Assembly: GCA_000227525.2 (NCBI GenBank)
Contig: AGIG01000028.1
Span: 496,001-560,000 of the forward strand
Source of the DNA: a gamma proteobacterium HIMB30
Lineage (GTDB): Bacteria > Pseudomonadota > Gammaproteobacteria > Pseudomonadales > Litorivicinaceae
Reading direction: 5' to 3'
DNA: 64,000 nt
Shown here: in pieces, positions 1-64,000 of the stretch
Layout: each line of letters opens with the position of its first letter
How positions within the stretch are numbered: position 1 is the stretch's first letter
Program-made: the position numbers and the translations under genes
Notes under the pieces: generated by a model
What the model saw: the letters and a program-made list of their open reading frames with translations, nothing else
Told to the model about the DNA's origin: nothing
Database searches by the model: none

Positions 1-815
1 ACTTTTGATGGGTCTTTCCCTGAGAAAGCGCCGCCGCCGTGACGCGCCATACCGCCGTACGTATCGACGATGATTTTCCGGCCTGTGAGTCCGGCGTCAC
101 CGACTGGTCCACCGATCACAAAACGCCCCGTTGGATTGATATGGTATTTGGTTTGCTCAGTGAGCCATGCTTCCGGCAACACAGGTGCAATGATGTGCTC
201 TTTGACGTCGCGCTGCAGTTGCTCGAGTGATATCTCTTCATCATGTTGGGTGGAGAGAACGACTGCGTCGATACCGACGATCGTGTCGCCGTCGTATGCA
301 AATGTGACTTGGCTTTTCGCATCCGGTCGAAGGTATGGAAGGTCGCCATTTTTACGAACCTCTGCCTGCCGACGGACCAGGTTGTGTGAGTAATGGATTG
401 GAGCTGGCATCAGACTCTCAGTTTCAGTTGTCGCATAACCGAACATCAAACCTTGGTCTCCGGCACCTTGCTCGTGGTTGGCCGTTTCGTCGACACCCTG
501 TGCGATATCTTGTGATTGCTTGCCAATACCATTGAGGACGGCGCAAGTATTGCCATCGAAACCCAGTGACGAATGATCGTATCCGATATCAAGCACCACT
601 TGGCGGATGATGTCTTCGATATCGACCCACGTATTGGTGCGGACTTCGCCAGAAACTAAAACAAGGCCTGTTTTAACCATCGTTTCGATTCCAGCGCGCG
701 TGTATTTGTCATCCGTGATCAGTGCGTCAAGAATCGCATCTGAGATCTGATCTGCCATTTTGTCTGGATGGCCTTCAGATACAGATTCAGAGGTGAAATA
801 GGTTAAATCGGTCAT
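1..815 (-). CDS. metK: S-adenosylmethionine synthase, 3' end cut by window edge
   Basis: Makes S-adenosylmethionine from methionine and ATP in the cytoplasm. The first 271 codons are present and the remainder (roughly 110 residues by comparison with the 384-residue E. coli enzyme) lies off the left edge. The protein opens with [20 protein letters not shown]; the GHPDK motif (residues 15-19) holds ATP/methionine-binding residues. The last residues in the window are the [12 protein letters not shown] stretch, a MetK signature near the active site. The ATG at 815-813 is the only sensible start because it gives the family N-terminus. It is divergent from tkt, with a perfect palindrome (853-870) about 38 bp upstream of the start that may be its operator. 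Confidence 0.97.
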
Positions 816-852
816 TGCAGGGGTCCTGAGTCCTTAAAAGCGAACATAATTG

Positions 853-870
853 TATAAAGATATCTTTATA
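853..870. promoter_or_regulatory. Perfect 18-bp palindrome between metK and tkt (candidate operator)
   Basis: TATAAAGATATCTTTATA is a perfect inverted repeat centred between 861 and 862, in the 151-bp gap between the divergent metK and tkt genes. The AAAGATATCTTT core resembles, from memory, the operators of the ArsR-type S-adenosylhomocysteine sensor SahR, which controls metK/ahcY-type genes in many Proteobacteria. No ArsR/SahR gene lies in the gap, so the cognate regulator would have to act in trans. That the palindrome exists is certain; the regulator assignment is an inference. Confidence 0.6.
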
Positions 871-966
871 TGTCAATGTAATAGCAAAATCCTGCCTTGT
901 GGTTCTTGGCAGGTTTCATAACAATGCGTGTTCGAATTTTTTCTAGGTGATAACAAAGGACGTCAT

Positions 967-2946
967 ATGACTGACCGCAGGACGCTCGCCAATGCGATTC
1001 GCTTTCTAAGTATTGATGCTGTTCAGGCCGCAAATTCAGGTCACCCAGGAGCTCCAATGGGGATGGCGGATATCGCTGAAGTGCTCTGGCGTGGGGTGCT
1101 CCGTCACAATCCAAATAATCCACAGTGGGCAAATCGCGATCGATTCGTTTTGTCCAATGGACACGGATCAATGCTGATCTATTCATTGCTTCATTTAACT
1201 GGATACGACGTCACAATTGATGACTTGAAGTCATTCCGTCAGCTTCACTCCCGAACTCCAGGACATCCTGAGTATGGCTATACAGCCGGTGTTGAAACCA
1301 CAACGGGTCCTCTAGGTCAGGGTTTGGCGAATGCGATTGGTATGGCCCTCGCCGAGAGAACCTTGGCAGCACAATTCAATCGCGAACAATTCCCCGTTGT
1401 TGATCATTACACCTATTGTTTTGCCGGCGATGGCTGTTTGATGGAGGGCGTGAGTCACGAGGCATGTTCGTTGGCAGGTACATTGGGTCTCGGAAAGTTA
1501 ATCGTTTTCTATGATGACAATGGGATCTCAATCGATGGCGATGTGCGCGGATGGTTTAGTGATGATACACCGGCGCGTTTTGAATCCTATGGATGGCAAG
1601 TGATTCGTGGCGTTGATGGACATGACGCCACAGAAGTTGAAACCGCATTAAAAACGGCGCGCCAGGAAACTTCGCGTCCGACGCTGATTTGTTGCCGGAC
1701 CGTGATTGGTTTTGGATCACCGAATCTCGCAGGCAGTGAAAAGACCCATGGGGCACCACTGGGTGATGCTGAGATTCAGGCCACGCGTCAGGCAATGGAT
1801 TGGGGTTACGGCCCGTTTGAGATTCCAGCAGATATCCAATCAGCATGGGATGCAAAAGAGTGGGGCGCCAAAGCACAGGCTGAATGGGACCAGTTATTTG
1901 CCAGCTATCAACAACAGTATCCAGATTTAGCGACCGAATTTGAGCGTCGTACCCAGGGTGATTTGCCCGAGGGCGCGCTTGCCGCTCTCGATGATGCAAT
2001 TCGTAAGACGCAATCTGAATCGCCGAAACTGGCCACTCGAAAAGCTTCGCAGAATGCGATTGAAGTGGTTGCCAACCTGTTCCCAGAAACATTGGGTGGT
2101 TCTGCAGATTTAGGGCATTCAAACCTCACAGTCTGGCCAGATTGCGAAGCGAATAGCCAAGATAACCCGGGTGGAAATTACATGCATTATGGCGTGCGAG
2201 AGTTCGGCATGTGTGCGCTGATGAATGGAGTTGCGTTACACGGTGGCTTCCTTCCTTTCGGCGGAACCTTCCTGATCTTCATGGAGTACGCTCGTAATGC
2301 GGTGCGTATGGCCGCTCTCATGAAGCAACGCGTGATCTACGTTTTCACCCATGATTCGATTGGTCTTGGTGAAGATGGACCAACACACCAACCGATCGAG
2401 CAACTGGCGAGTTTACGCTCGACTCCGGGCCTCGAGACCTGGCGTCCATGTGACACCACTGAAACCTTTGTTGCCTGGAAAGAAGCGGTCGGTCATCGGG
2501 GGCCGACCGCCCTTGCACTGTCGCGTCAGGGACTCGCAAATCAGCCGCGTGTTCCCCAACAGATCGCAAACATCGCTCGTGGTGGTTATGTTTTGAAGCA
2601 AGAGGCATCTGCACTCGAGATGATCTTGATCGCCACAGGCTCTGAGGTTGAGTTAGCCGTTGCAGCCGCCGATGCATTGGGTCAGGGGGTACGTGTTGTC
2701 TCGATGCCATCGACAAGTCGATTTGATCAGCAGGACGCTGCTTTCCGTGAGTCAGTCTTACCGGCCTCGTGCACCAAACGTTTAGCCATTGAAGCGGGTC
2801 ATCCCGATGGTTGGTATAAATACGTCGGACTCAATGGCAGTGTCATTGGCATGCAGAGCTTTGGTGAATCAGGTCCGGGTGGTGAGGTGATGAAACACTT
2901 CGGGTTCACGGTTGAAAACGTTGTTACTCGCGCGAAGGCACTTTAA
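967..2946 (+). CDS. tkt: Transketolase
   Basis: Thiamine-diphosphate enzyme that moves two-carbon ketol units between sugar phosphates in the pentose phosphate pathway. 659 residues, against 663 in E. coli TktA. Visible motifs: SGHPGAPMG near residue 25, the ThDP/metal motif GDGCLMEG followed by the downstream Asn in YDDNG, and the pyrimidine-domain motif [11 protein letters not shown]. The ATG at 967 is preferred over an in-frame upstream codon at 928 because AAAGGA sits just ahead of it (956-961) and it gives the normal N-terminus [13 protein letters not shown]. It is first gene of the tkt-epd/gap-pgk-fba operon; its TAA abuts the next start. Confidence 0.97.
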
Positions 2947-3963
2947 TTGGCTTGGCGACTCGGAATTAATGGTTACGGTCGGATCGGTCGCTGTGTTGTT
3001 CGCGCGCTTGCCGAGCGAGGTCTATTTGATCGAATTCAGCCGGTTTTGATCAACGATCCTGCAGATGCTGAAAGTCTGGTGCATTTGACACATTATGATT
3101 CCACCCATGGACGATCAGAGCGCGTCTTTCAAAACGATCCAACAGGTGGGTATCTACTGAATGGTCGTTCGATCGCTTTAACTCAGTCGCTGACACCATC
3201 CACGATTGATTATCAAGGAACGCCGGTCGATGTCGTCCTCGAGAGTTCAGGTCGGTTTGCGAATCGCGAATCTGCGGATGCGCATATCAGGGCGGGTGCT
3301 CCCCGGGTCTTGATCGGTGCTCCCGGTGGTCCGGATGTCGATCTGACGGTGGTGTTTGGTCTGAATCACCATCGGCTGAAGGAATCACATCAGGTTGTTT
3401 CAGCCGCAAGTTGCACAACCAATTGCCTGGCATTGGGGGTCTCTGGCCTGACGCGGTCTGTTGAGATTGAACGTGGGTTTTACACGACGATTCATGCGGT
3501 CACGAATGATCAGGTGTTGATTGATAGTGCCCACCGTGACCCTCGTCGCGGACGATCCGCTCATAGCTCAATGATTCCAACTAGTACCAATGCAATTAAA
3601 GCACTTGAGTGGGTGATGCCAGAGTTATCGGGGCGCATTCAGGGTTTCTCGATGCGTGTTCCGACACAAAACGTGTCATGCGTGGATTTAACGGTCGAAT
3701 TCAGCCGTGAGGTGACAGAGACAGAAATTCTGGATGCGATGCACCATTGGTCGCAAATCCAAGGGGGCATGTTTGCCGTCAATGAAGAGCCACTGGTTTC
3801 GATCGATTTTAATCACCACCCAGCGTCATCGATCTTTGATGCGACGCAGTTGATGGTGAATGGGCGACTGGTGAAGTTGCTGTTTTGGTATGACAACGAA
3901 TGGGGCTATTCCAATCGTGTCATTGATTTATTACTGCATTGGCAGTCGATTTCTAGGGAGTGA
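2947..3963 (+). CDS. epd: Erythrose-4-phosphate / glyceraldehyde-3-phosphate dehydrogenase
   Basis: NAD-dependent aldose-phosphate dehydrogenase of the GAPDH superfamily, 338 residues. The N-terminal Rossmann motif is INGYGRIGR (7-15), the catalytic Cys is C156 in SAASCTTN and the paired His is H183 in [10 protein letters not shown]. The C-terminal [12 protein letters not shown] and WYDNEWGY segments resemble E. coli Epd (EPLVSVDFNHDP). Position between tkt and pgk is the usual place of epd, which makes 4-phosphoerythronate for pyridoxal phosphate synthesis. Parts of the middle (the MIPTST segment) look more like true GAPDH, so a glycolytic role cannot be excluded. The start is a TTG directly after the tkt stop with no clear Shine-Dalgarno sequence, implying translational coupling. 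Confidence 0.85.
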
Positions 3964-3968
3964 ATCAA

Positions 3969-5126
3969 ATGATAAAAACCATGTCTGATTTGAATGTGCA
4001 GGGGAAGCGCGTCTTAGTTCGTCAGGATCTAAATGTACCAGTGAAAGATGGTCAGGTTACATCAACAGCTCGCATCGATGCAGTACTACCGACCCTTCTC
4101 GCGTTACTGGAACAAGGTGCAAAGGTCGCTGTAATGAGTCACTTAGGGCGGCCTGAAGAGGGTGTGTGTGAGCCAGAGTTTAGCTTGGCTCCTGTCGCGG
4201 CAACCTTGTCTGACAAGCTGGACAGACAAGTTCCTCTGATCACAGATTGGATTGACGGGTTTGATCAAACCGATGACTTGGTTTTGCTTGAGAACGTCAG
4301 GTATCTGAAAGGCGAGAAAAAAGATGACGAGGCACTTTCCAAGAAAATGGCCGCTCTCTGCGATGTGTACCTCATGGACGCGTTTGGTACAGCCCATCGC
4401 GCTCAGGCATCGACGCACGGTGTTGGTCGATTTGCGCCGGAAGTCGCCGCAGGTCCATTGATGGCAGCTGAACTCGATGCGCTCGGCAAAGCACTTGCCA
4501 ACCCAGAGCGCCCAGCTGTTGCCATCGTCGGTGGTTCGAAAGTATCGACTAAGCTCGATGTGCTAACAGAGCTTGCAAACCAGGTCGATCAAATCGTCGT
4601 TGGCGGAGGGATTGCCAACACCTTTTTAGCCGCAGCAGGGTTTCCTGTTGGTAAATCCCTGATGGAAGCGGATTTGATCGATACAGCCAAAGCATTGATG
4701 TCGAAAGTAGATATTCCGTTACCTGTGGATGTTGTCGTTGCTACTGAGTTTTCCGCTGATGCGACGGCAACAGTTAAGCGAGTTGAAGATGTTGCGGATG
4801 ACGACATGATTCTCGATGTTGGGCCAGAAACACAGGCCTCGTACCACGGTATGATGGCGGCTGCTAAAACCATCTTATGGAATGGTCCTGTGGGTGTGTT
4901 TGAGTTCCCACAGTTTGAGGGTGGAACGCGCGCTTTATCGATGGCGATTGCAGCGAGTCATGGCTTCAGTCTCGCAGGTGGCGGTGACACCTTGGCCGCG
5001 ATCGATCAGTTTGGAATTGCCGATCAAATTAGTTATATCTCGACCGGCGGTGGTGCCTTCCTTGAATTTGTGGAAGGGAAGGAGCTGCCGGCAGTTCAAA
5101 TGTTGAAATCCAGAAACGATTCATAA
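3969..5126 (+). CDS. pgk: Phosphoglycerate kinase
   Basis: Reversible transfer of phosphate between 1,3-bisphosphoglycerate and ADP in glycolysis/gluconeogenesis. 385 residues, normal for bacteria. The N-terminal substrate motif [12 protein letters not shown], the SHLGRP motif, the hinge and nucleotide segment [11 protein letters not shown], and the C-terminal [17 protein letters not shown] loops are all present. The start at ATG 3969 has AGGGAG 8 bases ahead (3955-3960); a GTG at 3960 overlapping the previous stop is less likely. Third gene of the tkt operon. Confidence 0.97.
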
Positions 5127-5135
5127 GGAGTCTTT

Positions 5136-6200
5136 ATGGCTTTAATCAGTTTGCGCCAAATGCTGGACCATGCCGCTGAGGAAGGTTATGGCGTTCCAGC
5201 GTTCAATGTGAATAATCTTGAGCAGATGCGCGCAATCATGGAGGCCGCAGATGCTGTCGATGCGCCCGTGATCGTACAGGCCTCGGCTGGTGCGAGAAAA
5301 TATGCGGGTAGCCGCTTCTTAAGTCATCTCATTGAAGCGGCCATCGAGGAGTTTCCTCATATTCCGGTGTGTATGCACCAGGACCACGGAGCATCCCCTG
5401 ACGTTTGCCAGCAATCCATTCAATTGGGCTTTTCTTCAGTCATGATGGATGGCTCTTTGATGGCTGATCAGACAACTCCTGCAAGCTATGATTACAACGT
5501 CGAAGTCACCGCGCTAACCACTCGGATGGCACATGCTTGCGGTGTCTCAGTTGAGGGAGAGCTTGGTTGTTTGGGTTCACTAGAAACAGGTCAAGCTGGC
5601 GAAGAAGATGGCGTTGGCGCAGAAGGGACCTTGTCGCATGATCAGATGCTGACTGATCCTGATGAGGCAGCTGATTTTGTGAAAGCGACTCAAGTCGATG
5701 CGCTAGCGATTGCGATTGGAACATCGCATGGTGCCTACAAGTTCACGCGACCACCAACTGGAGATATTCTTGCGATCGATCGGATTAAAGCGATCCATCA
5801 ACGGATTCCGGATACGCATCTGGTAATGCACGGTTCGAGTTCTGTACCCCAGGACTGGCTCCAGATCATCAATGAGTTTGGTGGAGAAATCCCAGAAACT
5901 TATGGTGTCCCAGTCGAGGAGATTCAGGAAGGCATTAAGTATGGTGTTCGCAAGGTGAATATCGATACGGATTTACGTTTGGCATCGACAGGTGCGATCC
6001 GTCGTTACCTGGCGAAGAATCCAGCGGAATTCGATCCACGGAAATACTTCAAAGAAGCAACAAAAGCCATGAGCGATATCGTGAAAGCACGGTATGAAGC
6101 GTTTGGCTGTGCTGGCCAAGCCTCAAAGATCAAGGTGATCGGCCTCGAAGCGATGGCCGATCGGTATTCAGCAGGGGAATTGAATCCAAGGGTTTCCTGA
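5136..6200 (+). CDS. fba: Fructose-bisphosphate aldolase, class II
   Basis: Zinc-dependent aldolase cleaving or forming fructose-1,6-bisphosphate; 354 residues. It has the class II signature around [10 protein letters not shown], the zinc-binding HQDHG segment, VEGELG, the phosphate-binding GTSHGAYKF, the HGSS loop and KVNIDTDLR near the C-terminus. This is the longer Calvin-type variant (the G-E-I-P-E-T-Y-G insert after [10 protein letters not shown]) typical of pseudomonads. AAGGAG lies just upstream, 9 bp behind pgk. Last gene of the tkt operon, followed by a terminator-like hairpin. Confidence 0.97.
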
Positions 6201-6213
6201 TCATTCAAGGAGT

Positions 6214-6260
6214 GTTGGAAGCCTCCCAGAGGACCCAACGCCCTTCAATCAAAATTTTTT
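6214..6260 (+). terminator. Possible transcription terminator after fba
   Basis: GTTGG (6214-6218) can pair with CCAAC (6235-6239), and inside it CCTC/GAGG form a small inner stem. A T6 run follows at 6255-6260, but about 15 bases after the stem, farther than in a textbook intrinsic terminator. Plausible end of the tkt-fba transcript. Confidence 0.4.
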
Positions 6261-6357
6261 ACGGATTCTGCACTCCAGTGATGTGTTATTTCGATTGTTG
6301 TTACATGTCACGCACCTGTTATGGTTCTTTAGAAGAAATTCGGTGGAGTTGGACTCG

Positions 6358-6564
6358 ATGAGTGTATCTGAGCGCGTCGGTAGATACCGAGATCGCTTGC
6401 GAGCGTAAGGGCTTCGGCCAGTTCAAATATGGGTTCCTGATACAAGGAGTCCGCACTTTGTGGAAGAATGTCGGCGTCAGTCGCTTTTAATCAAAAACAA
6501 CCCACGCGATGACGAGATCAACGAATGGTTGGGCAAGGTGGCTGACACGGATGGCTGGCAGTGA
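6358..6564 (+). pseudogene. MazE-like (DUF3018) antitoxin, interrupted by one in-frame stop
   Basis: One reading frame of 69 codons runs from ATG 6358 to TGA 6562-6564, broken only by TAA at codon 17 (6406-6408). The frame before the stop reads MSVSERVGRYRDRLRA; after it comes GLRPVQIWVPDTRSP, then FVEECRRQS and a WLGKVADTDGWQ tail. That is the DUF3018 antitoxin pattern, whose members pair with PemK/MazF-type toxins. The position of the stop is one where Gln is plausible, so a single CAA-to-TAA change would explain it. The end overlaps the toxin start by GTGA, the classic coupling of such pairs. Both genes are damaged, so the module looks inactive. Confidence 0.8.
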
Positions 6565-6883
6565 AACGCGGTTGTTTAGTCACGGTTACATTGCCGGGCG
6601 ATTACGGTAAGCCAACGCCTGCGCTTGTTGTTCAGTCAGATTTTTTTGAAGCACATCCATCGCTGACCGTTCTTCCAATCACAAGCGATTTGATTCCGGC
6701 GCCATTATGTCGAATAACAGTTGGCCCGAGCGAATCGACAGGTCTTACTAAGTCATCCTAAATTATGGTGGACAAAGTTCAAACGGTGTCTAAAAAGCGG
6801 ATTGGCAAGGTCATAGGATCTGTCGATGACACTGCGCTGTCGAAGTTAATCGAGCTCTGGCGGTTTTTCTGGGGATTGTTTAG
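6561..6883 (+). pseudogene. PemK/MazF-type mRNA interferase toxin, decayed
   Basis: Starting from GTG 6561 the frame reads MKRGCLVTVTLPGDYGKP and continues through ALVVQSDFF, LTVLPITSDL and CRITVGPS, typical of the PemK/MazF toxin family. A TAA at 6759-6761 interrupts the frame, which then resumes without a shift as IMVDKVQTVSKKRIG. The family consensus here is SQVMVDK-like, so the stop again replaces a probable Gln. Near 6843 a one-base loss shifts the frame: the expected C-terminus VNRALAVFLGIV followed by TAG is read in another frame, ending at 6883. One nonsense codon plus one frameshift make this a clear pseudogene. Confidence 0.82.
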
Positions 6884-6894
6884 TTCATTCATAG

Positions 6895-6916
6895 CCGACC
6901 CCAATGTTGGGGTCGG
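6895..6916. terminator. Strong hairpin between toxin remnant and serA
   Basis: CCGACCCCAA and TTGGGGTCGG form a 10-bp perfect stem around the two bases TG (about 9 bp with a tetraloop). It lies 15 bp beyond the serA stop (minus strand) and just after the toxin remnant (plus strand). No T-run follows on either strand, so it may protect a 3' end or act as a bidirectional barrier rather than a classical intrinsic terminator. Confidence 0.5.
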
Positions 6917-6930
6917 ACTCAACGAGGTGC

Positions 6931-8157
6931 TTAAAACAAAACGCGGCAGCGAATTGTTCCTTCGATTTCAGAGAGTTTCTCGAGTGCCATGTCTGAATAG
7001 TCTCGGTCAACGTCAATCACGACATAACCAATTTTGTCTGATGTTTGTAGGAACTGAGATCCAATATTGATGTGATTCTCTGCAAACACTGAGTTAATTG
7101 CCGAAAGCACACCTGGCCGATTCTCATGTACGTGCAACAGCCGGTGATGATTTGGATGTGGTGGTAATGCCACTTCTGGGAAGTTCACACTTGTCAGTGT
7201 TGATCCATTATCTGAGTAACGAACAAGCTTTTCAGCGACTTCAACACCAATGTTTTCTTGAGCTTCTTGCGTTGATCCACCGATGTGAGGAGTCAAGATG
7301 GCGTTATCAAATCCACGCAGAGGCGAGACGAACTCATCATTATTTGACTTTGGTTCGGTTGGGAACACGTCGATTGCCGTGCCAAGCAGATGCTTTTCTT
7401 CCAGTGCTCTGGTGAGTGCATCGATATCTACCACGGTACCTCGCGATGCATTAATCAGAATGCTCTTGGGCTTCATCTGACTGATCCGCTCTTGATCCAT
7501 CAGGTTACGAGTCGATGGGAGATCTGGCACGTGAAGCGTCACAATGTCCGCCTGCCCAAGCAGTCCCTCAAGTGAGGGAATTTGTGAGGCGTTACCGAGA
7601 GGGAGTTTCGACACCACATCGTAGAAAATCACCCGCATACCGAGGCTTTCAGCAAGTACCGACAGTTGGGATCCGATGGACCCATAGCCAACGATACCGA
7701 GTGTCTTACCGCGAATCTCAAATGCGTCATTCGCAGTCTTTGCCCAGCCACCGCGATGTGCTTTTGCGTTCTTTTCAGGGATACCTCGAAGCAACAGAAT
7801 TGCTTCTGCCAAAACGAGCTCAGCAACAGAACGCGTATTTGAGTAGGGTGCATTGAAAACGACGATGCCGTGCTCGGTCGCAGCCGAGAGATCGACTTGA
7901 TTGGTACCGATGCAGTAGCACCCGACTGCAACCAGTTTATCGGCGGCTTCAAAAATATCCCGTGTTAGCGTCGTTCTCGAACGAATCCCCAAAAAATGAA
8001 CACCCTCGAGTTTAGCCTTCAGTTCTTCGCCGGTCAGCGCTGTTTTCACCGTTTCAATGTTGGCATAACCCGCGTCGCGGAAGATGCGTTCTGCGGAGGG
8101 GTGGATGCCTTCGAGTAAAAGGACTTTGAGCTTTGATTTATCAAATGAAGTGGTCAT
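6931..8157 (-). CDS. serA: D-3-phosphoglycerate dehydrogenase
   Basis: First step of serine synthesis: oxidises 3-phosphoglycerate to 3-phosphohydroxypyruvate. 408 residues, the same class as E. coli SerA (410). Visible: N-terminal substrate-domain half with GIRSRTTLT, the Rossmann motif GKTLGIVGYGSIGSQ, the NASRGTVVD and TPHIGGST loops with the catalytic Arg/Glu/His set, and a C-terminal ACT domain (HVHENRPGVLSAIN) through which serine usually inhibits the enzyme. The start overlaps the rpiA stop by one base (TAATG), so the two are co-transcribed. serB, the last serine-pathway enzyme, lies at 39177-40034. Confidence 0.97.
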   Translation of the reverse strand: MTTSFDKSKLKVLLLEGIHPSAERIFRDAGYANIETVKTALTGEELKAKLEGVHFLGIRSRTTLTRDIFEAADKLVAVGCYCIGTNQVDLSAATEHGIVVFNAPYSNTRSVAELVLAEAILLLRGIPEKNAKAHRGGWAKTANDAFEIRGKTLGIVGYGSIGSQLSVLAESLGMRVIFYDVVSKLPLGNASQIPSLEGLLGQADIVTLHVPDLPSTRNLMDQERISQMKPKSILINASRGTVVDIDALTRALEEKHLLGTAIDVFPTEPKSNNDEFVSPLRGFDNAILTPHIGGSTQEAQENIGVEVAEKLVRYSDNGSTLTSVNFPEVALPPHPNHHRLLHVHENRPGVLSAINSVFAENHINIGSQFLQTSDKIGYVVIDVDRDYSDMALEKLSEIEGTIRCRVLF

Positions 8158-8834
8158 TAAGCGTCTCGTGAAAATTCTAGGATGTCGGCATCTGATGCCA
8201 GTAACAAAATGTCGGCGGGGCGTTTTGCGAATAAACCGCAGGTGACAACACCGGGTATTTGGTTGATCGCTAATTCTAAACCTTTTGGATCGGTGATGGA
8301 CATGCCGTGCACATCTAAAATCAGATTGCCGTTGTCTGTAAGAACACCTTGACGATATTCAGGGTCGCCACCGAGCTCCACCAATGCACGGCCGACCAAG
8401 CTTCTGGCCATGGGAATCACTTCCACCGGGAGCGGAAACTGACCAAGAACGTCGACGCGTTTTGAGTCGTCGGCGATGCACACGAATTGGACGGATGCTT
8501 CAGCAATAATTTTTTCGCGGGTTAGGGCAGCGCCACCACCTTTGATCAAATTGAGTTTCGGATCTGCTTCATCAGCTCCATCAACGTAGACGGGTAAGGT
8601 TCCGGTCGCATTGAGATCGAGCAACTCAATGCCGTAATGCGTTAGCCGGTCTTCAGTCGCCTTGGATGAAGCCACTGCACCCAAGATGTCGATTTTGCTC
8701 TCAGCCAGAACATCGATAAAATGGTTGGCAGTTGAGCCTGTTCCGATTCCAATCGGCGTTTCCGAGTCGAGTAGGTGTCGGACTTTTTCGAAAGCGGCTT
8801 CTGCCACTTGGCGTTTTTTCCCATCCTGGCTCAT
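8157..8834 (-). CDS. rpiA: Ribose-5-phosphate isomerase A
   Basis: Interconverts ribose-5-phosphate and ribulose-5-phosphate. Conserved stretches: [14 protein letters not shown] (phosphate loop), [17 protein letters not shown] (catalytic Asp), [13 protein letters not shown] and [12 protein letters not shown] chose the third ATG (8834-8832, MSQDGKKRQ) because GGAG stands six bases before it and it gives a 225-residue protein close to E. coli RpiA (219). An upstream in-frame ATG at 8846 would add four residues and has no clear ribosome-binding site. First gene of the rpiA-serA pair, divergent from ilvA. Confidence 0.96.
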
Positions 8835-8917
8835 CATGATCTCCATAAAAGCGGGGCGAAATCATAGCTGTTAGCGGGCTCAGACGCTATGATAATGCGC
8901 TTAAATTTGGAATTCTC

Positions 8918-10432
8918 ATGCTAGACACCCTCATTCAAAAGATTTTATCGGCTCGTGTTTACGACGTCGCGATTGAAAGCCCCGTCCACCAAGCGCCTTT
9001 TTTGTCAAAACGGCTTGGTCGTCCTATTTTTTTGAAACGTGAAGATTTGCAACCCGTCTATTCGTTCAAATGTCGGGGTGCATACAACAAAATGGCAGGG
9101 ATTCCGAAAGAGATTCTCGAGAAGGGTGTGATCGCGGCGTCTGCTGGTAACCATGCCCAGGGTGTCGCGTTAGGTGCTCAGAAACTGAAGATCCCAGCAG
9201 TCATCGTGATGCCAACAACCACACCTGCAATCAAAGTCCGCTCTGTCAAAGCGCGAGGCGCTCAGGTGGTGCTTCATGGTGATAGTTTTGATGAAGCTTT
9301 CGCCAAAAGCCAAGAGTTGGTCGCTGAGTATGGATACACCTACCTGCATCCATTCGACGATCTTGAGGTCATCGCTGGCCAGGGAACTGTTGCCGTCGAA
9401 CTATTAAGACAAATGACTCGTCCAGTGGACGCGGTGTTTATTCCAGTCGGTGGCGGAGGTCTGGCTGCGGGCATGGCGGCCTACATCAAATATGTCCGCC
9501 CTGAAATCAAGGTCATCGCTGTTGAGCCAGAGGATGCAGCCTGCCTCGATGCTGCGATGAAGGCAAGCGAGCGCGTTGTGTTGCCGCAAGTCGGTTTGTT
9601 CGCCGATGGAGTCGCTGTTAAGCAGATTGGTGAAAACACTTTCAACGTTCTAAAAGATGCGTGTGATGAGGTGATCACCGTTACCACAGATGAAATCTGC
9701 GCTGCGGTGAAAGATGTGTTTGATGATGTGCGGAGCGTCAATGAGCCCGCCGGCGCACTCGCAGTCGCGGGCTTGAAAAAATATGCGGAGCGAGAGGGTG
9801 CTGGCGAAGCGCTCGTTGCAGTGCTTTCAGGCGCCAACGTGAATTTCGATCGAATTCGCCATGTTGCGGAGCGGGCGGAAGTCGGTGAGAAGCGCGAGGC
9901 CATTTTGGCTGTGACCATTCCTGAGCGTCCCGGTGCATTTAAAGCGTTTTGTGAGCAAATTGGTCACCGAAACATTACCGAATTCAATTATCGGTTCGCT
10001 GACGAAAATGAGGCTCATATCTTTGTTGGTGTAACAACAGATCCAACAACCGATGATCGAACACAATTGGTTGATCGGCTGAACGCAGCAGATCTTCCCG
10101 TGGTCGATATGACTGATAACGAGCTGGCGAAGCTCCACATCCGCCATATGGTCGGAGGTCGAAGTCCCGAAGCAGGGTCTGAATTGGTGTTTCGTTTCGA
10201 ATTTCCAGAGCGGCCGGGAGCATTGTTGAAGTTTTTGAATAAAATCGGTTCGCGCTGGAATATCTCGGCCTTTCATTACCGAAATCATGGTGCCGCCTAT
10301 GGACGAGTGCTCGTGTCAATGCAAGCAAGGTTGTCAGAGCGTGATGAGCTGTCGAGTTATTTTGACGACATCGGGTACACGTATTTTGATGAGACAGAAA
10401 ATCCGGCAGTTAGCCTCTTTATGAAAGGTTGA
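8918..10432 (+). CDS. ilvA: Threonine ammonia-lyase (threonine deaminase), biosynthetic
   Basis: PLP enzyme converting threonine to 2-oxobutanoate, the entry to isoleucine synthesis. 504 residues, the long biosynthetic form. The PLP lysine is in YSFKCRGAYNK, the phosphate-binding loop is VGGGGLAAG, and ASAGNHAQGVA is the substrate loop. Two ACT-like regulatory domains follow, each beginning with an (I/F)PERPGA(F/L) motif (VTIPERPGAFKAF and FEFPERPGALLKF), the site of feedback control by isoleucine and valine. The pair ilvA/rpiA in divergent orientation is common in gammaproteobacteria. GGAATTCTC before the ATG serves as a modest ribosome-binding site; a TATGAT/GATAAT -10-like stretch lies near 8888-8895. 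Confidence 0.97.
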   Translation: MLDTLIQKILSARVYDVAIESPVHQAPFLSKRLGRPIFLKREDLQPVYSFKCRGAYNKMAGIPKEILEKGVIAASAGNHAQGVALGAQKLKIPAVIVMPTTTPAIKVRSVKARGAQVVLHGDSFDEAFAKSQELVAEYGYTYLHPFDDLEVIAGQGTVAVELLRQMTRPVDAVFIPVGGGGLAAGMAAYIKYVRPEIKVIAVEPEDAACLDAAMKASERVVLPQVGLFADGVAVKQIGENTFNVLKDACDEVITVTTDEICAAVKDVFDDVRSVNEPAGALAVAGLKKYAEREGAGEALVAVLSGANVNFDRIRHVAERAEVGEKREAILAVTIPERPGAFKAFCEQIGHRNITEFNYRFADENEAHIFVGVTTDPTTDDRTQLVDRLNAADLPVVDMTDNELAKLHIRHMVGGRSPEAGSELVFRFEFPERPGALLKFLNKIGSRWNISAFHYRNHGAAYGRVLVSMQARLSERDELSSYFDDIGYTYFDETENPAVSLFMKG

Positions 10433-10459
10433 TTCTCATAAATTGTCTTAACTCACTAT

Positions 10460-10492
10460 AAAAGTTGACTTTTTTATTTTTTGTCGTATTCT
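10460..10492 (+). promoter_or_regulatory. Sigma-70-type promoter for the 30-aa peptide gene
   Basis: TTGACT (10465-10470) and TATTCT (10487-10492) are separated by 16 bases of T-rich DNA, a good housekeeping promoter. Transcription would start near 10499, about 20 bases before the ATG at 10521. The -35 box is embedded in the short palindrome AAAAGTTGACTTTT (10460-10473), which with the following T-run could instead help end the ilvA transcript. Confidence 0.5.
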
Positions 10493-10520
10493 GCACGAAA
10501 TTTAGACAGGTGCAGGAAGC

Positions 10521-10613
10521 ATGAATCGTCGCAATCCACTCCGAATGCTTATGGTGATTGGTGGCCTCATTTTAGCTGTCACTGTTGCGCATAGCGCAAT
10601 TATCGGCGGATAA
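10521..10613 (+). CDS. 30-aa hydrophobic peptide, unrecognised
   Basis: ATG 10521 to TAA 10611-10613 encodes a 30-residue peptide: a basic head (MNRRNPLRML) followed by one hydrophobic span (MVIGGLILAVTVAHSAIIGG). This is the composition of a single-pass membrane microprotein inserted with its N-terminus in the cytoplasm. AGGAAGC directly precedes the ATG, and a plausible promoter lies upstream (10465-10492). It is downstream of ilvA and its last 14 bases overlap the 3' end of the convergent ygfA gene. I do not recognise a family. It could be a real small membrane protein or a fortuitous frame. Confidence 0.5.
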   Translation: MNRRNPLRMLMVIGGLILAVTVAHSAIIGG

Positions 10614-11154
10614 ATCCGTCTTCTGTGACAATCCAGTCGAACGCCTGATCCCACGGGTCTGGCTCAAAACTCGCTTCTTGTGCGGTAAACGCGACGCCGA
10701 TACGGAGCGGTGCGTGGGGTTCACAATGTTCCAAAGCGCGATCATAGAAGCCGCCGCCCATTCCTAACCGGTAACCGCGTTGGTCAAATCCACTGCAAGG
10801 CATGATCAGCCAATCGAGTGCGCCAAAATCAATGGTCTCTTCCTTTGACGATGTCACAATCCCGAAAGCTCCCTCGGTGACTTGCTCTTGGTGGTCTAGG
10901 GCAGCCATTTCCATTGTTGTTTTCGACAGGATTCGCGGAACATAAAGCCGGTGGGCTGATGCCAGGATTTGATGATGAAGCCACTGCAAGTCGACTTCGG
11001 ATCCAAACGCCATGTACGAGCCAATTTGCAGGGTGTCTGTGGGAAGCGCGGAGAGCAAATGCTCACTGATCGAGAGACTAAGTTCTCGGCGAGTTTCGTT
11101 CGAAAGACGATTCCGTCGTTCGAGCAATTGATCTCGTAGCATCTCTTTAGACAT
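10600..11154 (-). CDS. ygfA: 5-formyltetrahydrofolate cyclo-ligase
   Basis: Converts 5-formyltetrahydrofolate to 5,10-methenyltetrahydrofolate with ATP, keeping the folate pool usable. 184 residues. N-terminal KEMLRDQLLERRNRLS and the C-terminal signature CSGFDQRGYRLGMGGGFYDRAL (ATP/folate-binding loop) identify the family. The start is ATG 11154 rather than the adjacent upstream TTG. It lies directly behind the 6S RNA gene, the arrangement known in E. coli and pseudomonads (ssrS-ygfA), where the long 6S precursor reads into ygfA. Confidence 0.95.
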   Translation of the reverse strand: MSKEMLRDQLLERRNRLSNETRRELSLSISEHLLSALPTDTLQIGSYMAFGSEVDLQWLHHQILASAHRLYVPRILSKTTMEMAALDHQEQVTEGAFGIVTSSKEETIDFGALDWLIMPCSGFDQRGYRLGMGGGFYDRALEHCEPHAPLRIGVAFTAQEASFEPDPWDQAFDWIVTEDGFIRR

Positions 11155-11157
11155 CAA

Positions 11158-11330
11158 AGACCCAAGTTGCCGCTGTCAGTTTGGCCCTTGAACCCAATGG
11201 TTCAAGGCGGGAAACGCAAACACACATTAGGCTTTCCGTCGACGGACCTGCGCACCGTGTGTTGTGTGCTTCCCTGGAATAAGATTATCGGCTCAGGGAC
11301 ATCACCGACTGGCGAACAACCCAGGAGCTC
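11158..11330 (-). ncRNA. ssrS: 6S RNA
   Basis: The minus strand between zapA and ygfA contains the hallmarks of 6S RNA, the regulator that binds sigma-70 RNA polymerase by mimicking an open promoter. Near the 5' side is GTTCGCCAGTCGG and CCCTGAGCCGATAA, almost as in E. coli, and near the 3' side is CCTTGAACC followed by GGTTCAAGG, the conserved closing hairpin. The ends pair as CCTGGGTTG (11325-11317) with CAACTTGGG (11169-11161), with some G-U pairs. Context zapA-ssrS-ygfA is the conserved one. Ends are approximate to about ten bases. Confidence 0.92.
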
Positions 11331-11338
11331 GGAGTATA

Positions 11339-11635
11339 TCAGCCTGCTTCGGTCTCAGACAGTCGTTCAAGTGTTGTGCCGATGCGATCAGCAAGCCGCT
11401 TCAGTTCTTGGTCTTGTCCTGTGGTTTCGCCGGTCAAGTGTTCGTGAGCGATATTTAGTGCGGCCATCACAGCCAGTCGCTCGAGGGCACTGTTTCCGGT
11501 TTTTTCCTGAATCTCGCGCATTTTGTGGTCTACGAATTCTGCCGCTGCTTCGAGCTCATGTTCTTGGCCCGCTGGACACGCGACTGGAAATTCTCGTCCT
11601 AGAATCTGAACGCGTACGGTTGCGATTTCGGTCAT
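11339..11635 (-). CDS. zapA: Cell division protein ZapA
   Basis: Small cytoplasmic protein that bundles FtsZ filaments at the division site. 98 residues, with the N-terminal beta segment VRVQILGREFPVACP and a long C-terminal helix (LERLAVMAALNIAHEHL onwards) forming the tetramer coiled coil. The ATG overlaps the upstream ZapB-like gene by four bases. The 6S RNA gene begins immediately downstream. Confidence 0.93.
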   Translation of the reverse strand: MTEIATVRVQILGREFPVACPAGQEHELEAAAEFVDHKMREIQEKTGNSALERLAVMAALNIAHEHLTGETTGQDQELKRLADRIGTTLERLSETEAG

Positions 11636-11838
11636 GACAGCACCTCGTAGTTTTTGAGCCGCCCAAGGACAGCATCGATGTGCTGCCGTGCTTCGTCGCG
11701 TTGTTTCAACAATTCTGCCCGTGCACGCTTTAGCTCCACCTGTTGCTTCCGCAAGTGGCGGTTCTCCTGATTGAGACGTTCTGAAAGTTGGATCAGTTTC
11801 TCAACTTGCTGTTCCAACTCTTGCAAATCATTATGCAT
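11632..11838 (-). CDS. TIGR02449-type coiled-coil protein (ZapB-like)
   Basis: 68 residues, almost entirely heptad-patterned helix (LQELEQQVEKLIQLSERLNQ and onward), no cysteines and no membrane span. Proteins of this size upstream of zapA in pseudomonads are placed in family TIGR02449 and resemble the FtsZ-ring partner ZapB. A role with ZapA in division is an inference from the coupling (four-base overlap) and coiled-coil shape. Confidence 0.8.
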   Translation of the reverse strand: MHNDLQELEQQVEKLIQLSERLNQENRHLRKQQVELKRARAELLKQRDEARQHIDAVLGRLKNYEVLS

Positions 11839-11928
11839 TTAGGTTTCCCGATAACACTCGCGCATCATACGTCTGCTCACTCGTCGGCACAACAGACGTG
11901 ATACGATTAATGACTTAGGAGGTGCTCG

Positions 11929-12492
11929 GTGATCACAGAGTTATATCGTCCGATAGACGATTGGTTAGTCGACCAGAATTGCGATATTCGGGCGTCAGAA
12001 GTCCAGGGGTTACTTGCGGGTTTAATGGCTGCCAATATCCAAGTGAAGCCCGATGAATACGTTGCTCGCTTAGCCGAATATGCGGATCTTCAGCCGGGTG
12101 CCATCACCCAAATTGCGAGCATGCTTGAGACCCTTTTTGGGAGTCTTCACGAAAGCTGGAACGGGATCGGTCTGGACTTTGAAATGTTGTTGCCTGAAGA
12201 CGACGAGCTCATTGAAGAGCGAGCTGATGCGCTGGGAGCTTGGTGCGAGTCCTTTCTGGCGGGTCTTGGTTTGTCCGGTGAACTATCAAAGGAGCGAAAA
12301 CTGTCTGAAGACGTTCGCCAAGCGTTAGAGGATTTGTCCGAAATCGCAAGAATCGAAGCGGATGGTGATGATGAATCCCTTGAAAAAGCGTTTGCCGACG
12401 TCAGTGAACACGTAAGATTGGCATCGCTTCTGATCGCTACCGAGCTCCGCGGCGACCAAAATGACGCATCGAATGAGCCAGTCGTTCATTAA
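11929..12492 (+). CDS. ygfB: UPF0149 family protein YgfB
   Basis: 187 residues of acidic, helical UPF0149 fold; SEVQGLLAGLMAAN near residue 23 and the LGAWCESFLAGLGLSG stretch are typical. The family has no catalytic motif. In Pseudomonas aeruginosa a homologue has been reported to influence expression of ampDh3 and beta-lactam resistance. GTG 11929 is chosen because GGAGG sits six bases before it. It heads the ygfB-pepP-ubiH-ubi run, a very conserved order. Confidence 0.9.
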   Translation: MITELYRPIDDWLVDQNCDIRASEVQGLLAGLMAANIQVKPDEYVARLAEYADLQPGAITQIASMLETLFGSLHESWNGIGLDFEMLLPEDDELIEERADALGAWCESFLAGLGLSGELSKERKLSEDVRQALEDLSEIARIEADGDDESLEKAFADVSEHVRLASLLIATELRGDQNDASNEPVVH

Positions 12493-12503
12493 GTGAGTAC
12501 GTG

Positions 12504-13796
12504 ATGTTTTCTTTGTATGTTTATCAGCAGCGACGCGACCGTCTAAAGGCATTGATGCCTGATAAATCGCTTGCGATTATCTCGGCGGCACATGAGATCG
12601 TTCGAAATCGGGATGCCGAGTACCCTTTTCGACAGTCGAGCGATTTCTGGTATTTAACCGGATTCACTGAGCCTGATGCGGTCCTTATGATCGGTCCGAA
12701 TCAGCCAGATCGCTTATTTGTGCGACCTAAAAATCCCGATCAGGAGGTTTGGACCGGCCGGCGACTGGGGCCTGAGAACGTAGAGACTCAGTTAGGTATC
12801 GATGAGGGATTTCCAATTGATGCGCTCGATGCGGAACTTGGGCGCTTGTTAATGGATGTTGTTTGGCTTGAGTATCCATTTCAGTGCATGCAATCGTCAG
12901 CGATCGTGGACCAAGCGATTAAATCGAAGAGTATCAAGTCGAGACGCCAGGACTTGTTATCGCATCGTGCCGATTTATCTCGTCATTTGCATCAGGCGCG
13001 TCTCATCAAGTCTGATGAAGAAATTACTGCAATGCGTGAGGCGGGACGGATTTCTGCATTAGGTCACGTCGCTGCAATGCAGGCATGCCAGCCGGGTATG
13101 ACTGAAGATCAATTGGCATCCATCGTTGAGCATTGTTTCCGAATGGAGGGCTCCCCTGCAGTCGCTTATCAGACCATCGTTGGCGGTGGTGACAATGCAT
13201 GTATTTTACATTATATCGATCGCTCCGATCGATTGCAGGATGGTGACCTGGTGCTGATTGATGCCGGTTGCGAAGTCCATGGATATGCGGGTGACATTAC
13301 TCGTACTTTTCCGATTAACGGTTCATTCTCGAGCGCACAAGCTGAGTTGTACGACGTGGTATTGGGCGCACAGGCTGAGGCGATTCAGACCATGGTTGTC
13401 GGGAATTCGATCAAACAATTTCACGAGGCTGCCCTCCGCAGACTCACTGAAGGTTTGATCGACCTCAACATCATTGAGGGTTCTGTTGAATCTGCACTGG
13501 AAGAGAAGCGATATCTTCCATATTACATGCACGGGACAGGACATTTTCTAGGCCTCGATGTGCATGATGTTGGCGCTTATGAGGATGACGGCCAGCCTGT
13601 TCGGTTGTCTGAAGGCATGGTGATTACATGTGAGCCAGGCCTATACATCGATCAACGATCCGATGCCCCTGAACGATATCGCGGGATTGGCATCCGCATT
13701 GAAGATGATGTTCTGATTACCAAACAAGGCCCCGAGATTTTGACATCAAATGTGCCAAAAGAGCGGTCTGACATCGAAACCCTTATGCGAGGCTAA
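12504..13796 (+). CDS. pepP: Xaa-Pro aminopeptidase
   Basis: Removes N-terminal residues that precede proline. 430 residues with an N-terminal AMP_N domain (from residue ~3, QQRRDRLKALM) and a C-terminal pita-bread metallopeptidase domain. Dinuclear manganese ligands appear in LVLIDAGCEVHGYAGDITRTF (two Asp), HGTGHFLGLDVHD (His), ITCEPGLY (Glu) and GIGIRIEDD (Glu). The start is ATG 12504, next to an alternative GTG at 12501. Confidence 0.96.
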   Translation: MFSLYVYQQRRDRLKALMPDKSLAIISAAHEIVRNRDAEYPFRQSSDFWYLTGFTEPDAVLMIGPNQPDRLFVRPKNPDQEVWTGRRLGPENVETQLGIDEGFPIDALDAELGRLLMDVVWLEYPFQCMQSSAIVDQAIKSKSIKSRRQDLLSHRADLSRHLHQARLIKSDEEITAMREAGRISALGHVAAMQACQPGMTEDQLASIVEHCFRMEGSPAVAYQTIVGGGDNACILHYIDRSDRLQDGDLVLIDAGCEVHGYAGDITRTFPINGSFSSAQAELYDVVLGAQAEAIQTMVVGNSIKQFHEAALRRLTEGLIDLNIIEGSVESALEEKRYLPYYMHGTGHFLGLDVHDVGAYEDDGQPVRLSEGMVITCEPGLYIDQRSDAPERYRGIGIRIEDDVLITKQGPEILTSNVPKERSDIETLMRG

Positions 13797-13798
13797 TC

Positions 13799-14902
13799 GT
13801 GGAAGTGAGTGTCATCGGTGGCGGACCGATAGGGATGATCGCGGCACGCGCGTTGCTCGATGATGGACATCAAGTTCGCTTGTTTGATCCCTCAATCAAC
13901 AAGCCGACGATGTCGCTTGCCCTCGCGGAGTCCACGCTCCTTTTACTCGAGCGTACGGGCGTAGACCTTGAGGCAGGCGAAGACCTCACCGAAATCCTTG
14001 TGAACGAGAAAGGATTACCAGGCTCCATCTTGTTGCAAGCAGCCGAGTGTGGATATCCGCGATTCGGTCGGGTCATCTGCTCACAAGCCCTTGAAAGCGC
14101 TGTGGCACGGCATGTATCAGACAACGTTGAACCGACCGCTGTTGAGACGATCCATGCGCGAAGTGCGCGAGCGAATCCTCGTGTTCAGCTGGCGACCAGC
14201 GAAGAAGTCAATCCAGACCTTGTGATTCTGGCTGATGGTGGCCGTAGTCATCTCACCGAGATGTTGGGGTTGACGGCGCACTATAGACCCTTTGGTCGTT
14301 CCGCAATTTTAGGCCGTATTCGTGTCAGCGCGCCGAAGAAAGGGCGTGCCTATGAGCGCTTCGTCGGTACGGGACCATTGGCATTGTTACCCATCGAGCC
14401 AGATATCTACGGATTTGTCTGGTCTCTCAGTCCAACTCACGCTGAGCAATTTCAGCGATCGTCTACTGCACTGATTGAAGCGCTAAGGGATGCGATGCCT
14501 GACGAGCTTGGGTCAATTGAACTTGCGACTGATCCTCTGGTAATTCCATTGATCGAACGATGGATTGATCAGCCCTATCGTCCAGGCATTGTGTTGATCG
14601 GTAATGGTGCGCAGACGATTCATCCGGTTGCAGGCCAGGGCTTGAATCTTGCGCTTCGCGGGGTGATGCAAATCACCGCTGAACTCAAGCACTCAGATCC
14701 TGACACTGCGATTCGAAGGGCCTTTGCCAATTGGAAGCCGAATCGGGACAAAACACGACTGGCCTCCTCCAGTCTCGAGGCATTATTTGATCGTGATCTG
14801 TTACCACGAAAAATTTTGACCAGTCTCGGTATGGCGGCCGCTGACCAAAGTCCGTGGCTGAAGACTAAAATTGCCGAGGCCGGTATGGGGATTGTGTCTT
14901 GA
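13799..14902 (+). CDS. ubiH: UbiH-type FAD-dependent ubiquinone hydroxylase
   Basis: Flavoprotein monooxygenase that adds a ring hydroxyl in ubiquinone synthesis at the membrane. 367 residues. FAD motifs: IGGGPIGMIAARAL at the N-terminus (GxGxxG type), the middle DG-type segment LVILADGGRS, and NGAQTIHPVAGQGLNLALRG (the GD-type motif, here with GN in place of GD). The position directly after pepP is that of ubiH in E. coli and pseudomonads. The sequence is quite divergent, so the exact ring position hydroxylated is uncertain. GTG start two bases after the pepP stop. Confidence 0.85.
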   Translation: MEVSVIGGGPIGMIAARALLDDGHQVRLFDPSINKPTMSLALAESTLLLLERTGVDLEAGEDLTEILVNEKGLPGSILLQAAECGYPRFGRVICSQALESAVARHVSDNVEPTAVETIHARSARANPRVQLATSEEVNPDLVILADGGRSHLTEMLGLTAHYRPFGRSAILGRIRVSAPKKGRAYERFVGTGPLALLPIEPDIYGFVWSLSPTHAEQFQRSSTALIEALRDAMPDELGSIELATDPLVIPLIERWIDQPYRPGIVLIGNGAQTIHPVAGQGLNLALRGVMQITAELKHSDPDTAIRRAFANWKPNRDKTRLASSSLEALFDRDLLPRKILTSLGMAAADQSPWLKTKIAEAGMGIVS

Positions 14903-16020
14903 AAACCGCGGTGATCGGTGCAGGTTCAATTGGTTTGGCGGCAGCATTGGTGTGTCAGAAAGCAGGACATTCCGTCACCCTCTTCGATCCACAGGGATTC
15001 GAGCAGAAGGCGTTGTCGGTGGAAGCCGATCCACGTGTTTGGGCGCTGGGGTCGCGATCAACTCAATTGCTCACAGAGCTTGGTGCGTGGGCACCTGATG
15101 AAAGACTCTGCGCCTATCAATCGATGCATGTGATTGACGCACGGAGTGATGCGCGAGTGACCTTTACCGAAACCGCCCTTGGTCATTTGGTTGAGGCAGA
15201 TTGGGTTCGCAATCAATTACTGTCACGGGTTGCTGAATCAGATATCGATTGTGTTTCGGAGCGCGTTGGGTCTGTTTCGCAACGAGGCGTGTTGACACTG
15301 CCAAAGAATGAGCTTGATGTTGATTTCGTGATCTTTGCCGAGGGACGCCAAGCACACACAGCGTTTGCCTCTGGTTTTGAAATTGTCGACGGTGGTTATC
15401 GACAGATGGCAGTCGTTGGGACATTGAGAAGCGAGCAACCGCATCATGGAGAGGCGTTTCAAATTTTCACTGACTGTGGCCCGCTAGCACTGCTGCCATT
15501 GCCCGATCGAGACGGTGAGCATCGTGTGAGCCTGGTTTGGTCGTTGGATCTCGACACCGCGGCTGAACTCAAAGAGTGTTCAGTCGAGACATTGTCTTCA
15601 ACGATCACTCAGACCAGTGAGTCGGTCCGAGGTGCCTTGAGTTTCGTCGATGAACCGATTTGGATTTCGTTGTCTCAGCAATCATTGACGCAGGATTCTC
15701 TCGGTTGTTTATTAGCCATTGGCGATACTGCACACGGTATTTTGCCGTTAGCAGGTCTTGGTGCGAACCTTGGATTTGCAGATGTGATTGCGTTACAACA
15801 GACCCTGGTAAGGGCTCCTTCAGCCGGTGGTGATCGCATTGCACGCACTGTTGCGCGTGAACGGCGTTTTGAGCAACGGACTGTTGCTATGGTGATGGGC
15901 CTTTTTTCCAACGTATTTCGGTCTGATCAGCCACTGCTGCAATTGGGCCGAAGTTTTGCATTACGAACAGCGGATCGTCATCCAACGATTCGATTGTTGA
16001 TTCAGGAGTTAGCCGGTTAA
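14899..16020 (+). CDS. UbiH/UbiF/VisC-family FAD-dependent hydroxylase
   Basis: Second flavin hydroxylase of the ubiquinone type, 373 residues. FAD fingerprint IGAGSIGLAAALVCQKAGH at the N-terminus, VDFVIFAEGRQAH in the middle and AIGDTAHGILPLAGLGANLGF (GD motif) near residue 275. The TTG start overlaps the previous stop (TTGA), indicating translational coupling. It could be UbiI or UbiF by position; which ring carbon it hydroxylates cannot be read from the sequence. Confidence 0.88.
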   Translation: MKTAVIGAGSIGLAAALVCQKAGHSVTLFDPQGFEQKALSVEADPRVWALGSRSTQLLTELGAWAPDERLCAYQSMHVIDARSDARVTFTETALGHLVEADWVRNQLLSRVAESDIDCVSERVGSVSQRGVLTLPKNELDVDFVIFAEGRQAHTAFASGFEIVDGGYRQMAVVGTLRSEQPHHGEAFQIFTDCGPLALLPLPDRDGEHRVSLVWSLDLDTAAELKECSVETLSSTITQTSESVRGALSFVDEPIWISLSQQSLTQDSLGCLLAIGDTAHGILPLAGLGANLGFADVIALQQTLVRAPSAGGDRIARTVARERRFEQRTVAMVMGLFSNVFRSDQPLLQLGRSFALRTADRHPTIRLLIQELAG

Positions 16021-16631
16021 TGTTCACAGGGATTGTTCAGGGCTTGGGTGAGGTCACTCAGATTCAGGATCACGCCGGAATTCGTCGTCTCCAGGTTCGA
16101 CTGCCAACTGGCCGCGACCAGGGGCTAGAAACGGGTGCATCTGTTGCAATCAATGGTGTTTGCTTGACCGTCGTCGGTTGGGATCAGCATGGTGTCGAAT
16201 TTGATGTGATTGATGAAACGCTGCGACTGACAAATCTCGGTGATTTGAAAGTTGGTCATGTTGTTAATGTGGAGCGTGCGGCTCGTTTTGGTGATGAAAT
16301 TGGTGGTCATGTGTTGTCCGGGCACATTCATGGGCGAGCTCAAGTGACCGAAGTGGTCGAAACTGACGCAAATCTCGCGGTGTGGTGGGCTGTTCCGGAC
16401 GCGCTGAAAAAGTACGTATTGCCAAAGGGCTATGTCTCACTGAATGGATGCTCGGTAACCGTCGGTGATACTGAGCGAGACGGCCAGTTGAGTATCCATT
16501 TGATTCCCGAAACCCGTGAATTAACAACTTTTGGTCGAGTCACGGTCGGTGACTCGTTGAATCTAGAAATTGATTCCCAAACCCAGGCGATCGTCGATAC
16601 TGTTGAGCGAGTATTGGAACAGCGATTGTGA
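16020..16631 (+). CDS. ribC: Riboflavin synthase, alpha subunit
   Basis: Last step of riboflavin synthesis: dismutation of two 6,7-dimethyl-8-ribityllumazine molecules. 203 residues with the tandem lumazine-binding repeat; begins MFTGIVQGLGEV and carries the repeat motifs GVCLTVV and GCSVTVGD (written as SLNGCSVTV in the second half). Named ribC in E. coli and ribE elsewhere. The start overlaps the previous stop by one base. Being coupled to two flavin enzymes is a sensible context. No FMN riboswitch precedes it. Confidence 0.95.
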   Translation: MFTGIVQGLGEVTQIQDHAGIRRLQVRLPTGRDQGLETGASVAINGVCLTVVGWDQHGVEFDVIDETLRLTNLGDLKVGHVVNVERAARFGDEIGGHVLSGHIHGRAQVTEVVETDANLAVWWAVPDALKKYVLPKGYVSLNGCSVTVGDTERDGQLSIHLIPETRELTTFGRVTVGDSLNLEIDSQTQAIVDTVERVLEQRL

Positions 16632-17614
16632 ATTTGTGGCAACAGGAGTTAGCCAACGGTGTGACAAGCTCCGAAGTGCTACTCACGCGTCTCGGGTTGG
16701 AGGCTACCCAAGTACTGGGTGTTGATCATCAGCCGGCCTTTTCAGTTCGGGTCCCTGAACCTTTTATCAAGCGAATGGTCCCTGGCGATCCGCATGACCC
16801 GTTGTTACGACAGGTGCTTTCGGTGAGTGAAGAACGCACCCCGACTCCGGGCTTTGTGGCTGATCCTTTGGATGAATTCGACTGTGTGTTACCTGGTGTC
16901 CTCCACAAGTATCGCTCGCGAGTTCTGCTGATTTATCGCGGTGGTTGTGCCATCAATTGCCGTTACTGTTTTCGGCGTCATTTTCCGTATCAAGAACAAA
17001 CACTGACTTCTAGAGATGTTGATTTGCTAATCAACTATTTGATCGAACACCCTGAAGTGAACGAAGTCATCTTGTCAGGCGGTGATCCTTTGATGGCGGA
17101 TGACTCCTCGATTCGGGATTTATTGTCGCGACTGGAATCGATACCCACGATCGCGCGCTTGCGCATCCACAGTCGGTTACCAGTGGTGATCCCGACTCGG
17201 ATCACCGATGCCCTTTGTGAAACGATTGCATCCACACGACTGCCTATTGTCATGGTTTTGCATATTAACCATGCCAATGAAATTGACGGGTCCGTGAAGT
17301 GTGCTGTCGATCGGTTAAGAGCAGTCTGCCGTTCAGTACTGAATCAAGCTGTGATTTTGCGTGGCGTCAATGACTCCGCAGAAAGTCTCATTACTCTGAG
17401 TGAACGGTTGTTCGAGGCGGGGATCGATCCGTATTATCTCAACGTATTGGATCGAGTTGCTGGGTCACATCACTTTGATGTGACTGACGAAGAAGTAGCC
17501 ACGCTCTATGAGGCGTTATTAGATGCACTTCCAGGATATCTCGTTCCGAAACTTGTGAGGGAAGTACCGGGCGTAGGGCACAAAATGCCATGGAGGGAGA
17601 CGGCACGCTTATGA
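16628..17614 (+). CDS. epmB: EF-P beta-lysylation protein EpmB (lysine 2,3-aminomutase type)
   Basis: Radical-SAM, PLP-dependent aminomutase that makes (R)-beta-lysine for modification of translation factor EF-P. 328 residues. The radical-SAM cysteines are C107, C111 and C114 in CAINCRYC, followed by FRRHFPYQ as in the family; LSGGDPL is the SAM-binding GGDP motif. Its partner EpmA (45487-46434) and target EF-P (44915-45490, with Lys34) are in this window but 28 kb away. GTG start overlaps ribC by four bases. Confidence 0.93.
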   Translation: MNLWQQELANGVTSSEVLLTRLGLEATQVLGVDHQPAFSVRVPEPFIKRMVPGDPHDPLLRQVLSVSEERTPTPGFVADPLDEFDCVLPGVLHKYRSRVLLIYRGGCAINCRYCFRRHFPYQEQTLTSRDVDLLINYLIEHPEVNEVILSGGDPLMADDSSIRDLLSRLESIPTIARLRIHSRLPVVIPTRITDALCETIASTRLPIVMVLHINHANEIDGSVKCAVDRLRAVCRSVLNQAVILRGVNDSAESLITLSERLFEAGIDPYYLNVLDRVAGSHHFDVTDEEVATLYEALLDALPGYLVPKLVREVPGVGHKMPWRETARL

Positions 17615-19188
17615 TGTCGACAGTATTGATTTGGATTGCCGGTGCTTGGGGAGCTGGGCAAATTGCTCGTTGGCTGGCATTACCTCCTCTGGTCGGATAT
17701 CTAACGGTCGGTGCTCTTTTTGCCGCAAATGATCTTGGGGATGTTAACCACTGGCTCGATGTGCCATCAGAAATTGGTGTCGAGCTTCTTCTGTTCGCGG
17801 TTGGCTTGAAAATGAACCCCAAATCGATCTTTCGATTCGACGTTGCATTTGGCACCCTCCTGCATCTGATGTTGTCGGCCCTGATTTTGGTGTTGGCTCT
17901 TACGCAGGATTTGTCGATCGAGATGAAGATTGCGTTGGCGCTGACCCTTGGTTTTTCGAGTACGGTCGTCGCTGCAAAGGGACTGGAGGCGCGTCGAGAA
18001 CTCCGCGCCTTCCACGGTCGCTTATCGATTAGTATTCTGGTTCTTCAGGACCTTGTTGCAGTGACTTTGTTGGCAATCGGTGGTGAATCGGCGCCCTCAC
18101 CTTATGCGCTTGGCTTGCTGGCAATCCCACTGGTTGCTCCGATGTTGAGGAAAAGTCTTGAGAAACTGTCTCCAGAACCCGAACTGCAGTTATTGGTTGG
18201 CGTTCTGATTGCCTTGGTTCTTGGTGCTCAGTTATTTAAAGCCGTTGGGGTCAGTGGTGAACTTGGTGCGCTAGTCATGGGTATGGTGTTTGCCAACCAT
18301 CCAGTGGCGAAAGGTCTTGCCAACTATCTGTGGGGAATCCGAGAGTTACTGCTGATTGCATTTTTCTTGCGTGTTGGGATGCAAGTCCCGCTCGATCTCA
18401 AGGTTCTGATGGACGCCATACCACTGCTACTTCTGTTGCCGATCAAACTGATGGTGTTGTTTGGGTATTTGTTAGTCATTCGGCTTCGCTCTTACACCGC
18501 ATTTTTGATGTCGATTACGTTGTTTTCGTACTCTGAATTTGCCCTCATCGTAGCCGCAGCTTGGGCGGATACTGGCTTGATTCCAACATCGGTACTTCCG
18601 GTGATTGCTGTTGCTGTGACATTGAGCTTTGTGATCTCTGCGCCGTTGAATCGGTTTGCGCATGAGTTATACGAGCGATTTGAGGGGCCGCTCATGCGTC
18701 TTGAGCGAACCAATCGTCATCCAGATGAGCAACCCTTGACGTTAGGTGGAGCGCACGTGCTTGTGATCGGGATGGGTCGAATCGGAACGGCTGTTTTCGA
18801 TAGCTTGACGGATGATGGTGAAAAAGTGGTCGGTATTGACGCTGACCCCGGGAAACTGGAATCGCATCGTGAGGCTGGTCGTCGAGTTGTATTTGCTGAT
18901 GCTGAGGACCCTGGTTTCTGGAATAACTTGCGTTTTGGTCGACTTGAGGCAGTAGTCTTAACGATGCCTGAACCAGAATCACAGTGTTGGGCAACGAATC
19001 GTTTGAGGGAACGTGGTTTTGAAGGCGTGATCGCGGTCAGTACACGCTCTCGTCATACTGTTGCTCGGGTTGAGGATGCCGGTGCAAATCTTATTTACGA
19101 CGCCCACGATGCCGCGGGTCTTGGCCTTGGAAAGGCGGTCCTCAAGTGTCTTGATGGCGAGCGATTAGGAAATCCCGAGCCTCGTTGA
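17611..19188 (+). CDS. Kef-type (CPA2) cation:proton antiporter with RCK domain
   Basis: 525 residues. The N-terminal two thirds is a multi-span antiporter domain (GVELLLFAVGLKMNP, LGFSSTVVAAKGLE, GELGALVMGMVFAN are CPA2 hallmarks). The C-terminal third, from about residue 385, is a cytosolic TrkA-N/RCK nucleotide-binding domain with GMGRIGTAV and an acidic strand end (GIDAD). Likely K+/H+ or Na+/H+ exchange at the inner membrane; the ion is not readable. It resembles E. coli YbaL more than the glutathione-gated KefB/KefC. ATG 17611 overlaps the epmB stop (ATGA). The 3' end overlaps the convergent J-domain gene by 47 bp. Confidence 0.85.
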   Translation: MMSTVLIWIAGAWGAGQIARWLALPPLVGYLTVGALFAANDLGDVNHWLDVPSEIGVELLLFAVGLKMNPKSIFRFDVAFGTLLHLMLSALILVLALTQDLSIEMKIALALTLGFSSTVVAAKGLEARRELRAFHGRLSISILVLQDLVAVTLLAIGGESAPSPYALGLLAIPLVAPMLRKSLEKLSPEPELQLLVGVLIALVLGAQLFKAVGVSGELGALVMGMVFANHPVAKGLANYLWGIRELLLIAFFLRVGMQVPLDLKVLMDAIPLLLLLPIKLMVLFGYLLVIRLRSYTAFLMSITLFSYSEFALIVAAAWADTGLIPTSVLPVIAVAVTLSFVISAPLNRFAHELYERFEGPLMRLERTNRHPDEQPLTLGGAHVLVIGMGRIGTAVFDSLTDDGEKVVGIDADPGKLESHREAGRRVVFADAEDPGFWNNLRFGRLEAVVLTMPEPESQCWATNRLRERGFEGVIAVSTRSRHTVARVEDAGANLIYDAHDAAGLGLGKAVLKCLDGERLGNPEPR

Positions 19189-19648
19189 TCAACGCGGCCA
19201 GATAATCGGTTCCGTCTTTGTCTGGATGCATTTTACCCATGAGTTTTCTGTGTGCTGCTCTGATCTCGGCAGGAGTTGCGTTCTCATCGACACCCAGAAT
19301 CTCAGCGGCGCGCTTTACGGTCATTGGTTCGTCGCGTGCCGATCTCTGCTGGTTCGCATGCGCCGCACCGGCTCCTGCAGCCGCACCGAGTCCCAGGATT
19401 TGACGGAGTTGCGGGAACATCGATAAGAGCCCCCGAAGACTCCATAAGCGTCTACCAAATGCTGCAATTGGTGCCGCGAGAGCCGCCAAAGCAGGGAGTT
19501 TGCCAGTGACAACCAATAATAGGATGCCAATTGCAACTGCGCCGCCGATGACCTTGAATTTGTTTTCTGCAATCCACCCTTTGGTTGACCCGCGAGTGAG
19601 CAGATAAAACAACGCAAGGACGACGAGGGCGATGATGAGTATTCTCAT
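19142..19648 (-). CDS. Membrane-anchored J-domain protein
   Basis: 168 residues. The N-terminal part has two hydrophobic spans (about residues 2-19 and 33-60). A Gly/Ala-rich linker follows, then a C-terminal J-domain from about residue 108 (MTVKRAAEILGVDENATPAEI) carrying the HPD tripeptide in LMGKMHPDKDGTDY. Similar TIM14/DnaJ-like inner-membrane proteins are co-chaperones that recruit DnaK to the membrane. The client is unknown. Convergent with, and 47 bp inside, the antiporter gene; divergent from the MerR-type regulator. Confidence 0.82.
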   Translation of the reverse strand: MRILIIALVVLALFYLLTRGSTKGWIAENKFKVIGGAVAIGILLLVVTGKLPALAALAAPIAAFGRRLWSLRGLLSMFPQLRQILGLGAAAGAGAAHANQQRSARDEPMTVKRAAEILGVDENATPAEIRAAHRKLMGKMHPDKDGTDYLAALINEARDFLIARHQDT

Positions 19649-19657
19649 GTTCTATAT

Positions 19658-19669
19658 TTGTCTGGACAA
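19658..19669. promoter_or_regulatory. Inverted repeat in the DnaJ-like/MerR-type divergent gap
   Basis: TTGTCTGGACAA has 5-base arms (TTGTC/GACAA) around TG. It lies in the 51-bp gap between the divergent J-domain and MerR-type genes, so it could be the regulator's own operator. A second GGGACAA copy of one arm follows at 19674-19680. The evidence is only symmetry and position. Confidence 0.3.
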
Positions 19670-19699
19670 AAGTGGGACAACATTGCCACACTAGCAGTT

Positions 19700-20707
19700 A
19701 TGGCTACTTTAGAAACGATTTCAAGTATCGATACAGCTCCTCGACATCCGATCCGACTGGTCGCCAATCGAACGGGTCTGACGGTCGACTTGATTCGCGC
19801 CTGGGAGAAACGTTACCACGTTGTTGAGCCTGCGCGTAGTGATACCAAGCGCAGACTCTACAGCGATTATGATATTGAACGGCTTCGACTGATTCGGATC
19901 GCGAAACAAAACGGGCGCCGCTTGGTTGATGTGGCCCCGATGTCGCTCGAAGCCCTTCGCGACGTGGTCTCCGAAGATAGCCGTTTTGATGCAGCACAGG
20001 ACAATCCAGCAGAGGTCTATCGGCCAAGCTGGTCTAACCCGCTGGAGTCCACAGATACACAAGATGCTGTCGACGCCATGTTGTTCGCAATCCAAACCAT
20101 GGATCAGCACCGCTTTGATCAGTTGCTACAAGAGGGCCTTGTGAAGCAAGCGTTGCCTGCATACCTTGAGACTGTGATCGGACCGCTGCTCCGCGAAATT
20201 GGCGAATCCACGCGCCTCGGAAAGCTCCGGATTGCACACGAGCACATGGCAACTGCGCACTTGAGGACGTTTATTGGGGCTCTTCGATTTCGTGAAACCT
20301 TCACCGGTAGCGAACCGAAGATCGTGATCACGACACCAACCGGACAGCTTCATGAGCTCGGAGCACTGATGATTGCCGCGCTTGTCTCAGTTGATGGCTG
20401 GTTACCCGTTTACCTCGGACCGAATACGCCGGCGGATGAAATCGCAGCATGCGCAATGCAATCTGGAGCACGTGCGGTGAGCTTGTCGATGACTTATCCA
20501 GCCGACGATCCGCGGATTCCGACCGAATTGACCCGGTTGCGATCACAACTTGACCAGAAGATCCCAATGTTTGTCGGTGGTTCCGCTGCGGCCCATCATC
20601 AAGAGTTGATTGGCCGGTTGGGTCTCCAGTCACCGTCGTCCTTAAATGGCTTGCGCCAATCGTTGAACGAACTTCGCGATCGAGGCTTCAGGCTGCAATC
20701 GGCATGA
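19700..20707 (+). CDS. MerR-family regulator with cobalamin-binding domain (CarH/LitR-like)
   Basis: 335 residues. Residues ~17-66 form a MerR winged helix (VANRTGLTVDLIRAWEKRYH and a KRRLYSDYDIERL wing). Residues ~120-200 match the B12-binding helical cap and ~205-330 the Rossmann-like B12 domain, including TGQLHELGAL with the HxxG cobalt-ligand motif (H218) and the E181-H182 pair of the cap. Family members CarH and LitR use adenosylcobalamin as a light sensor. Here the conserved capping Trp of the Wx9EH motif is replaced by Thr (T171, in IGESTRLGK), so light sensing is doubtful. ATG 19700 is chosen over an in-frame TTG at 19658 that falls inside the inverted repeat. Coupled to the next gene by ATGA. 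Confidence 0.85.
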   Translation: MATLETISSIDTAPRHPIRLVANRTGLTVDLIRAWEKRYHVVEPARSDTKRRLYSDYDIERLRLIRIAKQNGRRLVDVAPMSLEALRDVVSEDSRFDAAQDNPAEVYRPSWSNPLESTDTQDAVDAMLFAIQTMDQHRFDQLLQEGLVKQALPAYLETVIGPLLREIGESTRLGKLRIAHEHMATAHLRTFIGALRFRETFTGSEPKIVITTPTGQLHELGALMIAALVSVDGWLPVYLGPNTPADEIAACAMQSGARAVSLSMTYPADDPRIPTELTRLRSQLDQKIPMFVGGSAAAHHQELIGRLGLQSPSSLNGLRQSLNELRDRGFRLQSA

Positions 20708-21024
20708 CGTTGGCAGATCTGAAAATAATGCTCGCGAAAGGTCAGTCGCCGACTCTTGAGATCCATGCATTTGAGGGAATTATCTATTTGGTGAAGATCG
20801 TGACAGAGGTTGGTGAAGTCATGCTGAAAAAAGCCGATGGTGACAATCAGGTGTTTAAGTCATCAACACAGGCTGGCATGGCATTGGCTGATGTGGGGGG
20901 AACTGACGCTGTCATTGTGCATCAATGCGCGTATGACGAGGTGATTGGTCACGAGCCATGCCGAACTGAGGATCCATCTCTGCGTACACCAATGGATTTG
21001 CGGCTACTTGCCGGGCTTGGCTAG
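20704..21024 (+). CDS. DUF6482-like small protein
   Basis: 106 residues, soluble, no cofactor motif. The sequence (ADLKIMLAKGQSPTLEIHAF, GIIYLVKI, then AVIVHQCAYDEVIG) resembles small DUF6482 proteins of pseudomonads, whose function is unknown. Its ATG overlaps the stop of the MerR-type regulator, so both should be made together. Its end overlaps the 3' end of the convergent Nudix gene by four bases. Confidence 0.65.
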   Translation: MTLADLKIMLAKGQSPTLEIHAFEGIIYLVKIVTEVGEVMLKKADGDNQVFKSSTQAGMALADVGGTDAVIVHQCAYDEVIGHEPCRTEDPSLRTPMDLRLLAGLG

Positions 21025-21869
21025 CTTTTGAGCTGGTTCCTTCGCTCACACAGTGACGCATACTCTGGCGTATTGTCTCCGGTCAAAATGCCGTGACGAA
21101 TCGCGAAATCAATAATCACCAGATTACAGTTGTATTTAAAAGCGTCAGTCGTTTCGATGATTGTCAGTACCTTTTGAATTGGTAGTCGCTCAAAGGATTC
21201 CACTTCACCATCCTGGCACTTGGGTACGAAACTATCCGGAAGTTCGAGATCGTAACAATACAAAACATCGCGTTTTAATCCGCGTCCATCGGTGTATCGA
21301 TAGCTGACAGTCCCGGTTGCAATGGATTGACTGGCTTGCGCTTCGGAAATACCAGCTTCTTCAGCGCATTCTTTGATTAAATTTTCGAATAGACCGAGCC
21401 CGGCCGGTTGGCCACCAGCAACCATATTATCGAGTTTGCCTGGAAATGTTGGCTTGCTCTGTGATCGCTTGGCCACCCACAACTCGATGCCTGCTTGGGT
21501 TCTCACAAAACCATTGAGATGTACGCCGAAGGTGAGGCAACCAAGCGGTGCGGTCAATGTGCGCTCCATCACAAAGCGGGTTGGATCATTGACGGATGCT
21601 TTAACCGGAAAGGGTTCGCCAACCCAACTGTGGAGAAGCCCGTCTTCATAAACCTCTTTTGCAAATCGCGCGAAGATTTGGTTGAGATCTCCCTCCGATA
21701 AGCTCGGAATCACAAGACCCAGTTCTGATTCCTGCCACAGACCAAAACTTAACCCGCGTTCTTTGAACCTTTCTTGCACATAACCCAATAGTGCATCCCC
21801 CTGAAACCAGGGCGTCCAAGATTGCAGATCCGCGTTGTGCGCACGGTCAAAATGGTCAAGATAACTCAA
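21021..21869 (-). CDS. Tnr3-type Nudix hydrolase (DUF4743)
   Basis: 282 residues: an N-terminal DUF4743 domain and a Nudix domain with the box GGQPAGLGLFENLIKECAEE, where the usual REUxEE is KECAEE, as in the Tnr3/AtNUDX20-24 group. Members of that group hydrolyse damaged thiamine diphosphates (oxo- and oxy-forms) so they cannot poison ThDP enzymes; the role here is inferred by family. I chose the TTG at 21869 because it overlaps the previous stop as TTGA and has GGAG six bases ahead; a TTG at 21881 would add four residues. Last gene of the suf operon. Confidence 0.82.
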   Translation of the reverse strand: MSYLDHFDRAHNADLQSWTPWFQGDALLGYVQERFKERGLSFGLWQESELGLVIPSLSEGDLNQIFARFAKEVYEDGLLHSWVGEPFPVKASVNDPTRFVMERTLTAPLGCLTFGVHLNGFVRTQAGIELWVAKRSQSKPTFPGKLDNMVAGGQPAGLGLFENLIKECAEEAGISEAQASQSIATGTVSYRYTDGRGLKRDVLYCYDLELPDSFVPKCQDGEVESFERLPIQKVLTIIETTDAFKYNCNLVIIDFAIRHGILTGDNTPEYASLCERRNQLKS

Positions 21870-22879
21870 GAGCGACTCCAATAACTTGCAAACAAAGGAA
21901 TACAGACACCCATCGCGAGCACACGAATCAGGTGATGTGTTGTGACGTAGAGTCCATCAGCACCGGCTTCTAATGCAACAACAGGCATGACCTGGAAGCC
22001 ACCGGGCATGAATGCGAGTGCGGCATCGACAAATGGAAATCCGAGTAGTTGGTTCACGGCGAAACTACCAACCATTGCCAATCCAACCGCCACTAGAGTC
22101 GAAAGTGCAGCCGGTGGGAGCGTTCTGAGTAATACGCCGAGCCCCTGTCCAATGATATCGATCCCAATGCGCCAACCAAATAGCAACATCGCAAGACTAA
22201 TAAATGAAGGAGGGGTGTTGAGTTGAATGAGCCCTGAAAGACTGAGGAAGGCGCCGCCAAAAATACCGATGATCAAACCAGGCGTTGTGATTTTCAAATA
22301 GCGAAGTACACCCGTGACTGTCCAAGCGATCGGAAGAACAATGATCCATGACACAAAGTCCGACTGCGTGAAAACAAAGACTGTTTCAACTTGTTCCGGT
22401 ACGACAAACAGAACAGGAACGATTAATGTGAGGAATGCGAGGCGCAGACTCTGGTAGACCGCGACTTGCGATAACGCACCGCCATAGTGCTCGGTGACCG
22501 CAAGTGCCGACGATAGATTACCGGGCGCTGCAGCCATATGAGCACTGATTCGATCAAGATTCAGTAGTTGCTGATTGAGTTTACCGACCAGCCATAAGAT
22601 GAGCACCATACAAATGATCATAATGAGAAGACTGACAGGCCACAGTTGAATGCGGTCAACGATATCTGGGGTCACCTGACTGCCGAGTGCGATGCCGATC
22701 AGTAAGATTGCAAAATGATGAGCGTCAACACCGGGCTTTTGATTGATTCCTGTGAAGTGCGCCAGACACGCAACCGCAACAATGGGCCCGATCATGGCGC
22801 CAAGAGGAAAGTTGATGGCTTCGAAGACAGTGGCTGACGCTGCTGACACCAGTCCAAACACAAGTAAAGGCTGACGCAT
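21866..22879 (-). CDS. AbrB-family inner-membrane permease
   Basis: 337 residues, almost entirely hydrophobic, in two homologous halves (each with a PLGAMIGP / FPFVDAALAFMPGG-type glycine-proline motif, the second giving GGFQVMPVVALEAGAD). This is the COG3180/AbrB family of ten-span putative transporters, not a DNA-binding protein despite the name. No substrate is known. Coupled to the Rieske gene (TAATG) and the Nudix gene (TTGA). Confidence 0.85.
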   Translation of the reverse strand: MRQPLLVFGLVSAASATVFEAINFPLGAMIGPIVAVACLAHFTGINQKPGVDAHHFAILLIGIALGSQVTPDIVDRIQLWPVSLLIMIICMVLILWLVGKLNQQLLNLDRISAHMAAAPGNLSSALAVTEHYGGALSQVAVYQSLRLAFLTLIVPVLFVVPEQVETVFVFTQSDFVSWIIVLPIAWTVTGVLRYLKITTPGLIIGIFGGAFLSLSGLIQLNTPPSFISLAMLLFGWRIGIDIIGQGLGVLLRTLPPAALSTLVAVGLAMVGSFAVNQLLGFPFVDAALAFMPGGFQVMPVVALEAGADGLYVTTHHLIRVLAMGVCIPLFASYWSRS

Positions 22880-23199
22880 TAAGCATCTTCGAGTTGCAGT
22901 TCGATTACTCCGTTACCGTTAATTCGGATAGGGAAAGTCGATACCTGTCCATAGGCAGGTGCAGACAGCGCTTGGCCTGTCTTGACACAAAATCGTGCGC
23001 CGTGCCGCGGACATTCAATTTCGCCATTGATATAGAGACCACCACAGAGTTCAGCACCATCGTGGGTGCACAAATCTTCGATTGCATAGACTGCGTCACC
23101 TTCACGAAAAACCAACACATCCATGTCATCAAACTCGAAGCGCTCATAAGCGCCGTCGGCGAGTGCATCGATCGTTGAGATTTCAATCCAATTACTCAT
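22879..23199 (-). CDS. Rieske-type ferredoxin in the suf operon
   Basis: 106 residues with the Rieske cluster ligands in CTHDGAELCGG and CPRHGARF (two Cys, two His), plus a typical beta fold. It looks like the ferredoxin of non-haem oxygenases, but no oxygenase is nearby; members of this type are often found in suf operons, where a role in electron delivery during Fe-S assembly has been suggested but not shown. The start is ATG 23199 because AGGAGGTG immediately precedes it. Eight bases after sufT. Confidence 0.9.
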   Translation of the reverse strand: MSNWIEISTIDALADGAYERFEFDDMDVLVFREGDAVYAIEDLCTHDGAELCGGLYINGEIECPRHGARFCVKTGQALSAPAYGQVSTFPIRINGNGVIELQLEDA

Positions 23200-23207
23200 A
23201 ACACCTC

Positions 23208-23762
23208 CTAAAATAAACCTGCCTCTAGGCGTGCTTCTTCGGTCATTCTGCTGGCATCCCAAGGCGGATCAAAGACCATTTGTATGTCTGCTTGATCAAC
23301 TTCAGGCAGTGCCTCGATCTTTTCTTTGATATCTCGGGCCATGATGGGCCCCATGCCACAACCGGGGGCTGTCAACGTCATGTCCACTCTGACATGCGTT
23401 CGACCATCGATCAGTGTTGAGATTCTCAAATCATAAATTAAACCCAACTCAACGATATTCACCGGAATTTCCGGATCGTAGCTCTGTTTGAGCACATCCC
23501 ACACTTGATCTTCGAGTGACAGTGTATCCATTGTGCCATGCTGCTTAGGGGCCTCAACACCAAGCTTCGCGAGATCGTCAGTTTCAATCCGGACCAAACG
23601 ACTACCAATATCGAGCGTTAAGGTATCTCCAAGCGCCTGGGTGACCGTGACTGTCTCGCCAATACCGATGGTCAAAGGGATCCCTTGAGGGACTTGTTTC
23701 CCCGTCACATTCTCAAGGACGGTTAGTTCAGAGCCTTTGTCGAGCGTCGAAAAGGGGATCAT
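23208..23762 (-). CDS. sufT: Fe-S assembly protein SufT (DUF59)
   Basis: 184 residues. The C-terminal DUF59/MIP18 domain (SYDPEIPVNIVELGLIY and TLTAPGCGMGP with the conserved Cys) is preceded by a ~75-residue N-terminal extension, which matches the SufT subgroup. SufT helps mature Fe-S proteins under high demand. ATG overlaps the sufS stop (ATGA). Confidence 0.92.
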   Translation of the reverse strand: MIPFSTLDKGSELTVLENVTGKQVPQGIPLTIGIGETVTVTQALGDTLTLDIGSRLVRIETDDLAKLGVEAPKQHGTMDTLSLEDQVWDVLKQSYDPEIPVNIVELGLIYDLRISTLIDGRTHVRVDMTLTAPGCGMGPIMARDIKEKIEALPEVDQADIQMVFDPPWDASRMTEEARLEAGLF

Positions 23763-24982
23763 CAGTCTGTCAGCATACCGATGACGCGATCGAGTGCCTC
23801 AAGGAATCGATCCACTTCATCAACTGAGTTGTAAAACGCCACAGAGGCGCGAGCAGTTCCTGGTAGTCCAAAATGCTCCATCGTCGGCATCGCACAGTGA
23901 TGGCCGGTTCGTACAGCGAAACCGAGTTGGTCAAGAAGCGTTCCGACATCAGTTGGGTGCGCACCTTTGACATTGAACGAACACACACTTATCCAGCGTT
24001 TAGGATGGCCTAATACGTCGACTTTGTTACGACTCAGCATGGCCTCAGTGAGATGTTGATGGACTTGGTGTTCATGGGCGATAGCAGCATCAAAGTCGAT
24101 TGATTCAAGGTAATCGAGAGCTCTTGCAAAACCAATGGTATCCGCGATATTTGGCGTGCCTGCCTCGAATTTCCAGGGCAACTCATTGTAGGTTGTTCCA
24201 CTGAAGCTCACACGATCAATCATATCGCCACCCCCTTGCCAAGGCGGGAGCGATTCCAATAATTCTCGTTGGCCAATCAGCACACCGATCCCAGTTGGAC
24301 CGCAACATTTGTGTGCACTCACTGCGTAGAAATCCGCGTGAAGTTCTTTCACATTGACTCGCATATGTGGCGCAGCTTGCGCTCCATCAATCACTGAAAA
24401 CGCATTATTGTCTTTGGCCAGTTGAATGAATCCAGTGACATCATTGATCGCCCCGATGGCATTTGAGACATGGCCTATCGCGATCACGGCCACTGTGTGT
24501 TCTTTACACAGCTTTTTCGCTGACTCCAAACACAAAGTCCCTGTGGCATCCACCGGAATTGGAATAACCTGAATGCCAATTCGAGATTCCAGTTGCTGCC
24601 AGGGAACGATATTCGCGTGATGCTCAGTTTCACCAACTAATACCACATCACCGGACTTGAGCCGGGTTGACAGCGCATTGGCGACGAGATTCAGAGCTTC
24701 GGTCGCTCCTCGTAAAAGGATCACTTCTCCCGTATCTTCAACTCCAAACCATTGCCCGATTCGGGCGCGTGCCCCCTCATATGCGTCGGTTGCCTCACCG
24801 CTTAAGGTATGAACTCCACGATGGACGTTGGAGTTGTAGCGATCATAGTAGTCACTGATTGACTCGATGACTGTTGTTGGCTTTTGCGACGTTGCGGCGT
24901 TGTCGAAGTAAACCAACGGTTGTCCGTTAACCTCACGCGATAAAATTGGGAAATCATCGCGAATGCGTGCGAGATCAAACAT
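23762..24982 (-). CDS. sufS: Cysteine desulfurase SufS
   Basis: PLP enzyme taking sulfur from cysteine and passing it to SufE. 406 residues. PLP lysine K225 in SAHKCCGPTG; catalytic persulfide Cys C363 in RTGHHCAMP; RASVAFYN near the C-terminus. ATG 24982 overlaps sufD by 8 bp; a TTG one codon earlier is less likely. Confidence 0.97.
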   Translation of the reverse strand: MFDLARIRDDFPILSREVNGQPLVYFDNAATSQKPTTVIESISDYYDRYNSNVHRGVHTLSGEATDAYEGARARIGQWFGVEDTGEVILLRGATEALNLVANALSTRLKSGDVVLVGETEHHANIVPWQQLESRIGIQVIPIPVDATGTLCLESAKKLCKEHTVAVIAIGHVSNAIGAINDVTGFIQLAKDNNAFSVIDGAQAAPHMRVNVKELHADFYAVSAHKCCGPTGIGVLIGQRELLESLPPWQGGGDMIDRVSFSGTTYNELPWKFEAGTPNIADTIGFARALDYLESIDFDAAIAHEHQVHQHLTEAMLSRNKVDVLGHPKRWISVCSFNVKGAHPTDVGTLLDQLGFAVRTGHHCAMPTMEHFGLPGTARASVAFYNSVDEVDRFLEALDRVIGMLTD

Positions 24983-26171
24983 CAACAGATTCCTTAAGCT
25001 CGGCGATCAGTTCGCCATGCTTTAATTCACCCAAGAGTTGCGTCTCGACCAGTGCTCGGATCTCGGAATGCTCAATTTCCTCGACGATTTTTTCTGCAAA
25101 GGCATATTGCAGGAATGCGCGGGCGTCAGCTTCTGACAGTCCACGGCTTTTCAGGTAGAACAGCTCCGTCTTATTCAGACTGCCAACAGTACATCCATGC
25201 GAAGCAGTCACATCGTCGGCATAGATTTCGAGTTCCGGTTTTGGATTGACGCGAGCAGACTCTGACAATAAAAGATTTGCGATCGACTGCTCAGTCGCTG
25301 ATCGTTGGGAATCCTTGCAAATCAGGACGCGACCATTAAACGTAGCCTCGCCTTTCCCATCGACCATATTTCGGAAAGTCATTTCACTGTTGGTCTCGCC
25401 GACCACATGGTCAATCGCCAGATGTGTGTCGTGGTATTGCGTGCCGCTTGTGATGGCCAGTCCGTTCACCGAAGCCGATGCCTCGCGCCCCACTAATGCA
25501 ACGTAAATATCGTTCCGAGCTAACTTCGATCCAAACTCAATGGTTTGGAGTCGGTAAGTCGCATTTTCGCCGCATTCAACATCGAGATTGGAGAATACGT
25601 GAGCAGTCGCATTGGCTGCTTGAAAGCGCACATGTGTGACCGATGAATCACGTGATAACGTCACCAGGCAACGCAGTGAGCTGAGATTTGCTGACTCAAT
25701 ATCGGTTGATTCAAATTGTTCGACCAGGGTCAGTTGTCCGCCGGCCTCGACGCGTAACACGAGTGTTGCAAAACCTGCTGAGCTCGCCTGATTCGCAAGG
25801 TGATGCAGATTTAAAACCACCGATGCAGTCGGTTGAATCGTAAGCACCAGCCGAGTGTTTTCAAGTGCAGCCTGGGTGAGGCCAAACCCATGAGCCTGAC
25901 TCATTCTGTCAAGGCGTTTCTGCTCGGATGCGGTTAGCGTATTCTCAGATACCGCGCATCCACCGACTGCGGGGACATTGGCAAATTGACCGCCCGTTAA
26001 TGCAAATTGCTCTGTGGCCTGCGGGCTTGCCGGTTGCCATGTGGTACGTGTAAGGCCCCGGGTGGGAACATATTTCCATGACTCAACGCGTTTTGTGGGT
26101 AAGCCAACCGCTAGCGCTTCTGGCGCACGGACGTCCTTGGCGTCAGCTAACCACTCACTGAATCCGCTCAT
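24975..26171 (-). CDS. sufD: Fe-S scaffold subunit SufD
   Basis: 398 residues; partner of SufB in the SufBC2D scaffold. Right-handed beta-helix core, ending in the family signature EIYADDVTASHGCTVGSLN and YLKSRGLSEADARAFLQYAF. The conserved His of ASHGCT needed for cluster assembly is present. Overlaps sufC by four bases (ATGA). Confidence 0.96.
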   Translation of the reverse strand: MSGFSEWLADAKDVRAPEALAVGLPTKRVESWKYVPTRGLTRTTWQPASPQATEQFALTGGQFANVPAVGGCAVSENTLTASEQKRLDRMSQAHGFGLTQAALENTRLVLTIQPTASVVLNLHHLANQASSAGFATLVLRVEAGGQLTLVEQFESTDIESANLSSLRCLVTLSRDSSVTHVRFQAANATAHVFSNLDVECGENATYRLQTIEFGSKLARNDIYVALVGREASASVNGLAITSGTQYHDTHLAIDHVVGETNSEMTFRNMVDGKGEATFNGRVLICKDSQRSATEQSIANLLLSESARVNPKPELEIYADDVTASHGCTVGSLNKTELFYLKSRGLSEADARAFLQYAFAEKIVEEIEHSEIRALVETQLLGELKHGELIAELKESVDV

Positions 26172-26911
26172 GCTGCTTCGATCCCTTCGTAGCCTTCGCG
26201 TTCGAGCTTTTCAGCCAGCGTATGGTCACCTGACAACTTAATTTCACCATGTGCCAATACGTGCACAAAGTCGGGCTTCACAATGTCGAGTAGGCGTTGG
26301 TAGTGCGTGACGAGTAAGACGCTACGTTCTGGCGAGCGCATGCGGTTGATTCCTTCACCAACGACACGAAGCGCATCAACATCGAGGCCAGAGTCTGTCT
26401 CATCGAGCAGCGCGAGCGTTGGCTCAAGCAGTTGCATTTGCAGGATTTCGTTTCGTTTCTTCTCACCACCTGAGAAGCCTTCATTGACGTTGCGATGCAA
26501 GAAGGCTTCATCCATTTGCATGACTTTGAGTTTTTCACGAACCAGTTTTAGAAACTCGCCAGCCTTTAGCTCAGGCAGTCCACGATGTTCGCGAATGGCG
26601 TTCACTGCTGCTTTCAACAAGTAGATATTTTTGACACCCGGAATCTCAACAGGATACTGGAAAGATAGAAACACCCCGGCCCAAGCACGCTCTTCAGGCT
26701 CTAAATCGAGCAGGTTTTGACCCATGTAGATCACTTCTCCGTCGGTCACTTCGTAGTCATCACGGCCGGCAAGTACCGACGATAAAGTACTCTTACCGGA
26801 GCCGTTTGGTCCCATGATGGCGTGTATTTCACCAGTACCGATCTCAAGATTGATGCCTTTGAGGATGGGTTTATCACCAACCCGTGCGTGTAGATTTCGA
26901 ATAGACAGCAT
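26168..26911 (-). CDS. sufC: Fe-S assembly ATPase SufC
   Basis: 247 residues, ABC-type ATPase without membrane partner. Walker A GPNGSGKSTL, signature FSGGEKKRNE, Walker B LALLDETDSGLD with the family's characteristic D-S-G-L-D, and the switch His in LLVTHYQRLL. Drives conformational change of SufB-SufD. Overlaps sufB by ATGA. Confidence 0.97.
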   Translation of the reverse strand: MLSIRNLHARVGDKPILKGINLEIGTGEIHAIMGPNGSGKSTLSSVLAGRDDYEVTDGEVIYMGQNLLDLEPEERAWAGVFLSFQYPVEIPGVKNIYLLKAAVNAIREHRGLPELKAGEFLKLVREKLKVMQMDEAFLHRNVNEGFSGGEKKRNEILQMQLLEPTLALLDETDSGLDVDALRVVGEGINRMRSPERSVLLVTHYQRLLDIVKPDFVHVLAHGEIKLSGDHTLAEKLEREGYEGIEAA

Positions 26912-28353
26912 CAGCCGACTGCTCCTTCAAGTGTGATACCAAGGAGTGCTTCGGCTTCGACAGCGAACTCCATCGGAAGTTTTTGGAAGACTTCTTTACA
27001 GAAACCATTGACCACCATGTTGAGTGCGTCCTCTTCACTCATGCCGCGAGTCCTCAGATAGAACAATTGGTCATCACTGACCTTTGACGTCGTGGCTTCG
27101 TGTTCAAGTTGAGCGCTGGGTTCTTGAGCCTCAACGTAGGGGAATGTGTGCGCACCACACTGATCGCCAATTAACAGCGAATCGCATTGTGTAAAATTCC
27201 GTGCGTCAACAGCACCAGGAAGGACTTTCACCAGTCCTCGATAGGCATTTTGACCGCGGGCAGTCGAAATACCTTTTGAAATAATTGTTGATCGCGTGCG
27301 TGGGCCAATATGGACCATCTTTGTCCCGGTATCTGCTTGTTGCTTTTTGCCGGCAACTGCCACTGAGTAGAACTCGCCAACGGAATCTGCACCCTTTAGG
27401 ACGCAACTTGGATATTTCCAGGTGATGGCTGAGCCTGTTTCCAATTGTGTCCAACTGATCTTGGCTCGATCACCACGGCATTCACCGCGCTTGGTGACAA
27501 AGTTATAGATTCCACCTTTGCCTTCATCGTCGCCAGCAAACCAGTTCTGGACGGTTGAATATTTAATTTCAGCATCAGTCTCGGCGACTAGCTCAACTAC
27601 GGCTGCGTGCAACTGGTTTTCATCGCGCTGTGGCGCTGTACATCCTTCGAGGTACGAAACGTAAGAGCCTTCCTCAGCGACAATCAGTGTTCGTTCAAAT
27701 TGCCCGGTGTTTTGCTGATTAATTCGGAAGTAGGTCGAGAGCTCCATTGGACAGCGAACACCCTTCGGGATGTAAACGAACGAACCATCGGAGAATACTG
27801 CCGAGTTGAGCGCGCCATAGTAGTTGTCGTTTTGAGGGACGACCGAGCCGAGGAATTTTTTCACAAGCTCAGGGTGGGAATGAACCGCTTCTGATAACGG
27901 GCAAAACACAACGCCCGCTTCATGCAGCTTTTCTTTAAAGGTTGTTACCACGCTGACCGAATCGAAAACCGCATCGACAGCCACGCCTGCGAGCATCTTT
28001 TGTTCTTCAAGCGGTATCCCGAGTTTGTTGTATGTTTCGATCAATGCAGGGTCGACTTCGTCCAGACTTTTCGGTCCATCGCCTTGCTTTTTCGGCGCAG
28101 AGAAATAGCTGATTGCTTGGAAATCGATCGGTGCATAGTCAAGATGCGCCCATTCAGGTGGTGTCATCTCAAGCCATTTGGCATAAGCCTCCAGCCGCCA
28201 TTCCAATAACCACTCAGGTTCACCTTTGCGGGTCGAGATTTCGCGAATGACATCCTCATTCAAACCCGGCGGTAGTGTGTCGGATTCAATGTCAGTAACG
28301 AACCCATATTTATAGTCCTGGTCGACTAGTTGATCGATCTCTTGTTGACTCAT
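26911..28353 (-). CDS. sufB: Fe-S scaffold subunit SufB
   Basis: 480 residues. Contains [36 protein letters not shown] (family Cys) and the C-terminal [18 protein letters not shown] and [21 protein letters not shown] segments used in cluster binding. First enzyme gene of the suf operon, coupled by ATGA to the iscR-like regulator. Confidence 0.97.
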
Positions 28354-28805
28354 CAGTACACCTCCAAAGTCTCGATGCGGCGATCGGATCGCGCATAGAG
28401 CGTGTGTGGGCTGATCAGGTCTTCTAACGTTGTTTTTGTCAGAATGTGATCCACCTGATCACCTAATTCCCGCCACCGTGACATCACTGAACAGTGGTCG
28501 GTAAGCCGGCACAGTGTTTCATCTGTTCCGCACTCAGTTATCGCCGTCGGTCCTTCGATGGCCTCAATAATCACTTTGACCGGGATTTGCGATGGTGCTC
28601 TCGCTAAGCTGTATCCGCCTCGAGCACCCTGCGTTGATGTCAGCACACCGCCCTTGACCAAGAGTTTGAGCAACTTAATGCACGTTGGTTTCGGGACGGA
28701 TGACTCGTCAGACAACTGTCCTGCTGACCACAGAACGTCAGGATGCCTCGCCATCTGAGCTAAGATCACTGAGGCATAGTCGGTCAGTTTTGACAGTCGT
28801 ACCAT
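28353..28805 (-). CDS. Rrf2/IscR-family Fe-S regulator of the suf operon
   Basis: 150 residues. Rrf2 winged helix at the N-terminus ([19 protein letters not shown]) and three Cys in [14 protein letters not shown] that would hold an Fe-S cluster. Length and context match the SUF-system regulator (TIGR02944, IscR relative). Its own promoter region carries a near-consensus IscR type 1 site (28839-28863), so autoregulation by cluster occupancy is likely. Leads the operon iscR-like-sufBCDST-Rieske-AbrB-Nudix. Confidence 0.93.
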
Positions 28806-28838
28806 CGGCGCACCACAAATTGATTCCGGGTGCGCATT

Positions 28839-28863
28839 ATATAGGACTGAATAGGTCCTATAT
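28839..28863. promoter_or_regulatory. IscR-type operator of the suf operon
   Basis: A 25-bp inverted repeat: arms ATATAGGAC (28839-28847) and GTCCTATAT (28855-28863) around TGAATAG. It fits the IscR type 1 pattern (ATA...GACT...GTC...TAT) recognised by the [2Fe-2S] form. It lies 34-58 bp upstream of the regulator's ATG, between it and the 3' end of sufE, where the operon promoter must be. Confidence 0.8.
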
Positions 28864-28870
28864 CAAGCGT

Positions 28871-29293
28871 TTATGTGGATTTGGCAACCAATTGTGCCGC
28901 TTCTGCCTTCAGCCGTTGCAGCATCGAGGCAAGCCCATTGGCCCGAGTTGGCGATAAATGCTGAGACAAACCAATCGCTTCGACGAATTCAGGCTCTGTT
29001 TTGATGATCTCTTCCGCGGACGCATTGGAATACAGACGGACGACCAGCGCAATCAAACCCGAGACGATCGCAGCATCTGAATTCGCACGAACGGACACCT
29101 GGGATGCCTCACCGTCGACGACCATCCAAACCTGCGATTGGCAACCCCGGACTAAATTGGTTTGGTTTTTTTCTGATTCTTCGAGCGGTTCAATATCTTT
29201 GCCGAGATCAATCAAATACTGATATTTATCCATCCATGAATCAAAAAACTGAAACTCGTCAATGATTTCTTGCTGTCTTTCACTCAATTGCAT
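28871..29293 (-). CDS. sufE: Sulfur acceptor SufE
   Basis: 140 residues. Accepts persulfide sulfur from SufS; the active Cys is in LVRGCQSQVWMV. The C-terminal IGLSQHLSPTRANGLASML is the family signature. ATG 29293 (MQLSERQQEI) is preferred over an in-frame GTG at 29305. It is upstream of, and separately promoted from, the main suf operon; divergent from cnoX. Confidence 0.95.
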   Translation of the reverse strand: MQLSERQQEIIDEFQFFDSWMDKYQYLIDLGKDIEPLEESEKNQTNLVRGCQSQVWMVVDGEASQVSVRANSDAAIVSGLIALVVRLYSNASAEEIIKTEPEFVEAIGLSQHLSPTRANGLASMLQRLKAEAAQLVAKST

Positions 29294-29363
29294 GTGCGGT
29301 CTCACTTCAAAAGGTCACGACAGGGTATACTCCGTCGCAAATTTACGAAACTGACAGGTTGTT

Positions 29364-30227
29364 ATGTCCGAAGCTTATTCAATCCAAGTCACATCTGAAA
29401 CTTTTGAGACAGATGTTCTCCAAAAATCACAGGAAACCCCTGTTCTCGTCGATTTTTACGCGGAGTGGTGTGGCCCGTGTAAAACGCTGGGTCCAATGCT
29501 TGAACGACTCGCTGATGAATACGCCGGTGCTTTCATCTTAGCGAAAGTCGATGCGGATGCCGAGCAAATGCTTGTGGCCGGAATGGGTGTGCGTTCGTTA
29601 CCGACTGTCGTTCTTTTCAAGAACGGCCAGCCAGCTGATCATTTTATGGGCGCGCTGCCAGAAGGGGAGATTCGTGCCATTTTAGATAAGCATGTTGAGC
29701 GAGTCGAAGCATCTCCGCTCGAACGTGCCGCTGAGCTTGTCGCATTGGGTCAATATGATGAAGCGATCGCTTTGTATCAGCTGATTACCGCTGATGATCC
29801 AGAAAATTATGATGCCTATCTCGACATGGCGCAGGCGCTACTGAAAAAAGGCGATTTAGACAGTGCTGAGGCGATCGTTGAACGACTGCCTGATGCACAG
29901 AAAATGGATCCACGCGCGAAGTCGATCGTTGCTGGGAAGGCGTTTCAGGATCTATTAGCCGGTGCTCTTGATCGCGCAACTTGTGAATCTCGCATCGCGG
30001 CCAACGACGAGGACAGTGAGGCGCGGTATTTCTTAGCTGTACACTTAATGGTCTCCGATGACGTCGAGTCAGCAATAACGCATTTATTAACCATCATTCA
30101 GACGGATCGTCAATATAACGACGATGCCGCGCGTTTGTTATTGATTCAAATTTTTGATCGGTTGGGGAATGACGATCCACGTGCACGAACAGGCCGCAGA
30201 CAACTTGCGACGTTGTTGATGGTGTAA
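29364..30227 (+). CDS. cnoX: Thioredoxin-TPR co-chaperone CnoX (YbbN)
   Basis: 287 residues: an N-terminal thioredoxin domain with WCGPC (C36, C39) and SLPTVVLFKNG, then TPR-like helices (AAELVALGQYDEAIALYQLI and onward). CnoX holds unfolding proteins during bleach stress and hands them to chaperones. E. coli CnoX has lost the first Cys of the motif, while this one keeps the full CxxC and could have redox activity. Start ATG 29364; a TATACT -10-like box is at 29313-29318. Confidence 0.9.
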   Translation: MSEAYSIQVTSETFETDVLQKSQETPVLVDFYAEWCGPCKTLGPMLERLADEYAGAFILAKVDADAEQMLVAGMGVRSLPTVVLFKNGQPADHFMGALPEGEIRAILDKHVERVEASPLERAAELVALGQYDEAIALYQLITADDPENYDAYLDMAQALLKKGDLDSAEAIVERLPDAQKMDPRAKSIVAGKAFQDLLAGALDRATCESRIAANDEDSEARYFLAVHLMVSDDVESAITHLLTIIQTDRQYNDDAARLLLIQIFDRLGNDDPRARTGRRQLATLLMV

Positions 30228-30229
30228 CC

Positions 30230-31876
30230 GTGAGCGAAAAGCCAACGAATTTTATTCGGACAAAGATCGCCGACCAAATTAAACAAGGCCAACTGACGGA
30301 AGTCGTCACGCGTTTTCCACCAGAGCCCAATGGCTATTTGCATGTTGGTCATGCGAAGAGTATCTGCCTTAATTTTGGTTTGGCTGAGGAGTTTGGCGGG
30401 CGCTGTCATCTTCGGTTTGATGACACCAACCCTGAGAAAGAATCGCAGGAATACATCGATGCAATTGAAGCTGATGTGCGTTGGCTTGGGTTTGAGTGGT
30501 CAGCACTCTGTCACACAGCCGACTATTTTCAGCAGCTGTTTGATTGGGCATTGCATTTAATCCGAAATGGAGATGCCTACGTCGATGAGCAGTCAGCAGA
30601 AGCAATGCGTGCCAACCGGGGAACATTGACCGAGCCTGGTATCGATAGCCCTCACCGTGATCGCTCGCCTGAAGAAAACGAAGCGCTATTTTTAAAAATG
30701 CGTGACGGCGAGTTACCTGAAGGAGCGGCTGTTCTTCGAGCGAAGATTTCGATGTCGGCGGCGAATTTGAATCTTCGTGATCCGGCGTTATATCGCATTC
30801 GGCATCTATCGCATCCACGAGCTGGTGATCAGTGGTGTATTTATCCCACCTATGACTATGCCCACGGTCAAAGCGATGCAATCGAAGGAATCACGCACTC
30901 GTTATGTACGCTTGAGTTTGAGGATCATAGACCACTGTACGAGTGGCTGTTGAAAAAACTGCCAGTCCCTCATCGACCGAAACAAACTGAATTCAGTCGC
31001 CTTGAACTTGAGGGGACTGTCACCAGCAAGCGGAAGCTAAATGCTCTGGTTGAGGGCGGTTATGTATCCGGATGGGATGATCCGCGGATGCCGACAATCG
31101 CTGGGATGCGTCGTCGAGGTTACTCTCCTGAGGGAATTCGGTTGTTCTGCGAGCGCATTGGCGTGACTCGAAAGCCCAACACCATCGAACTACAGATTCT
31201 TGAGGGTTCGATCCGTGATGATCTGGAACGGCGTGCGCACAAAGCGATGGCTGTGTTGAATCCGCTGAAAGTCGTGGTAACGAACTGGGATCAAGCCCCC
31301 TTGGAGCTGGACGTTCCCTGGCACCCCAAGCACCCTGAATTAGGATCTCGCACTATGCTTTTTGGTCGCGAGCTTCTGATCGATCGATCTGATTTTGAAC
31401 TTGACCCACCAGATGGGTTCTTCCGACTATTTCCAGGCGGTAGCGTTCGTTTGAAGTATGGATTCATTGTCGATTTCGAGGACGTTGTACTTGATGCTGA
31501 AGGGCAAGTATCTGAAGTCCATGTGCGATACGATCCAGCAACCCGTTCAGGCCAGGATCAATCAGGCCGGAAGGTCAAGGGCACTATCCATTGGGTCCAT
31601 GAAGCATCCGCGAGGGAAGTCGATGTGCGTTTGTATGATCGATTGTTCACAGTACCGGATCCTGGAAACTATGAAGATCCTGCATCAGTCATGAATCCAG
31701 AATCATTGATTGACGGCCAAGCGTTGGTTGAGCCTGCACTCGGAACACTGATGCCTGATGCCTATTTCCAGTTCGAGCGGGTTGGCTTCTTTAAACAAGA
31801 TCCTGAAAGTTCTGATGACCGAATCGTTTATAACCGTTCTGTGACATTGAAAGACGCGTGGGCCAGGAAAAAGTAA
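30230..31876 (+). CDS. glnS: Glutaminyl-tRNA synthetase
   Basis: Class I synthetase charging tRNA-Gln; 548 residues (E. coli 554). HIGH motif variant in PEPNGYLHVGHAKS, KMSKS-type loop as GTVTSKRKLN, DDTNPEKE and WCIYPTYDYAHGQSDAIEGI. Presence of GlnRS fits Gammaproteobacteria. GTG start two bases after cnoX; its end overlaps murQ by 19 bp. Confidence 0.97.
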   Translation: MSEKPTNFIRTKIADQIKQGQLTEVVTRFPPEPNGYLHVGHAKSICLNFGLAEEFGGRCHLRFDDTNPEKESQEYIDAIEADVRWLGFEWSALCHTADYFQQLFDWALHLIRNGDAYVDEQSAEAMRANRGTLTEPGIDSPHRDRSPEENEALFLKMRDGELPEGAAVLRAKISMSAANLNLRDPALYRIRHLSHPRAGDQWCIYPTYDYAHGQSDAIEGITHSLCTLEFEDHRPLYEWLLKKLPVPHRPKQTEFSRLELEGTVTSKRKLNALVEGGYVSGWDDPRMPTIAGMRRRGYSPEGIRLFCERIGVTRKPNTIELQILEGSIRDDLERRAHKAMAVLNPLKVVVTNWDQAPLELDVPWHPKHPELGSRTMLFGRELLIDRSDFELDPPDGFFRLFPGGSVRLKYGFIVDFEDVVLDAEGQVSEVHVRYDPATRSGQDQSGRKVKGTIHWVHEASAREVDVRLYDRLFTVPDPGNYEDPASVMNPESLIDGQALVEPALGTLMPDAYFQFERVGFFKQDPESSDDRIVYNRSVTLKDAWARKK

Positions 31877-32763
31877 CGCTACCACCGACGGAGATCGTCG
31901 ATCCGGCTGGTCGCGAGTTTGATCGGCTACCGGTTGCCCAGCAATTGGAGCATTTGTTGGCTTCGCAGGCTCACGCCATTGAGGCTGTCCGGAAAATCAC
32001 TGATCAATTGGCTTCCGCAGTCGAGGTTGCGACTGACCGTCTTCGTGCGAGTGACGGCCGACTCGTGTATGCCGGTGCAGGCTGTTCGATTCGGATTGGC
32101 GTCCAGGATGGTGTCGAACTGGTCCCAACATTTGGATGGCCTCTGAATCGTCTTACGTATTTAATTGCAGGAGGAGCGAAGGCACTTGCTGAATCGGTCG
32201 AGGGCGCTGAGGATGATGTTGATGATGCGGTTTTCCAGGTCGAACAACAGCGTCTCACCGCCTCAGATGTGGTCATTGGTATTGCAGCCTCGGGGAATAC
32301 GCCATTTACCTGTCAAGTTCTTGCGAGAGCCAAAGAGCAGGGCGCTTTGACCATCGGCGTCAGTTCAAATCCGGCCGGTCGACTGGTAGCGATCGTAGAC
32401 CATGGTTTGTTCACTGAAACCGGTGCTGAAGTTCTTGCAGGTTCCACTCGGTTGGGTGCTGGTACGGCGCAAAAAGCATTACTGAATGCGTTTTCCACAG
32501 GGCTCATGACCCAACTTGGGCGTGTGCTTGGTAATGAAATGCTCTGTGTGCAGGCAACAAATGCGAAACTGAAAGACCGCCAGGCGCGAATCTTGGCAGG
32601 CCAAATCGAAGGGTTTGACGAGACACGTGCATATCAGTTGTTGCGTGACCTGAATTGGGATTTACGTGCGGGCTTGTTAGTCGCGTCGGGGTGGGATCGA
32701 CAGGATGCCCAACACGCTCTCACCGATGAGCGTCCTTTTCGTGAGCTGCTACGCTCCAGCTGA
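31858..32763 (+). CDS. murQ: N-acetylmuramic acid 6-phosphate etherase
   Basis: Cleaves the lactyl ether of MurNAc-6-phosphate to GlcNAc-6-phosphate in cell-wall recycling. 301 residues with a SIS domain; LIAGGAKALAESVEGAEDD (catalytic Glu), VGIAASGNTPF and GSTRLGAGTAQKALLNAFSTG match the family. The N-terminal part is divergent: the loop usually written GAGTSGRLG here is GAGCSIRIG. GTG start within the glnS end. No anmK or PTS partner is adjacent. Confidence 0.88.
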   Translation: MGQEKVTLPPTEIVDPAGREFDRLPVAQQLEHLLASQAHAIEAVRKITDQLASAVEVATDRLRASDGRLVYAGAGCSIRIGVQDGVELVPTFGWPLNRLTYLIAGGAKALAESVEGAEDDVDDAVFQVEQQRLTASDVVIGIAASGNTPFTCQVLARAKEQGALTIGVSSNPAGRLVAIVDHGLFTETGAEVLAGSTRLGAGTAQKALLNAFSTGLMTQLGRVLGNEMLCVQATNAKLKDRQARILAGQIEGFDETRAYQLLRDLNWDLRAGLLVASGWDRQDAQHALTDERPFRELLRSS

Positions 32764-34485
32764 TTGGGTGTTGCCGTGAGTCTCGCAAGCCGGGTCGAGT
32801 GTACACATCGCCTCATAATGTGAGAGGAAAATCTGCCCTGTCAGGTGCGCTTTGAAACCGACTCGGTTCAGTCGATCCATCACAGGCCCTTTGACCTCTG
32901 ATAAGTGAAATTTGATGTTTTGAGAATGCAATCGTTCATTAATCGATTCGAGCACTTCAAGGCCTGACGCATCAATTTCGTTGATCGCGTGACAGAGCAA
33001 CACCAAATCGGTCAGGTGTTCGTTTTTGCTGAGTAACTCATTGATGGCATCTTCGAAGGTATGACCGTTTAAAAAATACAGCATTTCATCTAAGCGGATG
33101 GCTAGAATCTTTTCACTTTTTAAGACGTCATGGCGGCTCGCATTTCGAAAATGCTGGGTGCCAGGGATCTGGCCGATTACAGCGAAGTGTGGACGCGCAA
33201 TTTTCGCTAATAAAAAGCAAATGGAAACGACAATTCCGGCCACGATTCCGGCTTCGATCCCGATCCCGAGGACCACAGCGATCGTTGTTAACATCGCCCA
33301 AAAATCGGGTTTAGAAAAGACCCAAACGCGATGGATCGCTTTCAAATCGATAAGGGACAGGACTGCCACAATGACTGTCGCAGCCAACACAGCTTTGGGA
33401 AGATATTCAAACAAGGGAGTCAAGAATAGGGCAGTCATGGCAATCATGATTGCCGTGATGACACCTGCGAATGGTGTTTTTGCACCGGCCTCAAAGTTCA
33501 CCACTGAGCGGCTAAACCCACCGGTAACGGGGAATCCTCCGCCAAAACCACTGGCAATATTTGCCGCGCCTAATCCGATCAACTCTTGGTTCGGCTGGAT
33601 TCTTTCGCGGCGGCGGGCAGCGAGGGTATGGCCAACGCTGACTGTCTCAACAAAGCCAACGATCGAGATCAGAAATGCTGCAGGAAGGAGTTCTTTGGCG
33701 AGGGTTAAATCAAGCTCTGGTAATGAAGGCACCGGCAGTCCATCAGGGATCACGCCAACGATTGAGACACCAGCGTGATGGAGCGCAAAAAAGCTGACAA
33801 CTGTCGTTGAAACAATTACGGCCATAACCGGACCAGCTTTGGCCACAGTCCCGGCAACGGCGGCGGTCATTCCGAATTTTATCAATCGAGGTTCGAGCCC
33901 ACTGCGGACCCAAAATAGAAAGATCATCGAGGAAACACCGATGATTAACGTTGGCCAATTGGTTTCATTCAGATGTGTTGTCAGGTTAAGCAGAATGGAT
34001 GGCATATCGTGCCCGTACACTGGGATGCCCAAGATATGCTTGAATTGACTGACTGCGATTAAGATCGCTGACGCGCTGATAAAGCCCGAGATCACCGGGT
34101 GCGACAGAAGATTGGCTAGAAATCCTGCGCGAGCAAATCCAAGTCCCATGAGAATCGCGCCTGATAGTAGGCTCAACAAGATTGCTGCGCCCAGGTATTC
34201 CGGCGAGCCCGGTGTAGCGATTGGACCAATTGCTGCCGCGGTCATCAATGAAATGACAGCGACTGGCCCAACAGCAAGGGTCATGCTTGAGCCGAGGAGT
34301 GCGTAAGCGAATAAAGGCAGGATTGACGCATACAAACCAACTTCTGGTGGTAACCCAGCAAGCATGGCGTATGCGAGTGACTGAGGAATCAGCATGATAG
34401 TGACGATGACAGCAGCAACCGCATCGTCACTCAGTTTCGAGCGATTGTAGGCCTTAGCCCACTGAAACAGTGGTGGTCTTAGCAC
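32749..34485 (-). CDS. SulP-family anion permease with STAS domain
   Basis: 578 residues. Multi-span SulP domain (IPQSLAYAMLAGLPPEVGLY, the YALLGSSMTLAVGPVAVIS signature and GGFPVTGGFSRSVVN) followed by a cytosolic STAS domain from about residue 440 (CHAINEIDASGLEVLESI). SulP proteins carry sulfate, bicarbonate or other anions. Next to sulfur-oxidising genes, sulfate/sulfite is a fair guess but unproved. GTG start; convergent with murQ with a 15-bp overlap. Confidence 0.88.
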   Translation of the reverse strand: MLRPPLFQWAKAYNRSKLSDDAVAAVIVTIMLIPQSLAYAMLAGLPPEVGLYASILPLFAYALLGSSMTLAVGPVAVISLMTAAAIGPIATPGSPEYLGAAILLSLLSGAILMGLGFARAGFLANLLSHPVISGFISASAILIAVSQFKHILGIPVYGHDMPSILLNLTTHLNETNWPTLIIGVSSMIFLFWVRSGLEPRLIKFGMTAAVAGTVAKAGPVMAVIVSTTVVSFFALHHAGVSIVGVIPDGLPVPSLPELDLTLAKELLPAAFLISIVGFVETVSVGHTLAARRRERIQPNQELIGLGAANIASGFGGGFPVTGGFSRSVVNFEAGAKTPFAGVITAIMIAMTALFLTPLFEYLPKAVLAATVIVAVLSLIDLKAIHRVWVFSKPDFWAMLTTIAVVLGIGIEAGIVAGIVVSICFLLAKIARPHFAVIGQIPGTQHFRNASRHDVLKSEKILAIRLDEMLYFLNGHTFEDAINELLSKNEHLTDLVLLCHAINEIDASGLEVLESINERLHSQNIKFHLSEVKGPVMDRLNRVGFKAHLTGQIFLSHYEAMCTLDPACETHGNTQSAGA

Positions 34486-34692
34486 GTTCGGATGTCACCA
34501 GTCATTCTCGTCCTTTGAGTCTGAGGTCGAAGTCCATTGGGTTGGCGTGACTGCCAATGAAAGCTCGCAATTCAGACCGAGGCATGGACGGATATATCGT
34601 GTTACTTGGTCGCATGAGTCTTCCGCCATCTCCATCATTCCCTTACCGCACTCGATCCTGTCAGTTGTGCCGACGGTCGGTATTCAGATCGC
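34486..34692. other. 207-bp gap between SulP and DUF442 genes
   Basis: No family gene seen. On the minus strand an ATG at 34585 opens 27 codons ending at 34502 (MPRSELRAFIGSHANPMDF...), lying just ahead of the SulP start; it lacks a convincing ribosome-binding site and is not called as a gene. The stretch probably holds the SulP promoter or leader. Confidence 0.4.
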
Positions 34693-35103
34693 CTATGACA
34701 ATCGATGAGCGATGTCGACGACGGTCAAGCCCGCTTTGTCTACTGTCTCGATGAGCGTATTAACATCTTGTTTGCCGGCTTCAGACAGCGCCCATAACTT
34801 GGCACAACGCGCTCCGGAACGGCAATAAGTCAAAACAGGTCCTGGTACCTCAGACAGCAGTGCAGCATGTTGTGCAACATCAGTGTCTGTGATGTTTGCA
34901 CCATTGACTGGCAGATAACGGAACTCGATGCCAAGCGCGTTCGCTTTCTGTGCCATTGAATCGGCGTCTGCATGCGGTTCACCCTCTTCATCAGGGCGGT
35001 TACAAATCACGGCGTTAAAACCAGCTTCTTTCACCGCTTCCAAATCATCCACGGTGAGTTGGTCAGCGACAGACAGTTCAGTTGTCAGTTGACGAATAAT
35101 CAT
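34693..35103 (-). CDS. DUF442/TIGR01244 phosphatase-like protein
   Basis: 136 residues with a dual-specificity-phosphatase fold and a Cys-phosphatase loop in VLTYCRSGARCAKLW (CxxxxxR type). Often found next to, or fused with, the Blh/ETHE1-type metallohydrolase of sulfide-responsive loci. Its substrate is unknown. AAGGAGGC lies ahead of the ATG, nine bases behind the metallohydrolase stop. Confidence 0.85.
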   Translation of the reverse strand: MIIRQLTTELSVADQLTVDDLEAVKEAGFNAVICNRPDEEGEPHADADSMAQKANALGIEFRYLPVNGANITDTDVAQHAALLSEVPGPVLTYCRSGARCAKLWALSEAGKQDVNTLIETVDKAGLTVVDIAHRLS

Positions 35104-35112
35104 AGTGCCTCC

Positions 35113-35973
35113 TTAGACGGCATCGAGCGGGATTTTCAAATAGCGTACGCCATTCTCTTCAGCAGGCGGTAATTCTCCAGCTCGCATATTGACCTGCACC
35201 GATGGCAGGATCAGTGATGGCATGCTCAGTGATTGATCTTTCGCTCTGCGCATTGCGACAAATTCATCTTCTGAAATGCCATCATGGACATGAAGATTGG
35301 AAGCTTTTTGCTTGCCAACAGTTGTTTCGTACTGCATTTCACGATCATTGGGCATGTAGTCATGGCACATGAACATTCGTGTTTCTGGTGGCAGTGCCAA
35401 CAGTTTTTGGATGCTCTGATAAAGAACACGCGCATCGCCGCCTGGGAAATCACAACGCGCGGTTCCGAAATCTGGCATAAACAGCGTGTCACCGACAAAA
35501 AGTGCATCACCGATGTGGTAGGTCATACAAGCCGGTGTATGACCTGGAGTGTGTATTGCTTTCGCTGTGAGTCCGCCTATCGAGAAGGAATCGCCGTCGA
35601 CGAATAAATGATCAAACTGGGACCCATCACGACAGAATTCAGGCTCGACATTGAATAGATTGCCAAAAATTTGTTGCACATCGGTGATGTGGGCACCAAT
35701 ACCGATCTTGCCACCGAGATGTTTGTGTAAATAAGGAGCAGCTGACAAATGGTCCGCATGAACATGGGTTTCTAGGATCCATTCGACTGTTAGGTTTTCA
35801 TTCTCAACCATTGAGATAACGCGTTGTGCGCCATCTGTTTTTGTTCGGCCGCTTGCTCCCTCAAAGTCGAGCACTGAATCGATAATCGCACAAGCAGATG
35901 AATGAGGGTCCTTGACGAGATAGGTCAACGTCCAGGTTTCGTGATCAAAGAATGCTCGGACATCGGGTGCCAC
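35113..35973 (-). CDS. Blh/ETHE1-type metallo-beta-lactamase-fold hydrolase (probable persulfide dioxygenase)
   Basis: 286 residues. Metal-binding motifs: ETHVHADHLSAA (HxHxDH), HTPGHTPACM (His), LFVGDTLFMPDFGTARCDFP (Asp) and MCHDY (His). The GTARCDFPGGD segment resembles ETHE1/Blh persulfide dioxygenases, which oxidise glutathione persulfide to sulfite. Chemistry is inferred from family. GTG 35973 has GGAG eight bases upstream. First gene of a minus-strand pair with the DUF442 protein, divergent from the YeeE/YedE genes. Confidence 0.85.
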   Translation of the reverse strand: MAPDVRAFFDHETWTLTYLVKDPHSSACAIIDSVLDFEGASGRTKTDGAQRVISMVENENLTVEWILETHVHADHLSAAPYLHKHLGGKIGIGAHITDVQQIFGNLFNVEPEFCRDGSQFDHLFVDGDSFSIGGLTAKAIHTPGHTPACMTYHIGDALFVGDTLFMPDFGTARCDFPGGDARVLYQSIQKLLALPPETRMFMCHDYMPNDREMQYETTVGKQKASNLHVHDGISEDEFVAMRRAKDQSLSMPSLILPSVQVNMRAGELPPAEENGVRYLKIPLDAV

Positions 35974-36003
35974 GATGGTCTCCTTTGCGATAAAACGTTT
36001 AGT

Positions 36004-36015
36004 TATAAGTTTATA
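36004..36015. promoter_or_regulatory. Short palindrome in the divergent sulfur-gene promoter
   Basis: TATAAGTTTATA has perfect 5-base arms (TATAA/TTATA) around GT, in the 101-bp gap between the Blh-type gene and the YeeE/YedE pair. ArsR-type sulfide regulators (BigR/SqrR) bind AT-rich palindromes in such positions, but a -10 box could look the same. Confidence 0.3.
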
Positions 36016-36074
36016 CCACTTACTCTAAGAGTTCGATAGTATGCGTCGTATCGCGACCTTGAGGTAAATCAACG

Positions 36075-36503
36075 ATGACTGAATTTACTCCGATGCCGTC
36101 TGTGTCAGGGGGCATACTGATCGGGTTGTCTGCTGCCGCGGTGTTTATTTTTTTTGGACGGATTCTCGGAATATCGGGAATTGTTGCCCGCACGCTCAAT
36201 TTTGATTTTGGCCAAGGCTCGTGGCGGCCTTTCTTTTTAATCGGTTTGGTGGGCTCGCCTGTGGTGCTCTCGATGGTGTTGCCATCACCACATGGATTTG
36301 AACCGATGGGCTTGATTCCGATGCTGATTGGCGGCTTTTTGGTGGGCTACGGCACACGCGTTGGATCAGGGTGTACCAGTGGCCATGGCATTTGCGGTAT
36401 TTCAAGGCTTTCAAAACGCTCGATCGTGGCGACCTGTAGTTTTATGGCTGCAGCAGTGATTACCGTCTTTGTTGTTCGTCATGTATTGGAAGGTGCGCTA
36501 TGA
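36075..36503 (+). CDS. YeeE/YedE-family half-transporter, N-terminal type
   Basis: 142 residues, about four membrane spans, with the family motif GSGCTSGHGICG near residue 98, whose Cys is used in thiosulfate/sulfur-compound transfer in YeeE. Split two-gene versions (PmpA/PmpB type) accompany Blh in sulfide-detoxification loci. Overlaps its partner by four bases (ATGA). Confidence 0.87.
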   Translation: MTEFTPMPSVSGGILIGLSAAAVFIFFGRILGISGIVARTLNFDFGQGSWRPFFLIGLVGSPVVLSMVLPSPHGFEPMGLIPMLIGGFLVGYGTRVGSGCTSGHGICGISRLSKRSIVATCSFMAAAVITVFVVRHVLEGAL

Positions 36504-36907
36504 CACAGATGATTGCGTTTCTAATCGGTGCGGTCTTTGGTGGTGGTTTGTACTTAGCCGGGATGACGAATCCATCAAAGATAGTCAATTTTCTTGATAT
36601 CGCAGGTACCTGGGATCCGAGTTTGATTTTCGTGATGGGTGGCGGGATTCCGGTAGCAGCGATCGGCTTTTTCATTCTGAAAAAGCGCGAAAAGCCCCTG
36701 ATTTTTGACGAGATTCAAGTGCCGACGCATGGCGTGATCGATCGGCCATTGGTGATCGGTAGTGTCTTGTTTGGTGTTGGCTGGGGCGTTTCTGGTCTTT
36801 GTCCGGGCCCAGCGTTTGCGTCTGTCCTCCTGGAACCTGCGATTATCATTCCGTATTTAGTCGCTTTGGTTCTCGGTAGTCTTGCGTACGAGCGATTCCA
36901 CCGGTAG
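36500..36907 (+). CDS. YeeE/YedE-family half-transporter, C-terminal type (DUF6691)
   Basis: 135 residues, about four spans, with the second-half motif [11 protein letters not shown] (conserved Cys) near residue 100 and the opening [19 protein letters not shown]. It forms a complete YeeE/YedE-like transporter with the preceding gene. Likely moves a reduced sulfur compound across the inner membrane. Confidence 0.87.
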
Positions 36908-36942
36908 CGTTTGATCTTTCTGACGACTCAAAGGTTCCTCCA

Positions 36943-39180
36943 TTGGCGCTTGAATCTACCGAAGCTTTCGAACGGCTTCCTCTAAAAACGTACACTGAAA
37001 AAGCGTACCTCGATTATTCGATGTACGTGATTTTGGACCGAGCTCTTCCTCATATCGGTGATGGATTGAAACCAGTTCAACGGCGCATTGTTTACGCGAT
37101 GAGTGAACTGGGTTTATCCGCTCAATCCAAGCATAAGAAATCAGCGCGAACGGTGGGTGATGTGCTTGGTAAGTTTCATCCTCACGGCGACTCCGCATGC
37201 TACGAAGCCATGGTGTTGTTGGCGCAACCGTTCTCTACACGCTATCCACTGGTCGACGGCCAAGGTAACTGGGGTAGCCCAGATGATCCGAAAAGTTTCG
37301 CTGCAATGCGCTACACCGAAGCACGTCTGACACCGATTGCGAAAATTTTGCTCGACGAATTGGGTCAAGGGACGGTCGATTGGCAGCCGAATTTCGACGG
37401 CACCCTGAAAGAACCCAAGCTACTTCCAGCCCGTGTTCCATCGATCCTTCTCAACGGAACCACGGGGATTGCAGTCGGTATGGCGACTGATATACCGCCC
37501 CATAATTTGCGCGAAGTGGTGAACGCCGCCGTGCATCTGCTCGATGATCCCGAGGCTTCGGTTGGCGATTTGATGCGATTCGTCCCGGCTCCAGATTACC
37601 CAACGACTGCAGAAATTATCTCTCCTCCTGCAGATTTGACGAAGATCTATGAGACCGGCAACGGATCGATTCGAATGCGCGCGACCTATGTATCTGAAGA
37701 TGGCGACATCGTGATTAATTCGTTACCACACCAGGCATCTCCGGCGCGTATTCTTGAACAAATTGCTGCGCAAATGCAGGCCAAGAAATTACCCATGATT
37801 GTCGATTTGCGCGATGAGTCAGATCATGAAAACCCGATTCGTTTGGTATTAACGCCACGCTCAAACCGTGTGAATACCGAAGAAGTCATGACGCACTTAT
37901 TCGCGACCACCGACCTTGAGAAAACCTATCGTGTGAACTTGAACATGATCGGTGTTGATGGTCGTCCGCAGGTGAAATCACTGCGTTCAATTCTGAGCGA
38001 ATGGCTTGATTGGCGTCGTCAGACGGTGACTCGACGATTAACCCATCGTCTCGATCAGGTGATGGACCGCCTTCATGTTTTAGAAGGGTATTTGGTCGCC
38101 TACCTGAATATCGACGAAGTGATTCGTATTATCCGTGAAGAGGATGAACCCAAACACGAACTCATGGTTCGATTTGGACTCAGTGAAATCCAAGCGAATG
38201 CCATTCTTGATCTCCGGTTACGGCACTTGGCCAAGCTTGAAGAAGTGAAAATTCAAGCAGAGCAAAAAGAGCTAGAGAAAGAGCGGAAGTATTTGGAAGG
38301 TGTGCTCGGTTCTCGCACAAAAATGACGCGATTGATGCGAGATGAGCTCACACAAGATGCAGAGACCTATGGCGATGAGCGTCGTTCACCAATTGTTGTG
38401 AGGCAAGAGGCGCGTGCTCTTCGTGAGGATCAGCTCGTTGCCTCTGAGCCTGTGACCGTCGTGTTGAGTGACAATGGTTGGATTCGGTCTGCTAAAGGCC
38501 ACGATATCGACCCTCGTGCCTTAACCTATAAATCTGGAGATCAATATCTGACTTCAGCACAAGGCCGCTCAAACCAGCCGCTCGTCGCATTTGATACAAC
38601 AGGACGTGCGTATTCGGTGCAGACGCATACACTGCCATCAGCACGGAGTCAGGGGGAGCCCTTGTCCGGTCGCATTGATCTCGCTGCCGGTGCAAAAGTG
38701 ACCCAGCTCGCGCTTGCCGATGAAACAACCCAATGGGTGTTGGCGACTGATTATGGGTATGGATTTATATGCAAATACGGTGATCTGCTTGGACGAAACA
38801 AAGCAGGTAAATCGGTGGTGAATTTGGGTGAAGCCAAATTATTACCGCCTGCTTTGATTGGTGATACCGAGTTATCCCGTATTGCTGTTGCTGTCTCGAG
38901 TGGGCACTTATTGGTTTTCGAAGCACATGAGTTACCGGAACTTGCCAAAGGTAAGGGGAATAAATTGGTGCAAATACCACCTGCGCTCCTTAAGGAGGGG
39001 CATCGTGTCACTGCGATCACGGTCTTACCGCCGCTTCGATCGCTTCGCGTGACTGCGGGTAAGCGGCATGTCACCTTGTCCCCATCAGATCTTGAGAACT
39101 TTGTTGGAGAGCGCGCTCGACGTGGGAAACTCCTGCCGCGTGGATTTCAACGTGTGGACGCACTTGAGGCGGAATCGTGA
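36943..39180 (+). CDS. parC: DNA topoisomerase IV subunit A
   Basis: Cuts and re-joins DNA to decatenate chromosomes, with ParE. 745 residues. The quinolone-resistance region reads [12 protein letters not shown] with Ser84 and Glu88 (equivalent to E. coli S80 and E84), so it is the susceptible form. Catalytic Tyr is Y124 in [10 protein letters not shown]. The C-terminal beta-pinwheel follows from about residue 500. The start is a TTG at 36943 giving [19 protein letters not shown]; no earlier good start is seen. Its partner parE is not in the window. Confidence 0.97.
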
Positions 39181-40034
39181 GACTTCTTTGGTTTGTCAGT
39201 GAAGCGAACCATCATGAGGCGCTCGATGCAGCCTTGTGTGATGCGCAGTTGAGTAATAACGAAAAACACCATCTTCGGCCCCAGAATTTATTGGTTCCAC
39301 CGACCTGTGATTGCATTGAAATGTTGATCGATACAGTGGACGAAAGCCTCCTTGCGGCGCGTGCTGATGAAGCCAACACGGATTATTTATTGGTTCGCGA
39401 GGAGCGCCCGAAACTCGCCTTATTCGACATGGATTCGACACTGATTCAGCAAGAGGTGATCGATCAACTTGCCGCTGCGTTCGGTTTAGGCGACCAGGTG
39501 TCAGCAATTACTGAACGCGCAATGCGTGGCGAGCTCGATTTTATCGAGAGTTTCACAGAGCGTCTGGGACTCTTGTCAGGGCTCGCCGAGTCAGAACTTG
39601 ATGTTGTCTATCAAGGTCTGACGCTCATGCCTGGAGCAGAGATTTTGACTGCGAACTTGTCTGGTGCTGGGGTGCGTTTGGGTATCGTATCCGGTGGATT
39701 CTCCTATTTTGCCGACCAAATTGGCGATCGTCTCGGCATGGATTTTGTCTTATCCAATACGCTTGAGTGTCGAGATAACCAAGTCACAGGTCGCGTGATT
39801 CCACCGATCATTGACGGATCGATGAAGCGACAAACGCTGAACACGGAGGCCCGCGCGCTGGGCATTGATTTGGTTGAGACCTTGGCAGTTGGCGATGGTG
39901 CCAACGACATACCGATGCTTACTGCATCTGGAATCGGCGTTGCGCATCATGCAAAACCGAGAGTACGTGATGCGGCAAACCATTGTCTGAATCACCATGA
40001 TTTGAGTGCTTTGTCCTATCTCGTTAAATTTTGA
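39177..40034 (+). CDS. serB: Phosphoserine phosphatase
   Basis: HAD-family enzyme, last step of serine synthesis. 285 residues: an N-terminal region related to an ACT-like domain, then the HAD core with FDMDSTLI (nucleophile D84, D86), SGGFSYF, a Lys in GSMKRQT and [15 protein letters not shown] overlaps the parC stop. Together with serA the window carries two of three serine-pathway genes. Confidence 0.95.
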
Positions 40035-40102
40035 TTGCCAGATGCGTCTTCTGGTCAGTGTTGGTAAACTCGCCGCTCTTTGACTGAATCTAAGGACGGA
40101 AG

Positions 40103-42356
<2,254 letters not shown>

Positions 42357-42408
42357 TCATCGCGGGAGACTTGTTCGCCCGTTATAAACAACAAAAATCA
42401 ATAGATAG

Positions 42409-42470
42409 ACCGTCGTGGGTGGAAACACCCAACCTTGGGGACCAGAGAGGATGATTGGTCCCACGACCGT
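42409..42470 (+). ncRNA. Structured 5' leader ahead of hfq (candidate)
   Basis: In the 133-bp gap between purA and hfq, GTCGTGGG (42412-42419) can pair with CCCACGAC (42460-42467). Alternatives compete with it: GGGTG-GAAA-CACCC (42417-42430, a GNRA-type tetraloop), CCCA-ACCT-TGGG (42428-42439) and GGACCA/TGGTCC (42439-42444 with 42456-42461). Mutually exclusive helices just ahead of the hfq ribosome-binding site (GGGAGGTAACT) suggest a regulated leader. It does not match a riboswitch I know. Confidence 0.4.
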
Positions 42471-42489
42471 CCGGTATCGGGAGGTAACT

Positions 42490-42756
42490 ATGTCAAAGGG
42501 GCATTCACTGCAAGACCCTTTCTTGAATATTCTTCGCAAGGAACGCGTTCCTGTATCGATCTTTTTGGTCAACGGAATCAAGCTCCAGGGTCAGATTGAA
42601 TCATTCGATCAATTCGTTGTTCTTCTAAAGAACACTGTCAGCCAAATGGTTTACAAGCATGCGATCTCAACTGTTGTGCCTGCTCGCAATGTGAAGATAC
42701 CGGCTGCAGGCATGGAAGACGACGACGGCGATGATCGATACGATCTCGACAGCTAA
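42490..42756 (+). CDS. hfq: RNA chaperone Hfq
   Basis: 88 residues; hexameric Sm-like protein pairing small RNAs with mRNAs. Sm1 motif region [40 protein letters not shown], and Sm2 [14 protein letters not shown]. The C-terminal tail is short and strongly acidic ([13 protein letters not shown]). ATG 42490 follows GGGAGG; upstream in-frame codons are rejected. In E. coli hfq lies between miaA and hflX; here those two are adjacent at 55309-57526 and hfq has moved behind purA. Confidence 0.97.
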
Positions 42757-42775
42757 AGCGTCTTAATCATTGCAA

Positions 42776-42809
42776 TAGGGTGCAGGGTCGACTAGACTCC
42801 GGCGCCCTA
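42776..42809 (+). promoter_or_regulatory. Ribosomal protein S6:S18 leader motif (candidate)
   Basis: TAGGGTGC (42776-42783) pairs with GCGCCCTA (42802-42809, one G-U), and inside it GGGTC (42785-42789) pairs with GACTC (42795-42799). Between the two helices a single A faces an unpaired CG next to C42799, giving the CCG trinucleotide in an asymmetric internal loop. That is the arrangement of the S6:S18-binding motif through which the S6-S18 complex represses its own rpsF mRNA. It lies about 70 bases before the rpsF ATG. Confidence 0.6.
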
Positions 42810-42829
42810 CTGTCTGTCGGACAGACAGT
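42809..42829 (+). promoter_or_regulatory. 21-bp perfect palindrome in the rpsF leader
   Basis: ACTGTCTGTC (42809-42818) and GACAGACAGT (42820-42829) mirror each other around one G. As RNA it folds into a strong hairpin immediately after the S6:S18-like motif, 50 bases before rpsF. No T-run follows, so it is not a classical terminator; it could separate hfq from rpsF transcripts or serve as a DNA operator. Confidence 0.5.
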
Positions 42830-42878
42830 CTCCTTGCCATTCGGATGGGCTGGATGGCGAAACCCGTAAGGAGTCACA

Positions 42879-43331
42879 ATGAACCATTACGAAATCGTTT
42901 TGCTGTTCCACCCGGATCAGTCAGAGCAGGTTCCAGCCATGATGGAGCGGTACACAAATGCCGTGACTGAAGGTGGTGGATCTGTGCATCGCTTTGAGGA
43001 TTGGGGTCGTCGCCAGTTGGCTTATTCGATCAATGATCTGCATAAAGCACACTATATTTTATGGAATATCGAGTGTTCTGTTGAGGTTCTTGACGAACTG
43101 ACAACAACGTTCCGTTTTAATGATGCTGTGTTGCGTAACATGGTGATTAAACGGAAGGATGCCGTCACCGATATCTCTCTGATTAAAGCTGCTGAGAGTC
43201 GTCAGGATCGCGATCGTTCAGAGCGTCGTCGTGACCGCGATGCCGAGCAACCAGAGGATGCTGATGTTGAAACTGCTGAAGCTAGCGACGTCGACGATGT
43301 CGTCGATGCTGAAGAAGCAACTGAAGAGTAA
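42879..43331 (+). CDS. rpsF: 30S ribosomal protein S6
   Basis: 150 residues. Begins [38 protein letters not shown] is the S6 signature. A long charged tail ([20 protein letters not shown] and an acidic end) extends beyond the core of about 100 residues. Such tails are the sites of RimK-type glutamylation in E. coli; here modification is unknown. Starts the rpsF-rpsR-DUF2232-rplI operon. Confidence 0.97.
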
Positions 43332-43342
43332 GGGAGAGAGAT

Positions 43343-43573
43343 ATGTCACGTTTTTTCCGTCGTCGTAAATTCTGTCGTTTCTCTGCTGAAAATGTCGCAG
43401 AAATTGACTACAAAGATTTGGATACGTTGAAGCAGTACATTACCGAAACCGGTAAAATCGTACCTTCACGGATCACTGGAACCAGTGCAAAGTATCAGCG
43501 CCAGCTCGCTACAGCGATCAAGCGCGCGCGTTATTTGGCGTTGCTTCCATATACGGATTCGCACGATATCTAA
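43343..43573 (+). CDS. rpsR: 30S ribosomal protein S18
   Basis: 76 residues, basic, partner of S6 on the 30S platform: [20 protein letters not shown] and [20 protein letters not shown] are typical. GGGAGAGAG precedes the ATG. Confidence 0.97.
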
Positions 43574-43588
43574 TTAACAGGGGATCCC

Positions 43589-44464
43589 ATGGCACGGCTG
43601 GCGCATTATTTGATGGCGTCTGAGTGGCGGGCAGCATTGATCGCATCATTGCTGCTGTTTTTACCGCTGTTGTCATGGGCTGGCGCTTCGGTGGTGGCGT
43701 TATATGCACTCCGTCGTGGCCTCGAGCAATCCTTAATGGTGACCGCAGTCCCGATGCTTTCCGCACTTGTGATGGCATTTGGATTCGGTGACTCAGCCAT
43801 GTTGCTGGTATTGGTGATTACAGTTGTCTTGGCAGCGGTACTTCACCGAACACTGAGTTGGCGCGCAGTCCTTGTCGTGGGATTGGCTATATCGCTTGGC
43901 TTGGTGGTTTTAGTTGGCGCGCTCTATGAGGAGACGCTGAAGGGCTTGGTTGTTGCGATCAAAGAAGTGGTCGCTCCACCGGCGCAACTCGCCACCCTTG
44001 GGGTGGGTGAGGCCACAGTGGATGCATGGATGGCATCACTCTCTGTTGGCGCACTGAGTTTTGTGCATATGGTCAGCGCTTTGTTTGCGCTCACGTTTGC
44101 ACGGGCTTTACAAGCTCAAGCATACAACCCGGGCGGGTTCAAAGCTGAGTTTGAGGCGGTCATGTTGTCGCCAGTGTTTGCGACTGGTTGTCTCGTTTTG
44201 GCAGCAACTGGGTTCTTGGTCGATCCATGGATGCTTCGGTTTTCTCCGGTGGGTGCGTTGCCATTGATGTTTGCCGGCATGGCATTGGTACATGGGCTGA
44301 CGGGCATGAGAGAGTCGAAAGGACTGATCATCATGTTCTACACAGCATTGGTATTTTTTACGCCATACCTTTTATTGTTATTGGCGTTATTGGCGGTCAT
44401 TGACGCATTCGTGGATTTTCGGACCCGCGCTCGTCAGGAACCTCCAGAAGATGAGGATGAATAA
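43589..44464 (+). CDS. DUF2232 membrane protein
   Basis: 291 residues, about eight hydrophobic spans and an acidic C-terminal tail (PPEDEDE). YybS/DUF2232 proteins often sit between rpsR and rplI in pseudomonads; function unknown. Its stop (TAA) directly abuts the rplI ATG. Confidence 0.85.
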   Translation: MARLAHYLMASEWRAALIASLLLFLPLLSWAGASVVALYALRRGLEQSLMVTAVPMLSALVMAFGFGDSAMLLVLVITVVLAAVLHRTLSWRAVLVVGLAISLGLVVLVGALYEETLKGLVVAIKEVVAPPAQLATLGVGEATVDAWMASLSVGALSFVHMVSALFALTFARALQAQAYNPGGFKAEFEAVMLSPVFATGCLVLAATGFLVDPWMLRFSPVGALPLMFAGMALVHGLTGMRESKGLIIMFYTALVFFTPYLLLLLALLAVIDAFVDFRTRARQEPPEDEDE

Positions 44465-44911
44465 ATGGAAGTAATCTTGCTTGAAAAAGTTGGCAAACTC
44501 GGTGGTCTTGGTGACCGTGTCACTGTGAAAGGTGGTTACGCGCGTAACTTCCTGCTCCCACAAGGCCGTGCTGTTTTGGCTAATGAAGCAAACGTCGCTG
44601 AATTCGAAACGCGTCGAGCTGAGCTTGAGAAGGCTGCGAAAGAACAATTGGATGCAGCGACAGCCCGAGCTGAGGGTTTGAATGAGAAGGTCGTTGCGAT
44701 CACAGCGAAAGCTGGTGACGAAGGTAAATTGTTTGGTTCAGTTGGCACGCGTGATATTGCTGAAGCCGCTGAGGCCGCCGGTTTGACATTGGATAAGAGT
44801 GAAGTGCGTCTTCCAGAGGGTCCATTGCGCACAACCGGTGAGCACGAAGTGCAGTGTCAAGTCCACGCGGAAGTATTCGCAACCATCACAGTTACGATTA
44901 CTGGAGAGTAA
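44465..44911 (+). CDS. rplI: 50S ribosomal protein L9
   Basis: 148 residues. N-terminal [19 protein letters not shown] and [14 protein letters not shown] form the first RNA-binding domain; a long connecting helix and C-terminal domain follow ([15 protein letters not shown]). Confidence 0.97.
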
Positions 44912-44914
44912 TTG

Positions 44915-45490
44915 ATGGCATCGTTTTCAACCAACGAGTTCAAATCAGGCCTGAAAGTACTGATCGACGGTGATCCGTGCACGATCGTTGAAAACGAGTT
45001 CGTTAAGCCAGGCAAAGGGCAGGCGTTCAACCGTGTCAAGATCAAGAACCTGAAGACAGGCCGTGTCGTCGAAAAGACCTTCAAGTCGGGAGACTCGGTT
45101 GAGGCGGCTGACGTGATTGATCTCGACATGGAATACTTATACGCCGATGGTGAGTTCTATCACTTCATGATGACCGATGGTTCTTTTGAGCAGCACGCTG
45201 CCGATGCAAAGGCTGTCGGTGATGCATCGAAATGGCTGAAGGAACAAGAGACATACATCATTACGCTCTTTAATGGCGCACCGCTAGCGGTCACTCCGCC
45301 TAATCACATCGAACTGGAAGTTGTTGAGACCGATCCAGGCCTAAAAGGTGATACAGCGCAAGGTGGCTCGAAGCCTGCAACACTCTCGACAGGCGCTGTT
45401 GTGAACGTGCCATTATTCATCGAAATCGGTGAAGTGTTGCGTGTTGATACGCGGACTGGCGATTACGTCTCGCGCGCCACCAAAAAATGA
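44915..45490 (+). CDS. efp: Elongation factor P
   Basis: 191 residues; relieves ribosome stalling at polyproline. Lys34, in [10 protein letters not shown], is the beta-lysylation site used by EpmA/EpmB. C-terminal [22 protein letters not shown] and [16 protein letters not shown] are typical. ATG 44915 is preferred to the TTG before it. Directly downstream of rplI and coupled to epmA (ATGA). Confidence 0.97.
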
Positions 45491-46434
45491 TGGGTCGGCC
45501 AACGGCCACAAAGACCATCCTCGAAGCCCGTGCCAGTTTACTGTCCGGGCTTCGTTCGTTTTTCGAGGCAAGACAATCACTGGAAGTGGATGTGCCAGCG
45601 ATTGCCAAAGCACCTGCATCCGATCCATGGCTTGATAGTTTTACGGTCAACGACCCAGCGGGATTGCATGTTGGCTATCTGCTCACCTCTCCGGAGACTT
45701 ATCTCAAACGGTTGTTATCGGAGTACCAATGTGCGATCCATGCGATTGGTAAAGCCTACCGCGCCAATGAAGAGGGATCTGAGCACGCCATCGAGTTCAC
45801 AATGCTCGAATGGTATCGGCCAACGAGTATTCGTCCGTTTCAAGCCATGGTGTCCGAGATCCAGGACCTCGTGGAGACCCTGACGGGATATGGGCGACCA
45901 GAAGTCATCGCATACAGCGATGTTTTTGAGGCAACCTACGGGTTGAATCCGCATCAAGCGACGACAGATGATCTTATCCGATTTTCCAGTGATCTGTTGG
46001 GATCAAAAGCGGCCGCTTCTCTTGATCTTGATAGCCAGCTCAACTTACTTTTCGCGACTGAAATCGAGCCACATCTCACCAACCATATTGTGATCGATTT
46101 TCCGGCGATCCAATCGGCACTGGCGCGCATCAAACGTGACGGTGTTGATTCCGTGGCAAAGCGCGCGGAGTTGTATATCGCTGGCCGTGAGATCGCAAAT
46201 GGTTACCACGAGCTCACGGATGCAATTGAGCAGGCTGCTCGTTTTGATGAAGACAACCGACGCCGCGAATCATTGCATCGGCCGGTTGTGCCTAAAGATG
46301 ACGCGTTACTTGATGCATTGACGTCTGGTTTACCGGAGAGCTACGGTGTCGCCTTGGGTGTTGATCGACTACTGCAAGTGATGACACAGTCACAAACGCT
46401 CTCAGAGTGCATGACATTTACAGGACATTTATGA
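45487..46434 (+). CDS. epmA: EF-P--(R)-beta-lysine ligase EpmA
   Basis: 315 residues; class II lysyl-tRNA-synthetase-like catalytic domain without the anticodon domain. [37 protein letters not shown] (motif 2) and [15 protein letters not shown] (motif 3) are visible. Transfers beta-lysine made by EpmB to Lys34 of EF-P. Gene order efp-epmA (ATGA overlap) supports the pair. epmC (hydroxylase) is not in the window. Confidence 0.95.
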
Positions 46435-46979
46435 AAGACGCGTTGAATTTAATTTGGATTGATTTGGAGATGACAGGACTTTCACCTGAACACGATCGAA
46501 TCATCGAAATAGCGACCGTTGTGACCGATAAAGATTTGAATGTCCTTGGTGAAGGGCCTGTGTATGCAATCAGTCAACCGCAGGCGATGCTCGATGGTAT
46601 GGACGAGTGGAATACTCGGCAACATGGAAAATCAGGGCTCACCGCTCGGGTGCAAAACTCCACCACAACGGAAGTCGAAGCAGAAACAAGAACCATTGAG
46701 TTTTTAAGTGAGTTTTTGGACCCGCGTCAGTCGCCAATGTGCGGGAATTCGATCTGCCAAGATAGACGTTTTTTGGCCCGTTATATGCCGAATCTTGAAG
46801 CATTCTTTCATTATCGGAATCTCGATGTATCGACACTGAAAGAGCTCGCGCGGCGCTGGAATCCAAAAGCATCTGAGGGGCTTGTAAAATCAGGCCAGCA
46901 CCTCGCACTGGCTGATATCCACGAGTCGATCGACGAGCTCAAGCATTATCGCACCCACTTTCTGAAGCTTGATTCCTGA
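46431..46979 (+). CDS. orn: Oligoribonuclease
   Basis: DEDD-family 3'-5' exonuclease that degrades 2-5-mer RNAs and linear pGpG. 182 residues. [20 protein letters not shown] carries D and E of motif [17 protein letters not shown] is motif II and [14 protein letters not shown] holds the final D. ATG 46431 overlaps the epmA stop (ATGA). Its 3' end overlaps the convergent queG by 41 bp. Confidence 0.96.
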
Positions 46980-48030
46980 GGCGGGATATAGCCCAATCGA
47001 TATGTTCATCGAGCACAGCGCCATGCATGCCATGTTTGAGTTCTAGAATCTCAATGGTTTTCGCACGATGACTCGCGCTGTTACCGAGTCCAATGGCGAT
47101 ATTTTCAAGAAACTTCACATAGCCTGCGCGTCTAAGCGGACTTCCTTCAGTCTTCACAAGAAATTCTTCTTCGGTCCATTGAAACAGATCGATCAGTAAT
47201 TGGTTATCGAGTGCATGCCTTGGTGCAAATGCTGGATCGCCAACGGCTACATATCGGTTCCATGGACAGACCAACTGACAGTCATCACAACCAAACACAC
47301 GATTACCCATGGGAGCTCTCAATTCCTCTGGAATGGGTCCTTTGTGCTCAATCGTTAAGTAACTAATGCATTTGGTTGCATCGAGCTGGTAAGGCTCGGG
47401 AAACGCGTTGGTCGGACAAATATCGAGACAAGCGGTACAGGATCCACACCGAGGTTTTTCAGTGCTTTCGGTCAGCGGCAGTGGGCAGTCTGTCAAAAGC
47501 TCTCCCAGGAAGAACCAACTGCCAGCATGACGCGATAATAATAATGTGTGCTTTCCGATCCATCCGAGGCCGGCTTTTTCAGCGAGGTGCTTTTCAAGGA
47601 TGGGTGCAGAATCTGAAAACACACGAAAACCATGGGGCTGAATTTCATCAGAAAGCCAATCACCTAAGTGCTTAAGCCGTTTACGCATGAGTTTGTGGTA
47701 ATCGCGCCCGAGCGCATAGCGTGAAATGTATGCTTGATCGGGATCGTTCAAAATCTCCATGCACTCGATATTCTCTGGCAAGTAATCGAGTCTGACAGAA
47801 ATGATCCGTTGGGTCCCTTCAACGAGACGTGCAGGGTCTTTTCTAAGGTCTAAATGCCGCTCGAACCATTCCATTGATCCATGAAATCCAGAATTAAGCC
47901 ACGCGTCTAGAAAAGGGACGTGCTCAGACACATCGGGATCAGTGATTCCGATGGAGGTGAAGCCAAGCTCTCGCGCTTTAGCCTCAAGCTTGACGAGAAC
48001 TTCATCAGATTGGTGCCATGATTTGCTCAT
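46939..48030 (-). CDS. queG: Epoxyqueuosine reductase QueG
   Basis: Last step of queuosine formation in tRNA; cobalamin-dependent. 363 residues. Two [4Fe-4S] sites: [16 protein letters not shown] and [14 protein letters not shown] (each CxxCxxC...CP). ATG 48030 ([11 protein letters not shown]) is favoured over in-frame upstream codons. The orn-queG-tsaE neighbourhood is conserved with E. coli, but queG is transcribed from the opposite strand to orn and tsaE. Confidence 0.94.
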
Positions 48031-48071
48031 GACCGGTACACTACCAGAGTCAACGTCAACCGGAATCCTCG

Positions 48072-48539
48072 ATGCGCATAGAATTGATCGATGAAGTGAT
48101 GACCAGAAAGCTCGGAAAGGCGCTCGCAAAAAGCTGCCCGCACTCTCCTTTTCTTGTCACCCTGACTGGCAACTTGGGTGCAGGCAAGAGTCATTTAGCG
48201 CGCGCGTTTTTGAAGAAGCTTGGAGTGACTGATGCAATTCCCTCACCGACTTATACCCTATGTGAGACTTATCCCATTAATCAGCAATTGACCGTCTCAC
48301 ATCTCGATTTATACCGCCTTGAGGATCCCGAGGAACTCGAGCTGATGGGTTTTCGCGACATGTTAGATGGCCAAGGTCTGCTGATCGAATGGCCAGAACG
48401 CGCAGGCCCGTTATTGCCAACTCCTGACTTAGATGTCCATTTGATTTGGCATGACGAGGGACGCATGTGCGCAGTCTCTGCGAAATCGAAAAAGGGTGAA
48501 GGGTGGTTGTCTGCGTTAAAGGTTCCTCAACCCGAATGA
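48072..48539 (+). CDS. tsaE: tRNA threonylcarbamoyladenosine synthesis ATPase TsaE
   Basis: 155 residues, P-loop ATPase of t6A biosynthesis with TsaB-TsaD. Walker A GNLGAGKS (33-40), SPTYTLCETYP and HLDLYRLEDPEELELMGF are family hallmarks, ending in LLIEWPERA. Coupled by ATGA to the amidase. Confidence 0.95.
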   Translation: MRIELIDEVMTRKLGKALAKSCPHSPFLVTLTGNLGAGKSHLARAFLKKLGVTDAIPSPTYTLCETYPINQQLTVSHLDLYRLEDPEELELMGFRDMLDGQGLLIEWPERAGPLLPTPDLDVHLIWHDEGRMCAVSAKSKKGEGWLSALKVPQPE

Positions 48540-49861
48540 TTCGATTTTTCGTCACCTGCGTCGCTTGTCTTGTCGCTCCATTCGCTCAGGCGATTGATCT
48601 TCAATCCGTTCGCTCTTCTGCTGATCAGGACAGTTCTCGGGTGGTGCTCGAATTTTCTGGCAAGCCCCAATTTTCGCATTTCAATCTCAATAACCCCAGT
48701 CGGTTAGTACTGGATATCACGAATTTGAACGCGAAAACGCTGTCACCACTTGATTCGATTGATGACTCACGTATCCAGCGGATCCGCAGTTCAATCCGAG
48801 GCAATGGCCGGCGTTTAGTGTTCGATTTAAGTGGCGAGTATCGGTCTAACGTGTTTGCGTTGGGTCCTAAAGGACGTTATCCGCATCGTTTGGTCGTCGA
48901 TGTGGTTGGTTACGTTGCTGGCGAAAAAGCGTCGTCCCGATCAGCTCCACTCAATGAAACAGCAGAACCCCTGGTTGAGAAGCGCGATATCGTGGTTGCC
49001 ATTGATCCTGGTCACGGCGGTAAAGATCCGGGTGCATCGTCGTATGGGGTGGTTGAGAAGCGGGTTGTTTTACAGATCGCTAAGCGACTCGCCAGGCGAT
49101 TTCAGAGCGAGCCTGGGTATCGCGCCGTCCTGACTCGTGAGGATGATCGATATATTCAACTGAAAGATCGGCCACGAATAGCTCGAGAAGCAGGTGCTGA
49201 TTTCTTTATTTCGATTCATGCAGACAGTTTTCCTAAAAATCGCAATGTGCGGGGTACAGGCGTCTATGCGCTGTCATTGAGGGGCGCGAATTCTGAGTTA
49301 TCACGGTGGTTACAGAATACCGAAAATGCAGATGACCTTGCCGGTGGGGTGGATTTGGGTGATGTCGACAACGACACACGTCAAGTGTTGCTGAATATGT
49401 CAATGGAGTCAGCCATTCGCATCTCAAAGCAAGCTGGTGAAGGTGTGTTAAGCGATTTAAAAGATGCAGGTCGAGTGCATAAAAAGCGCTTGGGCTTGGC
49501 TAATTTTGTGGTGCTCCGAAGCCCTGACATTCCATCGCTACTGATTGAGACAGGTTTTCTGTCGAATCGGTCCGATGCGAAGCGTTTGTCGATTTCTCGT
49601 GAGCAAGAAAAGATTGCCGCAGCAATCTTTGAAGGAATTAAACGATATTTCGAGAAGAGTCCACCAGCGAATACCTTCGTTGCTTGGCGCAAACAAAATG
49701 CCGATCAACGAATGATCATTGAGGTGGAACGTGGTGACACGCTATCAGAAATCGCCGCGCGTTACGGCTTGTCTCTGCAGGCATTAAAAGAACTTAATGG
49801 GCTGGAAACGAACGTGATTCATTTAGGCCAAAAGCTAGAGGTCCCGGTTTCCCCGCGGTAG
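48536..49861 (+). CDS. N-acetylmuramoyl-L-alanine amidase (AmiB/AmiC type)
   Basis: 441 residues. Signal peptide of about 19 residues (MIRFFVTCVACLVAPFAQA), AMIN domain (~25-125) for septal localisation, Amidase_3 domain (~150-375: VAIDPGHGGKDPG, FISIHADSF, LLIETGFLSN with zinc and catalytic residues), and a C-terminal LysM (EVERGDTLSEIAARYGLSLQ). It splits septal peptidoglycan in the periplasm, normally activated by EnvC/NlpD. AmiB by position (tsaE-amiB-mutL in E. coli); AmiB also carries LysM. Confidence 0.94.
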   Translation: MIRFFVTCVACLVAPFAQAIDLQSVRSSADQDSSRVVLEFSGKPQFSHFNLNNPSRLVLDITNLNAKTLSPLDSIDDSRIQRIRSSIRGNGRRLVFDLSGEYRSNVFALGPKGRYPHRLVVDVVGYVAGEKASSRSAPLNETAEPLVEKRDIVVAIDPGHGGKDPGASSYGVVEKRVVLQIAKRLARRFQSEPGYRAVLTREDDRYIQLKDRPRIAREAGADFFISIHADSFPKNRNVRGTGVYALSLRGANSELSRWLQNTENADDLAGGVDLGDVDNDTRQVLLNMSMESAIRISKQAGEGVLSDLKDAGRVHKKRLGLANFVVLRSPDIPSLLIETGFLSNRSDAKRLSISREQEKIAAAIFEGIKRYFEKSPPANTFVAWRKQNADQRMIIEVERGDTLSEIAARYGLSLQALKELNGLETNVIHLGQKLEVPVSPR

Positions 49862-49870
49862 CATGACCTC

Positions 49871-50458
49871 ATGAAGTCAATGTCATTTGATATCCGTAAC
49901 CTCCCATTTGCTGGCACCGTCACCCGTTGGCACTCCGTGAATTGTCACCGTTATCCATCAGTTGCTGAGCATTCGTGTTTGGTCGCTCTGTACGCGCGGG
50001 AAATTGCATCACGAGTGTATCCCAGTCTTTCTGCTGAAGATCAGGTGCTTTTGTATGAATTGGCTTTGATGCACGACTTGTCCGAAGTGGTCACGGGGGA
50101 TATGCCTTCGCCAATTAAGCGGCAGTTAAAAACAGTATTTCCGCCGGGTGAATCACCAATTGATCGGCTTGAGGCGTCGATTTGTCCCGACGCGGCGTCG
50201 CGCGAACATCTGGCAAAATCTGAACGCCCTCATATTTATTTCTGTATGAAGCTATCTGATATTTTGGATGCCATGGTGGTGATTAAGCAGGAGGGCAAAG
50301 GTCCTGTCGCGAAGCGTATCGAACACGAGCGCACCAAGGCGTTTGATGCACTTCTTGATCGGGCGCAATCGGAGTGTCCAGATGGCGAGTGGTCACGCGC
50401 CCATGAAGTTCGAGAGGCAGTGATGAGTCTCACACACGTGCAGATTGATGAAATCTAA
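49871..50458 (+). CDS. yfbR: 5'-deoxynucleotidase, YfbR type (HD domain)
   Basis: 195 residues; dephosphorylates dNMPs. TRWHSV, the metal His H34 in VAEHSC, the HD pair H68-D69 in MHDLSEVVTGDMPSPIK, and D in MKLSDILDAMV match the family. In E. coli yfbR lies elsewhere; insertion between the amidase and mutL is unusual. Its end overlaps mutL by 11 bp. Confidence 0.88.
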   Translation: MKSMSFDIRNLPFAGTVTRWHSVNCHRYPSVAEHSCLVALYAREIASRVYPSLSAEDQVLLYELALMHDLSEVVTGDMPSPIKRQLKTVFPPGESPIDRLEASICPDAASREHLAKSERPHIYFCMKLSDILDAMVVIKQEGKGPVAKRIEHERTKAFDALLDRAQSECPDGEWSRAHEVREAVMSLTHVQIDEI

Positions 50459-52232
50459 CCCATCAATCCACATTCTTTCGCCGCGTCTTGCAAACCAGAT
50501 TGCTGCGGGTGAGGTTGTCGAGCGACCAGCCAGCGTCGTGAAAGAACTGGTTGAAAATGCGCTAGATGCTGGATCAACTCAAATTGACATTGAATGTGAA
50601 GCAGGTGGTATCGGCCGGATACGGATTCGTGACAATGGGTCAGGCATTCGGGCCGATGAGTTGCCGCTCGCACTATCACGACACGCAACCAGTAAAATAT
50701 TCGATCTCGATGATCTTGAAGCGGTTGGTACGCTTGGATTCCGAGGTGAAGCGCTTGCCTCGATTGCCTCAGTTTCTCGGCTTAATCTGTTATCAGCGGT
50801 CGAGGGTGAGTCTGGCTCAAAGGTATCTGTTGAAGGCCGAGAGATGGAGCCATTGATTGAGGTTTCAGCACATCCGAGGGGGACGACAGTTGATGTGCGC
50901 GATTTATTTTTCAATACGCCTGCGCGTCGTAAATTCCTGAAAACTGAAAAGACAGAATTTGGTCATATTGATACCGTATTGAGTCGACAAGCACTCAGCC
51001 GATTTGATGTGGGGTTTCGTCTCGTGCATCAGGGACGTGTGACGCGTCAGCTACCACCTGCGCTCAGCGAAAACGCGCAGTCAGAACGGGTGGCCAATTT
51101 ATTGGGCCGTGGTTTTATCGACGCGGCTTTGCCTGTTGATTCAACAGCCATCGGGCTAAGGCTTAAGGGCTGGGCTTGTCGAGCAACCTTCAACCGAGCT
51201 CAGGCAGATTGTCAGTATGTCTTCGTCAACGGTCGGATTGTTCGGGATAAGTTACTGTCACATGCGCTTAGACAAGCTTATCGAGATGTATTGTTTCACG
51301 GACGGCATCCGTGTTATCTGCTCTATCTCGAGCTCGATCCAGCACAAGTCGATGTCAACGTACATCCAACCAAGCATGAGGTGCGTTTTAGGGATTCCCG
51401 TTTAATTTACGACTTTCTGCGTCGCTCTGTTCTGCGAGTCTTGGCTGACGACCGACCAGATCAGGTACTCGAGCAGGATCGATTCTCGCGAGAGACATCA
51501 ACTGATCAACAGTCCGTTGCCTCGCATTATCAAACTGATATCCGATTCCGTGAACATCGCGATACATCCAATGGATTTGACATGTTGTCGCAGTTGACAA
51601 AACCCGGTCAGCCAATTGCGCTAACTGAAGATTCAGGTAACGCTGATATTCCACCGATGGGCTATGCATTGGCGCAATTACATGGCGTTTACATATTATC
51701 CCAAACCCGTGACGGGATGATCATTGTAGATATGCACGCTGCCCATGAACGGATTACCTATGAGGCTCTCAAGCAAGCTTTGGATGATCGGGGCCTTGTC
51801 AGTCAGCCGTTACTCATTCCTATCACTGTTCATGTGAGTCAACGAGAGGCGTCACTGGTTGAAGAGGCAAATGACTTATTTGAACAATTTGGGCTTGGTG
51901 TCCAGCGTGTCGGACCAGAAACAATTCGGATCGAGCACGTTCCGGCAATTCTCAGACGAGCGAGCCATGAAGATTTAGTGCGAGACGTGTTGAGCGATCT
52001 GGCTGAGGTCGGAACCAGTGGGCGGATTGTAGAGGCTCGCGATAATTTACTGGCCACCATGGCCTGTCATGGTTCTGTGCGGGCGAATCGGCAACTGACG
52101 ATCTCGGAGATGAATGCATTGCTTAGAGATATTGAGCGAACAGAGCGCTCAGGCCAATGCAACCACGGCCGCCCGACGTGGACAGCCTTGACCATGCATG
52201 ACTTAGATAGATTGTTTTTGCGTGGGCGTTAG
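50448..52232 (+). CDS. mutL: DNA mismatch repair protein MutL, endonuclease-type
   Basis: 594 residues. N-terminal GHL ATPase: IAAGEVVERPASVVKELVEN, IRDNGSGI, HATSKI, GFRGEALASI, GTTVDVRDLFFNTPAR. C-terminal domain carries DMHAAHERITYE (from D428), close to the DQHA(x)2E(x)4E metal motif of nicking MutL proteins, plus ACHGSVRAN and CNHGRPT near the end. E. coli MutL lacks that motif and depends on MutH; this one resembles the MutL nickases of MutH-less bacteria. ATG 50448 is preferred over a preceding TTG. Confidence 0.95.
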   Translation: MKSNPSIHILSPRLANQIAAGEVVERPASVVKELVENALDAGSTQIDIECEAGGIGRIRIRDNGSGIRADELPLALSRHATSKIFDLDDLEAVGTLGFRGEALASIASVSRLNLLSAVEGESGSKVSVEGREMEPLIEVSAHPRGTTVDVRDLFFNTPARRKFLKTEKTEFGHIDTVLSRQALSRFDVGFRLVHQGRVTRQLPPALSENAQSERVANLLGRGFIDAALPVDSTAIGLRLKGWACRATFNRAQADCQYVFVNGRIVRDKLLSHALRQAYRDVLFHGRHPCYLLYLELDPAQVDVNVHPTKHEVRFRDSRLIYDFLRRSVLRVLADDRPDQVLEQDRFSRETSTDQQSVASHYQTDIRFREHRDTSNGFDMLSQLTKPGQPIALTEDSGNADIPPMGYALAQLHGVYILSQTRDGMIIVDMHAAHERITYEALKQALDDRGLVSQPLLIPITVHVSQREASLVEEANDLFEQFGLGVQRVGPETIRIEHVPAILRRASHEDLVRDVLSDLAEVGTSGRIVEARDNLLATMACHGSVRANRQLTISEMNALLRDIERTERSGQCNHGRPTWTALTMHDLDRLFLRGR

Positions 52233-52233
52233 C

Positions 52234-53490
52234 TTAACTGCCGGTTGCTAGAATTCGAATGACGCCCTTTGGCTTCGAGTTCACGTTTTGAATCAGGGAT
52301 GTCGGCTGACTATACAGCGTTGTCTCCGAGCCAAAATTATCAACCACAACTGCCCTGACTCGAATCAGACTGCCTACATGTGCTTGAGCAAGAGTCATGC
52401 TGTTGCCATAGACGTCAGGGACTGACACCCAGGAACGTCCGTTGTCTGACATTTCCCAAGTTGAGCGAACATTTGCGATGCCATCGTCGTCTGACAGATT
52501 CGATGTATCGATCTGCAGGCGCTGTCCTTTCTTCGACTGCCCGACAACCATCACCTCGCCTTCAACCGGATCATCGATGTTCTGAACCATGTTAGTTGCT
52601 GGGGTCACTAACGTTTCAGTTGTTCCAAATGCGTCGACGTAAGAAACAATGGCTCGGTAGGCAAAGCCAACTTCAGGTTGATTGAGTCGCATCAGGGCTG
52701 GATTTGATGAGTTTGTCTGATAAGGCGTCCAACGCGCTGCATCTGATGAGCGCTCCCACTGATAAGTAAACTGACCGACACCGTCTTCATCAGAAATTCC
52801 GGAGACGTCGATTTTAATCGTGTTGTCTTCGACCGATGAACCGCTGATGATGGGAAGGCCTTGTGGAAGGTCATTTGAGTTTTGTACCTTCCCTGTTGGC
52901 GCTGTTTCGATGACTTCGAGTGTGCCTTCGCCATCCACATATTGGATCACGACTCTCAACGAACTTCCGACGTGATTTTGTCGTGGCGTAAATGACTGTG
53001 AGGTTGCGCCGTCGATTGTTTGCCAGCCACCGCTCACGAGTTGCACCTGCCATTGCATGGTCAGATCACCTAAACCATCTTCGTCGTAGAGATTCGAAAC
53101 ATCAATGACCAATGGCTGATCTTCCATTGGACCGTCACCACCCGAGTTACTTTGTTTCGCGTCGGTTCTCACTGAGTCTGTTTGCGCTGTTTGCGCTGTT
53201 TGCTGCGCCTGCGAGGCTCCCGGAGTGGCTGAAGAACGTGTACTCGTTGAGGTCTCTGCAGTGGGGTTATTGTCTGCTGGTGCGACGCTGGTCTCTGCAC
53301 CTTGTGATGGCGTGACTGGCTCAGCGACGCGAGCGGCTTCCACTTGATCCGCTGCAATTGCAGCTGCCGCGGCAGCGCGCTCTGCTTGTTCCTTTGCGCG
53401 CTGGGAGTAGTTGGCATCGGCGTAAACAACGCTCGAAGCACATGTGATCGCTATCGCTGTTGCTTGAGCCGTCAGGCGCTTGAAATACAT
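52234..53490 (-). CDS. Secreted protein with coiled coil and three Ig-like repeats, unrecognised
   Basis: 418 residues. A signal peptide (residues 1 to ~26, ending YADA), then an alanine-rich coiled segment (QRAKEQAERAAAAAAIAADQ), a Ser/Thr/Gln-rich linker of about 60 residues, and three tandem repeats of roughly 95 residues. Each repeat holds an S/N-x-x-D-(E/D)-D-G stretch, a W pair, HVGS- or EVGF-type turn, a VDxxG strand and a VQN or IQN end. Such beta-sandwich repeats occur in large marine adhesins. ATG 53490 has AGGGATTAAG ahead and gives a sensible signal peptide. Function unknown; export to periplasm or surface is likely. Convergent with mutL with one base between the stops. Confidence 0.72.
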   Translation of the reverse strand: MYFKRLTAQATAIAITCASSVVYADANYSQRAKEQAERAAAAAAIAADQVEAARVAEPVTPSQGAETSVAPADNNPTAETSTSTRSSATPGASQAQQTAQTAQTDSVRTDAKQSNSGGDGPMEDQPLVIDVSNLYDEDGLGDLTMQWQVQLVSGGWQTIDGATSQSFTPRQNHVGSSLRVVIQYVDGEGTLEVIETAPTGKVQNSNDLPQGLPIISGSSVEDNTIKIDVSGISDEDGVGQFTYQWERSSDAARWTPYQTNSSNPALMRLNQPEVGFAYRAIVSYVDAFGTTETLVTPATNMVQNIDDPVEGEVMVVGQSKKGQRLQIDTSNLSDDDGIANVRSTWEMSDNGRSWVSVPDVYGNSMTLAQAHVGSLIRVRAVVVDNFGSETTLYSQPTSLIQNVNSKPKGVIRILATGS

Positions 53491-53841
53491 CTTAATCCCT
53501 ATGGTATAGACGGTTTTTTGAAAGAATGTACAGAACAGGATCGGTTTGAGCAACGATTCCTGTATTTTGTCGAAAGAAAACTCGAGTCTCTAACGATTTC
53601 AAGGACCTGGCCCTCAAATGAGAGATCGCCTCGCTCCATCATGCGTTGTGATGATCGATGGAGAACCACAACTGCCTGAATTGGCCTTAAACCTATATAT
53701 CACGAGGGTTTTAGCGTATCGTCTGTTGAATATTTGAGTAGGCGACTGATTTCAAATTACAGGGAAGGCAGGCTCTGTTAGTCGCATGATTTCTCGTTTT
53801 CGGAAGTTTATTAAACTTTAGTCTAATATGAGGGCTCTTGA
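53491..53841. other. 351-bp gap between the secreted-protein gene and the dehydrogenase gene
   Basis: Holds the divergent promoters of both genes. No coding frame, tRNA or obvious palindrome was found. AT-rich stretches occur near 53810-53830 (TTTATTAAACTTTAGTCTAATATGAG), where TCTAATATG could be a -10 region for the plus-strand gene. Confidence 0.4.
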
Positions 53842-54771
53842 GTGCGGATAGCGGTGTTGGGATCAGGGACTATTGGACAGAGTTGGTGTGCTCTTTTTTT
53901 AGCCGCCGGACATTCCGTCGTTGCTTATGATCCAGATTCGGCAATGGAAGAGCGAATCATCAATTTTGTGAAGGCAGCGAGACCGGCATTAGAAAACCTA
54001 GGGTATGGGTTTGCAGGCTCAGTTGAGCAGTTTCGTTTTTCTAAAAGTGCAACGGATGCTGTCGAGGGTGCTCAATTCATCCAAGAAAATGCTCCTGAGA
54101 AGACGCATCTCAAGCATGCGTTGTTTTCCGAGATCGAGGCTCACTTGGATCCTGAGGCGATCATTTTATCGTCGACATCCGGCATCACGCTTGAAGCATT
54201 ACAGCAGGGTTTAAGTGATCCGGGTCGTATTGTAATTGCGCATCCTTTTAATCCACCGCATTTGATCCCGTTGATTGAATTACTTGGCAATGATGAGACT
54301 GAGCAGTTCGTTATGGAACGTGTTCGTACATTCTATGAATTGCTCGGGAAGGTTCCGGTTGAGTTAAAGAAAAGTATCCCAGGACATATTGCGAACCGGA
54401 TTCAGGCCGTTGTCTGGCAGGAGGCTTTGCATCTGGCTCAAGAGGGGGTCGCTTCTCTTTCGGATATCGATAAAGCCATTGCCAATGGCCCTGGACTACG
54501 CTGGTCGATCTATGGCCCAAATCAGCTGTTTACTCTCGCAGCAGGGGACCGTGGCCTTGAGGGATTTATCGAGCATCTCGGCCCCTCGTTTCAGGATTGG
54601 TGGTCATCAGCAGGCCGTGTCGAATTGAATTCGACAACGATGGATATGGTTCGACAGCAAGTCAGCAAAGAAAACCAGGATCTTGATGCGATGAAAAAGC
54701 ACCGTGATGAGCTTTTGGTAAAGATTTTGGAAGCGAAAATGGCGACAGAGGATCGTGGTAAACCGAGTTAA
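53842..54771 (+). CDS. 3-hydroxyacyl-CoA dehydrogenase-type NAD oxidoreductase (lambda-crystallin/carnitine dehydrogenase-like)
   Basis: 309 residues. N-terminal Rossmann fold with IAVLGSGTIGQSWCALFLAA, then ENAPEKTHLKHALF and AHPFNPPHLIPLIELLG (catalytic His region), and a helical C-terminal domain with IANRIQAVVWQEALHL. This is the group of short proteins including L-carnitine dehydrogenase, L-gulonate dehydrogenase (lambda-crystallin) and hydroxybutyryl-CoA dehydrogenases. No carnitine or fatty-acid genes flank it, so substrate is open. GTG start. Confidence 0.85.
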   Translation: MRIAVLGSGTIGQSWCALFLAAGHSVVAYDPDSAMEERIINFVKAARPALENLGYGFAGSVEQFRFSKSATDAVEGAQFIQENAPEKTHLKHALFSEIEAHLDPEAIILSSTSGITLEALQQGLSDPGRIVIAHPFNPPHLIPLIELLGNDETEQFVMERVRTFYELLGKVPVELKKSIPGHIANRIQAVVWQEALHLAQEGVASLSDIDKAIANGPGLRWSIYGPNQLFTLAAGDRGLEGFIEHLGPSFQDWWSSAGRVELNSTTMDMVRQQVSKENQDLDAMKKHRDELLVKILEAKMATEDRGKPS

Positions 54772-54836
54772 TTAGAGGCCTCCGACACACCGACGGTTCG
54801 ATATTTTACAGAAAAGATATGGCTGAAAAGCGGACT

Positions 54837-55082
54837 TTAATTGGTGTAAATCTTTTTCCAAACAACACTGACCATCTCAACGATCTCGTCATCCATCTCA
54901 TCGAAATCGAGATCTTTTGCCATGTCTTGGATCGATACGTTTGAGTCTGATTGCCAACGATGGCTGCATTCATCAAATAGCTCGATCGCTTTCATGATGT
55001 CGTCATCGTGAAGTTTCAGATTATTCTCGACAGCAAACTCAGCAATGTACTGACCAAATAGTTCCTCTTGTTCTTCGTTCAT
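54837..55082 (-). CDS. Small acidic protein, unrecognised
   Basis: 81 residues, strongly acidic (MNEEQEELFGQYIAEFAVEN and a DFDEMDDEIVEMV segment), probably all helical. No cysteine pair, no membrane span. ATG 55082 has GGAA about six bases ahead. Lies just downstream of tRNA-Leu on the same strand. I do not recognise a family. Confidence 0.6.
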   Translation of the reverse strand: MNEEQEELFGQYIAEFAVENNLKLHDDDIMKAIELFDECSHRWQSDSNVSIQDMAKDLDFDEMDDEIVEMVSVVWKKIYTN

Positions 55083-55152
55083 CGTGATTTCCAAATATCA
55101 AAAGTGAAGGTTGCGCCGAGCGGCAGTCGTATTCAAAAGCTAGAAATGTATT

Positions 55153-55239
55153 TGGTGCCCAGGAGAGGACTTGAACCTCCACGGGGTTTCCCCCACTAGC
55201 ACCTGAAGCTAGCGCGTCTACCAATTTCGCCACCTGGGC
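55153..55239 (-). tRNA. tRNA-Leu (CAG)
   Basis: Minus-strand sequence begins GCCCAGGTGGCGAAATTGG and ends CTCCTGGGCACCA; acceptor arms GCCCAGG/CCTGGGC pair, TTCAAGTCC is the T-loop, and the long variable arm GGGGGAAACCCC marks a class II Leu tRNA. The anticodon is CAG in TAGCTTCAGGTGCTAG, nearly as in E. coli. CCA is encoded. 87 nucleotides. Confidence 0.97.
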
Positions 55240-55259
55240 CGAGGTTTGCGAGGAGGCGG

Positions 55260-55288
55260 ATCATAGTGAGGACTCTACCCCAAGTCAA
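55260..55288 (-). promoter_or_regulatory. Promoter of tRNA-Leu
   Basis: On the minus strand TTGACT (55288-55283), 17 bases, TATGAT (55265-55260). Transcription would start near 55253, 14 bases before the tRNA. The stretch after the -10 (CCGCCTCCTCGC) is GC-rich like the discriminators of stringently controlled stable-RNA promoters. Confidence 0.8.
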
Positions 55289-55308
55289 GGATCGGCTAGA
55301 CTAAGGCG

Positions 55309-56274
55309 ATGCCAGTAAATCCTAGACCACTCCTAGTCATCACAGGCCCTACAGGAATTGGAAAAACCGATCTTGCAATGGTGCTTGGAAGTGCATCACC
55401 GTTACGACTGATTAGTGCAGATTCAGTGATGGTCTATCAGCATTTGGATATCGGCTCAGCGAAACCAACGGCCGAGGAACTTGCTAAGTGCCCACACGAT
55501 TTGATCGATCTTATACCGCCCGAGCATGCGTTTGACGCGGGTCAGTTTGTGACCCATGCCGAGAAGATCATTCAAAGTGCATGGGATCACGGCCAAGTAC
55601 CCTGTCTTGTTGGCGGGACAATCATGTATTTAAAGTCGTTAATTGATGGTTTGGATGCTATGCCCGCCGCGGATCCTGTCATTCGAGAGAAAATCCGATC
55701 GAAAGCCGAGTCAGAAGGGTGGCCTGCTATTCATACGTGGCTGGGGGAGCTTGATCCGGAGGCCGCGGATTTAATTCATCCAAACCATTCGTCACGCATT
55801 GAGCGTGCACTTGAGGTACGACTTGTAACAGGGAAATCCATTTGTTCATTTTGGTCGGGCGGACAAGCAGATCCGTCAATCGATGGGCAAGCGGTTGATC
55901 TATCAGTTTTAGCATTGGTGCCGTCTGATCGAGAACAATTAAAAGATCGCCTCAATCGACGTTTTGATTCAATGCTAGCACGCGGTTTTGAAGCTGAAGT
56001 TGAGATGTTGCGCCAGCGACCGACATTAACTCAAGACTGCCCATCGATGCGGAGTGTCGGATATCGACAGATGTGGCAATACCTCGATGGTGAGCTCTCG
56101 GAACAGGAAATGAAAGATCAGGCGAAAGCAGCGACCCGGCAGTTGGCGAAGCGACAACTGACCTGGTTGCGATCATGGCGTACTGATACGAATACACTGA
56201 TTGAGGTATCTAATTCGATACCGCTAGAAAAAGGAAAAGTTTGGTTGTCTGGAGTACTTGATCGTGTTCTTTGA
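55309..56274 (+). CDS. miaA: tRNA dimethylallyltransferase MiaA
   Basis: Adds the isopentenyl group to A37 of tRNAs reading UNN codons. 321 residues. P-loop GPTGIGKTDLA, ISADSVMVYQHLDIGSAKP (D and Q motifs), and VGGTIMYLKSL and RQLAKRQLTWLR match. The loop GPTGIGKT differs slightly from the common GPTASGKT. It is followed by hflX (17-bp overlap); hfq, which usually separates them, is elsewhere. Confidence 0.95.
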   Translation: MPVNPRPLLVITGPTGIGKTDLAMVLGSASPLRLISADSVMVYQHLDIGSAKPTAEELAKCPHDLIDLIPPEHAFDAGQFVTHAEKIIQSAWDHGQVPCLVGGTIMYLKSLIDGLDAMPAADPVIREKIRSKAESEGWPAIHTWLGELDPEAADLIHPNHSSRIERALEVRLVTGKSICSFWSGGQADPSIDGQAVDLSVLALVPSDREQLKDRLNRRFDSMLARGFEAEVEMLRQRPTLTQDCPSMRSVGYRQMWQYLDGELSEQEMKDQAKAATRQLAKRQLTWLRSWRTDTNTLIEVSNSIPLEKGKVWLSGVLDRVL

Positions 56275-57526
56275 GCGCGAAACTGGCGGCGAGCGAGCCA
56301 TCATTTGCTCAGTGACCATTCGAGAGCCGTTTTATATTCCTGATGTTGAGGAATTTGTTTCACTGGTTACCTCGGCGGGCGCAGAGATTGTCGGTAAGTT
56401 AAACGCGCAGCGCCAGAGACCCAGTCCAGCTAATTATATTGGGGTTGGCAAAGTCGAGGAATTGGCGGCCCTTGTCCAAGCAACTGAAGCAGACTTAGTC
56501 ATCTTCGATGGTCACTTATCGCCTAGCCAAGAGCGTAATCTTGAGAAGCAATTAAAAGCCAGGGTGATCGATCGCTCGGGCTTGATCCTCGATATTTTCG
56601 CGAGTCGCGCAAAAACCTTTGAGGGCAAGCTTCAGGTTGAACTTGCTCAACTTGATCATATTCGGACTCGATTGATCCGCGGTTGGACTCACCTTGAGCG
56701 GCAAAAGGGAGGTATTGGTTTGCGTGGCCCGGGCGAGACACAGTTAGAAACTGACCGCCGTTTGATCTCTGTTCGCATGAATTCGCTCAAAGGCCGATTA
56801 GAAAAGGTACGCAAGACGAGAAACCAAGGTCGAAGAGCGCGTCGCCGAAATGCTATTCCAACGGTCGCACTAGTGGGTTACACCAATGCGGGCAAATCGA
56901 CGTTGTTTAATCGACTGACTGAGGCGCATATTTATGCGGCAGACCAATTATTTGCGACTCTTGATCCAACACTTCGGAAAATCACTTTGCCGGGTGGTGC
57001 TTCAACGATCGTGGCTGATACTGTCGGGTTTGTTCAAAACTTGCCGCATGCCCTCGTTGACGCATTTCGGGCGACACTTGAAGAAGCTGCCGAAGCAGAT
57101 GTTCTGATGTTTGTTCAAGATGGCGCGCATGCCGATCGATTGATGCAAGAGCAGGCCGTTCTTGAGGTCTTACATGAAATCGGAGCCCATGAAGTCCCTC
57201 GTATTATCGTGATGAACAAAGTGGACATGCGCCCTGAAGTGAAACCAGGGCGAGATGAGGCTGGCCGTGTCTGGATTTCAGCAAACAGCGGCGCCGGGTT
57301 AGAGGACCTGGGTTTGGCGCTCGCTGAAGCGATTGGTGAGACACCGAAAGAACATCATTTAGTGTTGCAGCCGTCGGAAGGAAAGCTTCGTGCCAAGCTA
57401 TACCAAGAGGCCGATGTGTTATCTGAATCAACGACTGAGCTTGGTGAGACGCAACTGACGATCAGAATCTCCGAGGATCGGCTGGCAACTTTGATGAGAG
57501 AGGTTGGTCGAAGTCCACTTCACTGA
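56264..57526 (+). CDS. hflX: Ribosome-associated GTPase HflX
   Basis: 420 residues; splits stalled ribosomes after heat stress. N-terminal domain with NYIGVGKVEEL and LSPSQERNLEK; RGWTHLERQKGGIGLRGPGE and TQLETDRRL; GTPase domain G1 GYTNAGKST, G3 DTVGF, G4 NKVD. GTG 56264 (MFFERETGGERA) aligns with E. coli's MFDRYDAGEQA and has GGAG nine bases before it; a TTG two codons earlier is less likely. Confidence 0.94.
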   Translation: MFFERETGGERAIICSVTIREPFYIPDVEEFVSLVTSAGAEIVGKLNAQRQRPSPANYIGVGKVEELAALVQATEADLVIFDGHLSPSQERNLEKQLKARVIDRSGLILDIFASRAKTFEGKLQVELAQLDHIRTRLIRGWTHLERQKGGIGLRGPGETQLETDRRLISVRMNSLKGRLEKVRKTRNQGRRARRRNAIPTVALVGYTNAGKSTLFNRLTEAHIYAADQLFATLDPTLRKITLPGGASTIVADTVGFVQNLPHALVDAFRATLEEAAEADVLMFVQDGAHADRLMQEQAVLEVLHEIGAHEVPRIIVMNKVDMRPEVKPGRDEAGRVWISANSGAGLEDLGLALAEAIGETPKEHHLVLQPSEGKLRAKLYQEADVLSESTTELGETQLTIRISEDRLATLMREVGRSPLH

Positions 57527-57554
57527 GTATGATGCAGGGCCTCATGGAGAAAGT

Positions 57555-58934
57555 ATGGCAGCCGACGATTCAGCATTAGAACAGTTAAAAACCCCTCCCC
57601 ACTCGAGAGAGGCAGAGCAATCGTTACTCGGTGGCTTATTGCTTGATGCACAAACTTGGGATCAAGTCGCTGAAATGGTGACTAAGGAAGATTTCTATCT
57701 GCCAGAGCATCGGCTGATTTTTGAGGCGATGTTTAAAGTGTTTGAACGAAATCGCCCATTGGACGTACTCACTATTTTTGAGCAGCTTGATGTCATGGAT
57801 GAGGCCGACAACGCGGGCGGTATTGCTTATTTATCTGAATTGGCGGCGAGTGCTTCAAGTGCCAGCAACGTCACCGCTTATGCAGAAATTATTCGCGATC
57901 GCGCAGTCCTTCGTCAGCTAATCCGTGTCGCCGGGGAGATGTCTGAGAATGCGCGCAAGCCTGCTGGCCGGAGCGTTAGCGAAATTCTCGATGAAGCAGA
58001 ATCCAAAGTTTTCAAAATCAGTGAGGAGCGGCCGTCGCGAGGCGGGCCTGAGGCGGTCAATCATTATTTAAAAGTCGCACTCAGAAAAATCGATGAGCTG
58101 TATGCGTCAGATTCGGAAATTACAGGCGTATCGACTGGATTCAAGAAACTCGACCAGATGACCGCGGGTCTGCAACAATCTGATCTGGTGATTATCGCAG
58201 GTCGTCCGTCGATGGGTAAAACCACCTTTGCGATGTGCTTGGTCGAATCCTGCGTCATCAAATCAGAAAAGCCAACACTGGTGTTTTCGATGGAAATGCC
58301 TGGTGAGTCAATCGTCATGCGGATGCTTTCATCCCTCGGCCGGATTGATCAGACCAAGGTGCGTACCGGTAAATTAAGCGATGAAGATTGGCCTCGTTTA
58401 ACGTCGGCTTTTAGTTTGCTGAACGAAAAGCCGCTTTACATTGATGACACACCAGCACTGACGCCAACCGAGTTACGAACCCGCGCGCGGCGCATCGCGC
58501 GGCAGCATCCGGAAGGTCTCGGTATGATCATGATCGATTATCTCCAGTTGATGCAGGTCGCGGGTGGTGGCGAAAACCGAGCGGGTGAGATTTCAGAAAT
58601 CTCGCGTTCTCTTAAGGCTCTAGCGAAAGAATTGAATTGTCCTGTGGTAGCACTTTCTCAGCTGAACCGCTCACTTGAGCAGCGACCAAACAAACGTCCG
58701 GTTATGTCTGACTTACGCGAATCTGGAGCTATTGAACAGGACGCAGACGTGATTTGTTTTATCTATCGCGACGAAGTTTATAACGAGAACACCGAAGAAA
58801 AGGGTGTTGCTGAGATTATTATTGGTAAACAGCGTAATGGTCCGATCGGTACGATAAGACTTGCATTCCTTGGTCAGTATACGCGCTTTGAGGACCTGGC
58901 TGAGGCATATTACGAGGACTTCCCACATGAGTAA
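57555..58934 (+). CDS. dnaB: Replicative DNA helicase
   Basis: 459 residues. N-terminal domain with PHSREAEQSLLGGLLLD; RecA-like domain with Walker A GRPSMGKTTFA, LVFSMEMPGE, MIMIDYLQLM (Walker B) and SQLNRSLEQRPNKRP. ATG 57555 is preceded by GGAGAAAGT and is preferred over in-frame GTG 57504 within hflX. No intein seen. Confidence 0.97.
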   Translation: MAADDSALEQLKTPPHSREAEQSLLGGLLLDAQTWDQVAEMVTKEDFYLPEHRLIFEAMFKVFERNRPLDVLTIFEQLDVMDEADNAGGIAYLSELAASASSASNVTAYAEIIRDRAVLRQLIRVAGEMSENARKPAGRSVSEILDEAESKVFKISEERPSRGGPEAVNHYLKVALRKIDELYASDSEITGVSTGFKKLDQMTAGLQQSDLVIIAGRPSMGKTTFAMCLVESCVIKSEKPTLVFSMEMPGESIVMRMLSSLGRIDQTKVRTGKLSDEDWPRLTSAFSLLNEKPLYIDDTPALTPTELRTRARRIARQHPEGLGMIMIDYLQLMQVAGGGENRAGEISEISRSLKALAKELNCPVVALSQLNRSLEQRPNKRPVMSDLRESGAIEQDADVICFIYRDEVYNENTEEKGVAEIIIGKQRNGPIGTIRLAFLGQYTRFEDLAEAYYEDFPHE

Positions 58935-59457
58935 GTCACTGCAAGATCAGTTACTCGCTCTCGGCGTCGCAGATAAAAAGAAGGCAAAGCAAGCCAAACA
59001 TCAACAGCGAGTTGAGTCCAAGGAACCGAAAGGGCCAGGGATTCAGGAAAGCCTTCAAGAGGCGCAGCAAAAAGCGCGGGATGAGAAAAAAGCTCGAGAC
59101 CAAGCGTTAGCCACGGAGCGTGAGGCGAAACGGTTGAAGGCGGAGAAGCTTGCTCAGGTCCGTGACATGGTGAAATCAAATCTCATTGATCGTGGCCCTG
59201 ACGCTCAACGAGTTGATTTTCGCTTTCCCTACGGAAAAAAAATCAGACCTTTCCCAGTCAGTACCGAAGTGAGAGATCAATTGGCCCGGGGAATGATCGG
59301 TCTCATTGAGATCGATGGTGCAATATGTATCGTTCCGAGAGATGTCCTCGAAAAATGCATCGAACGACTTGAAGGCCAGGAAATCTTTTCTCATCTTGCG
59401 AAACTTGAGGTGCAAGATGATGACTATCCACCGATCCCTGACGATCTCGATTGGTAA
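58927..59457 (+). CDS. DUF2058 family protein
   Basis: 176 residues. Begins MSKSLQDQLLALGVADKKKA, then a highly charged coiled region (QQKARDEKKARDQALATERE) and a C-terminal fold with FRFPYGKKIRPFPV and GAICIVPRDVLEKC. This is the DUF2058 (YaiL-like) pattern; some relatives are annotated as nucleoprotein/polynucleotide-associated. ATG 58927 overlaps dnaB by 8 bp. Confidence 0.85.
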   Translation: MSKSLQDQLLALGVADKKKAKQAKHQQRVESKEPKGPGIQESLQEAQQKARDEKKARDQALATEREAKRLKAEKLAQVRDMVKSNLIDRGPDAQRVDFRFPYGKKIRPFPVSTEVRDQLARGMIGLIEIDGAICIVPRDVLEKCIERLEGQEIFSHLAKLEVQDDDYPPIPDDLDW

Positions 59458-60357
59458 ATGCCAGTCCATGAACTAGCGGCGCTTGGTGCGTCACTATGTT
59501 TTGCAATTGCCGGCGTGCTTGCCGTCAAACCCTCGCGTGCGCTTGGGGCAATTCGATTCAATCGTATCCGTATGCTGATCATGGCTGCCGGTCTTTTCGT
59601 TGCCGCGATGGTCTCCGGCGGGCTATCGACGCTGACCACTGAATCGCTACCGATTTTATTAATCTCAGGCCTTGTCGGAATTTTTCTGGGCGATACTTTT
59701 CTGTTTGCCGGTCTCCGCCGAGTTGGACCGCGACTGAATGCTGTGATGTTTGCATTCAATGCGCCATTGACGGCAATTGCAGGTATTTTCTTTCTTAACG
59801 AGATCTTGTCGCTCTCGGTGTTTCTGGGGTGCATACTGGTTACATCAGGCGTCGTCATCGCTGTTGTCTACGGACAAAAGCAATCATCTTCAAGCCATTG
59901 GGACGTGGTGCATGGCTCGTTACCTATTGGACTGCTTTTTGGATTTTTGGCTGCCGCTGGACAGGCTGCTGGGATTCTCTTGTCACGACCGTTGATGGCA
60001 CAGGGCGTCGATCCAATTGCAGCGTCAGCAGTTCGAGTTGCGATCGCAGCGGTTACATTAGTCATTGTGTACGAAATTTCCAATCGAGGTATGCAACGCG
60101 ATCATTCTGCGTGGACCAAAGAAGTCATACTGAAAACTCTGGGAAGCGGTGTCATTGGTATGGGCGTCGGGATGACGCTTGTGATGTTCGCATTACAAGG
60201 TGGTGAGGCAGGAATTGTATCGACTCTTAGCTCGGCCGCCCCGGTTTTTATCTTGCCCGTTCTTTGGATCATTTCAGCTCGTCGACCGGTATTTGGCGCA
60301 TGGGTTGGCTCGAGTATTGTATTTTTTGGAACGGCGCTCATCTTCATTCGAGGCTGA
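59458..60357 (+). CDS. EamA/DMT-family transporter
   Basis: 299 residues, ten predicted spans in two EamA repeats (FFLNEILSLSVFLGCILVTSGV in the first; SSAAPVFILPVLWIISARRP in the second). Likely exports a small metabolite; the substrate is unknown. ATG immediately follows the DUF2058 stop. Followed at once by the NtrC-like site. Confidence 0.88.
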   Translation: MPVHELAALGASLCFAIAGVLAVKPSRALGAIRFNRIRMLIMAAGLFVAAMVSGGLSTLTTESLPILLISGLVGIFLGDTFLFAGLRRVGPRLNAVMFAFNAPLTAIAGIFFLNEILSLSVFLGCILVTSGVVIAVVYGQKQSSSSHWDVVHGSLPIGLLFGFLAAAGQAAGILLSRPLMAQGVDPIAASAVRVAIAAVTLVIVYEISNRGMQRDHSAWTKEVILKTLGSGVIGMGVGMTLVMFALQGGEAGIVSTLSSAAPVFILPVLWIISARRPVFGAWVGSSIVFFGTALIFIRG

Positions 60358-60374
60358 TGCACTGAATTTGTGCA
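60358..60374. promoter_or_regulatory. NtrC-like enhancer site upstream of aapJ
   Basis: TGCAC (60358-60362), seven bases, GTGCA (60370-60374): the NtrC binding pattern TGCAC-N7-GTGCA. A second overlapping inverted repeat TTTGTGC/GCACAAA spans 60367-60387. The site starts one base after the DMT transporter stop and lies about 130 bp upstream of the predicted sigma-54 start point, a normal enhancer distance. Confidence 0.65.
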
Positions 60375-60388
60375 ATTTATGCACAAAT

Positions 60389-60421
60389 CTAGGGCTTTTT
60401 CGCTTGTGAAAGCAAAAGCCT
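60389..60421 (+). terminator. Hairpin after the DMT transporter
   Basis: An imperfect stem: the TAGGGCTTTTTCGCTT side pairs with AAAGCAAAAGCCTA, loop GTG, with small bulges. It may end the dnaB-DMT transcript ahead of the aap promoter. A TAGTTTTCTC stretch follows but no clean T-run. Confidence 0.5.
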
Positions 60422-60470
60422 AATGCTAGTTTTCTCGGCTATGGCGGCGGGCACACCCGAAATTTGTCGC

Positions 60471-60484
60471 GGCATGATAGTTGC
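60471..60484 (+). promoter_or_regulatory. Sigma-54 (RpoN) promoter of the aap operon
   Basis: GGCATGATAGTTGC has the GG-N10-GC spacing that defines -24/-12 promoters, within CGGCATG...TTGCT (consensus TGGCAC...TTGCW). A transcript would start near 60495, 73 bases before the aapJ ATG. Fits with the NtrC-like site upstream. Confidence 0.65.
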
Positions 60485-60567
60485 TGATCCAAACGCTGGG
60501 TGCCTACAAAATATTGATAAGGCCCGTATGAAGATTAAAACAAACCGCTTTATTCAGGAGTTATTCC

Positions 60568-61590
60568 ATGAAATTGTCTGCAAAAATTGCAACTACCATC
60601 GCAGCGTCCGCTGTTGCAGTTGCTCAGGTCGCATCAGCTGGCACGCTGGATGATGTTAAAGCTCGTGGCGAGCTAAAGTGTGGCGTCAGTGGTGGCGTAC
60701 CAGGATTCTCAGCACCAGATGATGCTGGTCGTATGCAAGGCATCGATGCCGCTGTCTGTGACGCGATTGCAGCTGCAGTCCTCGGCGATGCAAGTAAAGT
60801 GACATTTATCCCACTGACAGCAAAAGAGCGTTTTACTGCGCTTGCATCAGGTGAAGTCGATGTCTTGTCGCGTAACACAACACACACGCTGACTCGTGAA
60901 GCATCACTGGGTCTGAACTTCACTTACTACAACTACATTGATGGCCAAGGATTCATGGTCATGAAAGATTCTGGCATCAAGTCAACGCTTGAGCTGGATG
61001 GAGCGAGCATTTGTGTTCAAGCAGGTACAACAACTGAGCTGAACATGGCGGATTACTTCCGTAACAACAACATGTCATTCACTCCTGTTGGTTATGAGAC
61101 ATCAACACAAACACGTGAAGGCTTTGAAGGCGGTGCTTGTGATGTGTTGACATCTGATAAGTCTCAGCTGGCAGCTCTCTCAACTGAGATGAAGGTTGGT
61201 CCAGAGGGTGTGACGATTCTTCCAGAAACGATTTCAAAAGAGCCGCTCGGGCCAGTCGTTCGTCAAGGTGACGATCAGTGGATGGACATCGTTGCGATGA
61301 CACTTTACGCGTTGATCAACGCTGAAGAGCTTGGCATTACATCAGGCAATATCGATAAGTTGAAAGCGAACCCAGGTAATCCAAACGTTGCACGTTTGGT
61401 TGGAACCGAAGGTAATATGGGCGAGCTTCTAGGCCTTGGAGCTGACTGGTCGTATAACGCGATCAAGCAAGTTGGTAACTATGGTGAAATTTACGAGCGC
61501 ACTGTTGCCAAGATCGGTATTCCACGTGCAGGTTCAGTCAATGATCTGTGGACTCGTGGTGGTATCCTTTACGCGCCACCGATTCGTTAA
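60568..61590 (+). CDS. aapJ: General L-amino-acid ABC transporter, substrate-binding protein
   Basis: 340 residues. Signal peptide of about 24 residues ending ASA, then a type II SBP fold: ARGELKCGVSGGVPGFSAPD, VDVLSRNTTHTLTREASLGLNF, and GACDVLTSDKSQLAALST match AapJ/BztA. Captures a broad set of amino acids in the periplasm for AapQMP. GGAG lies eight bases upstream. A strong terminator follows, so it is probably made in excess over the membrane parts. Confidence 0.95.
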   Translation: MKLSAKIATTIAASAVAVAQVASAGTLDDVKARGELKCGVSGGVPGFSAPDDAGRMQGIDAAVCDAIAAAVLGDASKVTFIPLTAKERFTALASGEVDVLSRNTTHTLTREASLGLNFTYYNYIDGQGFMVMKDSGIKSTLELDGASICVQAGTTTELNMADYFRNNNMSFTPVGYETSTQTREGFEGGACDVLTSDKSQLAALSTEMKVGPEGVTILPETISKEPLGPVVRQGDDQWMDIVAMTLYALINAEELGITSGNIDKLKANPGNPNVARLVGTEGNMGELLGLGADWSYNAIKQVGNYGEIYERTVAKIGIPRAGSVNDLWTRGGILYAPPIR

Positions 61591-61605
61591 TCGAATCGAA
61601 TACCA

Positions 61606-61633
61606 GACCGGGCAATTGCCCGGTCTTTCTTTA
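61606..61633 (+). terminator. Intrinsic (attenuating) terminator after aapJ
   Basis: GACCGGGCAATTGCCCGGTC (61606-61625) is a perfect 20-bp palindrome, followed by TTTCTTTA. It ends most transcripts behind the binding-protein gene while read-through serves aapQ, a common arrangement in ABC operons. Confidence 0.9.
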
Positions 61634-61652
61634 ATAATCAACGGATTGTATT

Positions 61653-62834
61653 GTGACAGAACGTGCCCGTGTTCCCCTGCATCGAGACCCGAAATTTAGG
61701 GCGTTAGTTTTTCAAATCCTGGCCTTGGGATTTGTGGTTTATGGGTTCTACTCGTTATTTCAAACGACAGTCGATAATTTGGTTGCTCGTGGCATCCAAA
61801 CTGGAACCAGCTTCTTTGATGAAGTGGCACCGTTTCAAATTGGCTTCAGTCCGTTCTTCGACTACAAACTCGGCGAATCAACCTACATCGACGTGTTTTT
61901 CGTCGGAATACAGAATACGATATTGGTCGCGGTACTCGGGATCATTGCGGCAACGATTCTCGGTTTCTTTATCGGGGTAATTCGCCTATCCCCGAACTGG
62001 CTTGTTTCTCGTGGCGCGCTTGCCTACATCGAGATTTTTAGAAACGTTCCACTGCTCTTGCAGATTATGTTCTGGAACTTCGCAATCTTTTTGCCGTCAC
62101 TTCCTGCGCCAAAAAATTCGATTGAAATGGGCTCCTTCTATTTAAACGCTCGCGGCTTCCATACACCGTTGCCAGTGGTCGACGATTCGACTGGATTTAC
62201 GATATGGATCGCGATGTTGGTGATTCTCTGTGCTGGATTAGTTGTATTCGCGAGACGTGCAAAAGCACGATTCGAGGAGACTGGAGAGCAGTTACCAATC
62301 GGGTGGATCTCTTTGGGTGTCATCTTCGGTGGCGGCTATCTTCTTTATTTGATCGCTGGATCACCGCTGGTATTCGACGAACCGGTATTGGGACGTTTCA
62401 ATTTCAAAGGGGGCGGACAGCTTCCGCTACCGCTCTTCTCGTTGTGGTTTGCGCTCACGCTGTACACGGCAGCCTTCATTGCGGAAAACGTACGAGCTGG
62501 TATTCAGGCGGTATCACAGGGTCAGAATGAAGCTGCGCATGCGCTCGGGCTGTCTCGTAAAGACACTGTGCGTCTTATCACGATTCCACAGGCACTTCGC
62601 GTGATTATTCCGCCAACGATCAGCCAATACTTGAACCTGACAAAAAACTCATCCTTGGCGGTTGCGGTCGGATACGAGGAATTGGTTGCTGTTTGGGCGG
62701 GGATTACCCTCAACCAGACTGGGCAAGCATTGGTCATTATTGGAATGACCGTTGCCGTGTATGAATGTTTGAGTTTGTTTACCTCTTTTGTACTGAACTG
62801 GTACAACAAGCGAATTCAGTTGACGGAGCGATAA
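61653..62834 (+). CDS. aapQ: Amino-acid ABC transporter permease AapQ
   Basis: 393 residues, inner-membrane permease of the His/Glu/Gln/Arg type. EAA loop: GQNEAAHALGLSRKDTVRLI near residue 290. N-terminal QTTVDNLVARGIQTGTSF and the EIFRNVPLLLQIMFWN segment are typical of AapQ/BztB. GTG start; follows the aapJ terminator by 20 bp. Confidence 0.94.
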   Translation: MTERARVPLHRDPKFRALVFQILALGFVVYGFYSLFQTTVDNLVARGIQTGTSFFDEVAPFQIGFSPFFDYKLGESTYIDVFFVGIQNTILVAVLGIIAATILGFFIGVIRLSPNWLVSRGALAYIEIFRNVPLLLQIMFWNFAIFLPSLPAPKNSIEMGSFYLNARGFHTPLPVVDDSTGFTIWIAMLVILCAGLVVFARRAKARFEETGEQLPIGWISLGVIFGGGYLLYLIAGSPLVFDEPVLGRFNFKGGGQLPLPLFSLWFALTLYTAAFIAENVRAGIQAVSQGQNEAAHALGLSRKDTVRLITIPQALRVIIPPTISQYLNLTKNSSLAVAVGYEELVAVWAGITLNQTGQALVIIGMTVAVYECLSLFTSFVLNWYNKRIQLTER

Positions 62835-62835
62835 C

Positions 62836-63957
62836 ATGGCTGATGTAAAAACCTTTGTTCCTGCTCCTGACCGTGCCCCACCAAGTAATGCCGTTGGTGC
62901 GTTTGCTTGGGTCCGTGACAACTTGTTTGGCTCGATCGGCAGTTCCGTTGCGACCTTATTGTTCTTTTATTTGTTCTTTAGTTACGTTCCGCCGTTCGTC
63001 GAATGGGCATTGATTAACGCAAACTGGACGGGCACTGATCGATCCGTTTGTGAAGCCAATACCGCTGGAGCCTGCTGGACGTTTATAAACGTGCGTTTTG
63101 AGCAGATTCTGTTTGGATTATATTTCGCCTCGAATCCGGATGAAATCTGGCGACCAACGTTGATATTCATCGTATTTTTTGCCTTATTGATCCCCCTGCT
63201 TTTTGAGAAAACACCCGGTAAGAAGTGGCTGGTGATCGGGATTTTGGGTGTGTTTCCTGTGTTGTTTTACTTCATCGTCTATGGTGGATATTTCGGGATT
63301 TCGCAGTCGAATACCACACAGTGGGGTGGATTCTTACTGACCTTTGCGCTCGCCTTTGTTGGGATTTTATTAGCATTACCAATCGGCATTTTGCTGGCTT
63401 TAGGGCGGCGGTCTGAGATGCCTGTGATCCGATCGATTTGTGTCGTTTACATTGAGTTCTGGCGCGGAACACCGCTGATCACGATTTTGTTTATGGCATC
63501 AGTCATGTTGCCGCTGTTTTTCCCGGCTGGAGTGGAATTCGATAAGGTGGTCCGAGCGATGATCGGGATCACGATGTTCCAATCTGCCTATACAGCGGAA
63601 GCTGTACGTGGCGGTTTGGCTGCAATTCCAAAAGGGCAGGCGGAAGCCGCGATGGCCCTTGGACTGGGATACTGGCGGCGGACAGTCTTTATTACTTTGC
63701 CGCAGGCGTTAAAAATTTCGATTCCATCGATTGTGAATACATTCATTGCGTTGTTCAAAGATACATCGCTCGTATCCATTATTGGTTTATTGGATCTTTT
63801 GAATATGGCGCAGACCGCGTCACGTTCCATGGAATGGAAAGGTTATGATATCGAAGCCTACTTGTTTGCCGGATTTATTTATTGGGCATTTTGTTATGGC
63901 ATGTCTCGATATAGTCAGAATTTAGAGCGCAAACTCGATACCAATCGGAGAAATTAA
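62836..63957 (+). CDS. aapM: Amino-acid ABC transporter permease AapM
   Basis: 373 residues, second permease. Contains EFWRGTPLITILFMASVMLP and the EAA loop GQAEAAMALGLGYWRRTVFI with LPQALKISIPSIVN. Pairs with AapQ. Starts two bases after aapQ. Confidence 0.94.
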   Translation: MADVKTFVPAPDRAPPSNAVGAFAWVRDNLFGSIGSSVATLLFFYLFFSYVPPFVEWALINANWTGTDRSVCEANTAGACWTFINVRFEQILFGLYFASNPDEIWRPTLIFIVFFALLIPLLFEKTPGKKWLVIGILGVFPVLFYFIVYGGYFGISQSNTTQWGGFLLTFALAFVGILLALPIGILLALGRRSEMPVIRSICVVYIEFWRGTPLITILFMASVMLPLFFPAGVEFDKVVRAMIGITMFQSAYTAEAVRGGLAAIPKGQAEAAMALGLGYWRRTVFITLPQALKISIPSIVNTFIALFKDTSLVSIIGLLDLLNMAQTASRSMEWKGYDIEAYLFAGFIYWAFCYGMSRYSQNLERKLDTNRRN

Positions 63958-63958
63958 T

Positions 63959-64000
63959 ATGACCACAGAAACGCACATGGCGTCTGCTGAGCTGGGTGAC
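63959..64000 (+). CDS. aapP: Amino-acid ABC transporter ATPase AapP, 5' end only
   Basis: ATG at 63959-63961, with CGGAGAAATT ahead, opens a frame reading MTTETHMASAELGD and running off the window. Only 14 codons are seen; identity rests on its place after aapM. An ATPase is the missing component of the operon. Confidence 0.7.
   Translation, partial: MTTETHMASAELGD

Follow-up and report, generated by a model that had tools for sequence, protein, structure and literature searches.

The locus examined here raises the question of what a CarH/LitR-like transcriptional regulator might still sense, and which genes it might control, after losing the tryptophan that caps the adenosyl group in CarH. 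It lies in a stretch of 64,000 nucleotides (the window) from the gammaproteobacterium HIMB30, of the Litorivicinus/OM252 lineage; all coordinates refer to this window. The gene and its domains are the following:

19700..20707, + strand: CarH/LitR-like regulator of 335 aa (MerR HTH, four-helix cap and B12-binding Rossmann domain), ATG start; from Pfam, alignment to Thermus thermophilus CarH (TtCarH) and a structure model
19751..19930, + strand: MerR winged-helix domain, residues 18-77 (Pfam MerR_1)
20075..20284, + strand: four-helix cap domain, residues 126-195 (Pfam B12-binding_2; helices of the model)
within 19700..20707, + strand: B12-binding domain, residues 207-304 (Pfam B12-binding)

The first-pass annotation had called this protein CarH/LitR-like, and by Pfam architecture, TtCarH alignment and fold match its descent is indeed CarH/LitR-like. 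The closest solved relative in a sequence search is T. thermophilus CarH/LitR (PDB 3whp/5c8d; E ~1e-26). An AlphaFold model of the regulator (mean pLDDT 76.3, pTM 0.59) likewise gave T. thermophilus CarH as the best Foldseek matches (E 8e-15) and superimposes on it with Z ~20 over ~195 residues. The best NCBIfam family is also CarH, at 113.4 bits against an equivalog cut-off of 400 bits, a cut-off that is narrow, since none of the 369 genomes of the class reaches it. The MerR helix, annotated earlier as kept, carries the motif R33-A-W-E-K-R-Y39, which matches the RxWE[RK]RY helix of CarH, and R33, W35, E36, R38 and Y39 are invariant in the alignment of the window protein with its relatives. 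As far as the sequence can tell, the regulator would read DNA like CarH. It is the sole CarH-like gene detected in its genome, and the gene is kept in 20 of the 22 genomes of the genus.

For the cobalamin site, the alignment shows the following three stretches:

20210..20215, + strand: T171-R172, where CarH has its Trp-His pair (W131-H132 in TtCarH); TtCarH alignment, invariant in 19/19 rows
20240..20245, + strand: E181-H182, the retained EH of Wx9EH (aligned with TtCarH E141-H142); invariant in 19/19 rows
20351..20353, + strand: H218, predicted lower axial cobalt ligand (Q216-L-H218-E-L-G221; aligned with TtCarH H177); invariant in 19/19 rows

The 19 rows comprise the window protein and its relatives L001-L018, at 67-97% identity. 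They uphold the original reading that Thr171 replaces the tryptophan of Wx9EH while the EH pair and the histidine of the HxxG motif are kept. Because the intact Wx9EH that defines CarH is missing in all 19 rows, we did not file the regulator as a CarH photoreceptor. A shifted alignment could have hidden the capping residue, a point on which the T171 reading depended; there is, however, no Trp anywhere in the cap domain, either in the sequence or in the model, and the only tryptophans of the protein are W35 in the DNA-reading helix, W111 in the linker (model pLDDT <50) and W234, which follows the first helix of the Rossmann domain. A sequencing error as the source of T171 is ruled out as well, since Thr-Arg is fixed in the 19 rows and recurs in L039 and L040, the two full-length proteins from the sister genus.

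The remainder of the site is strongly conserved. H218, E181, H182, G215, G240 and P244 are invariant across the 19 rows except for one unread residue, and the published signature GxxW, EH, GxxH, GxxxP (PMC11796333) reads GEST, EH, GQLH and GPNTP in the window protein, so that all but the W is present. The CarH motif D/ExHx2G/P-x41-SxT/V-x22-27-GG is found as Q216-x-H218-x2-G221-x41-S263-x-T265-x27-GG, its first residue deviating because Q216 stands at the D/E position. Besides, Arg rather than His follows the lost Trp, so that a bis-His light adduct could not form in this way. These two changes are less telling than the loss of the Trp, because 4 of the 6 rows with Gln at position 216 are Trp-bearing kin and the residue after the Trp varies widely, being His in only 4 of 46 Trp-bearing rows. 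The weight that the earlier annotation gave to the tryptophan agrees with the literature, which describes it as crucial for capping and binding adenosylcobalamin (AdoCbl), for oligomerisation and head-to-tail dimer formation, and for photoreceptor activity (PMC8156234, PMC9304148; also PMC11796333). A shortage of AdoCbl would offer a ready reason for losing it, an idea that we set aside: the PF01923 adenosyltransferase is encoded in 15 of 16 genomes of the genus (PF02572 in 0/16), so AdoCbl is plausibly made.

The first-pass annotation suggested a family tree of the Trp-less forms. We surveyed the class and built one. A CarH model at E ≤1e-15 matched 69 of the 369 genomes at 78 places, of which 70 were fetched; of the other eight, one is the window, two are further pieces of genes already included (in G218 and G163), and five are weak or additional matches (G419, G418, G324 and the second places of G209 and G423). 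The EH pair and the His ligand are kept in 48 of the 70 rows, and 46 of these 48 carry the Trp, the other two, from one genus, having Cys-Arg. Some automatic ORF picks (L063, L084, L159, L164) probably represent a wrong frame or gene; these are among the 22 rows outside the intact set. In the resulting 52-row tree, the Thr-Arg proteins (8 rows), the Cys-Arg proteins (4 rows) and L154, a long branch, form one clade with support 97/87. Just outside it stand the Trp-bearing L087 and L141, followed by Trp-Arg proteins of family f28, and the simplest reading of this topology would be a single loss of the Trp within the CarH-like family. The nearest kin of the regulator in this tree, which was built without myxobacterial CarA, are gammaproteobacterial. 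Two members of the same Trp-less clade (L156, L157) have ER for EH and Tyr for the His ligand, so the cobalamin site that these cousins gave up was retained in the Litorivicinaceae. By eye, L156 and L157 adjoin FabA-like and membrane desaturase/hydroxylase-like genes, with upstream ACA repeats at 11- and 12-bp spacing. A complementary loss is seen in a MerR-B12 protein of another family (L042/L220, from G045), where the Trp is kept and EH has become ER. Our literature search found no description of a Trp-less CarH-like clade in Gammaproteobacteria.

As to the DNA that this regulator might bind, the immediate neighbourhood of the gene contains the following:

19663..19695, + strand: candidate autoregulatory operator of three tandem 11-bp units, TGGACAAAAGT / GGGACAACATT / GCCACACTAGC, directly 5' of the start codon and conserved in orthologs
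19142..19648, - strand: divergent DnaJ-domain protein with a hydrophobic N-terminus (Pfam DnaJ), sharing the 51-bp intergenic operator region
20704..21024, + strand: DUF6482 protein of 106 aa (Pfam PF20090), whose start overlaps the regulator stop

Across orthologs the promoter has the consensus TGGACAAAAcT / gGGACAAcaTT / GcCACACTA. The units resemble the tandem 11-bp repeats of CarH operators, nnnnTnnACAn (PMC9304148, PMC8156234), with units 2 and 3 lacking the T of TnnACA. Within the window this is the only match to GGACAAN5GGACAA with zero or one mismatch, and the genome holds just two exact matches, this one and another 49 bp before csrA. We regarded three one-mismatch matches in G000 (L055, L056, L057) as chance, and L103 and L105 likewise. 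No promoter at the operator passed a sigma-70 consensus scan. Outside the genus, TnnACA repeats upstream of the regulator were significant for L040 (two units, p 0.006), and none were for L039, L143, L145, L156, L157, L213, L214, L216 or L219 (500 dinucleotide shuffles each); the Cys-Arg relatives likewise showed none that were significant.

The DnaJ-domain gene is the divergent partner in most orthologs, the exceptions being L016 and L017. On the other side, the DUF6482 gene comes directly after the regulator at both sister-genus loci and in 17 of 18 relatives (L015 is the exception; L016 has a 16-bp gap). Its product carries invariant H73-Q-C-x-Y-D-E-V-I-G and KSST motifs and is translationally coupled to the regulator; our literature search returned no paper naming DUF6482. 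Convergent with this unit is a NUDIX/DUF4743 gene (21021-21881, - strand), and the sister genus seems to have a similar gene at that place (L039, L040). Elsewhere the window encodes a 6S RNA (11156-11330, - strand; Rfam RF00013, 110 bits).

The second candidate target lies outside the window. The genome contains an operon (L118) that encodes, by Pfam, a rhodopsin, a polyprenyl synthetase, a protein of the flavin amine oxidoreductase family in the position of crtI, a phytoene synthase, a lycopene cyclase and a beta-carotene dioxygenase; phytoene synthase is found in 13 of 16 genomes of the genus. On the opposite strand, the rhodopsin promoter carries repeats that read ATGACA/TTGACA/TAGATA/TGGACG in G000; those of G005 read TTGACA/TGAACA/TGGATA/TGGACA. 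Six such promoters were compared with dinucleotide shuffles (300 for TnnACA, 1000 for the family motif GGACAAN5GGACAA), with the caution that close relatives do not provide independent promoters; G002 is not among them, as no rhodopsin gene was found in its stretch (L119). With the degenerate TnnACA consensus in four units, three of the six are individually significant at this site (p 0.007 in G000, 0.003 in G005 and 0.003 in G011), G012 (p 0.50) and G014 (p 0.997) fall short, and the best match of G003 (0.027) lies at another spot. The family motif with at most two mismatches occurs in five of the six (p 0.001-0.023 each; none in G012, p 0.77), and only at spacing 5, except in L124, where one match with two mismatches appears at spacings 6 and 7. 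G000 has two equal matches, the best-ranked 61 bp from the ATG and the other at the homologous place.

A whole-genome scan of 23 genomes for four TnnACA units at 11-bp pitch with at most one mismatch, with unit and pitch taken from published work and the number of units from the repeats already observed in G005, gave four matches, three in the genus and one elsewhere (G030). The three genus matches (one each in G005, G008 and G011, of 16 genus genomes) all lie upstream of rhodopsin, their near edge ~163 bp before the ATG; coming from near relatives, they amount to nearly one event. The reversed-pattern control gave no match in the 16 genus genomes and two elsewhere. In G008, a genome that is 82% complete, the rhodopsin operator is present and the regulator was not found. 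We know of no dedicated transcription factor for a proteorhodopsin operon, and our literature search found no paper tying CarH/LitR-type regulators to such an operon or placing a CarH-type operator at a proteorhodopsin promoter.

A third set of repeats precedes csrA, which is probably also a target, if a less sure one than the rhodopsin operon and the regulator's own gene. The pair AGGACA-n5-TGGACA or a close form (at most two mismatches) occurs 46-53 bp before the csrA ATG in 16 of 16 copies from 15 genus genomes (L165-L179 and L187), and its pitch is always 11 bp. Among csrA promoters of other families, a set that leaves out L188, the second copy in G030, one of seven shows a match, which differs in both strand and position. 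In the genus loci the GGACA pair sits between the -10 region and csrA, a place where it is absent in other families of the order. Scored with the degenerate TnnACA, the csrA pairs mostly reach p 0.09-0.4 (300 dinucleotide shuffles). CsrA itself recognises GGA. The elements might therefore be CsrA's own RNA-binding sites, serving autoregulation, in which case csrA would be no target; we rate this as a serious possibility somewhat short of even, and it is compatible with the explanation we prefer for the rest. A further conserved GGA follows the repeats, which are close to where transcription is expected to begin, and both copies in G007 (L176, L187) have changed to AGGACG, losing TnnACA and keeping GGA. 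The exact 11-bp spacing in 16/16 copies argues the other way, as does the unit in L171 and L177, which has become TAGACA, with GGA lost and TnnACA kept.

Taken together, the fixed residues, the Trp-less clade and the position of the repeats lead us to favour, at slightly better than even confidence, a CarH-derived repressor of the rhodopsin operon and of itself with an altered, non-canonical response to cobalamin. Such a regulator, though without the adenosyl-capping Trp, would have retained its cobalamin site and would still recognise DNA as CarH does; cobalamin is most likely still bound, because E181, H182 and H218 are fixed where T171-R172 replaces Trp-His. It would bind tandem 11-bp direct repeats overlapping its own promoter, thereby also affecting DUF6482 and perhaps the divergent DnaJ-like gene, as well as the promoter of proteorhodopsin-crtE-crtI-crtB-crtY-blh and probably that of csrA. 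Binding would block RNA polymerase, and release would let the rhodopsin photosystem be made. The switch would be independent of a Trp-packed adenosyl group: it would read either another upper ligand or cobalamin state or, like CarA, do without cobalamin and be released through another input, for which DUF6482 is the candidate partner. Since CarH-type sites precede both its own gene and those of a light-driven pump, the regulator may control bacterial phototrophy in a manner not yet described, although another regulator could own the 11-bp repeats. It is tempting to go further and regard the Trp-less branch as a dedicated switch of the proteorhodopsin-retinal operon and csrA, with DUF6482 as partner and cobalamin read via cap chemistry other than adenosyl and Trp (another upper ligand, cobalamin supply or redox), but this fuller picture we consider doubtful.

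Alternatively, the regulator may act as CarA does, with cobalamin dispensable for repression, the B12 motif vestigial or structural, and a partner protein releasing the repressor. The loss of EH and His ligand in L156/L157 fits this idea, as does the coupling of the regulator to a small acidic gene (pI 4.5-6.0 in relatives). Yet a vestigial site would not need six invariant residues (E181, H182, G215, H218, G240 and P244), CarA comes from a different lineage, and the DUF6482 model (pLDDT 86) yields no kinship with CarS by structure search, its best PDB match in Foldseek being an uncharacterised protein at E 0.038, with none below 0.001. We see this alternative as unlikely, if a genuine possibility. 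Rather improbable, in our judgement, is that the protein is an ordinary AdoCbl light sensor in which Thr-Arg accommodates the adenosyl group and the repressor is released by green light. A signature complete but for the W, the widespread adenosyltransferase and a rhodopsin target suited to light control all speak for it, and CtMerR is photoactive with Arg at the following position (PMC11796333); the established role of the Trp in photoreceptor activity and head-to-tail dimers (PMC8156234, PMC9304148) and its retention in nearly all intact homologues speak against it. A decaying pseudo-photoreceptor with no specific role, to which the lost Trp, the Gln for D/E and the further losses in some clade members might point, is highly improbable for a gene so widely kept in its genus with fixed residues and a conserved promoter.

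If the favoured repressor reading is true, the proteorhodopsin operon would gain a candidate transcription factor with mapped sites, and the lineage, having lost the Trp once and kept the rest, would offer a natural test of the capping residue's role. It would also tie phototrophy in abundant marine bacteria to light or to the supply of B12, and the global regulator CsrA might be tied in as well. Described isolates of the clade include HIMB30 and LSUCC0096 (PMC8269220).

Compared with known systems, the regulator shares with CarH of T. thermophilus, B. megaterium and M. xanthus the MerR, cap and B12-binding architecture, the EH pair, the His ligand and the RxWE[RK]RY helix, together with 11-bp direct repeats over promoters and carotenoid genes as (here likely) targets. 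It differs from CarH in lacking the Wx9EH Trp, in having Arg instead of His after it and Gln in D/ExHxxG, in aligning L217/N242 with the TtCarH interface pair R176/D201 (numbering by our own count), and in a likely target operon that contains rhodopsin. CarH acts as an AdoCbl-dependent tetramer that light takes apart. The related f28 MerR-B12 proteins, L213-L219, come from the same order and lie outside the Trp-less clade; like the regulator, they have an Arg at the position of R172 together with the EH pair and the ligand His, but they keep the Trp. CtMerR of Chloracidobacterium and the photocobilins have a closely similar cobalamin-domain fold (Z 20-21), and in CtMerR, too, Arg comes next after that position (PMC11796333), but both keep the Trp; moreover, photocobilins have a C-terminal globin-like bilin domain, whereas the regulator ends after the Rossmann domain. 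Closest in its losses is CarA of Myxococcus xanthus, in which the Trp is missing, the EH and B12 motif are kept, and which acts without B12 (PMC9304148, PMC8156234). The regulator shows the same pattern, with Gln for D/E in the B12 motif, and likewise has a carotenogenic promoter as its likely target. CarA, however, belongs to a myxobacterial (Cystobacterineae) clade, coexists with CarH and uses CarS, which published work reports only in Myxococcales, whereas here a single CarH-like gene with gammaproteobacterial kin adjoins DUF6482. As loss of the Trp in CarH paralogues is already known from CarA, the regulator is a variant of a known theme.
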